In this document: in pieces, positions 1 to 64,000 of the stretch
Position numbering within the stretch: the stretch's first letter is position 1
Layout of the letters: the number at the start of each line of letters is the position of its first letter
From: Bacteroidales bacterium
Lineage (GTDB): Bacteria; Bacteroidota; Bacteroidia; Bacteroidales; Lentimicrobiaceae
DNA length: 64,000 nt
Direction of reading: 5' to 3'
NCBI GenBank assembly: GCA_024636955.1
Contig: JAGXGB010000011.1
Location: 1-64,000 of the forward strand
The notes under the pieces: generated by a model
The model's input: the letters and a program-made list of their open reading frames with translations, nothing else
The model's database searches: none
What the model was told of the DNA's origin: nothing
Position numbers and translations under genes: made by a program

Positions 1-912
1 GAAAACAGCCTAACTGATTTATGGTCTCAGATGAACTTTGTCAACCCTGGCTTAATGGGCACTGCATCTGAATTCAATACTTATTATTCTGTTCCACTTG
101 CAAAAGATCCCGAAGGAGTTCAGGCGTCGCACTTATTGGGGATGATAGAGCCCTTTATACTTCGCAGGACTAAAGAATCAGTTGCCCCTGAGCTTCCTGC
201 ATTAACTGAAACTATCACATACTGCGCAATGAGTGAGGAGCAATCAACACTTTATGAATCGGAGAAATCCAAAGTTAGGAACCTGGTATTTGAGCAGCTT
301 GAAAAAGGAAATATTGCATCATCACCTGTAATGTTGCTAAAAGCGTTAATGCAGCTTCGTCAAATTGCTAACCACCCAAAGATGATTGACAGCGAAAGTG
401 AAGTAGAGAGTGGCAAGTTTGAGGAGGTTAAAGATAAGCTTGATACAATTATTGCAGAGAACCATATGGTTCTGATATTTTCATCATTTGTTAAGCACCT
501 CAAGCTGTTTGAAGAGTATTGCATCAACAAAGATTACAAATACTCACTTCTTACCGGTTCCACTCAAAACAGGGCAAAGGTGATTTCAGAGTTCAAAAAC
601 AATGATGATACGAAGATATTCCTGATCTCGCTCAAGGCAGGAGGTGTAGGATTAAACCTTACCGAAGCAGATTATGTGTTTATTCTTGATCCATGGTGGA
701 ACCCTGCTGCTGAATTACAGGCTGTTAACAGATCTCATAGGATTGGGCAGGATAACAATGTATTCGTTTATAGATTTATAACAAAGGACACTATAGAAGA
801 AAAAATCCTCACACTTCAATTGAGAAAAAAAGCCCTGGCTGATGCATTCATCAAACCACGTCAGGCAATATCAGGTATGTCGAGAGAGGAAATATTGCAG
901 TTGTTTGACTAA
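1..912 (+). CDS. SNF2-family DEAD/DEAH helicase, C-terminal part (5' truncated by window edge)
   Basis: Frame is open from base 1 (ENSLTDLWSQMNFVNPGLMG). Helicase C motifs GGVGLNLTEADYVFILDPWWNPAAELQAVNRSHRIGQ. Confidence 0.93.
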   Translation, partial: ENSLTDLWSQMNFVNPGLMGTASEFNTYYSVPLAKDPEGVQASHLLGMIEPFILRRTKESVAPELPALTETITYCAMSEEQSTLYESEKSKVRNLVFEQLEKGNIASSPVMLLKALMQLRQIANHPKMIDSESEVESGKFEEVKDKLDTIIAENHMVLIFSSFVKHLKLFEEYCINKDYKYSLLTGSTQNRAKVISEFKNNDDTKIFLISLKAGGVGLNLTEADYVFILDPWWNPAAELQAVNRSHRIGQDNNVFVYRFITKDTIEEKILTLQLRKKALADAFIKPRQAISGMSREEILQLFD

Positions 913-1130
913 TTAAAGGTTCCCTGTAAAGCAATTATTATTGGATTGCAATCACTCTGCTCATCGACATGGTACTTAGTATTAGGAATTGGGTATTGAC
1001 TGTTATGAAAGGCAAGAAGACCAAGTTAATGGTTATTACCAGCGGCGCTATTACCTATTGTATGACTTCTGCTAAAGGCTCTAACGGCTTGCGTGGAATT
1101 AATAAAGTACAGTCTCAGAATTATTCAAAT

Positions 1131-1162
1131 AAAAAAGCCGGTAAAAATTACCGGCTTTTTTT
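1131..1162 (-). terminator. Rho-independent terminator downstream of tRNA-His
   Basis: AAAAAAGCCGGTAA..TTACCGGCTTTTTTT inverted repeat. Confidence 0.8.
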
Positions 1163-1164
1163 GG

Positions 1165-1239
1165 GGTGAATAATGGGACTCGAACCCACGACCCTCAGAA
1201 CCACAATCTGATGCTCTAACCGACTGAGCTATACTCACC
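1165..1239 (-). tRNA. tRNA-His (anticodon GTG)
   Basis: Minus strand GTGAGTATAGCTCAGTCGGTTAGAGCATCAGATTGTGGTTCTGAGGGTCGTGGGTTCGAGTCCCATTATTCAC: cloverleaf, GTG anticodon, C73 discriminator, encoded G-1. Confidence 0.95.
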
Positions 1240-1402
1240 ATTTGAAGGCGCAAAAATAATACATTTGTTTCACATAGAAAAACCTTTAGAACAACTTTTT
1301 TAAATTAAAGACCGCTATGTTTTTATTAGCTTTGCATGAAATGATAACAATCAGATGCAGCTATGGTTATGTAGCTGACTATCAATAAAATAATATACTT
1401 TT

Positions 1403-2623
1403 TTGTTAAAGATAAGTCGAATTCCAAAAGGGTCACTAACTTCTAAAGCACTTGCTGCACTATTAAGGAATAAAGCAGCTGTAATAAGCTTATGGGCTAT
1501 TGTAATAGCCTCATTCATTGCTGTAGCCGGCTATCTGATAACCCCTGACAGCACCCCTTATGCAAATGAGCAGCATCTTGAGATAGCAGCGCGAAAACCC
1601 GGCTTCAGTACATTAATGCTCAAGATCAGGAAGAATGAAGCCCATGTAAGCCAATCATGGCTGAAAACGCTAATGCATGGAAGAAAATCTGATTACACGT
1701 ATCTCCCTATTTCAGGGCACCAATTTAATGGCAACCGGATAATTGTGAATATTCCGGATGAATCTGATGTTCCTGAAAACATAAGCTACACATACTTAAT
1801 GGCAGATGTTTTATATCCCCTTCCTGATACGAACATTGTAAGCAGTGGGTTGCAGGAATTTATTGACATTGATGGGAAGGTTATTGATCAAAACCAGCAG
1901 TTAATGCAAGAGACTGTTGAAGATGATCACATAATTAAACGCTATTATATTTTGGGTACAGATAGATTTGGGAGAGATGTACTTAGCCAACTAATGATTG
2001 GAACCAGGGTCAGTTTATCTGTTGGCTTCATATCTGTGTTAATCTCACTTATTTTAGGAATTTTATTAGGATCATTGGCAGGCTTTTTCAGGGGCTGGGT
2101 TGATGATCTTATTATCTGGTTTATTAATGTTATCTGGTCAATTCCCACACTCCTGCTGGTAATTGCTATCACTTTTGCATTAGGCAAGGGATTTTGGCAA
2201 GTGTTTATTGCAGTTGGGCTTACTATGTGGGTTGAAGTTGCAAGGGTTGTGCGAGGTCAGATCATAAGCTTACGGGAGAAAGAGTTTGTAGAAGCGGCCA
2301 GAGCATTGGGATATAGAAACTTCAGGATAATTGCCAAACACATACTCCCAAATACTATGGGACCGGTAATAGTAATATCTGCAGCCAATTTTGCATCTGC
2401 AATACTGATTGAGGCGGGTTTAAGTTTCCTGGGGATTGGTGTGCAGCCTCCTATGCCATCATGGGGAACAATGGTTAAAGAAAACTATGCTTATATTATT
2501 CTTGATAATCCCTGGCTGGCATTAACACCGGGCATTGCAATTATGCTCCTGGTTTTGGCATTCATGCTAATAGGTAATGGTTTACGGGATGCCCTTGATG
2601 TTAAAGCAAATGCGATTTTCTAA
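1403..2623 (+). CDS. ABC transporter permease, DppC/OppC family
   Basis: GTDRFGRDVLSQLMIGTRVSLSVG and EAARALGYRNFRIIAKHILPN (EAA motif); TTG start. Confidence 0.88.
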   Translation: MLKISRIPKGSLTSKALAALLRNKAAVISLWAIVIASFIAVAGYLITPDSTPYANEQHLEIAARKPGFSTLMLKIRKNEAHVSQSWLKTLMHGRKSDYTYLPISGHQFNGNRIIVNIPDESDVPENISYTYLMADVLYPLPDTNIVSSGLQEFIDIDGKVIDQNQQLMQETVEDDHIIKRYYILGTDRFGRDVLSQLMIGTRVSLSVGFISVLISLILGILLGSLAGFFRGWVDDLIIWFINVIWSIPTLLLVIAITFALGKGFWQVFIAVGLTMWVEVARVVRGQIISLREKEFVEAARALGYRNFRIIAKHILPNTMGPVIVISAANFASAILIEAGLSFLGIGVQPPMPSWGTMVKENYAYIILDNPWLALTPGIAIMLLVLAFMLIGNGLRDALDVKANAIF

Positions 2624-2739
2624 TTTGTCAATTAAATTCAGGCAAATACCTGGATTGTGCACAAGCTATGCAACACCACGAGGATTTCGTAATTCCAATG
2701 TATACCTGAACTAATTAATTAGTAACCAGTATATAAAAT

Positions 2740-4323
2740 TTATCGGATTTTTAAGAATTCCATACTGCGCTTCATCCTACGGAACTCAAGATTATTACAG
2801 TCTGTCCTTTTATTTCTACCAAAACAATTGCCTTTAATTAGAGGAAATTTGATCATAAAATATAAGTCCATACCCGTAAAATGATTCAGCCCAAAGAACC
2901 CACCCAGTTTATCAGTTCCAATTATAAACTTTGAAAAGCGGGCGCTCAATCCAATACGTGGATATCTGAATTCATATAGGGTAAAGGGTATTGCCAATTC
3001 AAAATTATCCCTCTCAATGCGAGGTGTTAGTGATAATTGAGCTGGTCGGGCAATTGTATATTCATTTAGAAGCAGTGGATAAACGAGAGTTGAATTTAGA
3101 TAAACACCTTGTTGTATACGAAGATCAAATTGAGCGCTTACTGCAGAAGGAAGGAATATTTTAAACGGTTCCTCATTAACTAAAGCTGTTGAGTCACTAC
3201 CAAAAGTATTGCTAACTGCACCAAAAAGCACATTTACTGTCTCAATGTCTTGATTTGTGAAATCATTCCATTGACCCCGTGCATCAATTAACTCAATTTG
3301 CTTGGTGTTTTTTTTGAAATTCACAAAGCCTATATCAATAAGTGAAAGGCCAATGCTATAATGATAATCTTCAAACGGTTGCTCGCATGCAGCAAAATGC
3401 TTGTTTGTATGCCCTTGCATCTTATATTGATAAGTAATACCTATGTCAGCACCTATTCCAGTTCCTTTAATTAGTTCATTAGGGAAAGTCACGTCATTGT
3501 TTGCATAATTAACAGGTAATGACATGCCGGCTTTCCCATTGGCGTTGTATACAACAATAGTATCACCGTTTGGTAACATGTAGTCAACATTATCAACTGA
3601 CCAGTAACCGCCTCCAAAGCCCAACAAGCCCTTAACGGTTATGCCGGCAGTAATATGATCACGATTCCTTTTATGGATAACCTGAGCGTAACTTAAGGCT
3701 ATCTCCCCAAAAGAAATACCAGATGCCCTGAAACTCTTATTATCAATAAACCTTATGCGGTGCAACGGGTAATAATCAAACCCCTCAGCACCAAATTTAG
3801 CAATTTCATATGGTATATCTTTCCCTGATACAATATTTCGCAAGGATGTAGCGAATCCAAAGGCTCTATTATTTTTCGAATACATCATAGAAGGACCATA
3901 TACCTTTACTTGTGTAAACGCATTTTTAAGTTCTTCATTAAAAAAATCATAGTATACCCTATTTTCAACTCTGGTTTGACTCACCCTAACCTCATGTTCA
4001 GGAAACTCTGGATTCAAGGAGAGAAAGCGGGTGAACTTATACTCGTCATTTGCCAAAAAAATGTAATTATTGTCCACATTAATATGAACACCAATAATGT
4101 TCAGGTCGAAATAGAGTCTGGAATTAACCAGTGAGGTTGGATTCATCTGAGCGCCAGTAATTCCCGAATAGTTACTATGAACATAACCATTCATTTCCTG
4201 AGCTGTGATAGGCTTTAAAGCGATTGTAATTAACAGAAATAGAAACAGAATCTTCTTTGACACAAGCAATAATAGTTTAAACAGGTATGAGGAAATTACC
4301 CTATTTCGGTATTTAAACATCAT
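2740..4323 (-). CDS. DUF5723-like outer membrane beta-barrel protein
   Basis: Hydrophobic signal segment, then QEMNGYVHSNYSGITGAQMNPTSLVNSRLYFDLNIIGVH; beta-rich body. Confidence 0.65.
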   Translation of the reverse strand: MMFKYRNRVISSYLFKLLLLVSKKILFLFLLITIALKPITAQEMNGYVHSNYSGITGAQMNPTSLVNSRLYFDLNIIGVHINVDNNYIFLANDEYKFTRFLSLNPEFPEHEVRVSQTRVENRVYYDFFNEELKNAFTQVKVYGPSMMYSKNNRAFGFATSLRNIVSGKDIPYEIAKFGAEGFDYYPLHRIRFIDNKSFRASGISFGEIALSYAQVIHKRNRDHITAGITVKGLLGFGGGYWSVDNVDYMLPNGDTIVVYNANGKAGMSLPVNYANNDVTFPNELIKGTGIGADIGITYQYKMQGHTNKHFAACEQPFEDYHYSIGLSLIDIGFVNFKKNTKQIELIDARGQWNDFTNQDIETVNVLFGAVSNTFGSDSTALVNEEPFKIFLPSAVSAQFDLRIQQGVYLNSTLVYPLLLNEYTIARPAQLSLTPRIERDNFELAIPFTLYEFRYPRIGLSARFSKFIIGTDKLGGFFGLNHFTGMDLYFMIKFPLIKGNCFGRNKRTDCNNLEFRRMKRSMEFLKIR

Positions 4324-4617
4324 GGTAAAGGTAAATGTTTTTCTCAAAAACAACCATAATAGAGCTGAAAAAGTGACTATTTGAAATGACAATTTATTAA
4401 AGCAATGCCAATCAATTAGTTAGCAGCTTACTGAATTGAAAATCATCACTTCTATTTCCATTAATTCGCATTGGTTACTACATCACAAATAACTTCTATC
4501 CCAACCATTTATTGTATAATTGAAATTCAAAAGCCATCTCCACATCCTTTGGGTGAAATACCAATACTTTTTATTATCATTGCAAAGTATTTTTGATTTA
4601 ACATAACTACTATAATA

Positions 4618-5421
4618 ATGAATAGTAAAAATGTCATCTTTTGGATCGTAGCGATCATAATAACCCTTTCTATGGTGGTTTACCAGCGCATGACAGGGCC
4701 CACTCAACCAATTACAGGCAAGGTAATACTTGGTGGTGAAACATTCAAATATAAGCTATTACGCACCTATGGCGGACCTGATGATGCAGAAATTGCAATA
4801 GATGATCCAAACGGCAAATTGAATGGCACTTTTACTTATAGAAGATATAAAAGCCATGATAGTATCAGGCAAGTTAGTATGCGCCATCAAGGTGGGAAGC
4901 TAATAGCATCAATTCCTCATCAACCACCTGCAGGTAAAGTAGAGTATGCAATTAGTTTAAGTGATGGTGTTAGCGAAATGCAACTTTCCGAGGAACCTGT
5001 TATCATCAGGTTTAAAGGAGATGTACCATGGTTTGTTTTAATTCCTCACATCATTTTGATGTTCATGGCTATGTTGTTTTCAACCCGTACAGGTATTGAG
5101 GCTATTGCCAAACGAGAGAACACATTAAAATACAGTATCTGGACTACTCTCCTCTTGATATCAGGAGGTTTGGTGCTTGGACCAATTGTTCAGAAATATG
5201 CATTTGGTGCTTACTGGACAGGGTGGCCATTCGGTCATGATCTCACTGATAACAAAACAGCCGTAGCATTTATCTTCTGGGCTATTGCAGTTTATAAGCT
5301 TATAAGGAATCGCGAAAAGAGAGGTTGGGCATTAGTGGCAGCATTGGTAACTACGCTTGTTTATTTGATTCCACACAGTGTTTTAGGTTCAGAAATAGAC
5401 CATACAGCTCTACCAAAATGA
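4618..5421 (+). CDS. Conserved hypothetical membrane protein
   Basis: N-terminal TM segment, extracytoplasmic domain, several C-terminal TM segments; translationally coupled to the next gene. Confidence 0.6.
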   Translation: MNSKNVIFWIVAIIITLSMVVYQRMTGPTQPITGKVILGGETFKYKLLRTYGGPDDAEIAIDDPNGKLNGTFTYRRYKSHDSIRQVSMRHQGGKLIASIPHQPPAGKVEYAISLSDGVSEMQLSEEPVIIRFKGDVPWFVLIPHIILMFMAMLFSTRTGIEAIAKRENTLKYSIWTTLLLISGGLVLGPIVQKYAFGAYWTGWPFGHDLTDNKTAVAFIFWAIAVYKLIRNREKRGWALVAALVTTLVYLIPHSVLGSEIDHTALPK

Positions 5422-6035
5422 TAACATTAGGTATTATTATAGTTACTGCCATCATTTCAGTTCTGGCATTCAACAACCGTGTACTATTTGACAAATTATT
5501 GTTTGATCCATACAGGATAAACCACCTGCGTCAATTCCATAGATTTTTTAGTCATGCCCTGGTGCATGCTGACTGGGCGCATTTGGCAATTAATATGTTT
5601 GTATTGTATTCATTTGGCAGTATGGTTGAGGAAGCGTTCGCAATACTTTTTGGAGTTGGGAAAGGCATTTACTTCTATATACTCCTATATGCAGGAGGAG
5701 TTTTCTTGTCGGCCACACCATCATACGGAAAAAATAAAGATAATGCCTGGTACACAGCAGTAGGAGCTTCAGGTGCAGTTTCAGCTGTTCTGTTTTCAAG
5801 TATTCTTATCAGTCCCCTTTCCGGAATAGGATTTCTACTTTTACCCTTCAGTATTCCTGCATTCATCTTCGGATTACTTTATCTTATCTTTTCAGCCTAT
5901 ATGGCAAAAAAAGGTCAGGATAATATAGGGCATGATGCACATTTTTGGGGAGCACTTTATGGACTCGCATTTACAATAATAGCAAAACCGGCTTTGCTGG
6001 CCGGTTTTATTAATCAAATTAGCACCTTTATGTAA
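5418..6035 (+). CDS. Rhomboid family intramembrane serine protease
   Basis: HADWAHLAINMFVLYSFG, GASGAVSAVLFSS (GxSG) and a late His; ATGA overlap with the preceding stop (ATG at 5418). Confidence 0.9.
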   Translation: MITLGIIIVTAIISVLAFNNRVLFDKLLFDPYRINHLRQFHRFFSHALVHADWAHLAINMFVLYSFGSMVEEAFAILFGVGKGIYFYILLYAGGVFLSATPSYGKNKDNAWYTAVGASGAVSAVLFSSILISPLSGIGFLLLPFSIPAFIFGLLYLIFSAYMAKKGQDNIGHDAHFWGALYGLAFTIIAKPALLAGFINQISTFM

Positions 6036-6042
6036 ATTCTTA

Positions 6043-6606
6043 TTAGTTATACGAAGGATCAGGAGGATAAACAACCCAGAATTTATATTCTTTACCTAAC
6101 TTTTTAAGCGTTACTGACCAAAGATCAGATGGGTTACTTCTGAACACCTGGTTGGGATTTGTTAATGATACCACCCATGATTTTTCTTCCAGTTCTTTAT
6201 TTAACTGGTTAGCCACCCATCCTGAATATCCTATAAAGAAGCGGATTTCAGTTTTATTTAACTTACCGCTTTTAATCAATCTCTTAACTGTGTCAATATT
6301 TCCTCCCCAATATAAACCATCGAGTATGGCAATACCTTCATCAATCAGGTCAGGGCGTGTATGTATAAAAAACAAACTGTCAGTTTTAACAGGACCCCCT
6401 AAAAAAACTGGGGCATCAAAATCGTCAAACTCCGAAGCTATGTCCTTAAGTTTTACTTCAACCGGTTTATTGATGATTATTCCAAAAGATCCCTCATCAC
6501 TATGTTCAGCCAACAATACAACTGATTTTTTAAAGTAAAAATCTTGCATGAATGGTACTGATATTAGTATACGTCCGGTATTTGGTTTTATTTTTGATGA
6601 TTCCAT
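6043..6606 (-). CDS. YqgE/AlgH family protein
   Basis: GRILISVPFMQDFYFKKSVVLLAEHSDEGSFGIIINKP; FLGGPV; FIGYSGW. Confidence 0.92.
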   Translation of the reverse strand: MESSKIKPNTGRILISVPFMQDFYFKKSVVLLAEHSDEGSFGIIINKPVEVKLKDIASEFDDFDAPVFLGGPVKTDSLFFIHTRPDLIDEGIAILDGLYWGGNIDTVKRLIKSGKLNKTEIRFFIGYSGWVANQLNKELEEKSWVVSLTNPNQVFRSNPSDLWSVTLKKLGKEYKFWVVYPPDPSYN

Positions 6607-6770
6607 AACTACTTGAATAAATGCCCTAAGGCAGTGAATTGGATTACTTCATTTGCTTATTTCAATGAACAACCAAATACTATAGTGTTGAGTGTGATCA
6701 TTTACGTATCAAATTCACTAATTTTGCGCTATAGTGTAAACTATAAAGAACAAATTTTATACCACACTTT

Positions 6771-8207
6771 ATGTTAAGAGGTGATAATAAGAAAAGCTAC
6801 TATAAATATAGAAAAGACTATCCGGTTTTTGTTTACAATAGCTTTCATTATTCTTTTTCGGGCACTAAAATAAGCTTTGGATTCGAATTCATAATTGAAC
6901 CGAATATTATTTTAAGGCCAATTTCCTCAATTGCGGTATCACATATTCCCCAAAACAGGGAAATTGTCCTCCCCTTGATTGAAAATTTAGTATTTCAGAT
7001 AGGGATGATTGAACTTGTTAGTTATTGGAAAGCTACTTGCTCTCCAATAATTTTGGTTAAGGCAGGTGCCCTTTCTAAAGAGCAGACTGAATGGTGGAAA
7101 AGTCTATATTATAAAGGGCTTGGTGAGTTTTTCTATCTGAATTCGTTAGATGTTAATTATTCTGACTTTGTAAATATAGAATCAGAAGGTAAACAGTTTC
7201 ATCCGGATACTTCTATGGAATTCCTTGATGAGTACATTGTCCCTGTTGGGGGAGGAAAAGATTCAGCTGTTACACTTGAATTATTGAAGAGGAGTGGAAA
7301 GAATATTCACCCACTTATTATGAACCCTCGTGGTGCAACATTAAATACAGTTACAGCAGGAGGGTTGCAAACTGATGATGTTATTATTATTGAACGAACT
7401 ATTGACCCTGAATTATTGAAATTGAATGAAAGGGGTTTCCTTAACGGTCATACACCATTCTCGGCAATGCTGGCATTTTATACTCTGCTCGCATCGGCTC
7501 TCACCGGATTCAAGCAAATAGCGCTTTCAAATGAATCCAGTGCAAACGAAGCAACAATCCCCGGAACTGACATAAACCATCAGTATTCAAAATCAGTTGA
7601 GTTTGAAAGAAACTTCAGGCAATATACCGCGGAGTATATAAATAGGAATTTCAATTATTTTAGCTTCCTAAGACCCTTTAATGAATTGCAGATAGTTTCT
7701 GTGTTTGCAGGGCTTGAACAGTATCATCAAGTATTCAAAAGCTGCAATGTTGGAAGCAAAACTGATTCATGGTGTGGAAGTTGCCCCAAGTGCCTGTTCA
7801 CACATATTATGATGTCGGCATTTAAAGGTATTAATTATGCCAATAGCATTATCGGGAAGCCGATGCTTAACAATCAGGAAAACACAAAATACTTTGATGA
7901 ATTGACAGGGTTTTCAGCTATCAAACCATTCGAATGTGTTGGTACTTTACTCGATGTGCAAACAGCAATGCTTATGATTGTTAAGAATGAGAACAGTATG
8001 GCTCCAGAAACATCAGATTCCCGTCCATTTCTCGTACAAAGATTTATGCAAAAGTATAAACCAGGTTTCCAGATTCATGAGGATGGCGACCATATAAATA
8101 AAATAAACCTTCATTCATCTGACAAATCAGAACATTTTCTTGATGATGAACAGTTAAGTATTCTATTGGAAGGATTTAACACAAACAACCACGACCACTT
8201 AAATTAA
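6771..8207 (+). CDS. murL: MurL-like UDP-MurNAc-L-Ala-L-Glu epimerase (PP-loop type)
   Basis: PP-loop-like VPVGGGKDSAVTLELLK, LSNESSANEATIPGTDINHQYSKS, SWCGSCPKCLF; directly upstream of a MurD-like ligase. Confidence 0.82.
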   Translation: MLRGDNKKSYYKYRKDYPVFVYNSFHYSFSGTKISFGFEFIIEPNIILRPISSIAVSHIPQNREIVLPLIENLVFQIGMIELVSYWKATCSPIILVKAGALSKEQTEWWKSLYYKGLGEFFYLNSLDVNYSDFVNIESEGKQFHPDTSMEFLDEYIVPVGGGKDSAVTLELLKRSGKNIHPLIMNPRGATLNTVTAGGLQTDDVIIIERTIDPELLKLNERGFLNGHTPFSAMLAFYTLLASALTGFKQIALSNESSANEATIPGTDINHQYSKSVEFERNFRQYTAEYINRNFNYFSFLRPFNELQIVSVFAGLEQYHQVFKSCNVGSKTDSWCGSCPKCLFTHIMMSAFKGINYANSIIGKPMLNNQENTKYFDELTGFSAIKPFECVGTLLDVQTAMLMIVKNENSMAPETSDSRPFLVQRFMQKYKPGFQIHEDGDHINKINLHSSDKSEHFLDDEQLSILLEGFNTNNHDHLN

Positions 8208-8228
8208 ATTGCATATCAATAAAGGAGT

Positions 8229-9599
8229 ATGAAGGAATATCTAAAGTCATTGCTTAGTGGTAAAAAAATCCTGGTTTTAGGTTATGGTCGTGAAGGCAGA
8301 TCAACTTTAAAACTGCTTTTTGAAGTCATTCCTGATGCCGACATAACTGTAGCAGATAAAAACATTACTGCTTTTAATGACGACCTTGTGATTAAATCAT
8401 TGTGCCCTTCTATTCAATCCGGTAATGACTATTTGTTTAATCTTGAGAAGTTTGATGTAGTAATAAAATCGCCTGGCATTTCACTTAATCAGGACATACA
8501 TAAATTTAACAGAGAAGCTATTACTTCCCAAACCGAATTATTTCTGTCGTTTTACAAGAAGCAAATAATAGGCATCACTGGCACAAAAGGTAAAAGCACT
8601 ACCAGCAGCTTACTTTACCATATTCTCAGATCTTATTCATCTGAAGTAGTGATGGGTGGAAATATTGGCATTCCGCTTTTTGATCTTATTGGTGAGATTT
8701 CACCCAGTACAAAGATAGTATGCGAACTTTCCTCACACCAACTTCAGTACACACGAAGTTCCCCAAAAATCAGCATTCTGCTAAATATTTTCCAGGAGCA
8801 CCTTGATCATTACGATTCCTTCCTGGCATATCAGCTCGCAAAGTATAATATTGCCCGTTATCAGCAACCTGAAGATTTTTTTATTTATAATTCAGCTGAT
8901 AAACATGTTAATGAACTCATTCATAACAATCCGGCAAACGGAGAAAGACTGCCTTTCAGCCATACTAATATGGAAGGGAATGGCATAATAGTTAATGGAA
9001 ATGACATTATTCTCACCACCTCAAAATTCAGTAAGAGGATTTTACCTTTGGATTTCAAGTTACAGCTAACCGGAGAACACAACCGAAGTAACGCTATTAT
9101 TGCTGCTGCAGCCGCTACATTGTTAGATATCCCAACATCAGTGATTGAAGAGGCTGTCAGCTCATTTGCTCCTTTGGAGCATCGCCTTGAATTTGTTGGA
9201 AACTATGGATTAGTCAACTATTACAATGATTCAATCTCTACTATTCCCGAATCAGCAATAGCTGCTATTGAATCGCTCAAACCTATTGACACCTTAATAC
9301 TTGGTGGATTCAACCGGGGAATTGATTACTCTACACTAATTGACTACCTGAAAAATGGAAATGTTAAACAAGTAATCACCACCGGACCGGCAGGACTACA
9401 CATTTATGAACTTATTAGAAACAGTAACAGCCTACTTCAAGTCTTTCACTATGATAAATTTGACGATGCAGTTAAAAAGGCTGTTGAAGTAACTATACCC
9501 GGTGGCATCTGCCTATTGTCGCCGGCAGCATCCAGCTACAATGAATTCAAGAACTTCGAAGAAAGAGGTAAGCGGTTTAAGGAGCTTGTTGCGCAATAG
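8229..9599 (+). CDS. Mur ligase, MurD/MurD2-like (UDP-MurNAc-L-Ala--Glu ligase)
   Basis: IIGITGTKGKSTTSSLLYHIL ATP-binding motif; GYGREGRSTLKLL; YYNDSISTIPESAIAAI; LEHRLEFVG. Confidence 0.88.
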   Translation: MKEYLKSLLSGKKILVLGYGREGRSTLKLLFEVIPDADITVADKNITAFNDDLVIKSLCPSIQSGNDYLFNLEKFDVVIKSPGISLNQDIHKFNREAITSQTELFLSFYKKQIIGITGTKGKSTTSSLLYHILRSYSSEVVMGGNIGIPLFDLIGEISPSTKIVCELSSHQLQYTRSSPKISILLNIFQEHLDHYDSFLAYQLAKYNIARYQQPEDFFIYNSADKHVNELIHNNPANGERLPFSHTNMEGNGIIVNGNDIILTTSKFSKRILPLDFKLQLTGEHNRSNAIIAAAAATLLDIPTSVIEEAVSSFAPLEHRLEFVGNYGLVNYYNDSISTIPESAIAAIESLKPIDTLILGGFNRGIDYSTLIDYLKNGNVKQVITTGPAGLHIYELIRNSNSLLQVFHYDKFDDAVKKAVEVTIPGGICLLSPAASSYNEFKNFEERGKRFKELVAQ

Positions 9600-9614
9600 T
9601 ATCTTAGATAAATT

Positions 9615-9642
9615 AAAAAATCCGGTTAATTCACCGGATTTT
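9615..9642. terminator. Bidirectional intrinsic terminator
   Basis: AAAATCCGGT-TAATTC-ACCGGATTTT between convergent genes. Confidence 0.7.
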
Positions 9643-9647
9643 ATCAA

Positions 9648-9851
9648 TTATTCCTCTTCTTTAGTCTTTTTTGAAGCCTTAGCTTTAGGTTTTGGTTTAA
9701 CTTCCTTCTGTCCATCTTCCTGTACTTCGTCTTCCACTTGATCTACAACCTTAGGTGGTGCAGGGTTACCGCTCTTATTTCTGGGTCTCCTGACACCATA
9801 TGATCCCATAATGATCTTACCTTTTTTGGTTTTTTTATCTCCTTTGCCCAT
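9648..9851 (-). CDS. 30S ribosomal protein THX (bTHX)
   Basis: MGKGDKKTKKGKIIMGSYGVRRPRN with basic/acidic tail. Confidence 0.85.
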   Translation of the reverse strand: MGKGDKKTKKGKIIMGSYGVRRPRNKSGNPAPPKVVDQVEDEVQEDGQKEVKPKPKAKASKKTKEEE

Positions 9852-9962
9852 ATCTGGTTATATTTTAAGGGTGATTGATGTTCATTGCCGTAAATATACA
9901 AAAAAGTCCTTAACGAAACCGAAAACTGTTTTTATTCTTATAAAACACCAAAGTTTACCCTG

Positions 9963-9990
9963 TTGCTGAATTAAAAAAATGTTACTTTTG
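9963..9990 (+). promoter_or_regulatory. Bacteroidota-type promoter (TTG-N17-TACTTTTG) upstream of the TPR gene
   Basis: TAnnTTTG -7 element at 9983-9990 with an upstream TTG. Confidence 0.55.
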
Positions 9991-10010
9991 CACATTAAAT
10001 TAAAACATCA

Positions 10011-10691
10011 ATGGCAAAGAAGTCAGACAACACTGAAGAAAAAATCATGGCCGTAGAAGAGGCCCTGAGTAAATCCGAATTATTTATTGAAAAGAACCAG
10101 AAACTACTGGTTATTATACTCGGGAGTATTGCATTAATTATTCTTGGTTACTTTGGATTTCAGAAATTCATACTTGACCCGCGTGAAAAAGAAGCACAGT
10201 CGCAAATGTTTATGGCCGAAAGGTACTTTGAGCAGGATTCACTCCGTTTGGCGCTCAATGGCGATGGTCAATTCCCCGGATTCCTTGAAATCATAGATAA
10301 TTACGGTATGACTAAGTCAGCTAAACTTGCTCATTATTATACAGGTATAATTTTCCTGAATCAGGGTCAGTTTGAAGATGCAGTAGATCATCTCAAGAAA
10401 TTCAACACAAAAGATGTGATGTTAGCCCCTATGGCAAAAGGTGCAATTGGAGATGCCTATATGGAATTGGGTAAGAAGGAAGAAGCAGCAAGTCAATATT
10501 TAGAAGCAGCAAACACTTTCAAGAATGATTTCACCACTCCTGTATTTCTTCAGAAAGCTGCATGGGCATATGAAGACGCAGGTAGTAAGGATAAAGCCCT
10601 TGATGCATACAATGAAATAAAAACTGAATATCCGCGTAGTGCTGAAGCGCGTGATGTTGAAAAACATATTACTCGCCTTAAAGGCTTGTAA
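10011..10691 (+). CDS. Tetratricopeptide-repeat membrane-anchored protein (YfgM-like)
   Basis: N-terminal TM segment; TPR-like AKLAHYYTGIIFLNQGQFEDAVDHLKKF. Confidence 0.75.
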   Translation: MAKKSDNTEEKIMAVEEALSKSELFIEKNQKLLVIILGSIALIILGYFGFQKFILDPREKEAQSQMFMAERYFEQDSLRLALNGDGQFPGFLEIIDNYGMTKSAKLAHYYTGIIFLNQGQFEDAVDHLKKFNTKDVMLAPMAKGAIGDAYMELGKKEEAASQYLEAANTFKNDFTTPVFLQKAAWAYEDAGSKDKALDAYNEIKTEYPRSAEARDVEKHITRLKGL

Positions 10692-10710
10692 ATAAAATAG
10701 TAAAGAAGTG

Positions 10711-10741
10711 AACACCCGGGATGGTATTCCGGGTGTTTTCA
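10711..10741 (+). terminator. Intrinsic terminator
   Basis: GAACACCCGG..CCGGGTGTTTTC. Confidence 0.75.
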
Positions 10742-10754
10742 TTATACCGGTAAT

Positions 10755-11822
10755 ATGAAGCACAAGTATTCCATTATTTATATGGGAACCCCGGAGTTTG
10801 CTGTTGCCCCTTTGCAGAAACTCATTGAAAACCAGTTTATTATTTCAGCAGTAGTAACTGTTGCTGATAAACCTTCCGGACGGGGATTAAAGTTGCACTC
10901 CTCCCCTGTTAAGGATTTTGCTGTTGCACATAATATTCCTGTTCTCCAACCAATCAAACTTTCCGATCCCGAATTTCTGTCTCAGCTTAAAGGTTTTAAT
11001 GCCGACCTCTTCATAGTTGTAGCTTTCCGTAAATTACCTGAATCTGTATGGGAAATGCCCCCCTTAGGGTGCTTCAACCTTCATGCATCACTTCTGCCTC
11101 AATATCGCGGTGCTGCACCAATTAATCATGCAATAATAAATGGAGAGGAAGTAACAGGAGTAACCACTTTTTTCCTGAACGATGAAATTGACAAAGGGAA
11201 GATCATCCAACAACGTAAAATTGATATCGGGCCTGATGAAACAGCCGGTGAATTGCATGACAGATTAAAGGTAATTGGAGCTGAAGTTGTTTTGGAAACC
11301 GTGGATGCTATATTCACTAATACGTATAAGGCCATTGATCAGGACAATGTATTGAATGGCCCTATGGTGAATGAGCCGATCAAAGTGAGTGGAACTAACG
11401 AAAAGATTGATACTATCGGAGTTAATGAAGCTTCTGATAAATCAAAAGTTGAAAATAATACGCAAATTTCAGGATCTTTAAAGAACGCTCCAAAAATCTT
11501 CAGGAGTGATTGCAAAATCAACTGGCATCAATCTGCATTAACCATACACAACTTTATAAGAGGTTTAAGCCCTTATCCCGGAGCTTATGGTGAAATGCTA
11601 ACTAATGATACTGTTAAGGAGTTAAAAGTGATTAAATCAAGCTTACCCGGTATCACATCCGAACTGCAACCCGGAAGTATACTAATCAAGGAAGGTCGGT
11701 TTTTAATTGCATGCCAAAATGAGTACATAGAATTACTATTAATACAGCCTGTTGGGAAGAAAGTAATGTTGGCAAGCGAGTTTTTAAGGGGTAATAGGAG
11801 TGGAATTTCCAGTTTTGTTTAA
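10755..11822 (+). CDS. fmt: Methionyl-tRNA formyltransferase
   Basis: IIYMGTPEFAVAPLQKL, LHASLLPQYRGAAPINHAIINGE, GPDETAGELHDRL. Confidence 0.95.
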   Translation: MKHKYSIIYMGTPEFAVAPLQKLIENQFIISAVVTVADKPSGRGLKLHSSPVKDFAVAHNIPVLQPIKLSDPEFLSQLKGFNADLFIVVAFRKLPESVWEMPPLGCFNLHASLLPQYRGAAPINHAIINGEEVTGVTTFFLNDEIDKGKIIQQRKIDIGPDETAGELHDRLKVIGAEVVLETVDAIFTNTYKAIDQDNVLNGPMVNEPIKVSGTNEKIDTIGVNEASDKSKVENNTQISGSLKNAPKIFRSDCKINWHQSALTIHNFIRGLSPYPGAYGEMLTNDTVKELKVIKSSLPGITSELQPGSILIKEGRFLIACQNEYIELLLIQPVGKKVMLASEFLRGNRSGISSFV

Positions 11823-11981
11823 GGTCGTTGAAATAATTGTTTAAAATCGTTGGGATACGTTGGAGTGCTAAAACTACCAATTTTCCTCACTTTTTTTGAT
11901 AAAGTTATCAACAAACCACCTATTTTATTAACTTTTTTATATGTTTTTTGCCAAAACGCTTGATTTTGCTCAGAAATAGAT

Positions 11982-11990
11982 TATATTTGC
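11982..11990 (+). promoter_or_regulatory. Bacteroidota-type -7 element upstream of HU gene
   Basis: TATATTTGC matches TAnnTTTG, ~43 bp before the ATG; -33 element not clear. Confidence 0.45.
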
Positions 11991-12032
11991 CTTAGGTTAT
12001 CCAACATAATATTAATCTTAAAACTGGTAAAA

Positions 12033-12305
12033 ATGAACAAACAAGAATTAATCGTTGCCATGGCAGCAGAATCAGGTCTCACCAAAGCCGACTCAAAAAA
12101 GGCATTGGACGCTTTTGTATCTGCAACTTCAAAAACATTAAAGAAGGGCGACAGGGTTGCTCTCGTAGGTTTCGGTTCATTTTCGGTTTCAAAACGTGCT
12201 GCTCGTAAAGGCCGTAATCCACAAACCGGTAAAGAAATCAAGATTGCTGCAAAAAAGGTTGTTAAATTCAAACCAGGTACTGAGCTTTCAAAGAACGTAA
12301 AGTAA
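12033..12305 (+). CDS. HU family DNA-binding protein
   Basis: MNKQELIVAMAAESGLTKADSKKALDAF; GRNPQTGKEIKI. Confidence 0.95.
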   Translation: MNKQELIVAMAAESGLTKADSKKALDAFVSATSKTLKKGDRVALVGFGSFSVSKRAARKGRNPQTGKEIKIAAKKVVKFKPGTELSKNVK

Positions 12306-12331
12306 CTGCCTAAGTAACTGCAATTAAAATT

Positions 12332-12370
12332 TAATAGGAGGAACATGCAAAATGGTTCCTCCTATTTTAT
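12332..12370 (+). terminator. Intrinsic terminator after HU
   Basis: Perfect 12-bp inverted repeat AATAGGAGGAAC..GTTCCTCCTATT + T run. Confidence 0.75.
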
Positions 12371-12447
12371 TGATATCATTCCCATTAGAAAGTTTGTGAT
12401 ATTGTTATAATACCCCGGTTTCTTGAGTGTTTAACCCCAATAGGCTC

Positions 12448-13065
12448 TTAAGTTGCCTTATTGAAGTTCAGTATTTGCTCCTTACTAACGAGAAATCTAT
12501 ATGGCAGCAACGAATCTTCTTCTGCATAACCAACCCCAATGCGCGGGGTACAAATAATATTGCTTTCAGGAATTGATATTCCAATGTCTTCAATCCATAT
12601 TTTATTTCCTGTAATAAGGTCCTCACCATCATCTTTATAGTGAATATCGAGCAGTTTGGTAACTCTTCCTGGTCCTGTGCCTTCCTTTTGACCAATCTTT
12701 CGCCCTACTCTTTGCTCCATAATATCAATTCCTGATAAAGGATGAACTGAACGAATAAGCACAGCATGCGGAATACCTGCAACATTGGTAACCACATTTA
12801 GCAATGAATGAATTCCGTAACACAGGTATACATAGGCAATTCCCCCTTCGCGGTACATTGTTTCAGTACGCTTTGTTCTGCGGTCACCATACGCATGTGA
12901 TGCTTTGTCAATTATGCCGTTGTAAGCCTCTGTTTCTGTAATTATGCCTGTGGTATATTGCTTAGAGGTAAAGCTAACCAGCAACTTACCAAGCAGATCC
13001 TTTGCAACTGACACCACATCATCCCTTAGGTAAAACTCCTTTGCGATTCTTCGACTGTTAATCAT
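12448..13065 (-). CDS. DNA-3-methyladenine glycosylase (AAG/MPG family)
   Basis: ITETEAYNGIIDKASHAYGDRRTKRTETMYREGGIAYVYLCYGIHSLLNVV. Confidence 0.94.
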   Translation of the reverse strand: MINSRRIAKEFYLRDDVVSVAKDLLGKLLVSFTSKQYTTGIITETEAYNGIIDKASHAYGDRRTKRTETMYREGGIAYVYLCYGIHSLLNVVTNVAGIPHAVLIRSVHPLSGIDIMEQRVGRKIGQKEGTGPGRVTKLLDIHYKDDGEDLITGNKIWIEDIGISIPESNIICTPRIGVGYAEEDSLLPYRFLVSKEQILNFNKAT

Positions 13066-13082
13066 AATTACATGCTGATTTT

Positions 13083-13302
13083 ACTCTGTGGTTATTCAGC
13101 TTTTAAACAATAATTATTGAGTTTATGCTCAGTGATAATTTAGCTTATATCCTGTTGAAATTCAACTATTATCCTGTTGAAATTCAACTATTATCCTGTT
13201 GAATTTCAACTATTATTCTGATAATATCCAGCTGATACTCTTTAATATTTAAGCCTTTACGCTTTAATGATTAGGCTTTTACTATTTAATATTTCAGCTT
13301 TT
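13083..13302. repeat. Degenerate 22-bp tandem array, about 10 in-register units; core of three near-identical copies at 13149-13214
   Basis: Core ATCCTGTTGAAATTCAACTATT x3 with GTTGAA-N-TTCAAC dyad; flanking 22-mers such as ACTCTTTAATATTTAAGCCTTT, ACGCTTTAATGATTAGGCTTTT, ACTATTTAATATTTCAGCTTTT. Confidence 0.85.
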
Positions 13303-13323
13303 ATTCAACGACTAACAATTGTT

Positions 13324-15240
13324 TTAATTTTCCCTCCATTTGTAGAGATCAGGTTTTACCAAGGTGACCTTTTTATTATCAGTTAGCCACGACACAGTTT
13401 TTATAACTTTTGAAGGTGAGAAACTATCACAGGCATCTACTAATTGGCCTATGCTCAACTCGTTCACTTCAAGCAATGGTTTAATTATCTCTACTATACG
13501 CTTGAAATCCAGTTCACTGAGCTCATTCTTGTTGCTTTCAAGGCATACATCACAAACACCGCACTTATTCACTTTCTCTCCAAAATACCCAATTAGCAAT
13601 TGACTGCGACATCTGTTTACTGAAGTAGCGTATTCAATTAATGAATTTAACCGTGAGTTAGCATCTGCTTTTCGCTTTTTATAGTTTTCAGGAGAAATTG
13701 TAAGGTTCTCAGCTTTTATCAGTTCACTAACAAAGGTTAATTGAGGTTTCTCACTTACCGGAAAGTATGAGAGTATTCCAATAACATGCATCCTGTTAAG
13801 CATGTCCCTGATTATTTGTTCTGTTGTTTCAAGCCTTCGGGCAAGCTCTGCCTCATATACAGGAACCGGCTCAGTGAATGACCCACCATACGAGCGCTGC
13901 ATAGTTTTGATCAATATATCGTACCCGGCGTTCTCAACCTGAAACTTATATAATTCCTGCTTATTCACGTTGAATACAAACCTTGAGGCGGTGTACATAG
14001 CTTCATTAAGTGAAATATATCCTTCCCTTTCAATAAACTTAAGAGAATTAAATGCCAATACAGGCTTAAACTTATTCTTACCTGCAAAGTCAGTTATATC
14101 CATATCAGAAGTAAGATCCCTTCCCATTCCGGGGGCGAGTTGGTAGTAATTACCAAGCGCTCTGTATACTTGTCTGATATATTCAATTTCCGGATATCCC
14201 AAATCAAGGTTCCTTTGGGCGTCATATATGTCGGCATCGTCATAAATTAATACAGCATATGACTTTTTACCATCCCTGCCTGCCCTTCCAGCCTCCTGAA
14301 AATAGGCTTCAATAGAATCGGGCAGATCAAGATGGACAACTGTTCTAACATCCGGCTTATCTATCCCCATGCCAAATGCATTGGTACACACTATTATACG
14401 GGTATAACCATTAATCCAATCATTCTGCTTCTTTTCACGTTCTTTGGCGGGTAAACCGGCATGGTAATAGTCGGCACTAACATTTTTGAACTTTAGGAAT
14501 TCAGCAGTTTCCCTGGTCTTTTTCCTGTTTCTTACGTACACTATTCCTTGTCCCGGTACACCTTTAAGCACCCTTAAAAGCGTTTCCAGCTTGTTCTCAT
14601 CTTTATTAACTACATAAGCCAGGTTAGGCCGCTCAAACGAACCTTGAAATACATTCTCTCTTCGGAAATTGAGTTTCTCCTGAATATCCTTTACTACAGC
14701 GGGTGTAGCAGTTGCGGTTAAAGCAAGAACAGGAACTTCCGGGAAGAGTGGCCTGATTTCAGCAATTTTCATATAAGGGGGTCTGAAATCATAACCCCAT
14801 TGCGAAATACAATGTGCCTCGTCAACTACTATAAGACTGAGTTTAATATTTCGTAAAATTTCTCTGAAGAAATCAGAAGCTAACCGCTCAGGCGAAACGT
14901 AAAGAAACTTGGCATTTGCGTGTATCACGTGGTTTAATGCAAATTCTGTTTCTCTGGCTGACATCCCAGAATAAACAGCTTCAGCAGGAATCTCGTGTTT
15001 CCTTAAACGCTCTACCTGATCTTTCATTAAAGCAATAAGAGGAGTAATCACCAGCGTTAACCCAGGTAGTAAAAGACCCGGCACCTGAAAACATAATGAC
15101 TTACCACCTCCTGTTGAAAGAAGTGCCAACGTATCATTGTTATTCAAGACTGATTTTATGATTTCTTCCTGAAATGGCCGGAACTTAGAATATCCCCAGT
15201 ATTTGAGCAATACTTCATGGATATTTGATTCAGGCATCAT
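13324..15240 (-). CDS. recQ: ATP-dependent DNA helicase RecQ
   Basis: TLALLSTGGGKSLCFQVPGLL, VVDEAHCISQWGYDFRPPY, QEAGRAGRDG, Cys zinc motif CGVCDVC. Confidence 0.96.
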   Translation of the reverse strand: MMPESNIHEVLLKYWGYSKFRPFQEEIIKSVLNNNDTLALLSTGGGKSLCFQVPGLLLPGLTLVITPLIALMKDQVERLRKHEIPAEAVYSGMSARETEFALNHVIHANAKFLYVSPERLASDFFREILRNIKLSLIVVDEAHCISQWGYDFRPPYMKIAEIRPLFPEVPVLALTATATPAVVKDIQEKLNFRRENVFQGSFERPNLAYVVNKDENKLETLLRVLKGVPGQGIVYVRNRKKTRETAEFLKFKNVSADYYHAGLPAKEREKKQNDWINGYTRIIVCTNAFGMGIDKPDVRTVVHLDLPDSIEAYFQEAGRAGRDGKKSYAVLIYDDADIYDAQRNLDLGYPEIEYIRQVYRALGNYYQLAPGMGRDLTSDMDITDFAGKNKFKPVLAFNSLKFIEREGYISLNEAMYTASRFVFNVNKQELYKFQVENAGYDILIKTMQRSYGGSFTEPVPVYEAELARRLETTEQIIRDMLNRMHVIGILSYFPVSEKPQLTFVSELIKAENLTISPENYKKRKADANSRLNSLIEYATSVNRCRSQLLIGYFGEKVNKCGVCDVCLESNKNELSELDFKRIVEIIKPLLEVNELSIGQLVDACDSFSPSKVIKTVSWLTDNKKVTLVKPDLYKWREN

Positions 15241-15333
15241 GCAAGGTTCTTTTTAAGTTATTAATGGTTATAAAATTACAATATTTACTGTTCACACGTT
15301 GCATTAAACTCTAATAAAACAGCGCTATTCCCG

Positions 15334-15341
15334 TATCTTTG
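15334..15341 (+). promoter_or_regulatory. Bacteroidota-type -7 element (TATCTTTG) upstream of aroK
   Basis: Exact TAnnTTTG match ~22 nt before the ATG. Confidence 0.45.
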
Positions 15342-15362
15342 CATGATTATAATAATACTATT

Positions 15363-15875
15363 ATGGCAAAACCAATATTTATTGTGGGTTACATGGGAAG
15401 TGGCAAATCAACAGTTGGCAAGAAACTCGCTACCCGTTTAAAGTTCGATTTTGTTGATATTGATGCTGCAATAGTTAATATGACAGGTAAGGAAGTTGCT
15501 GATATCTTCAAAGAAGAGGGTGAAGATGCTTTCAGGCAACTGGAACATTCAATACTTGTTTCGTTATGCGCAAGAACCAACACAGTTGTTGCAACAGGGG
15601 GTGGTGCACCTTGTTTCTATGACAATATGGCATTAATGAATAAACACGGAATAACTGTTTATTTAAAGATGCACCCTGATTCACTTGCATCCCGAATCAT
15701 TGCTTCAAATACCGAAAGACCACTTCTTAGCAGGATCAGCAGTGATGATCTGCCTGCCTATATCTCACAGCATTTATATGATCGTGGAGTATTTTACAAC
15801 AAAGCAAAATTGACTATAAAAGGTGAGAGTATCAAGATTGATGAATTAGAACGATTGGTGATAAATGCCCGGTAG
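15363..15875 (+). CDS. aroK: Shikimate kinase
   Basis: FIVGYMGSGKSTVGKKLA Walker A; GEDAFRQLEHSIL; VVATGGGAP. Confidence 0.94.
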   Translation: MAKPIFIVGYMGSGKSTVGKKLATRLKFDFVDIDAAIVNMTGKEVADIFKEEGEDAFRQLEHSILVSLCARTNTVVATGGGAPCFYDNMALMNKHGITVYLKMHPDSLASRIIASNTERPLLSRISSDDLPAYISQHLYDRGVFYNKAKLTIKGESIKIDELERLVINAR

Positions 15876-15883
15876 AGACGGAA

Positions 15884-17302
15884 TCAGATTCTTTCCAGCA
15901 AACAAATATTCTCCACATGACTTGTGTGTGGGAACATATCAATGGGTTGTGTTCTGGTTATTTTGTAGCTGTCGGTCATTAGGGCAATGTCCCTTGCCTG
16001 TGTAGCCGGATTACAGCTCACATAAACGACTTTTTCGGGTTTTGCGTCGAGTATACTCTTCACAACTTTTTCGTGCATACCGGCTCTCGGAGGGTCTGTA
16101 ATAACCACATCAGGTTTGCCATACTTACTCACAAACTCCCCGGTTAAAACTTTTGCCATATCACCTGAAAAGAAGCTCGTGTTTGTAATTCCATTTAATT
16201 CAGAGTTAAGGTGTGCATCAGCAACTGCTGCCTCAACATATTCAATACCAACTACTTTAGCGGCATCACGTGCAATAAAGTTTGCTATTGTGCCCGTACC
16301 TGTATAAAGGTCATAAACTAATTCTTTTCCAGTTAATTCCGCAAATTCTCTCACAAGCTTATACATTTTCTCTGCCTGCTGCGGGTTGGTTTGGTAAAAA
16401 GATAACGGCCCTATCCTGAACTTCAGATCTTCCATTTCAGCAGTTATAAAGGGCTCACCTTTATAAAGCACTGGCTGCAGATCATGAATAGTATCATTAT
16501 GCTTTAGGTTTATCACATAGTATAATGATGTAATGCCTGGGAACTCAGTTGCCAGAAACGCCATTCCATTCTCAATAATTTCATTATTATCAACTCCAAA
16601 CACCATAATAACCATCAGATCATTGCCCGCATTTCTGACTATAACGTTTCTAAGATCCCCTTCAAACTGGCGGATATTATAGAAAGTATAGCCTGCTGAT
16701 TTAGCAAATGATCTGAGCTTGTTTCTTATTTCATTAGTAGGCTCTGTTTGAAGATAACAGGTTTCGATATCAAGCACTTTATCAAACATGCCGGGTATAT
16801 GAAAGCCTAGTGCATCCCGGTTAATTGTTTCAGCCTGATTCCCTATTTCTTCAGCAGTTAACCACCTGAAAGCAGAAAAGGTATATTCAAGTTTATTGCG
16901 ATAATAATAGATATTATCAGATGGTAGAATTGGTAAGATTTCAGGGAATTCAAGGTGACCAATTCTTGAGAAGTTATCAAAAACCTGCTTCTGCTTATAC
17001 ATAAGTTGATCAGAATATTCCATATTCTGCCACTTACAGCCACCACATACACCAAAGTGCTGGCATAACGGAGTGGTACGTTTCTCAGAATATTTATGGA
17101 ACTTAATAGCCCTTCCTTCGTAAAAGCGGCGCTTCTTTGATACTATACGCACATCACAAACATCTCCCGGTACAACAAATGGAATAAATATTACCATATC
17201 ATTGTGCCGGGCCACTGCATTACCTTCAGCTCCGGCATCAAGGATTTCAACATTCTCAAGTATAAGGGGTTCAGTTTTCTCTCGTTTTCTCATAATATTC
17301 AA
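15884..17302 (-). CDS. 23S rRNA (uracil-5-)-methyltransferase RlmD/RumA family
   Basis: TRAM-like N-terminus, CGGCKWQNMEYSDQLMYKQ, LYTGTGTIANF, ITDPPRAGMHEKVV, VYVSCNPATQARD. Confidence 0.93.
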   Translation of the reverse strand: MNIMRKREKTEPLILENVEILDAGAEGNAVARHNDMVIFIPFVVPGDVCDVRIVSKKRRFYEGRAIKFHKYSEKRTTPLCQHFGVCGGCKWQNMEYSDQLMYKQKQVFDNFSRIGHLEFPEILPILPSDNIYYYRNKLEYTFSAFRWLTAEEIGNQAETINRDALGFHIPGMFDKVLDIETCYLQTEPTNEIRNKLRSFAKSAGYTFYNIRQFEGDLRNVIVRNAGNDLMVIMVFGVDNNEIIENGMAFLATEFPGITSLYYVINLKHNDTIHDLQPVLYKGEPFITAEMEDLKFRIGPLSFYQTNPQQAEKMYKLVREFAELTGKELVYDLYTGTGTIANFIARDAAKVVGIEYVEAAVADAHLNSELNGITNTSFFSGDMAKVLTGEFVSKYGKPDVVITDPPRAGMHEKVVKSILDAKPEKVVYVSCNPATQARDIALMTDSYKITRTQPIDMFPHTSHVENICLLERI

Positions 17303-17356
17303 TGCTTTTCTCAGTAACTACATTGTGCAAAAGTACTTAATTAACAACATGTAGAA

Positions 17357-17395
17357 AAAGCAAAAGCCACTCTGTATATGAGCGGCTTTTGCTTT
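17357..17395 (-). terminator. Intrinsic hairpin between susE-like and rlmD-like genes
   Basis: AAAGCAAAAGCC...GGCTTTTGCTTT. Confidence 0.7.
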
Positions 17396-17412
17396 AAATA
17401 ATGAAATTCAGA

Positions 17413-18867
17413 TTATGGTGTAACAGAACCTGTATTTGTTTTAAAGTTAAGATCAATAGTTGTACTACCACCAATAGTAACAACAGGCGCTTGATCATTA
17501 CCAGTACCACGATACTCTATAACACCATTAAAGATGTTAAATTCTGACTGCCACCAATCGGTGAACCATCCTTTATCCATCCAGGCGTACATCCTAAGAT
17601 TTTTTGCGGCAACCAAATCCTTAGTTATAGTCAACTTCTCATTTGCGTTATCAACAGTAAACATGAATCCTTCAGCTGTAAGATCCCATGTTCCAATAGC
17701 ATCACCAATGAGGTAAACCATAGGCTGAGTAATAGCAATTTGCTCAGTTTCAAAGTTAACAGTTACCATATAGTAACCTGCAGTAGCTGGAGAAGGAATA
17801 TTGTCTGCACCCTTTGCGTAGATATCATTCTCCATTTCACCAGTTTTACCAAAATCACCAGCCCACTCCTTTGCAGGTGCAAATTTGAATCCTGTTATTG
17901 GGTCACCACTCATCCAAACTATCTTCCAGAAAAGATGTGGTTTACTGTGTACAGGTATCATTGGCAGGTCAGTATTTTCCCAAACCCAATCACCAACTGC
18001 ATCACCGATCATGTAAAGAGTTTCAGGATAATTTAAAGGCTCAACTTCACCAGTTTTAACCAGACTGCTCTTGTAACCATCGTTTGGAGTCCAGGTAATA
18101 GTAACAGTATAAACACCTTCTTGCTCACCAGTTAATAAGTAGTCAGCACCACCTGGAACAAGAGTAGTACTTAAGTTTGGAAGAGTTCCTTCAGTAACAC
18201 CACCAAAGTTAGTATTAGCTTTAACTTCTGCACTGTCAATTTCAAGTTTCCAGCCACCACTGTAACGGAATTTGAAATTACCGGAGCGTAATGTTAAACC
18301 TGTAGCCTCCCATTTCATTGAGTTGGCATCAAAAGCACCTACAAGTGGTAAATCAGTATCTGACCATCCAAGCTCAGTTACACCTCCAATTATAGCCCAT
18401 TTAGTAACAGGAGCTATTATGTAAGTATTAGTGGTTTTATCTATGATGATATGATACATTCCATCAGCAGGTACAGTGAAATTACCTGAAGTACCTAAAG
18501 TACCTTTCTGAATGGTAGCATGAATCTGATCATTTTCACCTGCAAGTATTACTGACTCATTTGTCGCAGGACCGTAGTTTGTTTGGGTTGTACCAGCTAC
18601 TTCAACAATGTTAAAGTTTGAACCGGCTTTCAGACTACTGTATTTTTCATACATGCCTGTTCTTTCAACCTGACCAACTTCATTCTTACCTACAGCAAGC
18701 ATTGATTTTGTATTCAACTCAGTATAAGGAGTTGCCTCCCCTTTAAGGTACACACCATCTTCAATTAACACTGGTGGTACAACTGGATCATCGTCATCTT
18801 TCTTACAAGCAGAAAAAACGAACATTAGAGCCAACATAAAGAGGCTGGCCTTGAATAATAAACTCAA
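17413..18867 (-). CDS. SusE/SusF-type outer-membrane carbohydrate-binding lipoprotein
   Basis: Lipobox VFSACKK; repeated MIGDAVGDW/LIGDAIGTWDL modules; downstream of susD. Confidence 0.85.
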   Translation of the reverse strand: MSLLFKASLFMLALMFVFSACKKDDDDPVVPPVLIEDGVYLKGEATPYTELNTKSMLAVGKNEVGQVERTGMYEKYSSLKAGSNFNIVEVAGTTQTNYGPATNESVILAGENDQIHATIQKGTLGTSGNFTVPADGMYHIIIDKTTNTYIIAPVTKWAIIGGVTELGWSDTDLPLVGAFDANSMKWEATGLTLRSGNFKFRYSGGWKLEIDSAEVKANTNFGGVTEGTLPNLSTTLVPGGADYLLTGEQEGVYTVTITWTPNDGYKSSLVKTGEVEPLNYPETLYMIGDAVGDWVWENTDLPMIPVHSKPHLFWKIVWMSGDPITGFKFAPAKEWAGDFGKTGEMENDIYAKGADNIPSPATAGYYMVTVNFETEQIAITQPMVYLIGDAIGTWDLTAEGFMFTVDNANEKLTITKDLVAAKNLRMYAWMDKGWFTDWWQSEFNIFNGVIEYRGTGNDQAPVVTIGGSTTIDLNFKTNTGSVTP

Positions 18868-18940
18868 TTGATTTTTTTTATTTTACTGATTTTTGTGGTT
18901 AAACAATTAATTTTAGTTATAAGTATGTCAATATTAAATA

Positions 18941-20410
18941 TTATCCAAGATTTGGATTAGCATCTATTGCCCATTGAGGAATTGGGAAAGTTTTCCTGTC
19001 AGGAGTTGATGCCGGTTTTTCCCACCATGCATTGTTAAATTTACCGAACCTGATAAGATCCTGACGTCGGTGCCCTTCCCAAAACATTTCACGCCCACGT
19101 TCTTCAAGTATCTGATCAAGGGTAGTCCCACTTATTGGATCCAACCCTGCCCTATCACGTACCATATTAACAAACTCATCACCGTTTTTTCCCAGACGTA
19201 TCATTGCTTCTGCTTTCATAAGTAATATGTCAGCATAGCGGAAAATTGGGAAATCATTACTAAGATTGTCTTTTGAGCCTATTTTAATTTCAAATTTTGA
19301 AACCCTAACACCTGATAACCTGATTTGAGCTGGTGAGTATGAAGCATCCATAAGCAGAGCTGGTATTTCAGGTGTAAAAACAAGAGGAACACCACCTGCC
19401 CCGGCATCAGAAAGAGCATCACCGCCACTTGTGTACTGTTGACCAACCAGAAAATATCCGGCTTTTCTCAGATCATCGTCAGAATACGAATTATAATGAT
19501 CTTCTGTCACTGCAAATCCATTCCATGGACCAACAGTCATATCGTATGTTTGATTACTATTGTAATGCAGAGTACGCATATGAAGGTTATTGCCCTGGTA
19601 TGTATCTTCATGAAAAGGAATAACCCAAATGTTTTCACCTGATATTTCATTATTAGTTACAAACGGGGTTAAAGGATCTGCATCAAGAGAATATTGTCCC
19701 ATCGCGATTATTGCATCGCAAGCTTGTTCGGCTTTTTCCCATTGCGGTGTTCCTGTATAAACTTCAGCATTAAGATAAAGTTTGGCAAGAAGGCTGTATG
19801 CCATTCCAAGCCCTGCAGCAGTCTTTGACTGACTAGATTGCACCAAAGGTATATTTGCTTCTAAATCTGTAACTATTGAGTCCCATATTGCAGCACGTTG
19901 TGCTTTAACTGGAAGTGTAGGAGCATTAAGGAATGAAGTGATGTATGGAACATCACCATAATTATCAATAAGCAAATAATAGTAATATGCCCTAAGGAAC
20001 TTACCTTTTGCTATGCCTGCATCAATAACTGAATCACCTGCAAGAGGCAATTGGGCTTCAATGAATTTATTGGCTTGACCAATACCATTATTGAACCTGC
20101 TCCACATATTATTTATAGCTTCAGTGTTATTGTCCCAGGTATGTGTGTGTAGGACTCGCCATTTTCCGCCATCATCCCAGTCACTGGCTCTGGTAGGTCC
20201 AACCATTTCATCCGATGTTAGTTCCTGGGCAAACCACCATCCTCCACCATCAACGAACTCACGCATTTGCTCATATATAGGAGTCATTTGCAATACCGGA
20301 TCAATAGTATACTGATCTTCCGGAATCCTGTCAATAACATCATCTTCCAGGTCAGTACATCCAATAAACAGGGAAGCAATTATTGTTAAACTAAAAAATA
20401 TCTTTTTCAT
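18941..20410 (-). CDS. RagB/SusD family nutrient uptake lipoprotein
   Basis: Lipobox FIGCTD; GKFLRAYYYYLLIDNYGDVPY; ILEERGREMFWEGHRRQDLIRFGKF. Confidence 0.95.
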   Translation of the reverse strand: MKKIFFSLTIIASLFIGCTDLEDDVIDRIPEDQYTIDPVLQMTPIYEQMREFVDGGGWWFAQELTSDEMVGPTRASDWDDGGKWRVLHTHTWDNNTEAINNMWSRFNNGIGQANKFIEAQLPLAGDSVIDAGIAKGKFLRAYYYYLLIDNYGDVPYITSFLNAPTLPVKAQRAAIWDSIVTDLEANIPLVQSSQSKTAAGLGMAYSLLAKLYLNAEVYTGTPQWEKAEQACDAIIAMGQYSLDADPLTPFVTNNEISGENIWVIPFHEDTYQGNNLHMRTLHYNSNQTYDMTVGPWNGFAVTEDHYNSYSDDDLRKAGYFLVGQQYTSGGDALSDAGAGGVPLVFTPEIPALLMDASYSPAQIRLSGVRVSKFEIKIGSKDNLSNDFPIFRYADILLMKAEAMIRLGKNGDEFVNMVRDRAGLDPISGTTLDQILEERGREMFWEGHRRQDLIRFGKFNNAWWEKPASTPDRKTFPIPQWAIDANPNLG

Positions 20411-20423
20411 CGTAGTATCAGTA

Positions 20424-23378
20424 TTAAAGTGTTAAATTAAGACCAACCAGGAAAGTTCTGGTTTTAGGATAAACATTGTATTGGTCTAAACCAAACGATC
20501 TGCCTGTAGCATCAATTTCCGGGTCAATACCGGTATAATCTGTCATTGTAAACACATTATTAGCTGCTACATACACTCTTAAATTGGTGACTTTCTTTAA
20601 CGGTATATTATATCCAAGTGAAAGATTGTCGAGGCGAATAAACGAAGCATCTTCAAGATAGTAGCTGCTTAATTTAGGATTGTCATTTAAACCTCGCTCT
20701 TTTTCTTCCAATGCTGATTCGAGCACATTAATTGCAGGTAGCCAGTAAGGATTTCCAAATATCAGTCGGGTGGTATTAAACACTTCATGTCCATACACTG
20801 CTCTAACTGTAAAGCTAAAATCAAAGTTAGTGAGGAAAGTCATGTAGTTTGACCAGCCAAGTTCAAAATCAGGATTGGCATTACCGATGAATCTACGTTC
20901 TGCATTACCGGGTTCGCGTGTTACACCACCTGCTGCAGTGTAAAATAAAAATTTACCATCTTCTGATAAACCCGCATATTCAGGAATATACCATGAACCT
21001 AATGGGCGACCTATTTCAATTGACTGAGTCCAGTTAATATCCCCAACAAGACCGCGACCCTCCAGATATCCTTCCTGTGAACGTGACCAGTTGAAATCAC
21101 GCGCAGCATCCGATAGGTTAATTACTTCCTGGTTATAGGTAGAATATGTCAAGTTAGTTCTCCATTCAAACGCGCTAGTCCTAACCGGATAAGCCTGAAT
21201 TGTAAACTCCATACCTCTAACAGCTATTTCACCAACATTTGCCCAGATCCTGGGACTAAGATTTGGTGGAACAGGTACAGTATATTGACCAAGCAGGTCG
21301 TAATTCCGTTTATTAAAATATTCAACGGTTCCAGAAATCCTGTCATTGAATAGTCCAAAATCTATACCGATATTCATTTCGGCATTGGTTTCCCATTGTA
21401 GGTTAGGGTTCGATTCACTAGCAAAAGTCATTGAGATGGATTCTTCACCGGTTTCGAAGTTTGGAGCAGTACCACCTGAAACATAAGTTCTTATATCCCT
21501 TCCAATTCCTATCTTTTCATTTCCGGCAAGGCCATAGCCAACCCTTAAACGCAAGTTATTAAGGATACTAACATTCTGCATGAAATCTTCTCCTGTTATA
21601 TTCCACATTGCCGATGCTGAAGGAAACCACCCCCACTCTCTGTTGCTACCAAACTTAGACGAGCCATCACGCCTAATGGTTGCAGTTAAAAAGTATTTAT
21701 TATCAAAATTATACAGTCCCCGGGCAAAGAAAGAGATCAAAATGCTGTTATTATAGTAGGAGTCAATATCCCTTCCCGGACCAATTACAGTTTGCAACAA
21801 CCCAAGATCATGAGGACCACTGTAGTTTACAAATGGATTGGTACCCTGGGCAGATAATCCATTATACAATTCTTCCTGCCATGAATATCCCCCTAAAAAC
21901 TCCATATTATTCCTGCCTGCTGAAGTAACATACCTTAGTGTTGTTTCAATTAGTTTAGAGGCATGGTTATCATACTTCCTTCTTCCAAATCCTATAAAGC
22001 TTCCCTGTTGCAAAGTTGTTGGTTCAAAGTAATAGCTTTGGTTGTCATCAGTAACGTAAGAAACATTCACACCACCAAAGAAACCTTTAAATATTTCCAA
22101 ATCAGCCTTTAAAAAGCTAAAAAAGTCTTTTGCATCGCGTTCATTAGTAATTTCCTTTGCAAGGAATACTGGATTCCAGTAATTAAACTCACGTTGAAAT
22201 TCAAAGTATTCACCATCTGGACCATAAACAGGATCAGTTGGGTTTCGTTGGAAAGTGTGGTATAACACATCCATTGGTCCATTAGATGTATAATTAACAT
22301 AATCATTCTTTTCAAAGGCTCCTGAGAGACCTGCTGATACAATAAGTCGCTCATCAAAGAACTTATCGTTGATATTCAATCTGCCGATGCTTCTTGTTTT
22401 TTCAGAACCCAGAATCACTCCTGCGAAATTGCTATGTGACACAGAAGCCCTGTATGCTCCTTTACCGGTAGCACCTGAAAAAGCCAAACTATAGTTCTGT
22501 GAACTTCCTGTACGGTAAATTTCATCCTGCCAATCAACATTTCCACCATTATCAATGAAATTGAGGTCATATTGATCTACGTATGATCTAATCTGATCAC
22601 CAGTCAGCATATTAAGCCTGTTGGCAACTGTTTCAGTAGAAACGTATGTAGAGAACTCAACCCTGTTGCCTTTAGCTGCACCTTTCTTGGTTGTAATAAT
22701 TACAACACCATGTGCACCTCTGGAGCCGTATATAGCAGCAGAAGAAGCGTCCTTCAGAACATTGAATGATTCAATGTCTTCAGGAGAAATTGAGGTTGGG
22801 TCAACACCTGGCACACCATCAACAACAAAAAGAGGGTCAGTACCAGTTTCAAGACTTGAAGCCCCGCGTACACGTACTGAGAAACCTGAGTTGGGGTCAC
22901 CACCCTTCTTCGTAATCAATACACCGGCAGCTTTACCTTGCATACCTTGTATAGGATCGGTTAACACACCCTTATTCATGTCTTCAGCCTGAACATTAAC
23001 AACAGCGCCGGTTCTGTCTGATTTCCTCTGCGTACCGTATCCAATAACAACTAATTCTTCCAATTCAGTCAATTCCGGTTCAAGAACTACATTGATAACC
23101 CGACTTGTTCCAACAGCGAGCTCACGTGTTGTATAGCCTATAAAAGAATAAACCAATGTAGCACCCTGATTCACTGTCAAACTGTATTCACCATCAATAT
23201 TGGTGATAGTGCCGGATGTTGTGTTTTTTACAGCTATGGAAACTCCGGGCATCGTTCTACCATCAGCTCCGTCTGTGACTACACCGGTAACAATTACACT
23301 CTGCGCAAAAACGTTGACTGTAAACATAATACCAATGAAAAGAAACAGAACATTCAGCAACTTTCTATGCTTCTTCAT
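20424..23378 (-). CDS. SusC/RagA family TonB-linked outer membrane protein
   Basis: CarboxypepD_reg-like domain, LEELVVIGYGTQRKSDRTGAV, plug NVLKDASSAAIYGSRGAHGVVIITTKKG. Confidence 0.97.
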   Translation of the reverse strand: MKKHRKLLNVLFLFIGIMFTVNVFAQSVIVTGVVTDGADGRTMPGVSIAVKNTTSGTITNIDGEYSLTVNQGATLVYSFIGYTTRELAVGTSRVINVVLEPELTELEELVVIGYGTQRKSDRTGAVVNVQAEDMNKGVLTDPIQGMQGKAAGVLITKKGGDPNSGFSVRVRGASSLETGTDPLFVVDGVPGVDPTSISPEDIESFNVLKDASSAAIYGSRGAHGVVIITTKKGAAKGNRVEFSTYVSTETVANRLNMLTGDQIRSYVDQYDLNFIDNGGNVDWQDEIYRTGSSQNYSLAFSGATGKGAYRASVSHSNFAGVILGSEKTRSIGRLNINDKFFDERLIVSAGLSGAFEKNDYVNYTSNGPMDVLYHTFQRNPTDPVYGPDGEYFEFQREFNYWNPVFLAKEITNERDAKDFFSFLKADLEIFKGFFGGVNVSYVTDDNQSYYFEPTTLQQGSFIGFGRRKYDNHASKLIETTLRYVTSAGRNNMEFLGGYSWQEELYNGLSAQGTNPFVNYSGPHDLGLLQTVIGPGRDIDSYYNNSILISFFARGLYNFDNKYFLTATIRRDGSSKFGSNREWGWFPSASAMWNITGEDFMQNVSILNNLRLRVGYGLAGNEKIGIGRDIRTYVSGGTAPNFETGEESISMTFASESNPNLQWETNAEMNIGIDFGLFNDRISGTVEYFNKRNYDLLGQYTVPVPPNLSPRIWANVGEIAVRGMEFTIQAYPVRTSAFEWRTNLTYSTYNQEVINLSDAARDFNWSRSQEGYLEGRGLVGDINWTQSIEIGRPLGSWYIPEYAGLSEDGKFLFYTAAGGVTREPGNAERRFIGNANPDFELGWSNYMTFLTNFDFSFTVRAVYGHEVFNTTRLIFGNPYWLPAINVLESALEEKERGLNDNPKLSSYYLEDASFIRLDNLSLGYNIPLKKVTNLRVYVAANNVFTMTDYTGIDPEIDATGRSFGLDQYNVYPKTRTFLVGLNLTL

Positions 23379-23559
23379 ATTTTTAGTGTTGTTAATTATG
23401 TATTTGTGTGTGTGTTATAATTTCTGAGTAACTTATTAAATTGTTAAGAAATTCCAAATAATTATTTTAGTACAACAATTATTGCTACAATGTTAAGAAA
23501 TTATTAAATATAATCAACTGTTATTGACAGGAAAATCAGTGCTTTGCTAAAATAAATGT

Positions 23560-23575
23560 ATGCAATCGATTGCAT
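23560..23575. promoter_or_regulatory. Putative LacI-family operator (perfect 16-bp palindrome)
   Basis: ATGCAATCGATTGCAT with central CG, in the divergent susC/lacI intergenic region. Confidence 0.65.
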
Positions 23576-23807
23576 TTGCCCTGCATTTTATTGCGCCAGT
23601 TTTATCTGCTTTTATGTGATATAAATAATTTTACAGAATTATCTATTTATCAGCACTTTAGCATTGGATGCCTTTAAATCATATATAAGGTATCTAATGT
23701 ACATCATTTTCGAATATTTATCGAATTATCGAGAAAATAGTACTGACTTATCCTCCTGAACCCAAAAATATTTTACTTTTAACCAAATTTCTTACTATAC
23801 CGGGATC

Positions 23808-24818
23808 ATGAAAGCTCACTTAATTTCAATAAATGATATTGCTAAGGCACTGGGCATTTCTCCCTCAACCGTATCGAGAGCTTTAAAAGACCATCCTGAC
23901 ATCAGCACCGAAACCAAGAGAGTTGTACAACAGTACGCCGCTGAAGTTAATTACAGGCCTAATGCACTCGCTCTCAGTTTAAAGAAACAAAGGTCAAACA
24001 CTTTAGGCTTAATCATTCCTGAAATTGTACATCATTTTTTCTCATCAATTATCAGTGGCATCGAGGATCTTGCATATTCGAAAGGATACAGGCTCATAAT
24101 CTGCCAGTCAAATGAAGATTATAAGCGGGAAGTAATCAATACACAGCTTCTTCTTGACCATAGGGTTGATGGCATATTAATATCGCAGAGCAAAACAACA
24201 CATGATTCAGGCCATTTCAAAGACCTTATAGATAGTGGAATTCCTTTGGTGTTTTTCGACAGGATATGTGAAACAGTGGCTACAGATCGAATAATAACCG
24301 ATGATTTCGGAGGTGCGTACCTGGCAACATCGCATCTGATTTCCCATGGAGCAAGAAGGATTTTGCACCTGGCATCACCATCGCACCTGCAAATTGGACG
24401 GTCACGAATGGAAGGTTACTATAAGGCACTTGAAGATTATGGCATTGCACCGAACGAAAACCTCATTATGCAGTGCGATACAAGGGATGAAGTATTCCAT
24501 GCCAGGCAGCAAATTCTTGATTTATCCCATGATATTGATGGCATATTTGCTGTAAATGATTTTACAGCTATTGCTGCGATGCAGATACTTCAGCAGGCGA
24601 ATTACAAAATACCGGGTGATATCAAGGTTGTTGGCTTTGGTAATGACCCTATAGCAGGCATTGCATGCCCGGCGCTTACCACTGTGGAACAGGATGGATA
24701 CAGAATTGGGAATACTGCTGTGGATATCCTTTTAAAAAGAATCGAAAACCCGGCAACTTTCATAGATTTTCAGAATATTATCATTCCTGTAAAACTATCA
24801 CACCGCCAATCAAGCTAA
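23808..24818 (+). CDS. LacI family transcriptional regulator
   Basis: SINDIAKALGISPSTVSRALKDHPDIS HTH; periplasmic-binding-like C-terminal domain. Confidence 0.95.
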   Translation: MKAHLISINDIAKALGISPSTVSRALKDHPDISTETKRVVQQYAAEVNYRPNALALSLKKQRSNTLGLIIPEIVHHFFSSIISGIEDLAYSKGYRLIICQSNEDYKREVINTQLLLDHRVDGILISQSKTTHDSGHFKDLIDSGIPLVFFDRICETVATDRIITDDFGGAYLATSHLISHGARRILHLASPSHLQIGRSRMEGYYKALEDYGIAPNENLIMQCDTRDEVFHARQQILDLSHDIDGIFAVNDFTAIAAMQILQQANYKIPGDIKVVGFGNDPIAGIACPALTTVEQDGYRIGNTAVDILLKRIENPATFIDFQNIIIPVKLSHRQSS

Positions 24819-25036
24819 AAAACATCCAATTAATTGATTTATTCCTGCCATTTCGGTAAAAAAAAATCACTGTTTTTATACGAATATTCATCAGATCGTT
24901 ACGTTTGATAAATAGATCCGTACGTTTGAAAAACGGTTAACATTTGCTATTTTAATTAACACATCTTTGCATCTGATTCAAATCCACTTTGCTTTGGTCA
25001 CTTCCCGGGACCAAACGCATCTTTCTCACCTGAGAT

Positions 25037-25062
25037 AAAAACCTGCTCCCGGCAGGTTTTTT
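25037..25062 (+). terminator. Intrinsic terminator
   Basis: AAAAACCTGC-TCCCG-GCAGGTTTTTT. Confidence 0.8.
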
Positions 25063-25076
25063 CTATTTATCTTAAT

Positions 25077-25108
25077 AAAAAAAAAAGCTGCCTAATGCAG
25101 CTTTTTTA
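25077..25108 (-). terminator. Intrinsic terminator of MFS gene (bidirectional-looking)
   Basis: AAAAAAGCTGC-CTAAT-GCAGCTTTTTT. Confidence 0.8.
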
Positions 25109-25123
25109 TAAACTTCATACATT

Positions 25124-26512
25124 CTAACTTACCATGTTTGGAAGTTCAAGACCATAGCCCTTTTTCTTGTCTTCAGCTTTTAATAGAAAGGCAAAGATTA
25201 ACGCAAGAACACCTAAACTTGCAAATATTAGCATTGGTAATGTATAATCATACAGAGTCACAATATTACCTTCAGGATTTGTAGTTTTACCAATAACACA
25301 ATACTTATCTAATACCCATCCAATCAAAGCAGGAACACCCATTAGCCCCCAATTCTGCACCCAAAAAATCATTGCATAGGCTGTACCAAGTTGTTTCTCA
25401 GGAATGATTTTTGGAACTGATGGCCACATTGCTGATGGAACCAATGAAAATCCAATACCCAATAGTATTGTTAATGCAATTGCAATTATATAATTATTAA
25501 ATATCGGAATAGCAAACATTGTATGAACAAAAATCAGAATAATTGCACCGATAATCATAATTGTAGCTCCCTTACCTTTACGATCATATAGATTTCCAAA
25601 GAATGGAGTTAGGAAGATTGTTCCAAATGGAAGTACACTTGGAATCAGTCCTGCAAATTCGGGATCCACTCCAAACTTGTTCACCATAAGATTGGCAGCG
25701 TATTTAAGAAATGGAAATACTGCTGAATAAAAAAGGACACATAGTATTGCTATATACCACCACCCTTTATTTTTTAAAATAAACATAATGTCTTTAAGAC
25801 TAAAAGCTTCTTCTTCCTGATAGTTAATATCACCAGCATTCCTGATTGCTATAGAAGCATCAAGTCTCTTGTCCATAAATGTGTATATAAAAAAGGCAAT
25901 AGTGCCAATACAAAGCATGATTAGACATAGAAGGATAGGAAAAGATACATCATTCATGAATACCGCAATTGGATATGAAGTAGATAGTGCTAGAGTAGTT
26001 CCTAAACGAGCTGTCGCCATTTCAAGTCCCATTGCCAAAGCCAGTTCTTTACCTTTAAACCATTTTACAATAATCTTTGAAACCGTTATACCAGCAATTT
26101 CAACACCAACTCCAAATGTTGCATATCCTAATGCTGCTATAACAACCTGCGCTTTCATGCCTATAAGTATTTGGCCATCAAGTGATTGTGTTGAAATTGC
26201 CCAGTACTTTATAGCAGCGCCCAATACCATTATTAGGGTAGCCCCTAATCCGGTAAATCTGACTCCCATTTTATCAAGTACGATTCCACCAAAAATTAAC
26301 ATCAATAAAAATACATTAAACCATCCATAAGCACTGGTAAAAAACCCATACTCGCTTGCTGACCAGGATTTTTCAGCTTCAAGCAATTGTTGCAATGGTG
26401 CCATTACATCAGCCAAATAATAACCAGTAAGCATAGTAAAGGCAACTACAGCTAAAGCAGTCCATCGTGCTGCTTTTGACTCACTGAGGATAGTCACAAG
26501 TTTCTCTTTCAT
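25124..26512 (-). CDS. MFS transporter
   Basis: 12-TM-like hydrophobic protein; GGIVLDKMGVR and GNLYDRKGKG loop motifs. Confidence 0.88.
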   Translation of the reverse strand: MKEKLVTILSESKAARWTALAVVAFTMLTGYYLADVMAPLQQLLEAEKSWSASEYGFFTSAYGWFNVFLLMLIFGGIVLDKMGVRFTGLGATLIMVLGAAIKYWAISTQSLDGQILIGMKAQVVIAALGYATFGVGVEIAGITVSKIIVKWFKGKELALAMGLEMATARLGTTLALSTSYPIAVFMNDVSFPILLCLIMLCIGTIAFFIYTFMDKRLDASIAIRNAGDINYQEEEAFSLKDIMFILKNKGWWYIAILCVLFYSAVFPFLKYAANLMVNKFGVDPEFAGLIPSVLPFGTIFLTPFFGNLYDRKGKGATIMIIGAIILIFVHTMFAIPIFNNYIIAIALTILLGIGFSLVPSAMWPSVPKIIPEKQLGTAYAMIFWVQNWGLMGVPALIGWVLDKYCVIGKTTNPEGNIVTLYDYTLPMLIFASLGVLALIFAFLLKAEDKKKGYGLELPNMVS

Positions 26513-26664
26513 AAAGATTGGTTTAAGTTGGTTAATTATAATTTTATTTGAATGAAACGAATAAGCTAGTTACACCTGTTTAAATTTTCAATTAAAAGAC
26601 CGTAAATGTACTTAGTTTTTTATTATTTGTGCACCGTATCATCATAAATTGATAATTTTGCAGC

Positions 26665-27801
26665 ATGCTAAAAATAACTCTCAAAAAAACCGTATTTTCA
26701 TTCCTCTTTACAACTGTTTTTCAGTTAGTTGCATTTAATGTCACTGCATATACACAAAATACAGCTTCATCCGGTGACAATAAAGCTCGTAAAGTAATTC
26801 TGCTTATAGGGGATGGGATGGGCCTAGCACAAATTCATGCAGCAGCTGCAAATGCTCAACTTAATTTGTTGAGTCTTCCACATACCGCCCTGGTAACCAC
26901 CGCTTCCAATGATAATGGGATTACTGACTCAGGGGCTGCCGGAACTGCGATAGCAACGGGTGTTAAAACCAACAACGGCAAAATCTGCATTACTCCAAAT
27001 CAACAACATTTAAAGAGCATTCTTAAAATTGCTGAAGAAAACGGCCTGTCTACAGGTTTAATAGCCACCTCTGACATCACCCATGCAACGCCTGCATCAT
27101 TTGTTGCTAATGTTGCACACAGAAGCCAGGAGAATGAAATTGCGCGACAATTCATAGGTTCCGGTATAGATGTATTTATTGGCGGTGGATTAAACAACTT
27201 TATGAGAAGAGCTGACAGCATTGATTATGTGGACAGTTTGGTGGCTCATGGCTATTATGTTGCTACTTCAGTTGACGAGCTCAAAACCCACCAGTCAGGT
27301 AAATTAGCTGGATTACTCTATCCGGTGCATCCTCCAAAAATGTCAGAAGGAAGAGGTGAAATGTTAACAATGTCCACTACCAAGGCGCTGCAGATCCTCT
27401 CAGAAAACAAGGATGGTTTTTTTCTGATGATTGAAGGTGCACAGATTGACTGGGGTGGTCATGCCAATGACATTGACTATATACTTGCTGAGCTTCTTGA
27501 TTTTGATAATGCGGTGGGCGTTGCACTTAAATATGCAAAGGAAAATCCTGAAACACTTGTTATTGTTACATCAGATCATGAAACAGGTGGTATGACTTTA
27601 GTAGAGGACATACTTAATACTGGCAAAATGAAACCACACTTCTCAACAATTCATCATACTGCTTCACCAGTACCATTGTTTGCTTATGGCAAAAGAGCTG
27701 AATTATTCAAGGGACTAATGGATAACACTGACATTTTTCATTATATCATGTCAGCTTATGGCTTTAACGAATCAGCTTTAAATAAGCAATTGCATAATTA
27801 A
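26665..27801 (+). CDS. Alkaline phosphatase
   Basis: VILLIGDGMGLAQI, TDSGAAGTAIATGVKT, IVTSDHETGGM. Confidence 0.95.
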   Translation: MLKITLKKTVFSFLFTTVFQLVAFNVTAYTQNTASSGDNKARKVILLIGDGMGLAQIHAAAANAQLNLLSLPHTALVTTASNDNGITDSGAAGTAIATGVKTNNGKICITPNQQHLKSILKIAEENGLSTGLIATSDITHATPASFVANVAHRSQENEIARQFIGSGIDVFIGGGLNNFMRRADSIDYVDSLVAHGYYVATSVDELKTHQSGKLAGLLYPVHPPKMSEGRGEMLTMSTTKALQILSENKDGFFLMIEGAQIDWGGHANDIDYILAELLDFDNAVGVALKYAKENPETLVIVTSDHETGGMTLVEDILNTGKMKPHFSTIHHTASPVPLFAYGKRAELFKGLMDNTDIFHYIMSAYGFNESALNKQLHN

Positions 27802-27817
27802 TAAACCATTAACCAGC

Positions 27818-28783
27818 ATGATAGTAGTTACAGGAGCCGCAGGCTTTATAGGCAGTTGCCTAATTGCAAAACTTAATTCACTCGGCTACAAGGAAATTGT
27901 AGCAGTTGACGATTTTAGCAAAGAAGAGAAAAAAGAAAATCTCAATAACAAGTCAATAATCGAAAAAGTAGAGCGCACTAACTTCTACCGTTGGTTAATC
28001 AAAAATAGTGATGAAGTTGGTTTTATATTCCATATTGGTGCCCGTACAGATACAACAGAATTCAATGTTGATGTTTTTAATGAGCTCAACCTTCAGTACT
28101 CCAAAAATCTTTTTACTCTTTGCACACAGCTAAATATTCCAATTGTGTATGCTTCTTCTGCTGCAACTTATGGAATGGGAGAAATGGGCTATAAGGATGA
28201 CCATGGCATTGTTGAAAGTTTAAAGCCATTAAACCCTTATGGGGAATCAAAAAATGACTTTGATAAATGGGTACTACAGCAATTTGAAACTCCTCCTTTT
28301 TGGGCTGGAATGAAGTTCTTTAATGTTTATGGCCCCAATGAATATCACAAAGGCAGAATGGCTTCAGTGATATTTCATGCACACCGCCAGATCATTGAAA
28401 CCGGAAAAGTAAAGTTGTTTAAATCACATAAGCCTGAGTTTAAAGATGGTGAGCAATTACGCGATTTCGTATATGTAAAAGACGTGGTTGATGTGCTTTA
28501 CTATATGATGAAGAAAAAACCTTCATCAGGATTATACAACCTTGGTACAGGGAAAGCCCGTTCATTTAAGGACCTTGCACTGGCTACTTTTAAAGCCCTT
28601 AATATTGATCCAGTGATTGAATTTATTGACACCCCGGAGGACATCAGGGAAAAGTATCAGTATTTTACCGAAGCAAACATGCATAAGCTTGTAACCACAG
28701 GCTATTCAAATGAATTTGCAACATTAGAAGCAGGTGTTGCGGATTACGTTTCTAATTTTCTCTCTCAAAAAGCTTACCTCTAG
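27818..28783 (+). CDS. hldD: ADP-L-glycero-D-manno-heptose-6-epimerase
   Basis: MIVVTGAAGFIGSCLIAKLNSLGYKEIVAVDDFS; HIGARTDTTE; FFNVYGPNEYHKGRMASV. Confidence 0.9.
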   Translation: MIVVTGAAGFIGSCLIAKLNSLGYKEIVAVDDFSKEEKKENLNNKSIIEKVERTNFYRWLIKNSDEVGFIFHIGARTDTTEFNVDVFNELNLQYSKNLFTLCTQLNIPIVYASSAATYGMGEMGYKDDHGIVESLKPLNPYGESKNDFDKWVLQQFETPPFWAGMKFFNVYGPNEYHKGRMASVIFHAHRQIIETGKVKLFKSHKPEFKDGEQLRDFVYVKDVVDVLYYMMKKKPSSGLYNLGTGKARSFKDLALATFKALNIDPVIEFIDTPEDIREKYQYFTEANMHKLVTTGYSNEFATLEAGVADYVSNFLSQKAYL

Positions 28784-28996
28784 AGGTTAATTCCCGATCA
28801 TTTTATTTCATCAGTGTGTCCATTTTAATGAATGTATGCGCTGTACCCGAAGTTTTCTGTTACAATCGTGAGAGATTAACCAACTGGATGGTACTCATGG
28901 TGGCTCTATGCGACAAACTGTGCCAGCTTTTATTTGTACCAATCAGTTTAAAAAACGCTGATGAATAGTTTGGTTTTCATTTTTGTTATAAACAAT

Positions 28997-29084
28997 TCAT
29001 AAGCGATTCACAAGCGTTACATAAGCGATAAAAGACGCTTATAAGACGCTTATAAGACGCTTGTAAGACGCTTATGATCATAAT
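28997..29084. repeat. 11-bp-period tandem array (about 8 units) forming a multi-stem inverted repeat
   Basis: tcataagcgat|tcacaagcgtt|acataagcgat|aaaagacgctt|ataagacgctt|ataagacgctt|gtaagacgctt|atgatcataat. Confidence 0.88.
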
Positions 29085-29118
29085 GGAACATGAATGAATC
29101 ATGAATACGAAATGTTCC
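29085..29118. repeat. Short inverted repeat adjacent to the 11-bp array
   Basis: GGAACAT (29085-29091) ... ATGTTCC (29112-29118). Confidence 0.5.
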
Positions 29119-29179
29119 GTTAATTACCTCACAAGGCATAAGCGGTATAAAGGAAATTATTCCAGATAAAAAATGTTGA

Positions 29180-29515
29180 TTACAACTCTTGCTTTAAATC
29201 AAGCAGGAAAGACTTAATGTCCTGGAGTGTTTTTACGATTTGATGATTATCAGATACTTCTGCAAAATTCCCTTTTAACTTCTCTTTAGCACCATTCAGG
29301 GTATATCCCCGCTCTTTAACGAGATGGTAGATTATGTGAAAATTATCAACATCGGCCTGGGTAAAAAAGCGATTGCCTTTTTTATTCCTGAAAGGTTTTA
29401 TAATATCAAATTCGTTCTCCCAAAACCTGATCAGAGAAATATTAACATTGAAGATAGTAGCTACTTCACCAATGCGGTAATAGACCTTTTTTATAACAGG
29501 TTTTTTATATGGCAT
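29180..29515 (-). CDS. MerR family transcriptional regulator
   Basis: YYRIGEVATIFNVNISLIRFWENEFDIIKPFRNKKGNRFFTQADVD. Confidence 0.93.
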   Translation of the reverse strand: MPYKKPVIKKVYYRIGEVATIFNVNISLIRFWENEFDIIKPFRNKKGNRFFTQADVDNFHIIYHLVKERGYTLNGAKEKLKGNFAEVSDNHQIVKTLQDIKSFLLDLKQEL

Positions 29516-29521
29516 GATCTA

Positions 29522-30493
29522 CTAGTCAAGGGTTTGTGAAGGCCTTTGCGACAATTCAATCATTAATTCGTATTCTTCGGGAGTAATGTCGTTAAAGAAG
29601 TAGTTAATCGGGTCAACTGATTTGTTATTCTTACGTACTTCATAATGCAAATGCGGAGCTGTTGATTTACCTGTGTTTCCAACTCTTCCTATTACCTGGC
29701 CACGTTTTACTTTATCACCGCGTTTTACATCTATTTTTGAAAGGTGGGCATATAGGGTTTGGTAGCCGAAACCGTGATTAATAATAATGCAGTTACCATA
29801 ACCACCCCTTGTACGTTCAATTTTTGATACAGTGCCATCACCAGTTGAATAAATTTCTGTGCCTACACTGGCTGTAAAATCAATACCTTCATGAAACTTG
29901 GTAACCTTATAGAAAGGGTCAGTGCGATATCCAAAGTATGAGCCTATTCGCCTGAGATCCTTATTTGATACCGGCTGAATTGCAGGTATTGAAGCCATCA
30001 TTTCATCCTTACGCTTTGCAAGGTTAAAAACTTCATCGTACGATTTCGATTGCACATAAAGCTGACTGGCAATCATGTCGAGCTTCCTGGTAGTATTCTT
30101 AATTATCTCAGTATTCTTATAACCTTCGAGCTTTTCATAACGATTCGCACCCCCGAAACCAGCTTTTCTGATGCTTGAAGGTATTGGTTCTGACTCAAAG
30201 ATTACCCTGTAAATATTGTCATCCCTGTCCTGAAGGTCAGCCACAACAGCCTGCACTCTTTCAAGGCGGTCATTAAGAATTTTATATTGCAACTCATATT
30301 GCTCTAATTCCCGCACAAGCATTCTTTCTTTCGGAGAATCGAGAAAATTGTAGGCTATCAGCAGAACTACGGTAGCGAAAACTAAACTTGTTGCAACAAC
30401 TGAAACAAAACGGGTAAATTTCTGACGGAAAGACACTTGGACTTTCTCAATTTTCAACGATTTAGGGTTGAAATGATATCGTGTTTTCGACAT
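29522..30493 (-). CDS. M23 family metallopeptidase
   Basis: GSYFGYRTDPFYKVTKFHEGIDFTASVGTEIYSTGDGTV; GKSTAPHLHYEVRKN. Confidence 0.95.
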   Translation of the reverse strand: MSKTRYHFNPKSLKIEKVQVSFRQKFTRFVSVVATSLVFATVVLLIAYNFLDSPKERMLVRELEQYELQYKILNDRLERVQAVVADLQDRDDNIYRVIFESEPIPSSIRKAGFGGANRYEKLEGYKNTEIIKNTTRKLDMIASQLYVQSKSYDEVFNLAKRKDEMMASIPAIQPVSNKDLRRIGSYFGYRTDPFYKVTKFHEGIDFTASVGTEIYSTGDGTVSKIERTRGGYGNCIIINHGFGYQTLYAHLSKIDVKRGDKVKRGQVIGRVGNTGKSTAPHLHYEVRKNNKSVDPINYFFNDITPEEYELMIELSQRPSQTLD

Positions 30494-30573
30494 GAAATAA
30501 ATATAATTGAAATCAAAATACAGCAATCGCAATCCACTTTCAACGATGCTGTCGCAAAATTAAACTTTTAAAC

Positions 30574-30581
30574 TAAATTTG
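30574..30581 (+). promoter_or_regulatory. Bacteroidota-type -7 element (TAAATTTG) upstream of alaS
   Basis: Exact TAnnTTTG match upstream of the start codon. Confidence 0.45.
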
Positions 30582-30636
30582 CAAGCCCTTAACCACCAAA
30601 AAATACACTTTTAACATCACATTTCATCGTAACTCA

Positions 30637-33249
30637 TTGAATATGAATGCTCAGGAAATAAGACAAGCCTTTCTATTTTTTTTTGAATCTAAACAACACC
30701 ATATAGTACCATCAGCACCAATGGTCATTAAAGATGACCCTACCCTGATGTTCACAAATGCTGGTATGAACCAGTTTAAGGATATTTTTCTTGGTAATTC
30801 GTCTGTTAAATTCGCAAGAATTGCAAATACCCAAAAATGCCTCCGGGTTTCAGGGAAGCACAACGACCTTGAAGAAGTTGGACATGACACCTACCACCAT
30901 ACAATGTTTGAAATGCTTGGCAACTGGTCCTTTGGCGATTATTTCAAAAAAGATGCTATTGAATGGGCATGGGAATTCCTCACTGAAACTGTAAAAATTG
31001 ATAAAAACCGTATATATGTCACCATATTCGGGGGTGATGAAGGCGATAAGCTAGAAGCTGATATGGAAGCTTATGGCTATTGGGAGCCTTTAATTGCAAA
31101 GGACAGGATACTCAGAGGCAGTAAAAAGGACAACTTTTGGGAAATGGGCGACTCAGGGCCATGCGGACCATGCTCTGAAATACATGTTGACATACGTGAC
31201 GATGCACAAAGAAAAGAAATTGATGGTGCATCATTGGTAAATGTAGGCGATCCGCTGGTAATTGAAATATGGAATCTTGTGTTCATGGAGTTTAACAGGC
31301 TTGCAAATGGCTCATTACAACCACTGCCGGCTAAGCATGTTGATACAGGTATGGGGTTTGAACGTCTTTGCATGGTATTGCAGGGAAAAAAGTCGAATTA
31401 TGATACTGATGTTTTTCAACCTATTATCAATGAGATTTCGCGAATAAGCAATGTAAAGTATGGTCAGTCGCCTGCAACAGACATTGCCATGCGCGTTATA
31501 GCCGATCACTTACGTACCATTGCCTTTGCAATCGCTGATGGCCAGTTGCCTTCTAATAATAAGGCAGGATATGTTATCAGGCGAATTTTGCGCAGAGCAG
31601 TAAGATATGGCTATACCTTCCTTGATTTAAGCCAGCCTTTTATAAATAAACTCGTACCTGTGCTGGTTAGAGAGATGGGAACCTATTTCAGTGAACTGAA
31701 AAGCCAGATGGACCTGATTATAAAGGTAGTTACTGAAGAGGAAGCATCATTTTTACGCACATTGTCGCATGGCATTTCTAAATTCAACCAGTATACAGCT
31801 AATAATCCCGGTTCAAAAATAACAGGTGAGTTTGCATTTGAGTTATATGACACTTACGGTTTCCCGATTGACCTTACCAGTTTGATGGCAAGAGAACAAA
31901 ACCTTGAAGTTGATATGGAAGCCTTTCAGCGTGGACTACAACAGCAAAAAGAGCGCTCACGAAAGGACGCCAGCGTTGAAGTTGATGATTGGATAATCTT
32001 AAAAGATGACCATTCAGAAACCTTTGTTGGCTATGACACCCTCGAATCAAATACTTTTATTACACGGTACAGGAAAGTGAATTCAAAGGGCAAGTCTTTT
32101 TACCAGGTGGTATTAGCTGAAACACCTTTCTATGCTGAATCAGGCGGACAAGCCGGGGATACTGGAATAATAGAAATAAACGGAAAAAAAATTATTGTTC
32201 AGGATACAAAAAAAGAAAACAACCTGATCATACATCTTTGCAATGAATTACCTGAATCACCTGAAGCAAGTGTTCATGCAGTTGTTTCAGAAGAAAGCAG
32301 GATTAGAACTGCAAATAATCATTCCGCAACACACCTGCTCCATCAGGCACTTCGCACTGTATTAGGCAATCATGTTGAACAGAAAGGTTCGTTTGTGCAT
32401 CCTGACTATCTGCGTTTTGACTTCGCACATTTCCAAAGGATGAGCGACGCTGAAGTACTTCAAGTAGAAACCATCGTAAATAACCTTGTACGTAAAAACC
32501 TTGGAAGAGAGGAATGGAGGGCAGTTCCGATAGAAGAGGCAAGGGAAAAAGGTGCATTGGCTTTGTTTGGTGAAAAATATGGTGATACAGTTAGGATGAT
32601 CAAATTTGGTGAATCAATTGAATTGTGCGGAGGCACGCATGTAACTGCCACAGGACAAATTGGTTTGTTCAAAATAACTTCAGAATCGGCAATTGCTGCC
32701 GGGGTTCGTCGTATTGAGGCAATTACCGGTGAGAAGGCAGAAGCATACTATTATAGCCAGAACGAGTTGCTTGATGAGATAAAATCATTATTGAAAAATA
32801 ATACTGATCCATTGAAAGCGGTTAAGAATTTGCTTGACGAAAATGCTGAATTGAAATCAGTTATTGAAAAGAATAATGCTGAAATAGTTCAAAACCTATA
32901 TCTTGACTTATCATCAGCTTATCAGCAACACGAAACATATAGACTGATAGTTTCTAAGGTGAACCTTGAACCTAACGCCGTTCGTGATCTTACATTCAAG
33001 TTGTTACATGGAAATGACGACCTAATAGTAATCATTGGTTCGCAGAGTGATAATAAGCCAATGTTAACAGTTGCTATTTCAGAAGAGCTTGTGAAACAGA
33101 AAGGCTTAAATGCTTCAACAATAATCAAAGAGCCAGCAAAAGAGATAAAAGGAGGTGGTGGAGGCCAGTCGCATTACGCAACCGCGGGAGGTAAGGATGT
33201 TAGTGGTCTTGATGCTGCTATAAAAAAAGCACAAGCTTTGATACTTTAG
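30637..33249 (+). CDS. alaS: Alanine--tRNA ligase
   Basis: FTNAGMNQFKDIFLG, HHTMFEMLGNWSFGDYFKK, NHSATHLLHQALR, ELCGGTHV, GGGGGQSHYATAGG. Confidence 0.98.
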   Translation: MNMNAQEIRQAFLFFFESKQHHIVPSAPMVIKDDPTLMFTNAGMNQFKDIFLGNSSVKFARIANTQKCLRVSGKHNDLEEVGHDTYHHTMFEMLGNWSFGDYFKKDAIEWAWEFLTETVKIDKNRIYVTIFGGDEGDKLEADMEAYGYWEPLIAKDRILRGSKKDNFWEMGDSGPCGPCSEIHVDIRDDAQRKEIDGASLVNVGDPLVIEIWNLVFMEFNRLANGSLQPLPAKHVDTGMGFERLCMVLQGKKSNYDTDVFQPIINEISRISNVKYGQSPATDIAMRVIADHLRTIAFAIADGQLPSNNKAGYVIRRILRRAVRYGYTFLDLSQPFINKLVPVLVREMGTYFSELKSQMDLIIKVVTEEEASFLRTLSHGISKFNQYTANNPGSKITGEFAFELYDTYGFPIDLTSLMAREQNLEVDMEAFQRGLQQQKERSRKDASVEVDDWIILKDDHSETFVGYDTLESNTFITRYRKVNSKGKSFYQVVLAETPFYAESGGQAGDTGIIEINGKKIIVQDTKKENNLIIHLCNELPESPEASVHAVVSEESRIRTANNHSATHLLHQALRTVLGNHVEQKGSFVHPDYLRFDFAHFQRMSDAEVLQVETIVNNLVRKNLGREEWRAVPIEEAREKGALALFGEKYGDTVRMIKFGESIELCGGTHVTATGQIGLFKITSESAIAAGVRRIEAITGEKAEAYYYSQNELLDEIKSLLKNNTDPLKAVKNLLDENAELKSVIEKNNAEIVQNLYLDLSSAYQQHETYRLIVSKVNLEPNAVRDLTFKLLHGNDDLIVIIGSQSDNKPMLTVAISEELVKQKGLNASTIIKEPAKEIKGGGGGQSHYATAGGKDVSGLDAAIKKAQALIL

Positions 33250-33352
33250 GCTTGAACATTCAACAAGATAGCTGTGAAAAGAAAACTTTTTGACTAATGT
33301 ATTGTTATTTAGCTTAATTTAGAAAATAGCAATCATTTCATTATATAGACCA

Positions 33353-34234
33353 ATGATTAAATATTCAATTAAAGACCTGGAACAGCTCTCTGGTATAAAA
33401 GCGCATACCATTAGAATCTGGGAAAAAAGATATGGTTTATTTGAACCTGAACGTACTCCAACAAACATCAGGTACTATTCTGATGAGGATTTGAAAAAGC
33501 TGCTCAATGTTACCATTCTTAACCGTAATGGATATAAAATATCCAATATTGTATCAATGGAAAATGGCGAGATGAATGAAAGGATCATTGAAATATCTGA
33601 TTCATTTCATGACTTCACCAACCAAATCGAGCAACTTACTGTTGCCATGATTGACTTTGACGAAGTGCGCTTTGAAAGAGTTCTATCATCATCAGTAATA
33701 AAAATTGGATTTGACGAAACAGTAACCCGCATATTGTACCCTTTCTTTGAAAGGATTGGAGTACTCTGGCAAATTGGCACAATTTACCCGGCGCAGGAGC
33801 ATTTTGTATCAAACCTTATTAGGCAGAAGCTTATTATTGCAATTGATGGCCAGGTTGGAAATTTCAAAATTGATCCCCAAACTTTCCTGCTTTTCCTGCC
33901 TCCTAATGAATGGCATGAACTAGGTTTGTTATTTTACAACTATCTTATAAGGAAGGCTGGTCACAATGTAATTTACCTCGGGCAGTCACTCCCTCTTGAA
34001 GATTTGTCTGAAATCAAAAATAAGCAGAAAATTGATTATCTATTTACATATTTTACTACCCCAATTACTGATAAGAAATATAGTGAAGCCATAATGCATC
34101 TTAGCCAATCATTCATTGATAATAAAATTTATGTCTCAGGATTGCAAACCCTTGAACATAAAATGGAAATGCCTGATAACATTGAACTTATTAAGCAGCC
34201 ACGTGTTTTCCTTGATCAATTGGTAACGGCGTAA
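33353..34234 (+). CDS. MerR family regulator with B12-binding-like C-terminal domain (CarH/LitR-like)
   Basis: MerR HTH HTIRIWEKRYGLFEPERTPTNIRYYS; WQIGTIYPAQEH (Wx9EH); PPNEWHELG (ExHxxG). Confidence 0.88.
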   Translation: MIKYSIKDLEQLSGIKAHTIRIWEKRYGLFEPERTPTNIRYYSDEDLKKLLNVTILNRNGYKISNIVSMENGEMNERIIEISDSFHDFTNQIEQLTVAMIDFDEVRFERVLSSSVIKIGFDETVTRILYPFFERIGVLWQIGTIYPAQEHFVSNLIRQKLIIAIDGQVGNFKIDPQTFLLFLPPNEWHELGLLFYNYLIRKAGHNVIYLGQSLPLEDLSEIKNKQKIDYLFTYFTTPITDKKYSEAIMHLSQSFIDNKIYVSGLQTLEHKMEMPDNIELIKQPRVFLDQLVTA

Positions 34235-34257
34235 ATCCTTCAAATTATTGAAATATT

Positions 34258-34290
34258 TAAAAAGTTGTCCCTAATGTGGACAACTTTTTG
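34258..34290 (+). terminator. Intrinsic terminator
   Basis: AAAAAGTTGTCC..GGACAACTTTTTG. Confidence 0.8.
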
Positions 34291-34532
34291 TTTTTACCAA
34301 AAGTCTAAAATAGTCACTTGCACCGTAATAAGTTAAACAATAGTAAAACTTCAGTTGTTTTTCCTTAATGAGGACATTTTATGTCCCACTATGGGGTCAA
34401 TTACAACATGTTAACTATATAGCACGCATTTAAGTCTTATTCTTAAACACTTTTTACTGGTTTTATTCTCTTTATTTTCAGTTGTTTAAGTAATCTTTTG
34501 CATTTTTATGCAATTTTATGACACTTAATGTT

Positions 34533-34540
34533 TACTTTTG
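34533..34540 (+). promoter_or_regulatory. Bacteroidota-type -7 element (TACTTTTG) upstream of ECF sigma gene
   Basis: Exact TAnnTTTG match 48 bp before the ATG. Confidence 0.5.
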
Positions 34541-34587
34541 CACGCTATTTGTTAAACAGTTTATATTCATTCAAACAAAGGTGAGTT

Positions 34588-35094
34588 ATGACAGCAATTG
34601 AATTTAACAGTAAGCTTATAGGTTTGCACGAAAACCTCTCATTTTTTGCCAACACGTTAACCAATAATAGAGAAGAGGCAAAAGATCTTATACAGGACAC
34701 CTATCTTAAGGCACTAATCCATAAAGACAAATTTGAATCAAATACAAACCTTAAGGCGTGGACCTACACGATTATGAAAAATACCTTCATAAATAATTAT
34801 CGCAGGAACCAAAAAGCAAATACTATAGTTGATACTACTGAAGACCTCTATTTCCTTAATATACCGCGTCGTTCAGATTTTGTATCACCTGATTCTCAAC
34901 TTCAAACTAAGGAAATAGAAGCAAGCATTGCCAAGCTTGAAGAAGACCAGCGTACACCTTTTGAGATGCACACTGAAGGTTATAAATACAAAGAGATAGC
35001 TGAAAACCTGAATTTGTCAATTGGGACAGTTAAAAGCAGGATATTCTTTACACGGAAAAAGCTAATGGATTCTTTGAAAGATTTTAAAAGCTAA
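34588..35094 (+). CDS. RNA polymerase sigma factor, ECF/sigma-70 family
   Basis: EEAKDLIQDTYLKALIHKDKFESNTNLKAWTYTIMKNTFINNYRR; YKYKEIAENLNLSIGTVKSRIFFTRKKL. Confidence 0.95.
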   Translation: MTAIEFNSKLIGLHENLSFFANTLTNNREEAKDLIQDTYLKALIHKDKFESNTNLKAWTYTIMKNTFINNYRRNQKANTIVDTTEDLYFLNIPRRSDFVSPDSQLQTKEIEASIAKLEEDQRTPFEMHTEGYKYKEIAENLNLSIGTVKSRIFFTRKKLMDSLKDFKS

Positions 35095-35131
35095 CACCTT
35101 AATTTTAAAGTATCATTAAAGCATATTAAGT

Positions 35132-35170
35132 AAAACGAGAGAAGCTGCATGTAGCAGCTTCTCTCGTTTT
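35132..35170 (+). terminator. Strong intrinsic terminator of the sigma factor gene
   Basis: Perfect 17-bp stem AAAACGAGAGAAGCTGC-ATGTA-GCAGCTTCTCTCGTTTT. Confidence 0.88.
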
Positions 35171-35287
35171 GTCGTTTGAATTATTGTCTACAAGTTGTTT
35201 AAGGTTTAATAGCTTATCGTTTAATTTAAATTAACAGACTGTTATGCTATTTTGATTGATTAGAATAACACAATCCAACATAAACCT

Positions 35288-36274
35288 TTAAACAATTGCT
35301 GAATTCTGGTTTTCTGTCTTGTTAGATTCAATTTTTTCATTAATAGGCTCATAAGGGATTGTAAAATAGAATATTGAGCCATTGCCTGGTGATGATTCTC
35401 CTCTCATCTCTCCACCCAACATCTCAACAAACTTTTGTGATAAAGTCAAGCCTAGTCCTATACCTCCAAAATTCCTTGTATTGCTATCATCAACCTGCCG
35501 GAATCGTTGGAATACAATATCAAGCTTTTCCTGAGGGAAACCTAATCCTGTATCCTTTACATAGAATTCAATCATTGAGTGATCTTTGAGCTCATAACCT
35601 ATCTCCACATACCCTGAACTTGTATATTTCAATGCATTTTCAATGAGATTGAATAATGTTTGCCTTAACTTACGGGGATCAGTGTTTATAGAAAAGGTGT
35701 TTTCTCTGGTAGGTTTTTTGATTTTGATACTTACATCTGTTTGTTCGTTTAGTTCTTTTTCCATGTTAAAAAAGGTCACCAAACTAGAAAGCAATTCATT
35801 TATCTGGCATTCTTCCTTATATAAAGTAGTAATCCCTGATTCTATCAGAGCAATACTAAATATCTCATCCATCATATCTAGCAGTTTGTTGCTATTTCGA
35901 TGAATTATTTCAATGTATTGGTGGTTTTCTCCATCATTTTCCCCTGGTGTTTGCAACAGTGAAGAGAAACCCATGATAGCATTAAGCGGAGTGCGAATTT
36001 CATGCGACATATTTGCCAGAAAAGATGACTTTAATTTATCTGACTCCTCAGCTCTCTTTTTTATAAAATCAAGTTCTTGAACAGTTGAGGTATAGAGCGT
36101 ATTTGCTTTTTCTAATTGATCCTTAAGTAAAGAATTTTCCTTTGACAGTTTTCTATAGTAGTATATGAATGCAGCAAAGCCAAGAATGAACAAAATCATA
36201 CTGCCTGCAGGAAGCAGGAAGTTAAAATTAGCTGTAAGCGGAAAGGATGACATAGTGTAAATATGGGTATTCAA
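35288..36274 (-). CDS. Sensor histidine kinase (HisKA + HATPase)
   Basis: SSFLANMSHEIRTPLNAIMGFSSLL H-box; FYVKDTGLGFP; NFGGIGLGLTLSQKFVEMLGG. Confidence 0.95.
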   Translation of the reverse strand: MNTHIYTMSSFPLTANFNFLLPAGSMILFILGFAAFIYYYRKLSKENSLLKDQLEKANTLYTSTVQELDFIKKRAEESDKLKSSFLANMSHEIRTPLNAIMGFSSLLQTPGENDGENHQYIEIIHRNSNKLLDMMDEIFSIALIESGITTLYKEECQINELLSSLVTFFNMEKELNEQTDVSIKIKKPTRENTFSINTDPRKLRQTLFNLIENALKYTSSGYVEIGYELKDHSMIEFYVKDTGLGFPQEKLDIVFQRFRQVDDSNTRNFGGIGLGLTLSQKFVEMLGGEMRGESSPGNGSIFYFTIPYEPINEKIESNKTENQNSAIV

Positions 36275-36310
36275 ATATAAGATAATAAAATGAACGTTTT
36301 GAATATTTCA

Positions 36311-36940
36311 TTAAAAAACTATAGTGTGTATTCCAAACTCATAATGTTTAAGCATAATGTCCTTCATCCAGTCATAATGCTCTTTATTATTTACAAAATC
36401 TAGTCTGTTTGTGTCAACAATAAGTATTCGCATATCATTAAGCTTTCGCAAATGTTCAAAGTAGCCGTCCTGAATTCGCTGCAAATACGAATGTTCTATC
36501 TCCTGCTCGTACGACCTCCCTCTTAGTATTATGTTTGATTTTAGACGGTTTACAGATGCATAGAGGTATACCACCAGATCAGGACTTGGGAGTGAGAGGT
36601 TAATAATACTAAAAAGCTTGGAGTATAAATTGAATTCATCCTCTGGTAATGTCGCTTTTGAAAATATGAGTGACTTATTGATGAAATAATCAGAAATGAT
36701 AGTATTCTTAAACAGGTCAGTTACTGACAATTCAGTTTTTAACTGCTGGAACCGGCTGGCGAGAAACGATAGCTCAAGCGGGAATGCGTACTTATCAGGA
36801 TCTTTATAAAACTTAGGCAGAAAATCATTTTCTTCAAATTGCTCAAGAATTAACCTCGCGTTTAAATCTGCACTCAGCATTTGAGCCAGAGAAGTCTTCC
36901 CCGCACCTATTGTACCTTCAATTGCTATATAATTATACAT
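36311..36940 (-). CDS. Deoxynucleoside kinase
   Basis: YIAIEGTIGAGKTSLAQMLSADL; SDYFINKSLIFSKATL; ILRGRSYEQEIEHSYLQRI. Confidence 0.9.
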   Translation of the reverse strand: MYNYIAIEGTIGAGKTSLAQMLSADLNARLILEQFEENDFLPKFYKDPDKYAFPLELSFLASRFQQLKTELSVTDLFKNTIISDYFINKSLIFSKATLPEDEFNLYSKLFSIINLSLPSPDLVVYLYASVNRLKSNIILRGRSYEQEIEHSYLQRIQDGYFEHLRKLNDMRILIVDTNRLDFVNNKEHYDWMKDIMLKHYEFGIHTIVF

Positions 36941-36955
36941 TAGTCGTCACAATGA

Positions 36956-37438
36956 TTACATATTTTTAACCCAACTCGTGTCAGTGCAGGTTTCCAATAA
37001 CCTTTCAACAGTGATATGGAGACCCGGGTGTTCAAACTCAGCAGCAATTTCAGCAAGCGGAACAAGTACAAATCGTCGCAGATGCAATCGTTCATGTGGG
37101 ATTACAAGGTGATCAAGATTTAATATTGAATCATCATAAAACAGGATATCAATATCAATAGTTCTGGGTTGATTCCTTTGATCTGACCTGATTCTGCCGA
37201 GTTCTATCTCAATATTAAGTAAAGTTTGTAGTAACTCTTCGGGTTTTAATTCGGTTTGCACTTTAATTACCTTATTAATAAACGGAAGCGGATTAGCAGT
37301 TCCCCATGGTTCAGTTTCATAATATGATGATGCAGTGCTAATTATGCCAGCTTTAGCAGAAATTAGTTCTAATGCCCTGGCAATAATTAGTATTCTGTCG
37401 CCAACATTACTTCCTAAAAGCAAATATGCTTCACTCAT
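36956..37438 (-). CDS. folK: 2-amino-4-hydroxy-6-hydroxymethyldihydropteridine diphosphokinase
   Basis: AYLLLGSNVGDR, YETEPWG, RNQPRTIDIDILFYDD, IPHERLHLRRFVLVPLAEIA. Confidence 0.96.
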   Translation of the reverse strand: MSEAYLLLGSNVGDRILIIARALELISAKAGIISTASSYYETEPWGTANPLPFINKVIKVQTELKPEELLQTLLNIEIELGRIRSDQRNQPRTIDIDILFYDDSILNLDHLVIPHERLHLRRFVLVPLAEIAAEFEHPGLHITVERLLETCTDTSWVKNM

Positions 37439-37517
37439 GCAATATAATTTGCAGTAAATGTAGTCTGTTTTTTAAAATATTCTAACTTTGAAAAACTTAC
37501 AAAACAAAGTAATCACC

Positions 37518-39287
37518 ATGAGACAGTTTTTCAAATTCATGCTTGCATCAATGGCCGGTTTTATTCTGACCATGTTGATAATGTTCTTCATAGCTTCAAT
37601 CTTTATAGCCTCCATGATTGCATTGGCAGGCAAAAAGGAAGTAGTTATACACTCAAACTCGGTTCTGCACCTTAGCTTTGATAAGGCTGTACCTGAGAGA
37701 AGTCCGGCTGCACCCTTTGCATTTGGTGGTTTGGACGGCTTCAGAAGCACCAACACACCTGGTTTGCTTGAAACCCTTGATCTTATTAAAAACGCTGGTG
37801 AAGATGACAATATTAAAGGTATATACCTTGATATGAGTGATGTTCCCTCAGGTTTGGCTACACTTGAAGAAATCAGGAATGGATTGATTGAATTTAAGAA
37901 GTCGGGTAAGTTCATCTATGCTTATGGCGAAGTATACTCTCAAAAGGCTTATTACCTGGCGAGTGTTGCTGACCAGATAGTAGTTAACCCTGAAGGAGCG
38001 ATTGATTTTAAAGGCTTAACCGGACAGGTTATGTTTTTAAAAGGATTGCTTTCCAAACTCGACATCAATGCTCAGATTATCCGCCACGGAAAGTATAAAA
38101 GCGCTATTGAGCCCCTTATTTCTGACAAAATGAGTGAGGCAAATAAAGAGCAAACTATAACCTATATTGGGGCTATCTGGAATCATATGGTTGACGGCAT
38201 TAGCCAGGCAAGAAATATACCTACCGCTAATTTAATGACAGTTGCCGACTCACTTAAGCTAGAGACAGCAGAGGAGGCTGTTGAACAGGGCTTTGCTGAT
38301 CAGGCGGCTTATAAGGATCAATTTATTGACATGTTGAAATCTAAGCTTGGTATAGAGGAAAATGACAAACTGCGCTTAGTTTCATTAAACAAATACAAAT
38401 CAAACAAACCGGCTACTTCAGAAAAACGTTCCAGGAACAAGATTGCAATTGTATATGCTGTTGGTGACATTGGAAGTGGCGAAGGCGATGAAGAATCAAT
38501 CGGATCAGAGCGTATTTCCAAGGCACTACGCAAAGCAAGGCTTGACAGCACTGTTAAAGCCATTGTGTTCCGCATTAACTCACCTGGAGGAAGCGCACTT
38601 GCATCTGATGTAATATGGAGGGAAGTAACACTTGCCCGTGAAGTTAAACCAGTGATTGCATCAATGGGAAACCTTGCAGCATCGGGCGGTTACTACATAG
38701 CATGTGCTGCTGATACAATCATTGCTAACCCTACAACACTTACCGGCTCTATTGGTGTATTCGGCGTAATACCTGATTTCCAGAAGTTCTTCAGCAACAA
38801 GATGGGTATAACCTTTGATCATGTTAAAACTAATGAAAATGCTGATTACATTTCAGTAACCCGCCCAATGACTTCTTATGAAGAAAAGGTGCTGACTAAT
38901 TCTGTTGAAAGGATATACACAACTTTCATCGGCCATGTTGCTGATGGTAGGTCAATGGATGTTGCAGATGTTGACAGCATAGGTCAGGGCAGAGTATGGA
39001 GTGGAATTGACGGCTTACGAATCAATCTTGTTGATGAAACCGGAGGATTACGCAGAGCTATTGAAGTTGCTAAAACAATGGCAGGTTTGGATGATTACAG
39101 GATAATTAGCTTACCTGCTCAAAAAGATCCTTTTACACAAATAATGGAAGACTTAACAGGTGATTCAGAAGATGCACACCTTCGCAACCAGTTTGGTGTT
39201 TTCTATCCTTACTTTAAAGAGATTAAGGCACTTTCAAATATGAAGGGTGTACAGGCGCGTATGCCTTATATTATTGAAGTTAACTAA
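37518..39287 (+). CDS. sppA: Signal peptide peptidase SppA (67K type)
   Basis: FRINSPGGSALASDVIWREV; ASMGNLAASGGYYIACAAD; two peptidase S49 domains. Confidence 0.94.
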   Translation: MRQFFKFMLASMAGFILTMLIMFFIASIFIASMIALAGKKEVVIHSNSVLHLSFDKAVPERSPAAPFAFGGLDGFRSTNTPGLLETLDLIKNAGEDDNIKGIYLDMSDVPSGLATLEEIRNGLIEFKKSGKFIYAYGEVYSQKAYYLASVADQIVVNPEGAIDFKGLTGQVMFLKGLLSKLDINAQIIRHGKYKSAIEPLISDKMSEANKEQTITYIGAIWNHMVDGISQARNIPTANLMTVADSLKLETAEEAVEQGFADQAAYKDQFIDMLKSKLGIEENDKLRLVSLNKYKSNKPATSEKRSRNKIAIVYAVGDIGSGEGDEESIGSERISKALRKARLDSTVKAIVFRINSPGGSALASDVIWREVTLAREVKPVIASMGNLAASGGYYIACAADTIIANPTTLTGSIGVFGVIPDFQKFFSNKMGITFDHVKTNENADYISVTRPMTSYEEKVLTNSVERIYTTFIGHVADGRSMDVADVDSIGQGRVWSGIDGLRINLVDETGGLRRAIEVAKTMAGLDDYRIISLPAQKDPFTQIMEDLTGDSEDAHLRNQFGVFYPYFKEIKALSNMKGVQARMPYIIEVN

Positions 39288-39326
39288 GCAATGCGTTGCT
39301 AATATTCACTTTAGGTGATTACAAAT

Positions 39327-39360
39327 AAAAAGGGGCTGTCATACATTGACAGCCTCTTTT
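39327..39360. terminator. Intrinsic terminator between convergent genes
   Basis: AAAAGGGGCTGTCA-TACAT-TGACAGCCTCTTTT (one mismatch). Confidence 0.7.
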
Positions 39361-39384
39361 TATATTAGTTAAGAGCGATTGCAA

Positions 39385-40239
39385 TTAAAATCCTTGAAGT
39401 GCCTGAATCCGCTTCTGTGATTTTACAGCATCAGCTATCTGCCTATTTTTGCCATATACTGCAAGCTCCCACTCGCCATACATAGCATTGGGCAACACAA
39501 TGAACTTGCTTCCAAATTCTTCCATCATTCTATTAACTTCAGTCTTTTTGAGGTTATTAGGCAAATCATCAAATACATATGAGAAGTCGCTAAGGTTATC
39601 GCCAAACAGTAATGCAACATGGTATTTTTCCAATAAAGCGTTACGCCTCCCCTCTTTGCTATTCTCTGTGGTACGCATTATCACATGCGAGGTATCAGCA
39701 TGAGGGAAACCCAACTTTCGTAGGTTCTCAATAGTAACATCTCTCAAATGCTGCTTCCTGTTGGTAATATAGAAAACGCTAACGCCATTGGCGCGGGCGT
39801 ATTTTGTTAAATCAAGAGCTCCTGGTACTGCCTCTGCTGAAGCTTTTGAGCACCACTCATCCCAGTGTACAGGATAGTTAATATCATCAATGATACATTG
39901 TGCCTGATACGGACTATTGTCAAGTACTGTTTCATCTATATCCAGCACTACAACCCTGTGCTTATCAATCGACTTGTTTTTTAAATCTATATCGAGCATG
40001 TGCTTGCCAAGGTTATAGGCCTGAAAGCATAGAGCCCTGTATTCGGCTGATTGCTGATGGAAAAGGGTGGCCAGCACCATGTAATCATTCTTGTATACAG
40101 GGGATTGAACACTATCAATAACTACTGCCACTGAATCATTTATAACAACAGGTTGTTCAGCTTCGGCAGGTTTGTCAGTTCTATAGCATGAACTTAAGCC
40201 AATGACTAAAATGAGGGAGAGATAGCTGAATGTTTTCAT
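39385..40239 (-). CDS. 5'-nucleotidase, lipoprotein e(P4) family (HAD acid phosphatase)
   Basis: Lipobox GLSSC; VVLDIDETVLDNSPYQA; VFYITNRKQHLRDVTIENLRKLGFP; LLFGDNLSDF. Confidence 0.92.
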   Translation of the reverse strand: MKTFSYLSLILVIGLSSCYRTDKPAEAEQPVVINDSVAVVIDSVQSPVYKNDYMVLATLFHQQSAEYRALCFQAYNLGKHMLDIDLKNKSIDKHRVVVLDIDETVLDNSPYQAQCIIDDINYPVHWDEWCSKASAEAVPGALDLTKYARANGVSVFYITNRKQHLRDVTIENLRKLGFPHADTSHVIMRTTENSKEGRRNALLEKYHVALLFGDNLSDFSYVFDDLPNNLKKTEVNRMMEEFGSKFIVLPNAMYGEWELAVYGKNRQIADAVKSQKRIQALQGF

Positions 40240-40253
40240 AGTTGGTTTTGGTG

Positions 40254-40283
40254 TAAAAAAAAGCCGGGATAATTTCCCGGCTC
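40254..40283 (-). terminator. Intrinsic terminator of nifJ
   Basis: Minus strand AGCCGGGA..TCCCGGCTTTTTTTT. Confidence 0.75.
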
Positions 40284-40304
40284 CAAAATTAATTATTTTA
40301 AATG

Positions 40305-43300
40305 TTAGTTGGTCTCATAAACCATACCCGCCAACCTGCGATAGCTGTTATGCCTCCATTTAGCATTCTCTTCAGCGGCTGCAAATAATTCGGCTGCTTC
40401 AACAGGGAATGATTTCTTCAATGAAGTATAACGAACTTCTGAGTTGAGGAATTCCTGGAATTTGTCAAAATCAGGTTCTTTTGAATCCATGATGAATGGG
40501 TTCTTACCTTCAGCTTCCAACATTGGGTTGTAGCGGTATAATGACCAGTAACCTGCCTGAACTGCAAGATCCTGCTGCTCCTGAGCTTTACCCATTCCTG
40601 CACGTATACCATGGTTAATACATGGTGAATATGCTATAATGAGTGATGGCCCGGGATAAGCTTCAGCTTCACGAAGTGCTTTGAGGTACTGTGTTTGATT
40701 TGCACCCATAGCAACCTGTGCCACGTATACATAACCATAACTCATTGCCATCATTCCGAGGTCTTTTTTGCGGATCTTCTTTCCACTGGCAGCAAACTTA
40801 GCAACTGCTCCAACCGGAGTAGCTTTTGATGCCTGTCCACCTGTGTTTGAATAAACTTCAGTATCCATAACCAAAATGTTAACATCTTCACCTGAAGCTA
40901 TAACATGGTCAAGTCCACCATAGCCAATATCATACGCCCAACCGTCGCCACCAAACATCCAAACTGATTTCTTGATGAAATACTGTTTCAGTTCATACAA
41001 CTCTTGTGCAAGAGGTGTGGTTTGTTGTGAGAGCAAAGGAAGCAGCTTTTCAGAAGCTTCTTTTGAAAGATTAGCGTTGTGCTGGCCATCAATCCATTGC
41101 TGGCTTAATGCTTTTAATTCTTCGTTATAATCACCTTTAACAACTTCAGCTAATTTCAAGCCTATTCTTTCCCTTAGTTTGCTAATAGCTGTTGCCATAC
41201 CAAAACCGTACTCGGCATTATCCTCAAACAATGAGTTAGCCCATGCAGGACCATGACCTTGTGCATTGGTTGTATAAGGAGTTGAAGGAGCTGAACCACC
41301 ATATATTGAAGAACATCCAGTTGCATTTGCAACCATCATTCTGTCACCATATAGTTGGGTAATAAGCTTGATATAAGGGGTTTCACCGCAACCTGAACAT
41401 GCACCTGAGAATTCAAATAATGGTTGTGCAAACTGGCTGTTTTTAACGTTTTGTTCTTTTGGAACTATGGTATCCTTGTAAGTAACATTTTTGGTGATTG
41501 AATCCCATAGATCTTGCTGTGGCATCTGGCTTTCAAGTGATTCCATAACAAGTGCCTTAGATTTAGAAGGACAAACATCAGCACAATTACCACAACCAGT
41601 ACAGTCAAGCGGGCTCAACTGAATACGGAACTGAAGTCCGTCAAATGTTTTTGGAATTGCCTTAAGTGCTGGTGTTCCTGCAGGCAAAGTAGCCATTTCT
41701 TCCTGACTTATGAGGAATGGGCGGATACAAGCATGAGGACAAACATAAGAACACTGGTTACACTGTATACAGTTTTCAGGTATCCATTCCGGAACGTTTA
41801 CTGCAATACCGCGTTTTTCGAAGGCGGTTGTTCCTGAAGGGAAAGTACCATCTTCACGACCGAGGAATGCACTTACAGGTAAATCATCACCTTTCATTGC
41901 ATTAATAGGCATAACAACATTGCGGATAAATTCAGGAACATCACTGTAATTATCAGAAACTGCAGGAGTAACTTGCCTCCAGCTATCAGGTATGGTAACC
42001 TTTGTTACTTCACCACCCCTGTCAATAGCAGCATAGTTCATCTTTACGATTTCTTCACCCTTTTTGCCAAAGTCTTTCTGGATAGCTTTTTTCATATACT
42101 CAACAGCGGTTGAGTATGGAATAACTTCTGATATCTTAAAGAAAGTTGATTGCATGATGGTGTTAGTTCTTCCTCCAAGTCCAATCTCTTCAGCAATAAC
42201 TGTTGCATTGATGATGTAGAAGTTAATGTCGTTATCAGCTATATAACGCTTCATGTAGTCAGGAATGCGGGTTAGAGTTTCCTCTTCACTCCACAGGCTA
42301 TTAAGGAGAAAAGTACCGCCTTTTTTCAGGCCTTTAAGCATATCATATTTTTCCAGATAAGCAGGAACATGGCATGCAACAAAATCGGGAGTGTTAACAA
42401 GATAAGGAGAACGGATAGGCTCGTCACCAAAACGAAGATGGGATGTTGTTACACCACCAGATTTCTTGGAATCATAAGCGAAGTATGCCTGGCAATATTT
42501 ATCAGTAGTGTCACCTATGATCTTAATAGAATTCTTATTTGCTCCAACAGTTCCATCAGCACCAATTCCGTAGAATTTAGCCTGGTAAGTTCCTTTGGCA
42601 GCCAAATCAATTTCAGGAAGTAAAGGCAGTGATGTAAAAGTAACATCATCAACAATACCAACTGTGAATCGATTCTTTGGCTCATTCATCTTCAGATTAT
42701 TGATAACAGAAATAATCATTGAAGGAGTAGTATCTTTTGAGCTTAATCCGTAGCGACCACCAACTATAAGAGGCTTATTCGATTTATCATAGAAAGCTTC
42801 AACAACATCAAGGTAAAGTGGATCACCGTTAGCACCTGGTTCTTTGGTACGATCGAGTACACAAACGCGCTTAACAGTTGATGGCATTACATTGAAGAAA
42901 TATTTGGTTGAGAAAGGCCTGTAAAGGTGTACTGAAACAAGACCTACCTTTTCACCGATTGAGTTCATATAGTCAATAACTTCCTTGATGGTATCAGTTA
43001 TTGAGCCCATGGCAACTAATACGTTTTCAGCATCAGGAGCACCGTAGTAAGTAAACGGGTGATATTCACGACCGGTTAATTTGGTTATTTCCTGCATGTA
43101 TTCCTCAACCATATCAGGAAGAGCATTGTAATAACTGTTAGCAGCTTCTCGCGACTGAAAATAAATATCAGGGTTTTGAGCTGTACCACGGGTAACGGGT
43201 GTTTCAGGATTCAAAGCTCTTTTGCGGAAGGCTTTTAAAGCATCCCAGTCAAGTAAAGCAGCCATATCTTCATTTGAAGGAGCTTCAGCTTTCTGTATTT

Positions 43301-43841
43301 CATGTGAAGTCCTGAAACCATCGAAGAAATGAAGGAAAGGAACACGTGAGCGAATAGCTGTTAAATGCGCTACACCTGCCAGGTCAAATATTTCCTGTAC
43401 ACTACCTGTTGCTAACATGGCAAATCCCGTTTGACGTGTGGAATACACATCAGAATGATCACCGAAAATAGAAAGAGCCTGAGCTGCAAGACTACGAGCT
43501 GATACATGGAAAACAGCAGGAAGTAATTCACCAGCCATTTTGTACATGTTAGGTATCATCAGCAGCAATCCCTGTGATGCAGTATATGTAGTTGTTAAGG
43601 CACCGGCTTGCAATGAACCGTGCACTGCACCTGCAGCACCAGCTTCTGATTGCATTTCAGTGACTTTAACAGTTTCACCAAAAATATTTTTACGGCCATA
43701 TGATGCCCATTCATCAACATATTCAGCCATCGTAGAGGAGGGTGTAATAGGATAAATGGCAGCCACTTCACTAAACATGTAAGCAATATGTGCCGCTGCA
43801 TAATTCCCGTCACATGTAACAAAATTTCTCTTTTTTGTCAT
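40305..43841 (-). CDS. nifJ: Pyruvate:ferredoxin (flavodoxin) oxidoreductase
   Basis: 1178 aa; YPITPSSTMAEYVDEW; two 4Fe-4S motifs CIQCNQCSYVCPHAC and CTGCGNCADVCPSK; GDGWAYDIGYGGLDHV. Confidence 0.97.
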   Translation of the reverse strand: MTKKRNFVTCDGNYAAAHIAYMFSEVAAIYPITPSSTMAEYVDEWASYGRKNIFGETVKVTEMQSEAGAAGAVHGSLQAGALTTTYTASQGLLLMIPNMYKMAGELLPAVFHVSARSLAAQALSIFGDHSDVYSTRQTGFAMLATGSVQEIFDLAGVAHLTAIRSRVPFLHFFDGFRTSHEIQKAEAPSNEDMAALLDWDALKAFRKRALNPETPVTRGTAQNPDIYFQSREAANSYYNALPDMVEEYMQEITKLTGREYHPFTYYGAPDAENVLVAMGSITDTIKEVIDYMNSIGEKVGLVSVHLYRPFSTKYFFNVMPSTVKRVCVLDRTKEPGANGDPLYLDVVEAFYDKSNKPLIVGGRYGLSSKDTTPSMIISVINNLKMNEPKNRFTVGIVDDVTFTSLPLLPEIDLAAKGTYQAKFYGIGADGTVGANKNSIKIIGDTTDKYCQAYFAYDSKKSGGVTTSHLRFGDEPIRSPYLVNTPDFVACHVPAYLEKYDMLKGLKKGGTFLLNSLWSEEETLTRIPDYMKRYIADNDINFYIINATVIAEEIGLGGRTNTIMQSTFFKISEVIPYSTAVEYMKKAIQKDFGKKGEEIVKMNYAAIDRGGEVTKVTIPDSWRQVTPAVSDNYSDVPEFIRNVVMPINAMKGDDLPVSAFLGREDGTFPSGTTAFEKRGIAVNVPEWIPENCIQCNQCSYVCPHACIRPFLISQEEMATLPAGTPALKAIPKTFDGLQFRIQLSPLDCTGCGNCADVCPSKSKALVMESLESQMPQQDLWDSITKNVTYKDTIVPKEQNVKNSQFAQPLFEFSGACSGCGETPYIKLITQLYGDRMMVANATGCSSIYGGSAPSTPYTTNAQGHGPAWANSLFEDNAEYGFGMATAISKLRERIGLKLAEVVKGDYNEELKALSQQWIDGQHNANLSKEASEKLLPLLSQQTTPLAQELYELKQYFIKKSVWMFGGDGWAYDIGYGGLDHVIASGEDVNILVMDTEVYSNTGGQASKATPVGAVAKFAASGKKIRKKDLGMMAMSYGYVYVAQVAMGANQTQYLKALREAEAYPGPSLIIAYSPCINHGIRAGMGKAQEQQDLAVQAGYWSLYRYNPMLEAEGKNPFIMDSKEPDFDKFQEFLNSEVRYTSLKKSFPVEAAELFAAAEENAKWRHNSYRRLAGMVYETN

Positions 43842-44078
43842 ATCAGTTTTGATTTAAAACACTCATTTACAATGCTTTTCATGAATTTGCGAAAAGCACT
43901 GCAATATTACTCATTTTTCAATTATGAGAGCTCAAAATCAGTTGTTATCTGTAGAGAGGCATGTAATTTATATTCATTTTAAATTACCTTAGAAATGTTA
44001 AGGAAGTACACCGGTTGTTCACAACAAATTCAGGTCTGGCGTTGTTAATTAGCAAACCAAATAAAACAGGGAGTTATT

Positions 44079-45092
44079 ATGAATGATCTGTCAATAAATT
44101 ACATGGGAATTAAACTGGCTAGTCCTATTATTGTAGGCGCCAGCAACTTGGTGAATAACCTCGAAACACTTAGGAATTTGCAGGAAGCAGGTGCGGGTGC
44201 AATAGTGTTCAAATCACTATTTGAAGAACAAGTGCAACTTGAAAGCCTTCAGCTTAATTCGCAAATGGAAATGTATAATGAGCGCAATGCCGAGATGATA
44301 ACCATATTTCCAGATATGCAACATGCAGGCCCTGCTGAACATCTTCATAAACTGCGTGAAGCCAGAAAAACAATTAGTATTCCTCTAATTGGAAGCTTAA
44401 ACTGCATATTTGCTGAAACCTGGGTTGACTGGGCTAAGCAAATAGAAGCAACAGGTGTTGATGGACTTGAATTAAACTTCTTTGGCCTGCCACGTGATTT
44501 TGAAACATCAGCTGCCTCAATTGAGCAGGAACAAGTATCTATAGTTAAAATGGTTTGCCAGGCAGTGAAAATACCTGTTAGCGTGAAGCTGAGTCCATTC
44601 TACACTAATACATTGCAGGTAGTTAAGCGTATGGAAGAAGCTGGTGCAAAGGCTTTTGTTTTGTTTAACCGCATGTTTGAACCTGATATCAGCACTAATT
44701 CCTTGAAGCATATTGCTCCGTTCAATCTCAGTGAACATGGTGATTACAGAATGGCCTTAAGGTATATTGGTATTCTCCACAATAACACAAACGCCTCATT
44801 AATCGGATCAAACGGAATTCATTCAGGTCTTGATGTAATTAAGTTAATGCTATCAGGGGCTGATGCTGTTCAGGTTGTAAGCACTATATACTTGAATAAC
44901 CCAGAAGTAATTGTTGGAATGCTTGCTGAAATAAGAAAATTCATGGAAACCAATGAATTCCGCTCTTACGAGGATTTCAGGGGAAAACTATCAAAGGATA
45001 ATACACGTGATCCTTTCGTTTACAAAAGAGCACAATACATCGACTTGCTCCTGCATTCTGAAAATTTGTTCAAGGACAATAAGCTTGTATAA
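44079..45092 (+). CDS. Dihydroorotate dehydrogenase-like protein (TIM barrel)
   Basis: LSINYMGIKLASPIIVGASNLVNN; VSVKLSPFYTN; divergent from nifJ. Confidence 0.85.
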   Translation: MNDLSINYMGIKLASPIIVGASNLVNNLETLRNLQEAGAGAIVFKSLFEEQVQLESLQLNSQMEMYNERNAEMITIFPDMQHAGPAEHLHKLREARKTISIPLIGSLNCIFAETWVDWAKQIEATGVDGLELNFFGLPRDFETSAASIEQEQVSIVKMVCQAVKIPVSVKLSPFYTNTLQVVKRMEEAGAKAFVLFNRMFEPDISTNSLKHIAPFNLSEHGDYRMALRYIGILHNNTNASLIGSNGIHSGLDVIKLMLSGADAVQVVSTIYLNNPEVIVGMLAEIRKFMETNEFRSYEDFRGKLSKDNTRDPFVYKRAQYIDLLLHSENLFKDNKLV

Positions 45093-45180
45093 TCAACGCT
45101 GTTCCAACTAGGATTGCACTTGACAAGCTTAACAAAACAATTCAATACCCATTAGAAGAGCTTTAGTCAAGCTTATTCAA

Positions 45181-46104
45181 TCAACTCTGTACCTGTCGGG
45201 AAAGGGTAAGTCGTACAATTGCGTATAACATAACAGCAGCACTAATCCACTGAACCGGACTCAAGAGCCTGTCATTGAATACATAATCAAACACTATGGC
45301 TGAAAGTGGAAAGAATAGCTCACAAATTGTTGCAAGCATGGCAGGCACTTTACGCAACCCATAGTAATAAAGGAATATTGCTCCTGAACCAACAGTTACT
45401 GATATTATCAATATGATCAACCAGTTATGTGGTGTTACTACCTTGAACTCATTAACATGTCCTGTTGCAATTATAAAAGCAAGCATTATTAAGGTGGTGA
45501 AGCCATACCTGTAAAAACTGGCGGCGTAAAAGGATATTTTACGTAAAACCCCTTTACCAATTACTGTAGCTGAGCCGAATGCAAATGCGGCAATCAACGA
45601 ATAACCGGCAGCAATTGCAGTGTTTGACCCTGTTTTAAAGTCAGGAAAGCGAAGTCCGAATGTCAGGAAATAGCTTGCAACAATAGCTATACCTGCCCAC
45701 AGGATGAAATTCTCTCTCATTTTCTCTTTCAGGAAGAAATAGGCAAGAGTGATAGCAAAAACAGGCTGAAGCTTTTGAAGTAATACAACTACTGAAAGAT
45801 CCTGGAACTCAACCAGGAATAAAGCCCTTACTATTGCCATGGTGCCAAGGGCACCTCCCATAAAGGCCATTGCAACAAGCAATGAAATATCTTTAGCTGT
45901 GAGCGTTTTAAAATGCCTGTATTGTTTGAACAGGAATAAGTTCATTATAACAAACGGAACAAAATGAACTATAAAAACAACAAAGGAAATGTTCAGATTA
46001 TAAAGCTGAGGTGTTAACACAATGCCATCCAAACCCCACATTGTAGCCGAAATGCATATTGCAAGACAACCTATAAAAACAGATGATTGAAGTAACTTAG
46101 TCAA
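45181..46104 (-). CDS. EamA/DMT family transporter
   Basis: About 10 TM segments; repeated EamA-like halves. Confidence 0.9.
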   Translation of the reverse strand: MTKLLQSSVFIGCLAICISATMWGLDGIVLTPQLYNLNISFVVFIVHFVPFVIMNLFLFKQYRHFKTLTAKDISLLVAMAFMGGALGTMAIVRALFLVEFQDLSVVVLLQKLQPVFAITLAYFFLKEKMRENFILWAGIAIVASYFLTFGLRFPDFKTGSNTAIAAGYSLIAAFAFGSATVIGKGVLRKISFYAASFYRYGFTTLIMLAFIIATGHVNEFKVVTPHNWLIILIISVTVGSGAIFLYYYGLRKVPAMLATICELFFPLSAIVFDYVFNDRLLSPVQWISAAVMLYAIVRLTLSRQVQS

Positions 46105-46128
46105 TGTAGAAAAGTATTATAATGGTAT

Positions 46129-46650
46129 TTAGAAGAGAATTCTTGCCTCATTCTTCAAATATTCAAGGGCTTTTTGAATTTCCGATTCATCAGCACTAAG
46201 TTCACTTTGGAATATCAATTGAGCCAAGTCAGTGGCTGGAGCATCTGCTTCAAGTTTGCCTGCTGCTTCATTAATTGAAGTGATAGCAGCTTCACGGGCT
46301 GATTTGATCATTAGCCATGCTTCAGTAGAAATATAAAGCTGTTGTGATAAATTATGATCAAACTCTTCGCGTATGTTGCTTATGAGTGATTGCTGCAGTT
46401 GTACAGCACTTTGTCCTAACGATACATTGCGCAAAACTATTTGAGATGATGCCATCCTTTCAAGCAAGAGAACCATACGCTCATATGCCTGTAAGCGCAC
46501 GGGGGTAATCAAATCCTTATTCTTCAAGCCAATACGTACAATGAGCTTTTCTTTCTCAGTTTTTATATAATATCTTACAACAACCCATGCTATAAGAGCT
46601 ATGATAAGTATGGGAATCAATAAATAAACAAATTCAACAAATTGTATCAT
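46129..46650 (-). CDS. Conserved Bacteroidota membrane-anchored hypothetical protein (DUF7935-like)
   Basis: N-terminal TM segment, then LKNKDLITPVRLQAYERMVLLLERM. Confidence 0.65.
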   Translation of the reverse strand: MIQFVEFVYLLIPILIIALIAWVVVRYYIKTEKEKLIVRIGLKNKDLITPVRLQAYERMVLLLERMASSQIVLRNVSLGQSAVQLQQSLISNIREEFDHNLSQQLYISTEAWLMIKSAREAAITSINEAAGKLEADAPATDLAQLIFQSELSADESEIQKALEYLKNEARILF

Positions 46651-46767
46651 ACGGTAATGGATAAAACAAATGCAAATATCGGAAATCTTTTGATTTTGAT
46701 TACTAAATCCTTGCTTAAGGTGTTTTTATTTCATTATTTTGCTCATCCTAATGAAAATACTTTTTAG

Positions 46768-47988
46768 GTGATGCATACTATAGTCAACAATATGTTATCC
46801 GACAGAATTAACCGGTTATCAGAATCCGAAACACTGGCAATGACCAGGAGATGCCGTGAGTTGAAAGAAAACGGCATTGATGTTATCAATCTCAGTATTG
46901 GTCAGCCTGACTTTAATACTCCTGAATATATAAAGGATGCTGCACGCAAGGCAATGGATCAGAACTTTACAGGATATCCTCCTGTAAATGGGTTTGCTGA
47001 TCTGCGAAATGCTGTAATCACCAAGCTAAAACGTGATAACAAGCTTGAATACAACGCTGAGCAGGTTGTTGTATCCACTGGTGCCAAACAGGCTCTTGCA
47101 AATGCAATTTTAAGTCTTGTTAATCCGGGTGACGAGGTAATACTCCCTACCCCCTACTGGGTTTCATACAGAGAGCTTATTAAGCTTGCAGAAGGTGTAA
47201 CAATAACAATTCCTGCAACTGTTGAGAATGATTTTAAGATTACTCCTCATCAACTGGAGAATGCAATTACTGAAAGAAGCAAAGTTTTCCTTTTCAGCAG
47301 CCCTTGCAATCCAAGCGGCTCAGTATACTCACGGAGTGAACTTGAGGCTCTTGCTGAAGTGTTTGAACGCCACCCTCATATATATATTATATCTGATGAG
47401 ATCTATGAGCTTATCAACTTCAATGGAAGGCACGAATCAATTGCACAATTTGAATCAATCCGCGATAGGGTTATAATTGTAAACGGCGTATCAAAAGGCT
47501 TTGCCATGACAGGCTGGCGCTTAGGTTATCTGGTTGCCCCTCTCGCAATAGCTAAGGCTTGCGATAAATTACAAGGACAAATTACCTCTGGAGCTTCTAG
47601 TATTTCACAAAAAGCTGCCGTTGCCGCGCTTTTAACTGATCCATACCAATCGGAAGAATTGCTGCACATGGTTGCTGTTTTTAAGACACGTAAAGAGCTT
47701 TTCTATAAGTTGCTGTGTGATATCCCGGGTTTTGTAACTAATAATCCTGAGGGCGCTTTTTACTTCTTCCCTAATGTCACTTCTTACTTTGGAAAGAAGT
47801 GGAAAAGCATTCCTATCACTGATAGTACCGAACTCTGTAATTATATACTTGACAACGCTTTTGTTGCTATAGTACCAGGTGATGCTTTCGGAAATCCTGA
47901 CTGTATTCGCTTATCCTATGCTACTTCAGAAAATGAACTAATAGAAGCTGCAAAACGCATTAAGGAAGTACTTGCTTTGTTGACTTAA
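46768..47988 (+). CDS. Pyridoxal phosphate-dependent aminotransferase (aspartate aminotransferase-like)
   Basis: LSIGQPDFNTPEYIK; SSPCNPSGSVYS; VNGVSKGFAMTGWRLGYL. Confidence 0.95.
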   Translation: MMHTIVNNMLSDRINRLSESETLAMTRRCRELKENGIDVINLSIGQPDFNTPEYIKDAARKAMDQNFTGYPPVNGFADLRNAVITKLKRDNKLEYNAEQVVVSTGAKQALANAILSLVNPGDEVILPTPYWVSYRELIKLAEGVTITIPATVENDFKITPHQLENAITERSKVFLFSSPCNPSGSVYSRSELEALAEVFERHPHIYIISDEIYELINFNGRHESIAQFESIRDRVIIVNGVSKGFAMTGWRLGYLVAPLAIAKACDKLQGQITSGASSISQKAAVAALLTDPYQSEELLHMVAVFKTRKELFYKLLCDIPGFVTNNPEGAFYFFPNVTSYFGKKWKSIPITDSTELCNYILDNAFVAIVPGDAFGNPDCIRLSYATSENELIEAAKRIKEVLALLT

Positions 47989-48014
47989 TTTTTAGTTCTG
48001 AGTCTGTATATTAA

Positions 48015-48190
48015 TTCTACCAGAGTATGTTTAGTACTCTATCAGATTCTGTTAAGTACTCTTTCAAAGTCCGTTAAGTACTCTATCAAAGTCTGTTAAG
48101 TAATCTATCAAAGTCTGTTAAGTACTCTATCAAAGTCTGTTAAGTAATCTATCAGACTCTGTAAAGTACTCTATCAGAGTCTGTTTAGAA
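48015..48190. repeat. 22-bp tandem array, 8 in-register units
   Basis: Consensus CTCTATCAAAGTCTGTTAAGTA; 48015-48036 is the most divergent copy; units carry an imperfect ACTCT-ATC-ARAGT dyad. Confidence 0.95.
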
Positions 48191-48340
48191 CTCAAAATTG
48201 ATTCTTACATAGTAAAACATGTAAATAAGAATTTCTCGCTCAGTACTAAAGAGCTAAAGCAGGAATGCAGACTTTTTATCTATAGTTTTTTATTTCCAGT
48301 GTCCTTTGTTAACTTTGTTGTCTGAATTCCGTTAATTGAT

Positions 48341-49312
48341 GTGATGTTATATACAAAAAATCAAGCTCCAGTAAATTTCGCTTTGATAGGTGCAGCAGGG
48401 TATATTGCTCCCCGGCACATGAAAGCAATAAAAGATACCGGAAATGTGTTGGTTACTGCGCTGGATAAATTTGATAGTGTTGGTGTAATTGACAGTTTTT
48501 TCCCTGATGCTGACTTCTTCACTGAACCTGAGCGCTTTGACCGACATCTTGATAAGCTTAGAAGGAAAGGAGAGCGCAAAATTGATTACGTTAGTATTTG
48601 CTCTCCCAACTATCTCCATGATGCTCATATACGATTGGCCTTACGTAATCATACCCATGCCATTTGTGAAAAGCCGTTAGTGCTTAATCCATGGAATGTT
48701 GATGCATTGGCTGAAATTGAGAAAGAAACCGGGAAAAATATAAACACTATCCTTCAACTAAGATTGCACCCCTCTATCATTGCCCTCAAGAAGCAAGTAG
48801 ATGAAGCACCAGAGGGCAAAGTATTCGATATTGACCTTACCTATATCACCAGTCGTGGCAGGTGGTACTTTATAAGCTGGAAAGGTGACATAGAGAAATC
48901 TGGTGGCGTTGCAACTAATATAGGTATTCACTTTTTCGACATGCTGATTTGGATTTTTGGTGATGTACAAAAGAATACTGTGCATATTTCAGCGCCTGAT
49001 AAAGCAGCCGGATTTCTTCACTTGCAAAAGGCCCGTGTTCGCTGGTTCTTGTCAATTGATGAAAAAACGCTGCCCGAATTAGCAATGCTTTCAGGTAAAC
49101 GCACTTATCGCTCTCTTACCATTGAAGGTCAGGAAGTTGAGTTCAGTGAAGGGTTTACTGATCTGCATACACTATCATACAGTCACATCCTTAATAATGA
49201 AGGATACACAATTCACGATGCATTACCCAGTATACAACTTGCCCACTCAATAAGAAATTCAGAATTAACAGGTTTAATGGGTGACTACCACCCGTACCTT
49301 AAAACACTATAG
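48341..49312 (+). CDS. Gfo/Idh/MocA family oxidoreductase, WbpB/WlbA-like UDP-sugar 3-dehydrogenase
   Basis: [59 protein letters not shown]. Confidence 0.87.
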
Positions 49313-49352
49313 GCTTAAGAAAAGCCGTTTAATTAAACAAAACAATATTACG

Positions 49353-50612
49353 ATGAATGAGTCAATGAATATTTGCGTTATCGGCCTTGGCTATGTTGGA
49401 CTGCCTCTGGCTGTTGAATTCGGGAAAAAATTTCCTGTTGTTGGTTTTGATATTAATCAAACCAGAATTAATGAATTATTGAGAGGGCACGACCGTACAT
49501 TAGAAACTTCAGATGATGACCTGAAATCAGCAGTTCACCTTGAGTACACAACCAATATTGAAGATACCCGTAAATGCAATTACTACATCGTAACAGTACC
49601 AACTCCAATTGACACTCATAAACGCCCTGACCTCACACCCCTCATCAAGGCATCAGAGACTGTTGGAAAAGTTCTCAAAAAAGGCGACATAGTAATTTAC
49701 GAATCAACCGTTTACCCTGGGGCAACTGAAGAAGACTGTGTTCCTGTACTCGAAAAATTCAGTGGGCTTAAGTTCAATGCTGATTTCTATTGCGGGTATT
49801 CACCCGAACGTATTAATCCGGGGGATAAAGTACATACAGTTACCAAGATACTTAAGGTTACTTCAGGCTCAACCCCCGAAATAGCTGTGAAAGTTGACAA
49901 TCTTTATAAAAGTATAATTGAAGCCGGCACTTATATGGCTTCAAGTATAAAAGTTGCTGAAGCAGCAAAAGTTATTGAGAATTCACAACGCGATATTAAC
50001 ATAGCGTTCGTAAATGAACTCTCTCTTATATTCAATAAAATGGGCATTGATACCCAGGAAGTACTCGAAGCAGCCGGCACAAAATGGAATTTCCTTAAAT
50101 TCTTCCCAGGACTGGTTGGTGGCCATTGCATTGGAGTTGACCCTTATTATCTTACCCATAAAGCACAGGAGCTTGGATATAATCCTGAGATTATCCTTGC
50201 GGGCAGAAGACTTAATGACAATATGGGCTTTTATGTTGCCAACCGTGTTATCAAGAAGATGATTCAGCGCGGGCAAACAATAGCTGGAAGCAAAGTGCTG
50301 ATTTTAGGAATTACGTTTAAAGAAAACTGTCCTGATATCAGGAATTCAAGGGTAATTGATGTCATTAATGAATTCAGGGAATACTCTTGCGAGGTTGATG
50401 TTTATGATCCATGGGCTGATTCAGATGAAGTTAAGCATGAATATGGCGTAACTTTAACCGAAAAGCCCGGCACAGGATATGACGCTATCGTGTTGGCCGT
50501 ATCACACAATGAATTTCTGAAAGTAGACCTTAAAGCCCTTGGAAATGGCAATACGGTTGTTTATGATATCAAAGGTCTACTAAGCAAGGAACTGGTTGAC
50601 GAACGATTATAG
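49353..50612 (+). CDS. Nucleotide sugar dehydrogenase (TviB/WbpA-like)
   Basis: [64 protein letters not shown] at 49353 preferred over 49281. Confidence 0.93.
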
Positions 50613-50742
50613 TGTTTTAATTAATCTAAAAATCTGGCTACAGAAAAATTTTGAAGTGTTTTAATTAATCTAACACTCTGGCTACAGAAAAATTTTGAAG
50701 TGTTTCAATTAATGTAGCACTCTGATTACAGAAAGATTTTTC
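50611..50742. repeat. 44-bp tandem repeat, 3 copies
   Basis: AGTGTTTTAATTAATCTAAAAATCTGGCTACAGAAAAATTTTGA and two variants at 50655 and 50699; first copy starts inside the upstream stop codon. Confidence 0.95.
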
Positions 50743-50825
50743 TTTATAGTAAGAAGCAGCTAACATCATTAACATTGAGTAGCTATTATTATTCTTGTTA
50801 AAGCCTTAAAATTAACTTACGGCTT

Positions 50826-51824
50826 CTATTGGACTTCCAAAGGAAACCCTTCGCTTGACCAGTTTTTTAATTCACCATTGTTGTCATAAATGATATATAC
50901 TTCTATATCACTACGCGATTTGATGAAATCTCTTGTTTTTTCAAGTCCCATTACCATAAACGCTGTTGCATAAGCATCAGCTGTCATGCAGTCGTCTGCT
51001 AACACTGAAACGCTTAAAACAGAATGCTGAACGGGGAAACCTGTTTTAGGATCGATAGTATGTGAATATTTCTGTCCATCTTCAAGAAAGAATTTCCTGT
51101 AGTTGCCGCTTGTAGCAAGTGCCTTGTTGTTTAACTGCACAATGGTTTGTATGGTACGTTCACTGTCTGCACTTTCTGCAGGCTTCTCAATTGCAACGTT
51201 CCATGAAGTATTATCAGGTTTCATTCCTTTGGCTAATACTTCACCCCCCACATCGATTAGGTAATTCTCAATACCTTTATCCTGAAAGTATTTACCAATA
51301 ACGTCACAGGTGAAGCCTTGGGCAATTGCATTATAATCTATCATTATTGCCGGAACTTCTTTAATTAATCGACCGTCAATTAATTTAATTTTCTTATAAC
51401 CAACCAAAGGAAGCAAACTGTCAATCATTGCTGAATCTACCTTACTGCGCCCGGTAAAGCCCCAACCCCACACATTTACCAATGGCATTACAGTAATATC
51501 AAAAGCGCCATCTGTTTCCTTTGATATTTCCATAGCTTTATTAAAAACCACTTCAAATATTGAGTCAGCCTCTACTGTACTGTCGTTTCTGTTGAACTTT
51601 GATATCACAGATTCTTCAGCATAAACGGAAGCCGACAAATCAAAATTCCTGAATAGGCTGTCGAGTTGCATACTGAAATCCCGCATAGCGGCATCATAGT
51701 AAGTGATGGCATAATAGGTCCCTTGAGCTTTGCCAGAAATCTTTATTGGCGCAAGTTCTGCGTTACTGCAAGAAGCGAGCACCAGCAATAACAAGAATAA
51801 CCTGGCATTAACCACCAAAGTCAT
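50826..51824 (-). CDS. apbE: FAD:protein FMN transferase
   Basis: Lipobox [73 protein letters not shown]. Confidence 0.95.
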
Positions 51825-53052
51825 CGTAAGCAATGTTTTCTTTAGGAACACCAAGATTATCAAGCATTTTAAATACTGCTGCATTCATCATTGGCGGTCC
51901 GCAGAGATAGTATTCTATATCCTCTGGTTCTGAATGTTTGCTAAGATAATGGTCTAGCACAACCTGATGGATAAAGCCTACATAGCCTTCCCAGTTATCT
52001 TCAGGAAGTGGCTCAGATAGTGCTAAGTTAAATTTAAAATTAGGGAAATCTTTTTCAATTGCCCTGAAGTCTTCTTCGTAAAATACTTCTCTTAAAGACC
52101 TTGCACCATACCAATATGATACCTTACGATTAGACTTCTCAGTATGAAACAAATGGAAAATATGTGAGCGGAGAGGCGCCATACCTGCTCCACCACCAAT
52201 ATAGATCATTTCCTTATCAGTTTTCTTGATATGGAATTCGCCATATGGACCTGATACCATTACTTTGTCACCAGGTTTTCTTGAGAAGATGAATGATGAA
52301 CATATACCGGGGTTAACATTCATAAATGCGTTCTTTGCCCTGTCCCATGGTGGTGTAGCTATACGTATATTCAGCATCACAATATTACCCTCAGCAGGGT
52401 GGTTGGCCATTGAATAAGCACGATAGATAGGCTCAGGATTCTTCATTTTTAAATCCCAGATTTTAAGCTTATCCCAATCTTCTTTGAACTTGTCTTCGAT
52501 AATCATGTCTTTGAAGTCCACATCAATTTGCGGCACATCAATCTGAATATATCCTCCTGAATCAAAATCAAGGGCTTCACCTTCAGGTAATCGAACAACG
52601 AATTCTTTAATGAACGTAGCAACATTCTTATTGCTGACCACTTCACATTCCCATTTTTTAATACCGAATATTTCTTTGGGGATGCCAATTTTTAGGTCGC
52701 CTCTTACTTTAACCTGACAACCCAGGCGCCAGTTATTTTGTTGCTCTTTTCTTGTGAAGTAAACCTGTTCAGTAGGCAAAATATCCCCTGCTCCTTCAAA
52801 CACCTGGCATTTGCACATAGCACATGTACCACCTCCGCCACAAGCTGATGGAAGATAGATCTTTTCATCTGCCAAAGTTGACAGCAATGTAGAACCCGGC
52901 TGCACCTCAAGTTCAGTTTCATCATTGATTAGTATCTTAACCTTACCTGCCGGTGTTAGCTTTGCACGAACATACAACAGCACTCCCACCAAAATGAGTA
53001 TAATGACAAGAAAGACCGCGATACTTATAAGAATTATTACACCTGTTCCCAT
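51808..53052 (-). CDS. nqrF: Na+-translocating NADH:quinone reductase subunit F
   Basis: 2Fe-2S motif [45 protein letters not shown]. Confidence 0.97.
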
Positions 53053-53084
53053 ATTAATATACTTTCTTTAAGACAAACAAATTA

Positions 53085-53702
53085 TTACAGTTTTATGCCT
53101 ATAAAACTCATAAAAGCAATAGCCATCAAACCGGTTATTATAAAAGTTATTCCAAGGCCGCGTAGAGGCGCAGGAACATTTGAGTACCTGATTTTCTCCC
53201 TGATAGCAGCAATAGAAACAATAGCTATCCACCATCCAACACCACTTCCTAAACCGAACGATGTAGCTTCAGCTATTGTTCCGTAGTCACGTTCCTGCAT
53301 GAAAAGTGAACCTCCTAAAATAGCGCAGTTAACAGCAATTAACGGAAGGAAAATTCCTAATGAAGCATATAATGTTGGTGAAAACTTCTCAATTATCATT
53401 TCAACTAGTTGAACCATTGCAGCAATAACAGCAATAAACATGATAAAACTCAGGAAGCTAAGATCGACAGCAGCAAATTCACCTCCCATCCATGATAATG
53501 CTCCCTTTCGCAATAGGTAATTATTGATAAGATAATTTACAGGCACGGTAACACCAAGCACGAATATAACCGCTAATCCGAGTCCGTTTGAGGTCTTTAC
53601 AGTTTTTGATACTGCCAGGTATGAACACATACCAAGGAAATAGGCAAATACCATATTGTCGATGAAAATCGACTTGATAAATATATTTATAAGGTTTTCC
53701 AT
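53085..53702 (-). CDS. nqrE: Na+-NQR subunit E
   Basis: [38 protein letters not shown]; operon context. Confidence 0.96.
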
Positions 53703-53716
53703 AGCAAGTGTTCGAT

Positions 53717-54370
53717 TTATGATTTATCAACAAGATCAGGATTTTTAGCTCGCTGCACCCATATAATAATTCCCACAATTATCAGAGCCATTGGAGGAAG
53801 TATCATAAAGCCATTATTGGCATATCCGGCTTCATAGAATGATGCAGGAATAATTGTAACTCCATATAAGGTACCTGAACCAAATAACTCTCTGAAAAAG
53901 GCTACAACAATCAATATTATCCCATAACCAACGCCATTACCAATTCCATCGAGTAATGAAGGCCAAGGCTTGTTTTGCATTGCAAAAGCTTCAAGGCGAC
54001 CCATAACAATACAGTTGGTGATGATCAATCCAACAAATACCGATAATTGCTTACTTACATCATATACATAAGCTTTAAGGATCTGGTCAACCAAAATAAC
54101 TAATGAAGCAATAATTACCAATTCAACTATGATTCTGATTCTGGGTGGTATGGTGTTCCTAAGAAGTGAAACTATTAAATTGGAGGCTGCAACAACTGCG
54201 ACAACAGAAACCGCCATTACGAAAGCCGGCTCCAATTTAGCCGTAACCGCCAGTGCTGAGCAGATACCAAGTACCTGTATAGTAATTGGATTATCTTTAT
54301 TTAAGGGAGCGGTCAGCAACTTTCTGTTCCTGGCCGAGAATAATGGTTCTCTTACTTTATCAACTTTCAT
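53717..54370 (-). CDS. nqrD: Na+-NQR subunit D
   Basis: [46 protein letters not shown]. Confidence 0.96.
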
Positions 54371-55125
54371 TTCCTGCGGTTTTTAATGTAAGTAATATAG
54401 TTTGACAGGTTATTTTGAATCATGTTTGAAACACCATCACTGGTTATAGTACCACCTGAAATGGCATCTACACCGTGTGCGGGATCAATGTTTGAGTTTG
54501 CAACTCCACCTTTAACTACAAGTATTGAGGTGAACTCACCTTCATCACTTAGTATCTGTTTACCAGGGAACTGATCTTCAAACACCGGAAGTGAAATTTC
54601 AGCACCTAAACCCGGAGTTTCACCCTTATGGTCAAAAGTAACACCCTCAATTGTTTTGAGATCGCTCTTTAAAGCCATGTTACCCCATACAGGCCCCCAA
54701 AGTCCTGTTCCTTCAAGAGGAATAATGTATAAGGTATCAGTGCCTACAACAGCCACGAAAAGTGGGAACACAGGTTTTAAGTTAGTTTTTCCCTGAATTG
54801 CCTGCTGTTTGATTTTTAACTGGCCGCGCAAATCAATTTCAAATGCCCTGATGTCACCTTTAGTGAATTGACCGTCTTCATATACACCAATTTCTTCACC
54901 TTCCTGGTTAATGACGATTTCTCTCACAATATGCTCATCATACACTTTCTCAGCATTAGCTGTTGTTGATTCAATATTGGCTGACTTTAAAATATCCTGT
55001 ATCTTCTCAACCTTAACATTTCTTTGTTGTGCCGGCTGTAATAGTAAGGCTGCAGCAGACAGTATAGCTGCCACAAGAATTACCATTATGCCTGCATACT
55101 TGAATATATAACTGTTACTGAACAT
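54367..55125 (-). CDS. nqrC: Na+-NQR subunit C
   Basis: [37 protein letters not shown]; flavinylation-type motif [13 protein letters not shown]. Confidence 0.96.
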
Positions 55126-55158
55126 CTTCTTCCTTGTTTTAAAATTATTACGAAGTAA

Positions 55159-56340
55159 TTATACAGCTCCAAGCTTGGCCTGCAATTCAGGATTTTTCTT
55201 AACCCTTTTTAGCCTTTTCTTGATATTTGATTCAACAACGTAGTGATCAATTAATGGTGCAAACACGTTCATAAGAAGTATTGCAAGCATCATTCCTTCA
55301 GGATAAGCAGGGTTAAACACTCTGATTAATACAGCAAAAACTCCTACAAAGAATCCAAAGTAAATCTTACCTGTGTTAGTTTGCGATGCTGTAACAGGGT
55401 CAGTGGCCATAAATACTGTTCCAAAAGCAAAACCTCCTATTATAAGATGATAGTAGAATGGAACATCCATATACGCATTCAGCCCTATGAGGTTAAATAC
55501 CAAGCCCATGAAAATACCGCCAACAACTACTGATAACATAATACGCCAACTGCCTGTACCGGTTACTAAAAGTATAAGTGCACCTATTAGTATTGCAAAT
55601 GTTGATGTTTCACCTATTGATCCCGGCATAAAGCCGAAGAACATGTCAGAGATAGAGTGTGTGAAATTGACACTTGGGTTACTTGTGCCCAGGGCTGCTT
55701 CAGCAAGTGGAGTAGCACCTGAGTAAGTATCAGCTTTTTCAGCAATCCAAACTTTGTCGCCCGACATTTCACCGGGATATGCAAAGAACAGAAACGCCCT
55801 GGCTGTTAAGGCAGGATTTAATATGTTCATACCCGTTCCGCCAAAAACTTCTTTGCCAATAATTACAGCAAAAGCAGTTGATACAGCAACCATCCAAAGT
55901 GGAGTATCAGGAGGAAGTATTAGGGGAATAAGCATTCCGCTAACAAGGAATCCTTCATTAACTTCATGATGCCTGTACTGTGCAAATGCAAACTCGATGC
56001 CTAAACCAACAACATAGGATACCACAACTATTGGAAGTACCTTCCATAAGCCAAACACTACTTTATCCCAGAAATCTACATCAATGGCATGTGATAGAAA
56101 GTGTTGATGGCCAACATTCCATATACCAAACATCAGAGCAGGGATCATAGCTATGACCACTACGCTCATGGTACGTTTCATGTCAATATTGTCCCTTATA
56201 TGACTACCGCTCTTGGTAGTATGTGAAGGAACAAATAAAAAGGTTTCAAAAGCATCAAAAGTGGATTGAAGTTTTTCATACTTCCCCCCCTTTTCAAACT
56301 GTGGTTTAATGTTATCAAGGAATCTTCTTAGTGATCTCAT
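55159..56340 (-). CDS. nqrB: Na+-NQR subunit B
   Basis: TALTARAFLFFAYPGEMSGDKVW; YSGATPLAEAALG flavinylation motif. Confidence 0.96.
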   Translation of the reverse strand: MRSLRRFLDNIKPQFEKGGKYEKLQSTFDAFETFLFVPSHTTKSGSHIRDNIDMKRTMSVVVIAMIPALMFGIWNVGHQHFLSHAIDVDFWDKVVFGLWKVLPIVVVSYVVGLGIEFAFAQYRHHEVNEGFLVSGMLIPLILPPDTPLWMVAVSTAFAVIIGKEVFGGTGMNILNPALTARAFLFFAYPGEMSGDKVWIAEKADTYSGATPLAEAALGTSNPSVNFTHSISDMFFGFMPGSIGETSTFAILIGALILLVTGTGSWRIMLSVVVGGIFMGLVFNLIGLNAYMDVPFYYHLIIGGFAFGTVFMATDPVTASQTNTGKIYFGFFVGVFAVLIRVFNPAYPEGMMLAILLMNVFAPLIDHYVVESNIKKRLKRVKKNPELQAKLGAV

Positions 56341-56366
56341 CCGTGAATTCTTTATTATAATGTGAA

Positions 56367-57713
56367 TTAATTCATTTCTTTACGCATAATCTCAAGTCCC
56401 TTGCGTATCAAGGCCTGAATATTGGTCTTTGAAGTATCAACGAATTCTACCAATGCAAAATCCTCTGGTTCAACTTCATATATTCCAAGGTTCTCCATCA
56501 GGTCAATATCCTCAAAAATAATGGACTTGATAAGTTGAAGTGGCAGAACATCCATAGGAAACACTTCTTCAAATTTCCCTGTCATAACAAATGCACGTTC
56601 ACCACCATGTAGGTTGGTATCCATAACGTATGACTTGCCGGGAGTTAAAAATGAAGGGTATGAGCGCGAGGTGCTGAACTTGCCAAAACCAGGTAATGCC
56701 CAACCTAAGAACTCACTGTAATTGCCTTCAGGAATTACAGTAACCATATTATCGTAGAAACCCAAGAAGTTGTCGGGCCTTATAGCAGTTCCTGTCAATA
56801 CATTGCCTGATATATACCGGAGCTCTGCATTTGACACATTTGACTCTACCATTTTCTTTATGCAACCGCCTCTGATAGTCTTAAAGTATCGTGGTTTCAA
56901 AACTTCTGAACCTGCCAATGCTATAACAACTTCAGGGTTAATAACACCTTTTTTGAACAAATAACCAATAGTAGCCACATCCTGAACATTAACCGTCCAA
57001 ACGATATCACCTTTATTTATTGGGCTAATATGATGTATTTGTATACCAACATTTCCTGCAGGATGAGGACCTTTAAAGGTAGTGATCTCAACATTCTTTG
57101 CATTCAGGAATTCAGGAGCAGTGGTTGTGTCACTAATGTTAAGATGCACCTTGCCGGTAGTCAGACCCTTCAACACATTTAATCCTGTTTGAAAGTCATC
57201 ACCTCTACCATTAATTATAAAATCATAATCGGGAGCAAGAGGCGCTGAACCAAATGCCGAAATGAATATTGCTTTGGGTGAAATGTCAGGATTTGCAATT
57301 ACATTGTAAGGCCTCTGCTTAATCAGAGTCCATAAACCGCTCTTTAACAACTTTCCGGTTATTTGTTCCTTTGTTAGCGATTCAGGATTTGCTGGCTCAA
57401 AGTCTATTTGCTTATTAAAGCTATCGGGTTCCATTCTGATCTCAAGCAATACTCTTTTATCTCCCCTTTTTAATTCAAGCACTCTACCGCTGTGTGGAGC
57501 GGTGAACACAATGTTCTCCCTGTACTTGTCAAAGAAAATAGGAGTTCCAGCCTCAACCATGTCACCTTCCTTAACAAGCATCTTTGGGAAGACACCTATA
57601 AAGTCAGTTGGTTTGATAGCAAAAATCTGTGGTTGAATAACTGATATGGTCTTTTCAGCTGCTCCTATAAGCTTTATATCTAAACCTTTGGTAATCTTAA
57701 TTGTCTTAGGCAT
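56367..57713 (-). CDS. nqrA: Na+-NQR subunit A
   Basis: IKITKGLDIKLIGAAEKTI; FIGVFPKMLVKEGDMVEAGTPIFFDK; operon context. Confidence 0.96.
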   Translation of the reverse strand: MPKTIKITKGLDIKLIGAAEKTISVIQPQIFAIKPTDFIGVFPKMLVKEGDMVEAGTPIFFDKYRENIVFTAPHSGRVLELKRGDKRVLLEIRMEPDSFNKQIDFEPANPESLTKEQITGKLLKSGLWTLIKQRPYNVIANPDISPKAIFISAFGSAPLAPDYDFIINGRGDDFQTGLNVLKGLTTGKVHLNISDTTTAPEFLNAKNVEITTFKGPHPAGNVGIQIHHISPINKGDIVWTVNVQDVATIGYLFKKGVINPEVVIALAGSEVLKPRYFKTIRGGCIKKMVESNVSNAELRYISGNVLTGTAIRPDNFLGFYDNMVTVIPEGNYSEFLGWALPGFGKFSTSRSYPSFLTPGKSYVMDTNLHGGERAFVMTGKFEEVFPMDVLPLQLIKSIIFEDIDLMENLGIYEVEPEDFALVEFVDTSKTNIQALIRKGLEIMRKEMN

Positions 57714-57905
57714 AGTTTATGTTTATCAGGCTTTCATAAAATTAAAAGAGAGGCAAAATTAGTGTTTTTCTGTTAACAATATATGCAATTATGCAAACTT
57801 GTGCATACATATTTGTCAGCACTATACTTTTAATGGTAATCCTTACCTTTGTGGCAACATTTTTGCTTTAACATGCACGTTATTACTATTGTTCATAAAT
57901 TAACA

Positions 57906-59192
57906 ATGAAGAATTACATTATAAATTTCAAAGCAGTTATCGTCCTCATATCCCTGCTAATAACCATTCCATCGTATACGCAGGTGTTTGAAGACAGGAC
58001 TTTTAATCCCAATATTCACACAGTGCTTTTATATCGCACCGGTGCAGAGTTGTCGCCACCAGTAATAAATTTCAATTCAGGTGAGCAACTAACATTATCA
58101 TTCGATGATCTGGCTGCAGGTTACAATTCCTGGCAATATACCTTTATTCATTGCAATGCTGACTGGACTCCCACCGATCTTTGGCAGAATGAGTACCTCA
58201 ATGGATACACTGATGATTACATCAGGGATTATACTTCTTCTTTCAACACGCTCCAGCCGTATACCAATTATAGTATTCAGATTCCTAATGAGAACATCAG
58301 TTTCAGGATACCTGGTAATTATATACTCAAAGTATATCCCGAAGGGGAACCTGATAATCCGGCATTTACACGTAAAATACTGGTACTCGAGCGCAGAGTG
58401 GCAATAAACGCTCATGTAAGGCCTTCTTCGCTTATTGAAGAACGATTCACCCATCAGGAGGTTGCTTTTTCCATTATCAACCAAAATTATACCATCAATG
58501 AGCCATACCGTCAATTGAAAGTTGTTGTTCTTCAAAACATGCGATGGGATATTGCCAAGTATAACATTGCACCTCTTATGCTGCGTGATGGAGAAATTGA
58601 CTATCAATACACTGACGGGACCATTTCATTTGAAGGTGGCGATGAATTTCGATACTTCGATATAAAGAGTCTGCGTTATAATTCTGAACGGGTTAGAGCA
58701 ATTGAAATGAGAAACAACATGTATTTTGTTGATCTTATGCATGACCGGCCAAGAGCCTTCCGTCCATATATTACTGAACAGGATATCAATGGCAAATTCC
58801 TGATTAAAAGCGATGATGCTAACGACTCTTCAAATGAAGCCGAATACGCTTGGGTAAACTTCTTTATTCCTTTTGAATTACCTTTTCCTGATGGCAATAT
58901 GTTTGTAACAGGAGGTTTCAATAACTGGAAAACCGACAGTTCAGTAACACCTGAAAGAGGAAGGATGAAATACAACTATGCGCGTCAGGGTTATGAAGCA
59001 AGGGTTTTATTAAAACAGGGTTACTACAATTATCTTTATGCCTTTGCGGATAATAAAACAGGCAGCATCGATCTTGCCCAGGCTGAAGGTAATCATGCAG
59101 AAACTGGGAACAGCTATACAATATTAGTTTACTACCGCGAACAAGGTGACCGCTTCGACAAGCTCATTGCTGTGGAAATCCTGGAAAGATAA
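57906..59192 (+). CDS. DUF5103 / type IX secretion system plug-like protein
   Basis: Signal peptide; NPNIHTVLLYRTGAELSPPVINFNSGEQLTLSFDDLAAGYNSWQYTFIHCNADWTPTDLWQNEYLNGY; ATG at 57906 preferred. Confidence 0.85.
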   Translation: MKNYIINFKAVIVLISLLITIPSYTQVFEDRTFNPNIHTVLLYRTGAELSPPVINFNSGEQLTLSFDDLAAGYNSWQYTFIHCNADWTPTDLWQNEYLNGYTDDYIRDYTSSFNTLQPYTNYSIQIPNENISFRIPGNYILKVYPEGEPDNPAFTRKILVLERRVAINAHVRPSSLIEERFTHQEVAFSIINQNYTINEPYRQLKVVVLQNMRWDIAKYNIAPLMLRDGEIDYQYTDGTISFEGGDEFRYFDIKSLRYNSERVRAIEMRNNMYFVDLMHDRPRAFRPYITEQDINGKFLIKSDDANDSSNEAEYAWVNFFIPFELPFPDGNMFVTGGFNNWKTDSSVTPERGRMKYNYARQGYEARVLLKQGYYNYLYAFADNKTGSIDLAQAEGNHAETGNSYTILVYYREQGDRFDKLIAVEILER

Positions 59193-59311
59193 AAACAACC
59201 TTACACGTAATATTATATGCCTTGATTGTTTTTTTGCCATGCTTCTGCATTCATGCATGAACAGGATAAAAAAAACACGTAAGTTTGAATCCTCAATAAA
59301 CGAAGTTTTCA

Positions 59312-61306
59312 ATGGATAATTTTATTGTTTCAGCTCGTAAATACCGACCTGCTACTTTTGCAACCGTAGTAGGGCAGTCGGCTATTACCAATACTCTAAA
59401 AAACGCAATAAAAAATCAGCAAATTGCTCAGGCTTTTCTTTTCACCGGCCCTCGTGGAGTTGGTAAAACCACCTGTGCACGTATCATGGCCAAAACCATA
59501 AACTGCGAAGCAATTACTGACGATGGCGAAGCATGTGATACCTGTACTTCATGCTTATCATTTAATCGTTCTGCTTCCTTTAATATATTTGAACTTGATG
59601 CAGCTTCAAACAATACTGTTGAAGATATAAGGAACCTTGTTGATCAGGTGCGAATTCCTCCGCAAAATGGATATAAAGTTTATATAGTTGATGAGGTGCA
59701 CATGTTATCACAATCTGCCTTCAACGCATTCCTGAAAACCCTTGAAGAGCCACCGCCATATGCAAAGTTCATCCTGGCTACTACTGAAAAGCATAAGATA
59801 TTGCCAACTATCCTCTCGCGTTGCCAGATCTTTGATTTCCGAAGGATAAGTGTTGATGATATAGCCCATCATTTGCAGTATGTTGCAACCAGTGAAAATA
59901 TTGAAGCCGAACCTCAGGCACTTCATATCATTGCTCAGAAAGCCGATGGAGGATTGCGCGATGCCCTCTCAATGTTCGACCAGCTTGTTAGTTTCGCTGG
60001 TAATAATCTTACCTACAAGCAGGTTATTGAGAATCTTAATGTGCTCGATTATGAATACTACTTTAAGATCACTGACCATATTCTTGAAGGAGATATCAGT
60101 AACACACTTCTTACCATCAATGAAATTATTGAAAACGGTTTTGAAGGTCAGCACTTTATTACCGGCTTAGGCCAACATTTGCGTAATCTTTTAGTTAGCA
60201 AGGATCAAGTTACGCTTCAATTGCTGGAAACAAGTAATGCTATTCGCGATCAATATTATCACCAATCCCTCAAATGCTCAGTTCCGTTCCTTTTACAGTC
60301 TCTCGAAATAACCAACGAATGCGATATCAACTATAAAACCAGCAACAATAAGAAATTGCATGTTGAAATTGCACTTATGCAGTTATGCCGCTTATCAATG
60401 CCTGAATTCACATCAGGTAATCCTGTAACAAACCCTGCAGCTAACTCAACTTCAGCAACTGCAGGCAGTTCTGCATCTTCTGCAACCAGAAACACTTCGA
60501 CTTCCAATCCTACTTCACAAACTGCGGCTTCCCAGCTCGCTGGAAATACTTCAACTTCTAATCCTACTGCAACAGATAAATCTCCTCAGTCTGATTCAAA
60601 TAAACCAACTTCAAAGCCTGCTCCACAGTCTGACTCTAATGCTTCTGCATCCTCGTCTACTCCATCTGCTGGCACTGCCAGTGCTGGAGCACCAAGTCCC
60701 ATTGAACCAGTAGTAGCAGCTAAACCAACTACTTCCAAACCATCAGCACCTCCTGCCAGTAATCAAATAGCAAGTACTGGTCAGTCTGAAAACAGCACTG
60801 AAAAACAACCTGCCAACACAACACCCCCTTCATTAACAGGCATGAACTTCGCAAGTCTGATGTCGGGCAAGAAAGATAAAAAAGAGAAAACTCAGGAGGG
60901 AGAAGAGGAGGAAATTCCCGGAGAGTCGTATGGCAATGAGCACGTTTCAATCAGTGAAGTGCTGAAGGGGTGGCCTGTAATGGCAGAAAAACTGGCAGGC
61001 GAACGTCCCTTACTGCACAGCACTCTTCTTTGGAAAACACCCCAACTGCTTGATAATTACGTTATCAGCATCAGCATTGAGAACCCGCTTCAATATGATG
61101 AGATCTCTAAGTACAAAAATGAAATAACCCTATTCCTGCGTAAGGAACTGAAGAATGATGCAGTATCAATCACAACCGAATTGATAGAAGGTGTTCAGCA
61201 AACACGGAGGCCTTACACCGACAATGAAAAGTTTGACTTTATTGCCGACAAAGCGCCTGTTCTGAAAATTATGAAAGATCAATTAGGATTGGAACTGGAT
61301 ATGTAA
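59312..61306 (+). CDS. dnaX: DNA polymerase III subunit gamma/tau
   Basis: SARKYRPATFATVVGQSAITNTLKNAI; FTGPRGVGKTTCARI; VYIVDEVHMLSQSAFNAFLKTLEEPP; Ser/Thr/Pro/Ala-rich linker. Confidence 0.97.
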   Translation: MDNFIVSARKYRPATFATVVGQSAITNTLKNAIKNQQIAQAFLFTGPRGVGKTTCARIMAKTINCEAITDDGEACDTCTSCLSFNRSASFNIFELDAASNNTVEDIRNLVDQVRIPPQNGYKVYIVDEVHMLSQSAFNAFLKTLEEPPPYAKFILATTEKHKILPTILSRCQIFDFRRISVDDIAHHLQYVATSENIEAEPQALHIIAQKADGGLRDALSMFDQLVSFAGNNLTYKQVIENLNVLDYEYYFKITDHILEGDISNTLLTINEIIENGFEGQHFITGLGQHLRNLLVSKDQVTLQLLETSNAIRDQYYHQSLKCSVPFLLQSLEITNECDINYKTSNNKKLHVEIALMQLCRLSMPEFTSGNPVTNPAANSTSATAGSSASSATRNTSTSNPTSQTAASQLAGNTSTSNPTATDKSPQSDSNKPTSKPAPQSDSNASASSSTPSAGTASAGAPSPIEPVVAAKPTTSKPSAPPASNQIASTGQSENSTEKQPANTTPPSLTGMNFASLMSGKKDKKEKTQEGEEEEIPGESYGNEHVSISEVLKGWPVMAEKLAGERPLLHSTLLWKTPQLLDNYVISISIENPLQYDEISKYKNEITLFLRKELKNDAVSITTELIEGVQQTRRPYTDNEKFDFIADKAPVLKIMKDQLGLELDM

Positions 61307-63891
61307 TTATTATTAAACACAAGCCTTCCCTCCTGCTCATCAAGTACAATCACTTCATCTTTATTGACTTCTCCGCTAAGTATCTTCTTAGATAATTCGT
61401 TGAGTACGTTTCTCTGTATTACCCTTTTCACAGGGCGGGCTCCATAATGCGGATCAAAACCTTGCTTGCCTATAAGGTTAATAGCTTCAGGTGTAGCCGT
61501 GAATGCGATATCATTCTTTTCCAGCATTTCTGAGAGTGCGTCAATCTGTAACTTGACAATCATGTTAATCTCTTTCTCAGTAAGTGGCTTAAACATGATC
61601 AATTCATCAATCCTGTTAAGGAATTCAGGCCTTATTGTTTTGCGCAGCATCATCATAACCTGATCCTTTGTTTCATCAAATATCCTGTCCCTGTTAGTTT
61701 CATTCAACTCTTCCATCTTCTCATTGATATATTCTGAGCCAAGATTTGAAGTCATAATGATAATGGTATTTTTGAAATCGGCCGTTCTTCCTTTATTATC
61801 AGTTAGTCTGCCTTCATCCAGTACCTGAAGCAAAATATTAAACACGTCAGGATGAGCTTTCTCAATTTCATCGAGTAGTACTACTGAATAGGGCTTACGC
61901 CGTATTTTCTCAGTTAGCTGGCCTCCCTCATCATAGCCCACATAACCCGGAGGCGCGCCTATCAATCGTGAGACTGTGTGCCGCTCCTGATATTCTGACA
62001 TGTCAATCCTCACCATTGAACTCTCATCATTGAAAAGGAATTCAGCCAGTGCTTTTGCGAGTTCTGTTTTTCCAACACCTGTAGTTCCAAGGAAAATGAA
62101 AGAGCCTATGGGCCTTTTTGTATCCTGCAAACCAGCCCTGCTCCTTCTTATTGCATCTGACACTGCTTCAATAGCCTCATCCTGACCTACCACCCTCTTG
62201 TGAAGCTCATCTTCCAGGGTAAGTAGCTTTTCCCTTTCACTTTGAAGCATTCGGGTTACAGGTATGCCTGTCCAACGCGACACTATATCAGCAATTTCTT
62301 CAGCTCCAACTTCTTCTTTAATCAAAGCATTAGAGGTTTGCATCTCATTCAATTTCTCCTTAAGGGACTCAAGTTTCTGTTCAGCATCTTTTATCTTACC
62401 ATATCTAATCTCAGCTACTTTTCCATAATCGCCATCTCTTTCAGCCCTTTCAGCTTCAAACTTCAAATCTTCAATTTGCTTTTTCGTCGTCTGAAGTCCC
62501 TCAACAACTTCCTTCTCTGCCTGCCATTGTGCTGCTATGTTATTGCGCTCTTCAACTAAATTGGCAAGCTCGGCTGACAGGGTTTTCAATCTGTTTGCAT
62601 CTCCTTCCCTGGCAATACCAGCCTTTTCAATTTCCAGTTGCTTGATTCTTCTTTCCACCTGGTCAAGCTCTTCAGGCACTGAATTTATCTCAAGCCTTAG
62701 CTTAGCGGCGGCTTCATCAATCAGGTCAATGGCTTTATCAGGAAGAAACCGATCACTGATGTATCGTTGCGACAATTCCACAGAAGCAATTATAGCCTCA
62801 TCCTTTATTCTAACCTTGTGATGCGTTTCATATCTTTCCTTCAGTCCCCGGAGTATTGAGATAGCACTCAAAGTATCAGGCTCTTCAATCATCACAATTT
62901 GGAAACGCCTTTCAAGCGCTTTATCCTTTTCAAAATATTTCTGGTATTCATTCAGTGTAGTGGCACCTATGGCCCTCAACTCACCCCTTGCAAGTGCAGG
63001 CTTAAGTATATTTGCTGCATCCATGGCACCTTCACCTCCACCGGCACCTACCAACGTGTGTATCTCATCAATAAATAATACTACTTCACCATTTGATTCA
63101 ATTACCTCATGCACCACAGCTTTCAAACGCTCCTCAAATTCGCCTTTATATTTCGCACCGGCTATCAGCGATCCCATATCCAGTGAAAATATTAGCTTTG
63201 ATTTAAGTGTTTCTGGCACATCACCATTGATGATTCGGTGCGCAATACCCTCAGCAATAGCAGTTTTTCCAACACCCGGTTCACCAATAAGTATAGGGTT
63301 GTTCTTTGTCCTGCGGCTTAGGATCTGAAGCACCCTTCTTATCTCTTCATCCCTTCCGATAACAGGATCAAGCTTACCCGCCCTTGCCAGTTGATTGAGG
63401 TTCCGAGCATATTTATTAAGTGCATTCCAGTTTTCATCTGATGATGCTGAATTCACACCGGCACCTTTTCGCAGCTCCTTAATAGCCGCAATCAAATCAT
63501 TTTCATTGATACCATATTTCTTCAATAGATCTGAAACATCATCATTCGCTGAGAGTATACCAAGTAAAAGATGTTCAACTGAAACAAATTCATCATTCAT
63601 CTTCTTTGAATACCGCGATGCTTCCTGCAATGCCCTATTCGCCTTATTGCTCAAATATTGCTCTCCTCCGCCGGTAACTTTTGCAAAAGCCCCGGTCATC
63701 CTTTCCAGGCTTCTTTGCACATCATTAAGGTCGGCTTCAAATTTTCCGAGTAAATAAGGAGTCACATTCTCATCAGTTTCCAGTAGTCCTCTGAACAAAT
63801 GTGCGGTCTCAACTGCCTGGTTATTATTGGCTGATGCTATCTCCTGTGACTTCTGTATTGCTTTTTGTGTCTTTATAGTGAGGTTGTCCAT
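61279..63891 (-). CDS. clpB: ATP-dependent chaperone ClpB
   Basis: Two AAA+ modules GEPGVGKTAIAEG and GTTGVGKTELAKALAEF; YVGYDEGGQLTEKIRRKPYSVVLLDEIEKAHPDVFN. Confidence 0.98.
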   Translation of the reverse strand: MDNLTIKTQKAIQKSQEIASANNNQAVETAHLFRGLLETDENVTPYLLGKFEADLNDVQRSLERMTGAFAKVTGGGEQYLSNKANRALQEASRYSKKMNDEFVSVEHLLLGILSANDDVSDLLKKYGINENDLIAAIKELRKGAGVNSASSDENWNALNKYARNLNQLARAGKLDPVIGRDEEIRRVLQILSRRTKNNPILIGEPGVGKTAIAEGIAHRIINGDVPETLKSKLIFSLDMGSLIAGAKYKGEFEERLKAVVHEVIESNGEVVLFIDEIHTLVGAGGGEGAMDAANILKPALARGELRAIGATTLNEYQKYFEKDKALERRFQIVMIEEPDTLSAISILRGLKERYETHHKVRIKDEAIIASVELSQRYISDRFLPDKAIDLIDEAAAKLRLEINSVPEELDQVERRIKQLEIEKAGIAREGDANRLKTLSAELANLVEERNNIAAQWQAEKEVVEGLQTTKKQIEDLKFEAERAERDGDYGKVAEIRYGKIKDAEQKLESLKEKLNEMQTSNALIKEEVGAEEIADIVSRWTGIPVTRMLQSEREKLLTLEDELHKRVVGQDEAIEAVSDAIRRSRAGLQDTKRPIGSFIFLGTTGVGKTELAKALAEFLFNDESSMVRIDMSEYQERHTVSRLIGAPPGYVGYDEGGQLTEKIRRKPYSVVLLDEIEKAHPDVFNILLQVLDEGRLTDNKGRTADFKNTIIIMTSNLGSEYINEKMEELNETNRDRIFDETKDQVMMMLRKTIRPEFLNRIDELIMFKPLTEKEINMIVKLQIDALSEMLEKNDIAFTATPEAINLIGKQGFDPHYGARPVKRVIQRNVLNELSKKILSGEVNKDEVIVLDEQEGRLVFNNNYISSSNPN

Positions 63892-64000
63892 TTTATTGTC
63901 TTATATTGTAGTCAGGATATCATTATTCCTATCTTTTAATTTTGATACTTATCCAAATTGCTTGCCAACTCGTTTATTACAAAAAAGTTAAGTCATAATG

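Follow-up and report, generated by a model that had tools for sequence, protein, structure and literature searches.

Predicted replacement of MurI and canonical MurD by a MurD2/MurL pair in Bacteroidales, with a MurD C-terminal domain retained in the dcw cluster

Introduction

A gene pair encoding a MurL-like protein and a MurD-family ligase in a Bacteroidales bacterium (Lentimicrobiaceae; assembly GCA_024636955.1) raises the question by which route this organism introduces D-Glu into its peptidoglycan. The pair lies in a stretch of 64,000 nucleotides of contig JAGXGB010000011.1, which is called the window here. In Xanthomonas oryzae, biochemical work established MurD2 as an L-Glu ligase and MurL as an ATP-dependent L-to-D epimerase (PMC8788868). 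This route has been reviewed in Gamma- and Alphaproteobacteria and in Actinobacteria (PMC8788868, PMC5808125), and our full-text literature search for MurL together with Bacteroidetes yielded no relevant paper. The original prediction for the window held that L-Glu is added first and epimerized later, thereby by-passing or supplementing MurI/MurD.

The murL-murD2 locus

The two predicted open reading frames are present with a spacing of 21 bp (Table 1). Both start with ATG and are co-directional, and they probably form an operon. As had been claimed, the pair is located outside any dcw cluster: the dcw cluster of the same genome (G000; 3.2 Mb, 93% complete) sits on a different contig. The order of the two genes is shared with X. 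sacchari, in which an annotated murL on a plasmid record overlaps with the murD behind it. Among the 80 best MurL loci, 12 had no MurD2 in the fetched stretch; the arrangement of the others is given in Table 1. For one of the fused proteins an AlphaFold2 model was obtained with a pLDDT of 89.7 and a pTM of 0.65. In two further genomes, G591 (921 aa) and G490 (885 aa), the MurL match and the MurD match fall in equally long frames of one contig; the MurL frame of G517 has 949 aa.

Table 1. Features of the murL-murD2 pair in the window, and fused homologues in other genomes
Feature	Position	Strand	Basis
MurL homologue, 478 aa	6771..8207	+	NF041275 E 1.8e-70; 34% identity to X. sacchari MurL; AlphaFold2 pLDDT 90.4, QatC/QueC fold matches
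PP-loop GGGKDS of MurL, residues 160-165, predicted ATP-binding motif	7248..7265	+	invariant in 42 homologues; aligns with TtuA/MnmA PP-loop
Cys325-x9-Cys335-x2-Cys338-x2-Cys341 of MurL, QueC-like metal-site candidate	7743..7793	+	four Cys invariant in 42 homologues
Intergenic gap murL/murD2	8208..8228	+	21 bp; MurD2 3' of MurL in 64/80 homologous loci, fused in 4 more
MurD2-type ligase (predicted L-Glu-adding), 456 aa	8229..9599	+	TIGR01087 325.5 bits; signature residues; tree with X. sacchari MurD2 100/98
MurD2 P-loop GTKGKS, K120 for canonical N	8580..8597	+	K in 69/69 Bacteroidales MurD2 and X. sacchari MurD2; N in E. coli MurD
Glu190 of MurD2	8796..8798	+	position of X. oryzae MurD2 E197 / E. 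coli D182
Ile336 of MurD2	9234..9236	+	position of E. coli K319
Arg363 of MurD2	9315..9317	+	position of X. oryzae MurD2 R358 / E. coli K348
MurL-MurD2 fusions, one open frame, 911-976 aa	L115:4977-7709; L129:4920-7706; L172:4878-7805; L185:4911-7673		

Family and predicted fold of MurL

The assignment of the 478-aa protein to MurL is borne out by an HMM match to the NCBIfam MurL model NF041275 (237.7 bits), which stays below the cut-off of 700 bits of this Xanthomonadales-specific equivalog model. By its sequence, the window MurL is thus placed outside the Xanthomonadales equivalog and within the wider MurL family only. No Pfam family was matched over the Pfam cut-offs, and BLASTP aligned the protein with the annotated X. 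sacchari MurL over 323 aa (E 2e-54). The GGGKDS motif pointed out in the original prediction was recovered, and the region of the four cysteines gives a weak match to the Pfam family QueC (E 0.024).

When the MurL sequence alone was searched against the PDB, nothing significant was found, and a profile search matched only the PP-loop of TtuA/MnmA (TtuA E 0.0012). The AlphaFold2 model, built with 42 homologues, reached a pTM of 0.92. With this model as Foldseek query against the PDB, QatC was the best match (E 1.5e-4 and 5.9e-4), followed by QueC (E 2.4e-3, TM 0.58 on QueC) and TtuA; MnmA ranked lower. The predicted fold of MurL is that of a QueC-like ATP-pyrophosphatase, with which it shares the PP-loop and the four-Cys pattern. 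This is a likeness of fold and not of QueC activity: sequence similarity to QueC/QatC is 12-16%, MurL has an extra N-terminal beta region, and its substrate and reaction differ. QueC adenylates a carboxylate. For MurL, a carboxylate adenylation step has been proposed in the epimerization, and AMP is produced (PMC8788868). From the QueC-like fold, the carboxylate adenylation by QueC and the AMP made by MurL, we infer that MurL is a QueC-like carboxylate-activating enzyme, with a putative adenylation site placed by the predicted fold.

Specificity residues and phylogeny of the ligase

The ligase scores over the cut-off of the canonical murD model TIGR01087. It has the family features of E. coli MurD, including the P-loop lysine, the carbamylated-lysine position K198 and H183, whereas the canonical Asp182/Lys319/Lys348 glutamate site is absent and Glu, Ile and Arg are found instead. 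Mutagenesis of X. oryzae MurD2 showed that its stereospecificity is set by E197 and R358, which correspond to D182 and K348 of the E. coli enzyme, and the K319T variant of E. coli MurD accepts L-Glu (PMC8788868). All four residues of the window ligase (E190, I336, R363 and K120) recur in X. sacchari MurD2. The signature agrees in all 22 MurD2s of a set of relatives and in all 69 Bacteroidales ligases of a second set. In contrast to the MurD/MurI route of E. coli, this genome combines D182E, K319I and K348R equivalents with the lack of murI, and the predicted product would need later epimerization.

By maximum likelihood, a branch with a support of 100/98 separates the MurD2s of Bacteroidales and X. 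sacchari from canonical MurD, and a grouping of the MurD2s with the dcw MurDs was rejected (p-AU 0.016). The tree holds one MurD2 reference (X. sacchari). We regard this clade as good but not final, because of the long branches that lead to X. sacchari and E. coli.

Sources of D-Glu in the genome

No glutamate racemase gene murI (TIGR00067) was found over the cut-off in G000. Since this genome is 93% complete, the absence of murI is argued mainly from the order-wide pattern described below. The only relative of Asp/Glu racemases in G000 is a YgeA/aspartate-racemase-like protein that matches TIGR00035 over the cut-off (L011:1437-2132, contig C48), which may supply a trickle of free D-Glu. D-amino-acid aminotransferase (TIGR01121) gave no match over the cut-off in 41 genomes. 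The only murD over the cut-off in G000 is the window copy. The second murD looked for in the dcw cluster was found there in part: not as a full MurD, but as a C-terminal remnant of the canonical enzyme. Because a second full MurD is lacking elsewhere in the genome, the by-passing of MurI/MurD fits this genome better than their supplementing.

Distribution of MurL and murI

Of 18 congeners, 16 have MurL; the other two genomes are 78% and 83% complete. Among the 22 other families tested, MurL was detected in 5. An even sample of the order comprised 247 genomes, of which 86 have MurL (60 of 173 genera; 2 of the 86 are fragments) and 148 have murI over the cut-off. Not one genome had both and 13 had neither (Fisher p 5e-53, a descriptive value as the genomes are related). 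A scan of GTDB species gave at least 584 MurL-encoding stretches, and the best 80 of these all belong to labelled members of the Bacteroidota except for one that is named only 'uncultured bacterium'. In an even sample of the phylum, MurL was found in the window's genome only; this shows little beyond rarity elsewhere, because that sample has few genomes of this order. Judged by gene content, the known MurD2/MurL pathway has a far wider distribution than previously described and would operate in about one third of the sampled species of the order.

Several genomes deviate from these patterns. A short MurL remnant, an 81-aa frame with a stop, lies on contig C54 of G486 (16971-17090). This genome and G587, of the same genus and both 99% complete, have a full-length canonical MurD, no murI over the cut-off and no intact MurL. 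MurL and murI over the cut-off are likewise missing from G535 and G601, two nearly complete genomes of the order.

A predicted MurD2/MurL route

We consider it highly probable, on comparative sequence evidence, that the pair carries out the second step of cytoplasmic peptidoglycan synthesis in the MurD2/MurL order, replaces MurI and canonical MurD in this organism, and has left the dcw murD cut to a selected C-terminal domain of 182 aa. As in the Xanthomonas enzymes, the window MurD2 would add L-Glu, and MurL would then convert it to D-Glu in an ATP-dependent reaction. The original proposal of ligation before epimerization is supported by the MurL match, the lack of murI, the MurD2 clade and the L-Glu signature. 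The two protein families, the specificity residues and the absence of murI are common to this system and X. oryzae MurD2/MurL (XOO_1320/XOO_1319; PMC8788868, PMC5808125). The Bacteroidales system differs from the Xanthomonas pathway in its host, in a MurL that is 34% identical, in the fusion of some pairs and in a dcw cluster that keeps canonical MurD, either in full or as a C-domain.

Alternatively, the ligase could be an ordinary D-Glu-adding paralogue of MurD, with MurL acting elsewhere (e.g. on another glutamyl peptide) and D-Glu coming from the YgeA/aspartate-racemase-like protein. This would agree with the passing of the canonical murD model by MurD2, with the TIGR00035 racemase of G000 and with a MurL homologue that has no adjacent ligase on the Pseudonocardia plasmid pPaSha1, yet the E/R/I signature of all 69 ligases, the clade with Xanthomonas MurD2 and the complete mutual exclusion of MurL and murI across the order sample all argue against it. 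Moreover, racemase matches of the TIGR00035 kind occur in only 6 of the 17 MurL-positive genomes of the genus. E. coli has ygeA. Its murI is essential all the same, according to the title of Doublet et al. 1993 as cited in PMC5808125, and we consider the ordinary-paralogue explanation extremely improbable.

A solo MurD C-terminal domain in the dcw cluster

Between mraY and ftsW, G000 has an ORF of 182 aa outside the window (L010:12396-12944, minus strand, contig C45). It comprises the end of the MurD middle domain and the C-terminal domain, corresponds to positions 270-439 of TIGR01087 and matches Mur_ligase_C (PF02875) only. It is the same domain as in Mur ligases, but it stands alone as its own gene, and from its sequence it lacks the domains needed for ligation. 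None of the papers searched describes a solo MurD C-domain.

Such a remnant was found between mraY and ftsW in 33 genomes (the contig of G008 ends within mraY), often overlapping ftsW or only a few bases away from it. Exactly 182 aa were counted in 17 copies and 169-185 aa in the rest. The 33 genomes consist of 31 of the 86 MurL-positive genomes, G003 (78% complete, MurL not seen) and G032; no murI-positive genome has the remnant (Fisher p 9e-17). The other MurL-positive genomes have a full-length gene (45), a gene cut by contig ends (3) or no canonical MurD (6), or, in G486, a MurL remnant with a full MurD. Three apparent truncations (G517, G464 and G506) were discarded as full-length genes cut by contig ends, and G619 was discarded as a frame-split murD in a murI-positive genome. 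G032 (98% complete; L257:1923-2558) has the remnant and a dcw cluster, and no MurL, MurD2, full MurD or MurI was detected in it, although such genes may be missing from its assembly.

All 33 remnant frames are open. In the G000-G008 pair, changes at codon positions 1, 2 and 3 amount to 0.23, 0.09 and 0.52, and the NG86 dN/dS is 0.05. The codon-position pattern recurs in other pairs, in which NG86 dS is saturated. Because of this saturation in most pairs, selection is argued from the codon-position differences and one usable pair. Eight core residues (D328, W338, I351, V372, P423, F441, V445 and L448) are 94-100% conserved, and the HN..N motif and the equivalents of K319 and K348 are missing in many copies. 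These substitution patterns indicate that the remnant is under purifying selection while its catalytic residues decay. Relative to MraY, the remnant evolves about twice as fast (2.4) as the C-domain of full-length MurD (1.1-1.5). The start Met of 26 of the 33 remnants corresponds to an internal Met, residue 267 in the frame of G001, that is kept in 37/37 full-length MurDs of the MurL clade and in 14/15 of murI-positive genomes.

A tree of MraY, FtsW and MurG requires 16 changes between full and truncated murD, with 9 independent pairs on starred branches. In the C-domain tree with all 33 remnant rows, a single clade was not rejected (p-AU 0.33). One clade was rejected with eight less divergent rows (p-AU 0.019), as was one clade of G000/G003/G008 plus G561 (p-AU 0.0097), both groups having been chosen after the trees were seen. 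From these trees, murD was probably truncated several times, the number being uncertain.

Full-length canonical MurD in MurL-positive genomes

A full-length canonical MurD with a D-Glu-type active site is present next to MurD2 and without murI in 45 MurL-positive genomes (e.g. G001, L089:1495-2838, minus strand). The full-length dcw MurDs examined have intact catalytic residues and retain K319, K348 and, apart from a Glu in G004, D182. At matched distance, the N-terminal and middle domains evolve about one third faster relative to MraY in MurL-positive than in murI-positive genomes (1.95 vs 1.46), and the rate of the C-domain is about equal (1.34 vs 1.22). Simple replacement does not account for the full-length MurD of these 45 genomes.

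Possible reasons for the retention of the C-terminal domain

After MurD2/MurL took over from MurI and canonical MurD, the dcw murD would have been left as a C-domain, and three other accounts of this gene were weighed. It would be a decaying, functionless pseudogene if the lost HN..N, K319 and K348 positions, the doubled rate and the six MurL-positive genomes without any canonical MurD were taken on their own. A pseudogene should not, however, remain open in 33 of 33 copies of about 169-185 aa while identity to the G000 copy falls to about 29%, nor keep its eight core residues and the dN/dS of the G000-G008 pair, with second-position changes far below third-position changes; this account is quite unlikely. 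The constant location between mraY and ftsW and the close spacing to ftsW would also suit a stretch kept only for the expression of ftsW/murG, through a promoter or translational coupling in the 3' part of murD, rather than for its protein. As selection acts on the amino acids and a full deletion would equally join mraY to ftsW, we deem this very unlikely. A single truncation that spread by transfer or lineage sorting is compatible with the shared start Met and with the single clade of all 33 rows; it is nevertheless unlikely, given the two smaller clades that were rejected and the changes required in the MraY, FtsW and MurG tree.

The reading that we prefer is a truncated but selected C-domain. 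In Thermotoga maritima, MurD binds MurG and MreB (PMC6420597), which makes a docking role of the MurD tail plausible. The retained domain may be a structural or docking part of a Mur/divisome assembly, a guess on which we are evenly divided. A more elaborate scenario seems possible but slightly on the doubtful side: the MurD C-domain of Bacteroidales would have a second, non-catalytic job, either docking or organizing the MraY-FtsW-MurG side or partnering MurD2/MurL, and the catalytic domains would have been deleted repeatedly after the MurD2/MurL takeover, the tail being kept from the conserved internal Met, perhaps through a pre-existing short isoform. A stand-alone MurD C-domain in the division operon makes it directly testable whether Mur ligases have structural roles within a Mur complex.

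Implications and distant homologues

With the predicted distribution, the MurD2/MurL route, so far tied to a handful of genera, would reach about one third of the sampled Bacteroidales species. Because MurI is absent there, MurI inhibitors should spare MurL-positive Bacteroidales, and MurL inhibitors might act on them. The predicted fold of MurL gives a testable mechanism. Homologues of MurL with 27% identity, annotated as hypothetical proteins, are also encoded on Pseudonocardia plasmids (e.g. L265:3959-5359 on pPaSha1 of P. alni) and are possibly epimerases for another substrate.
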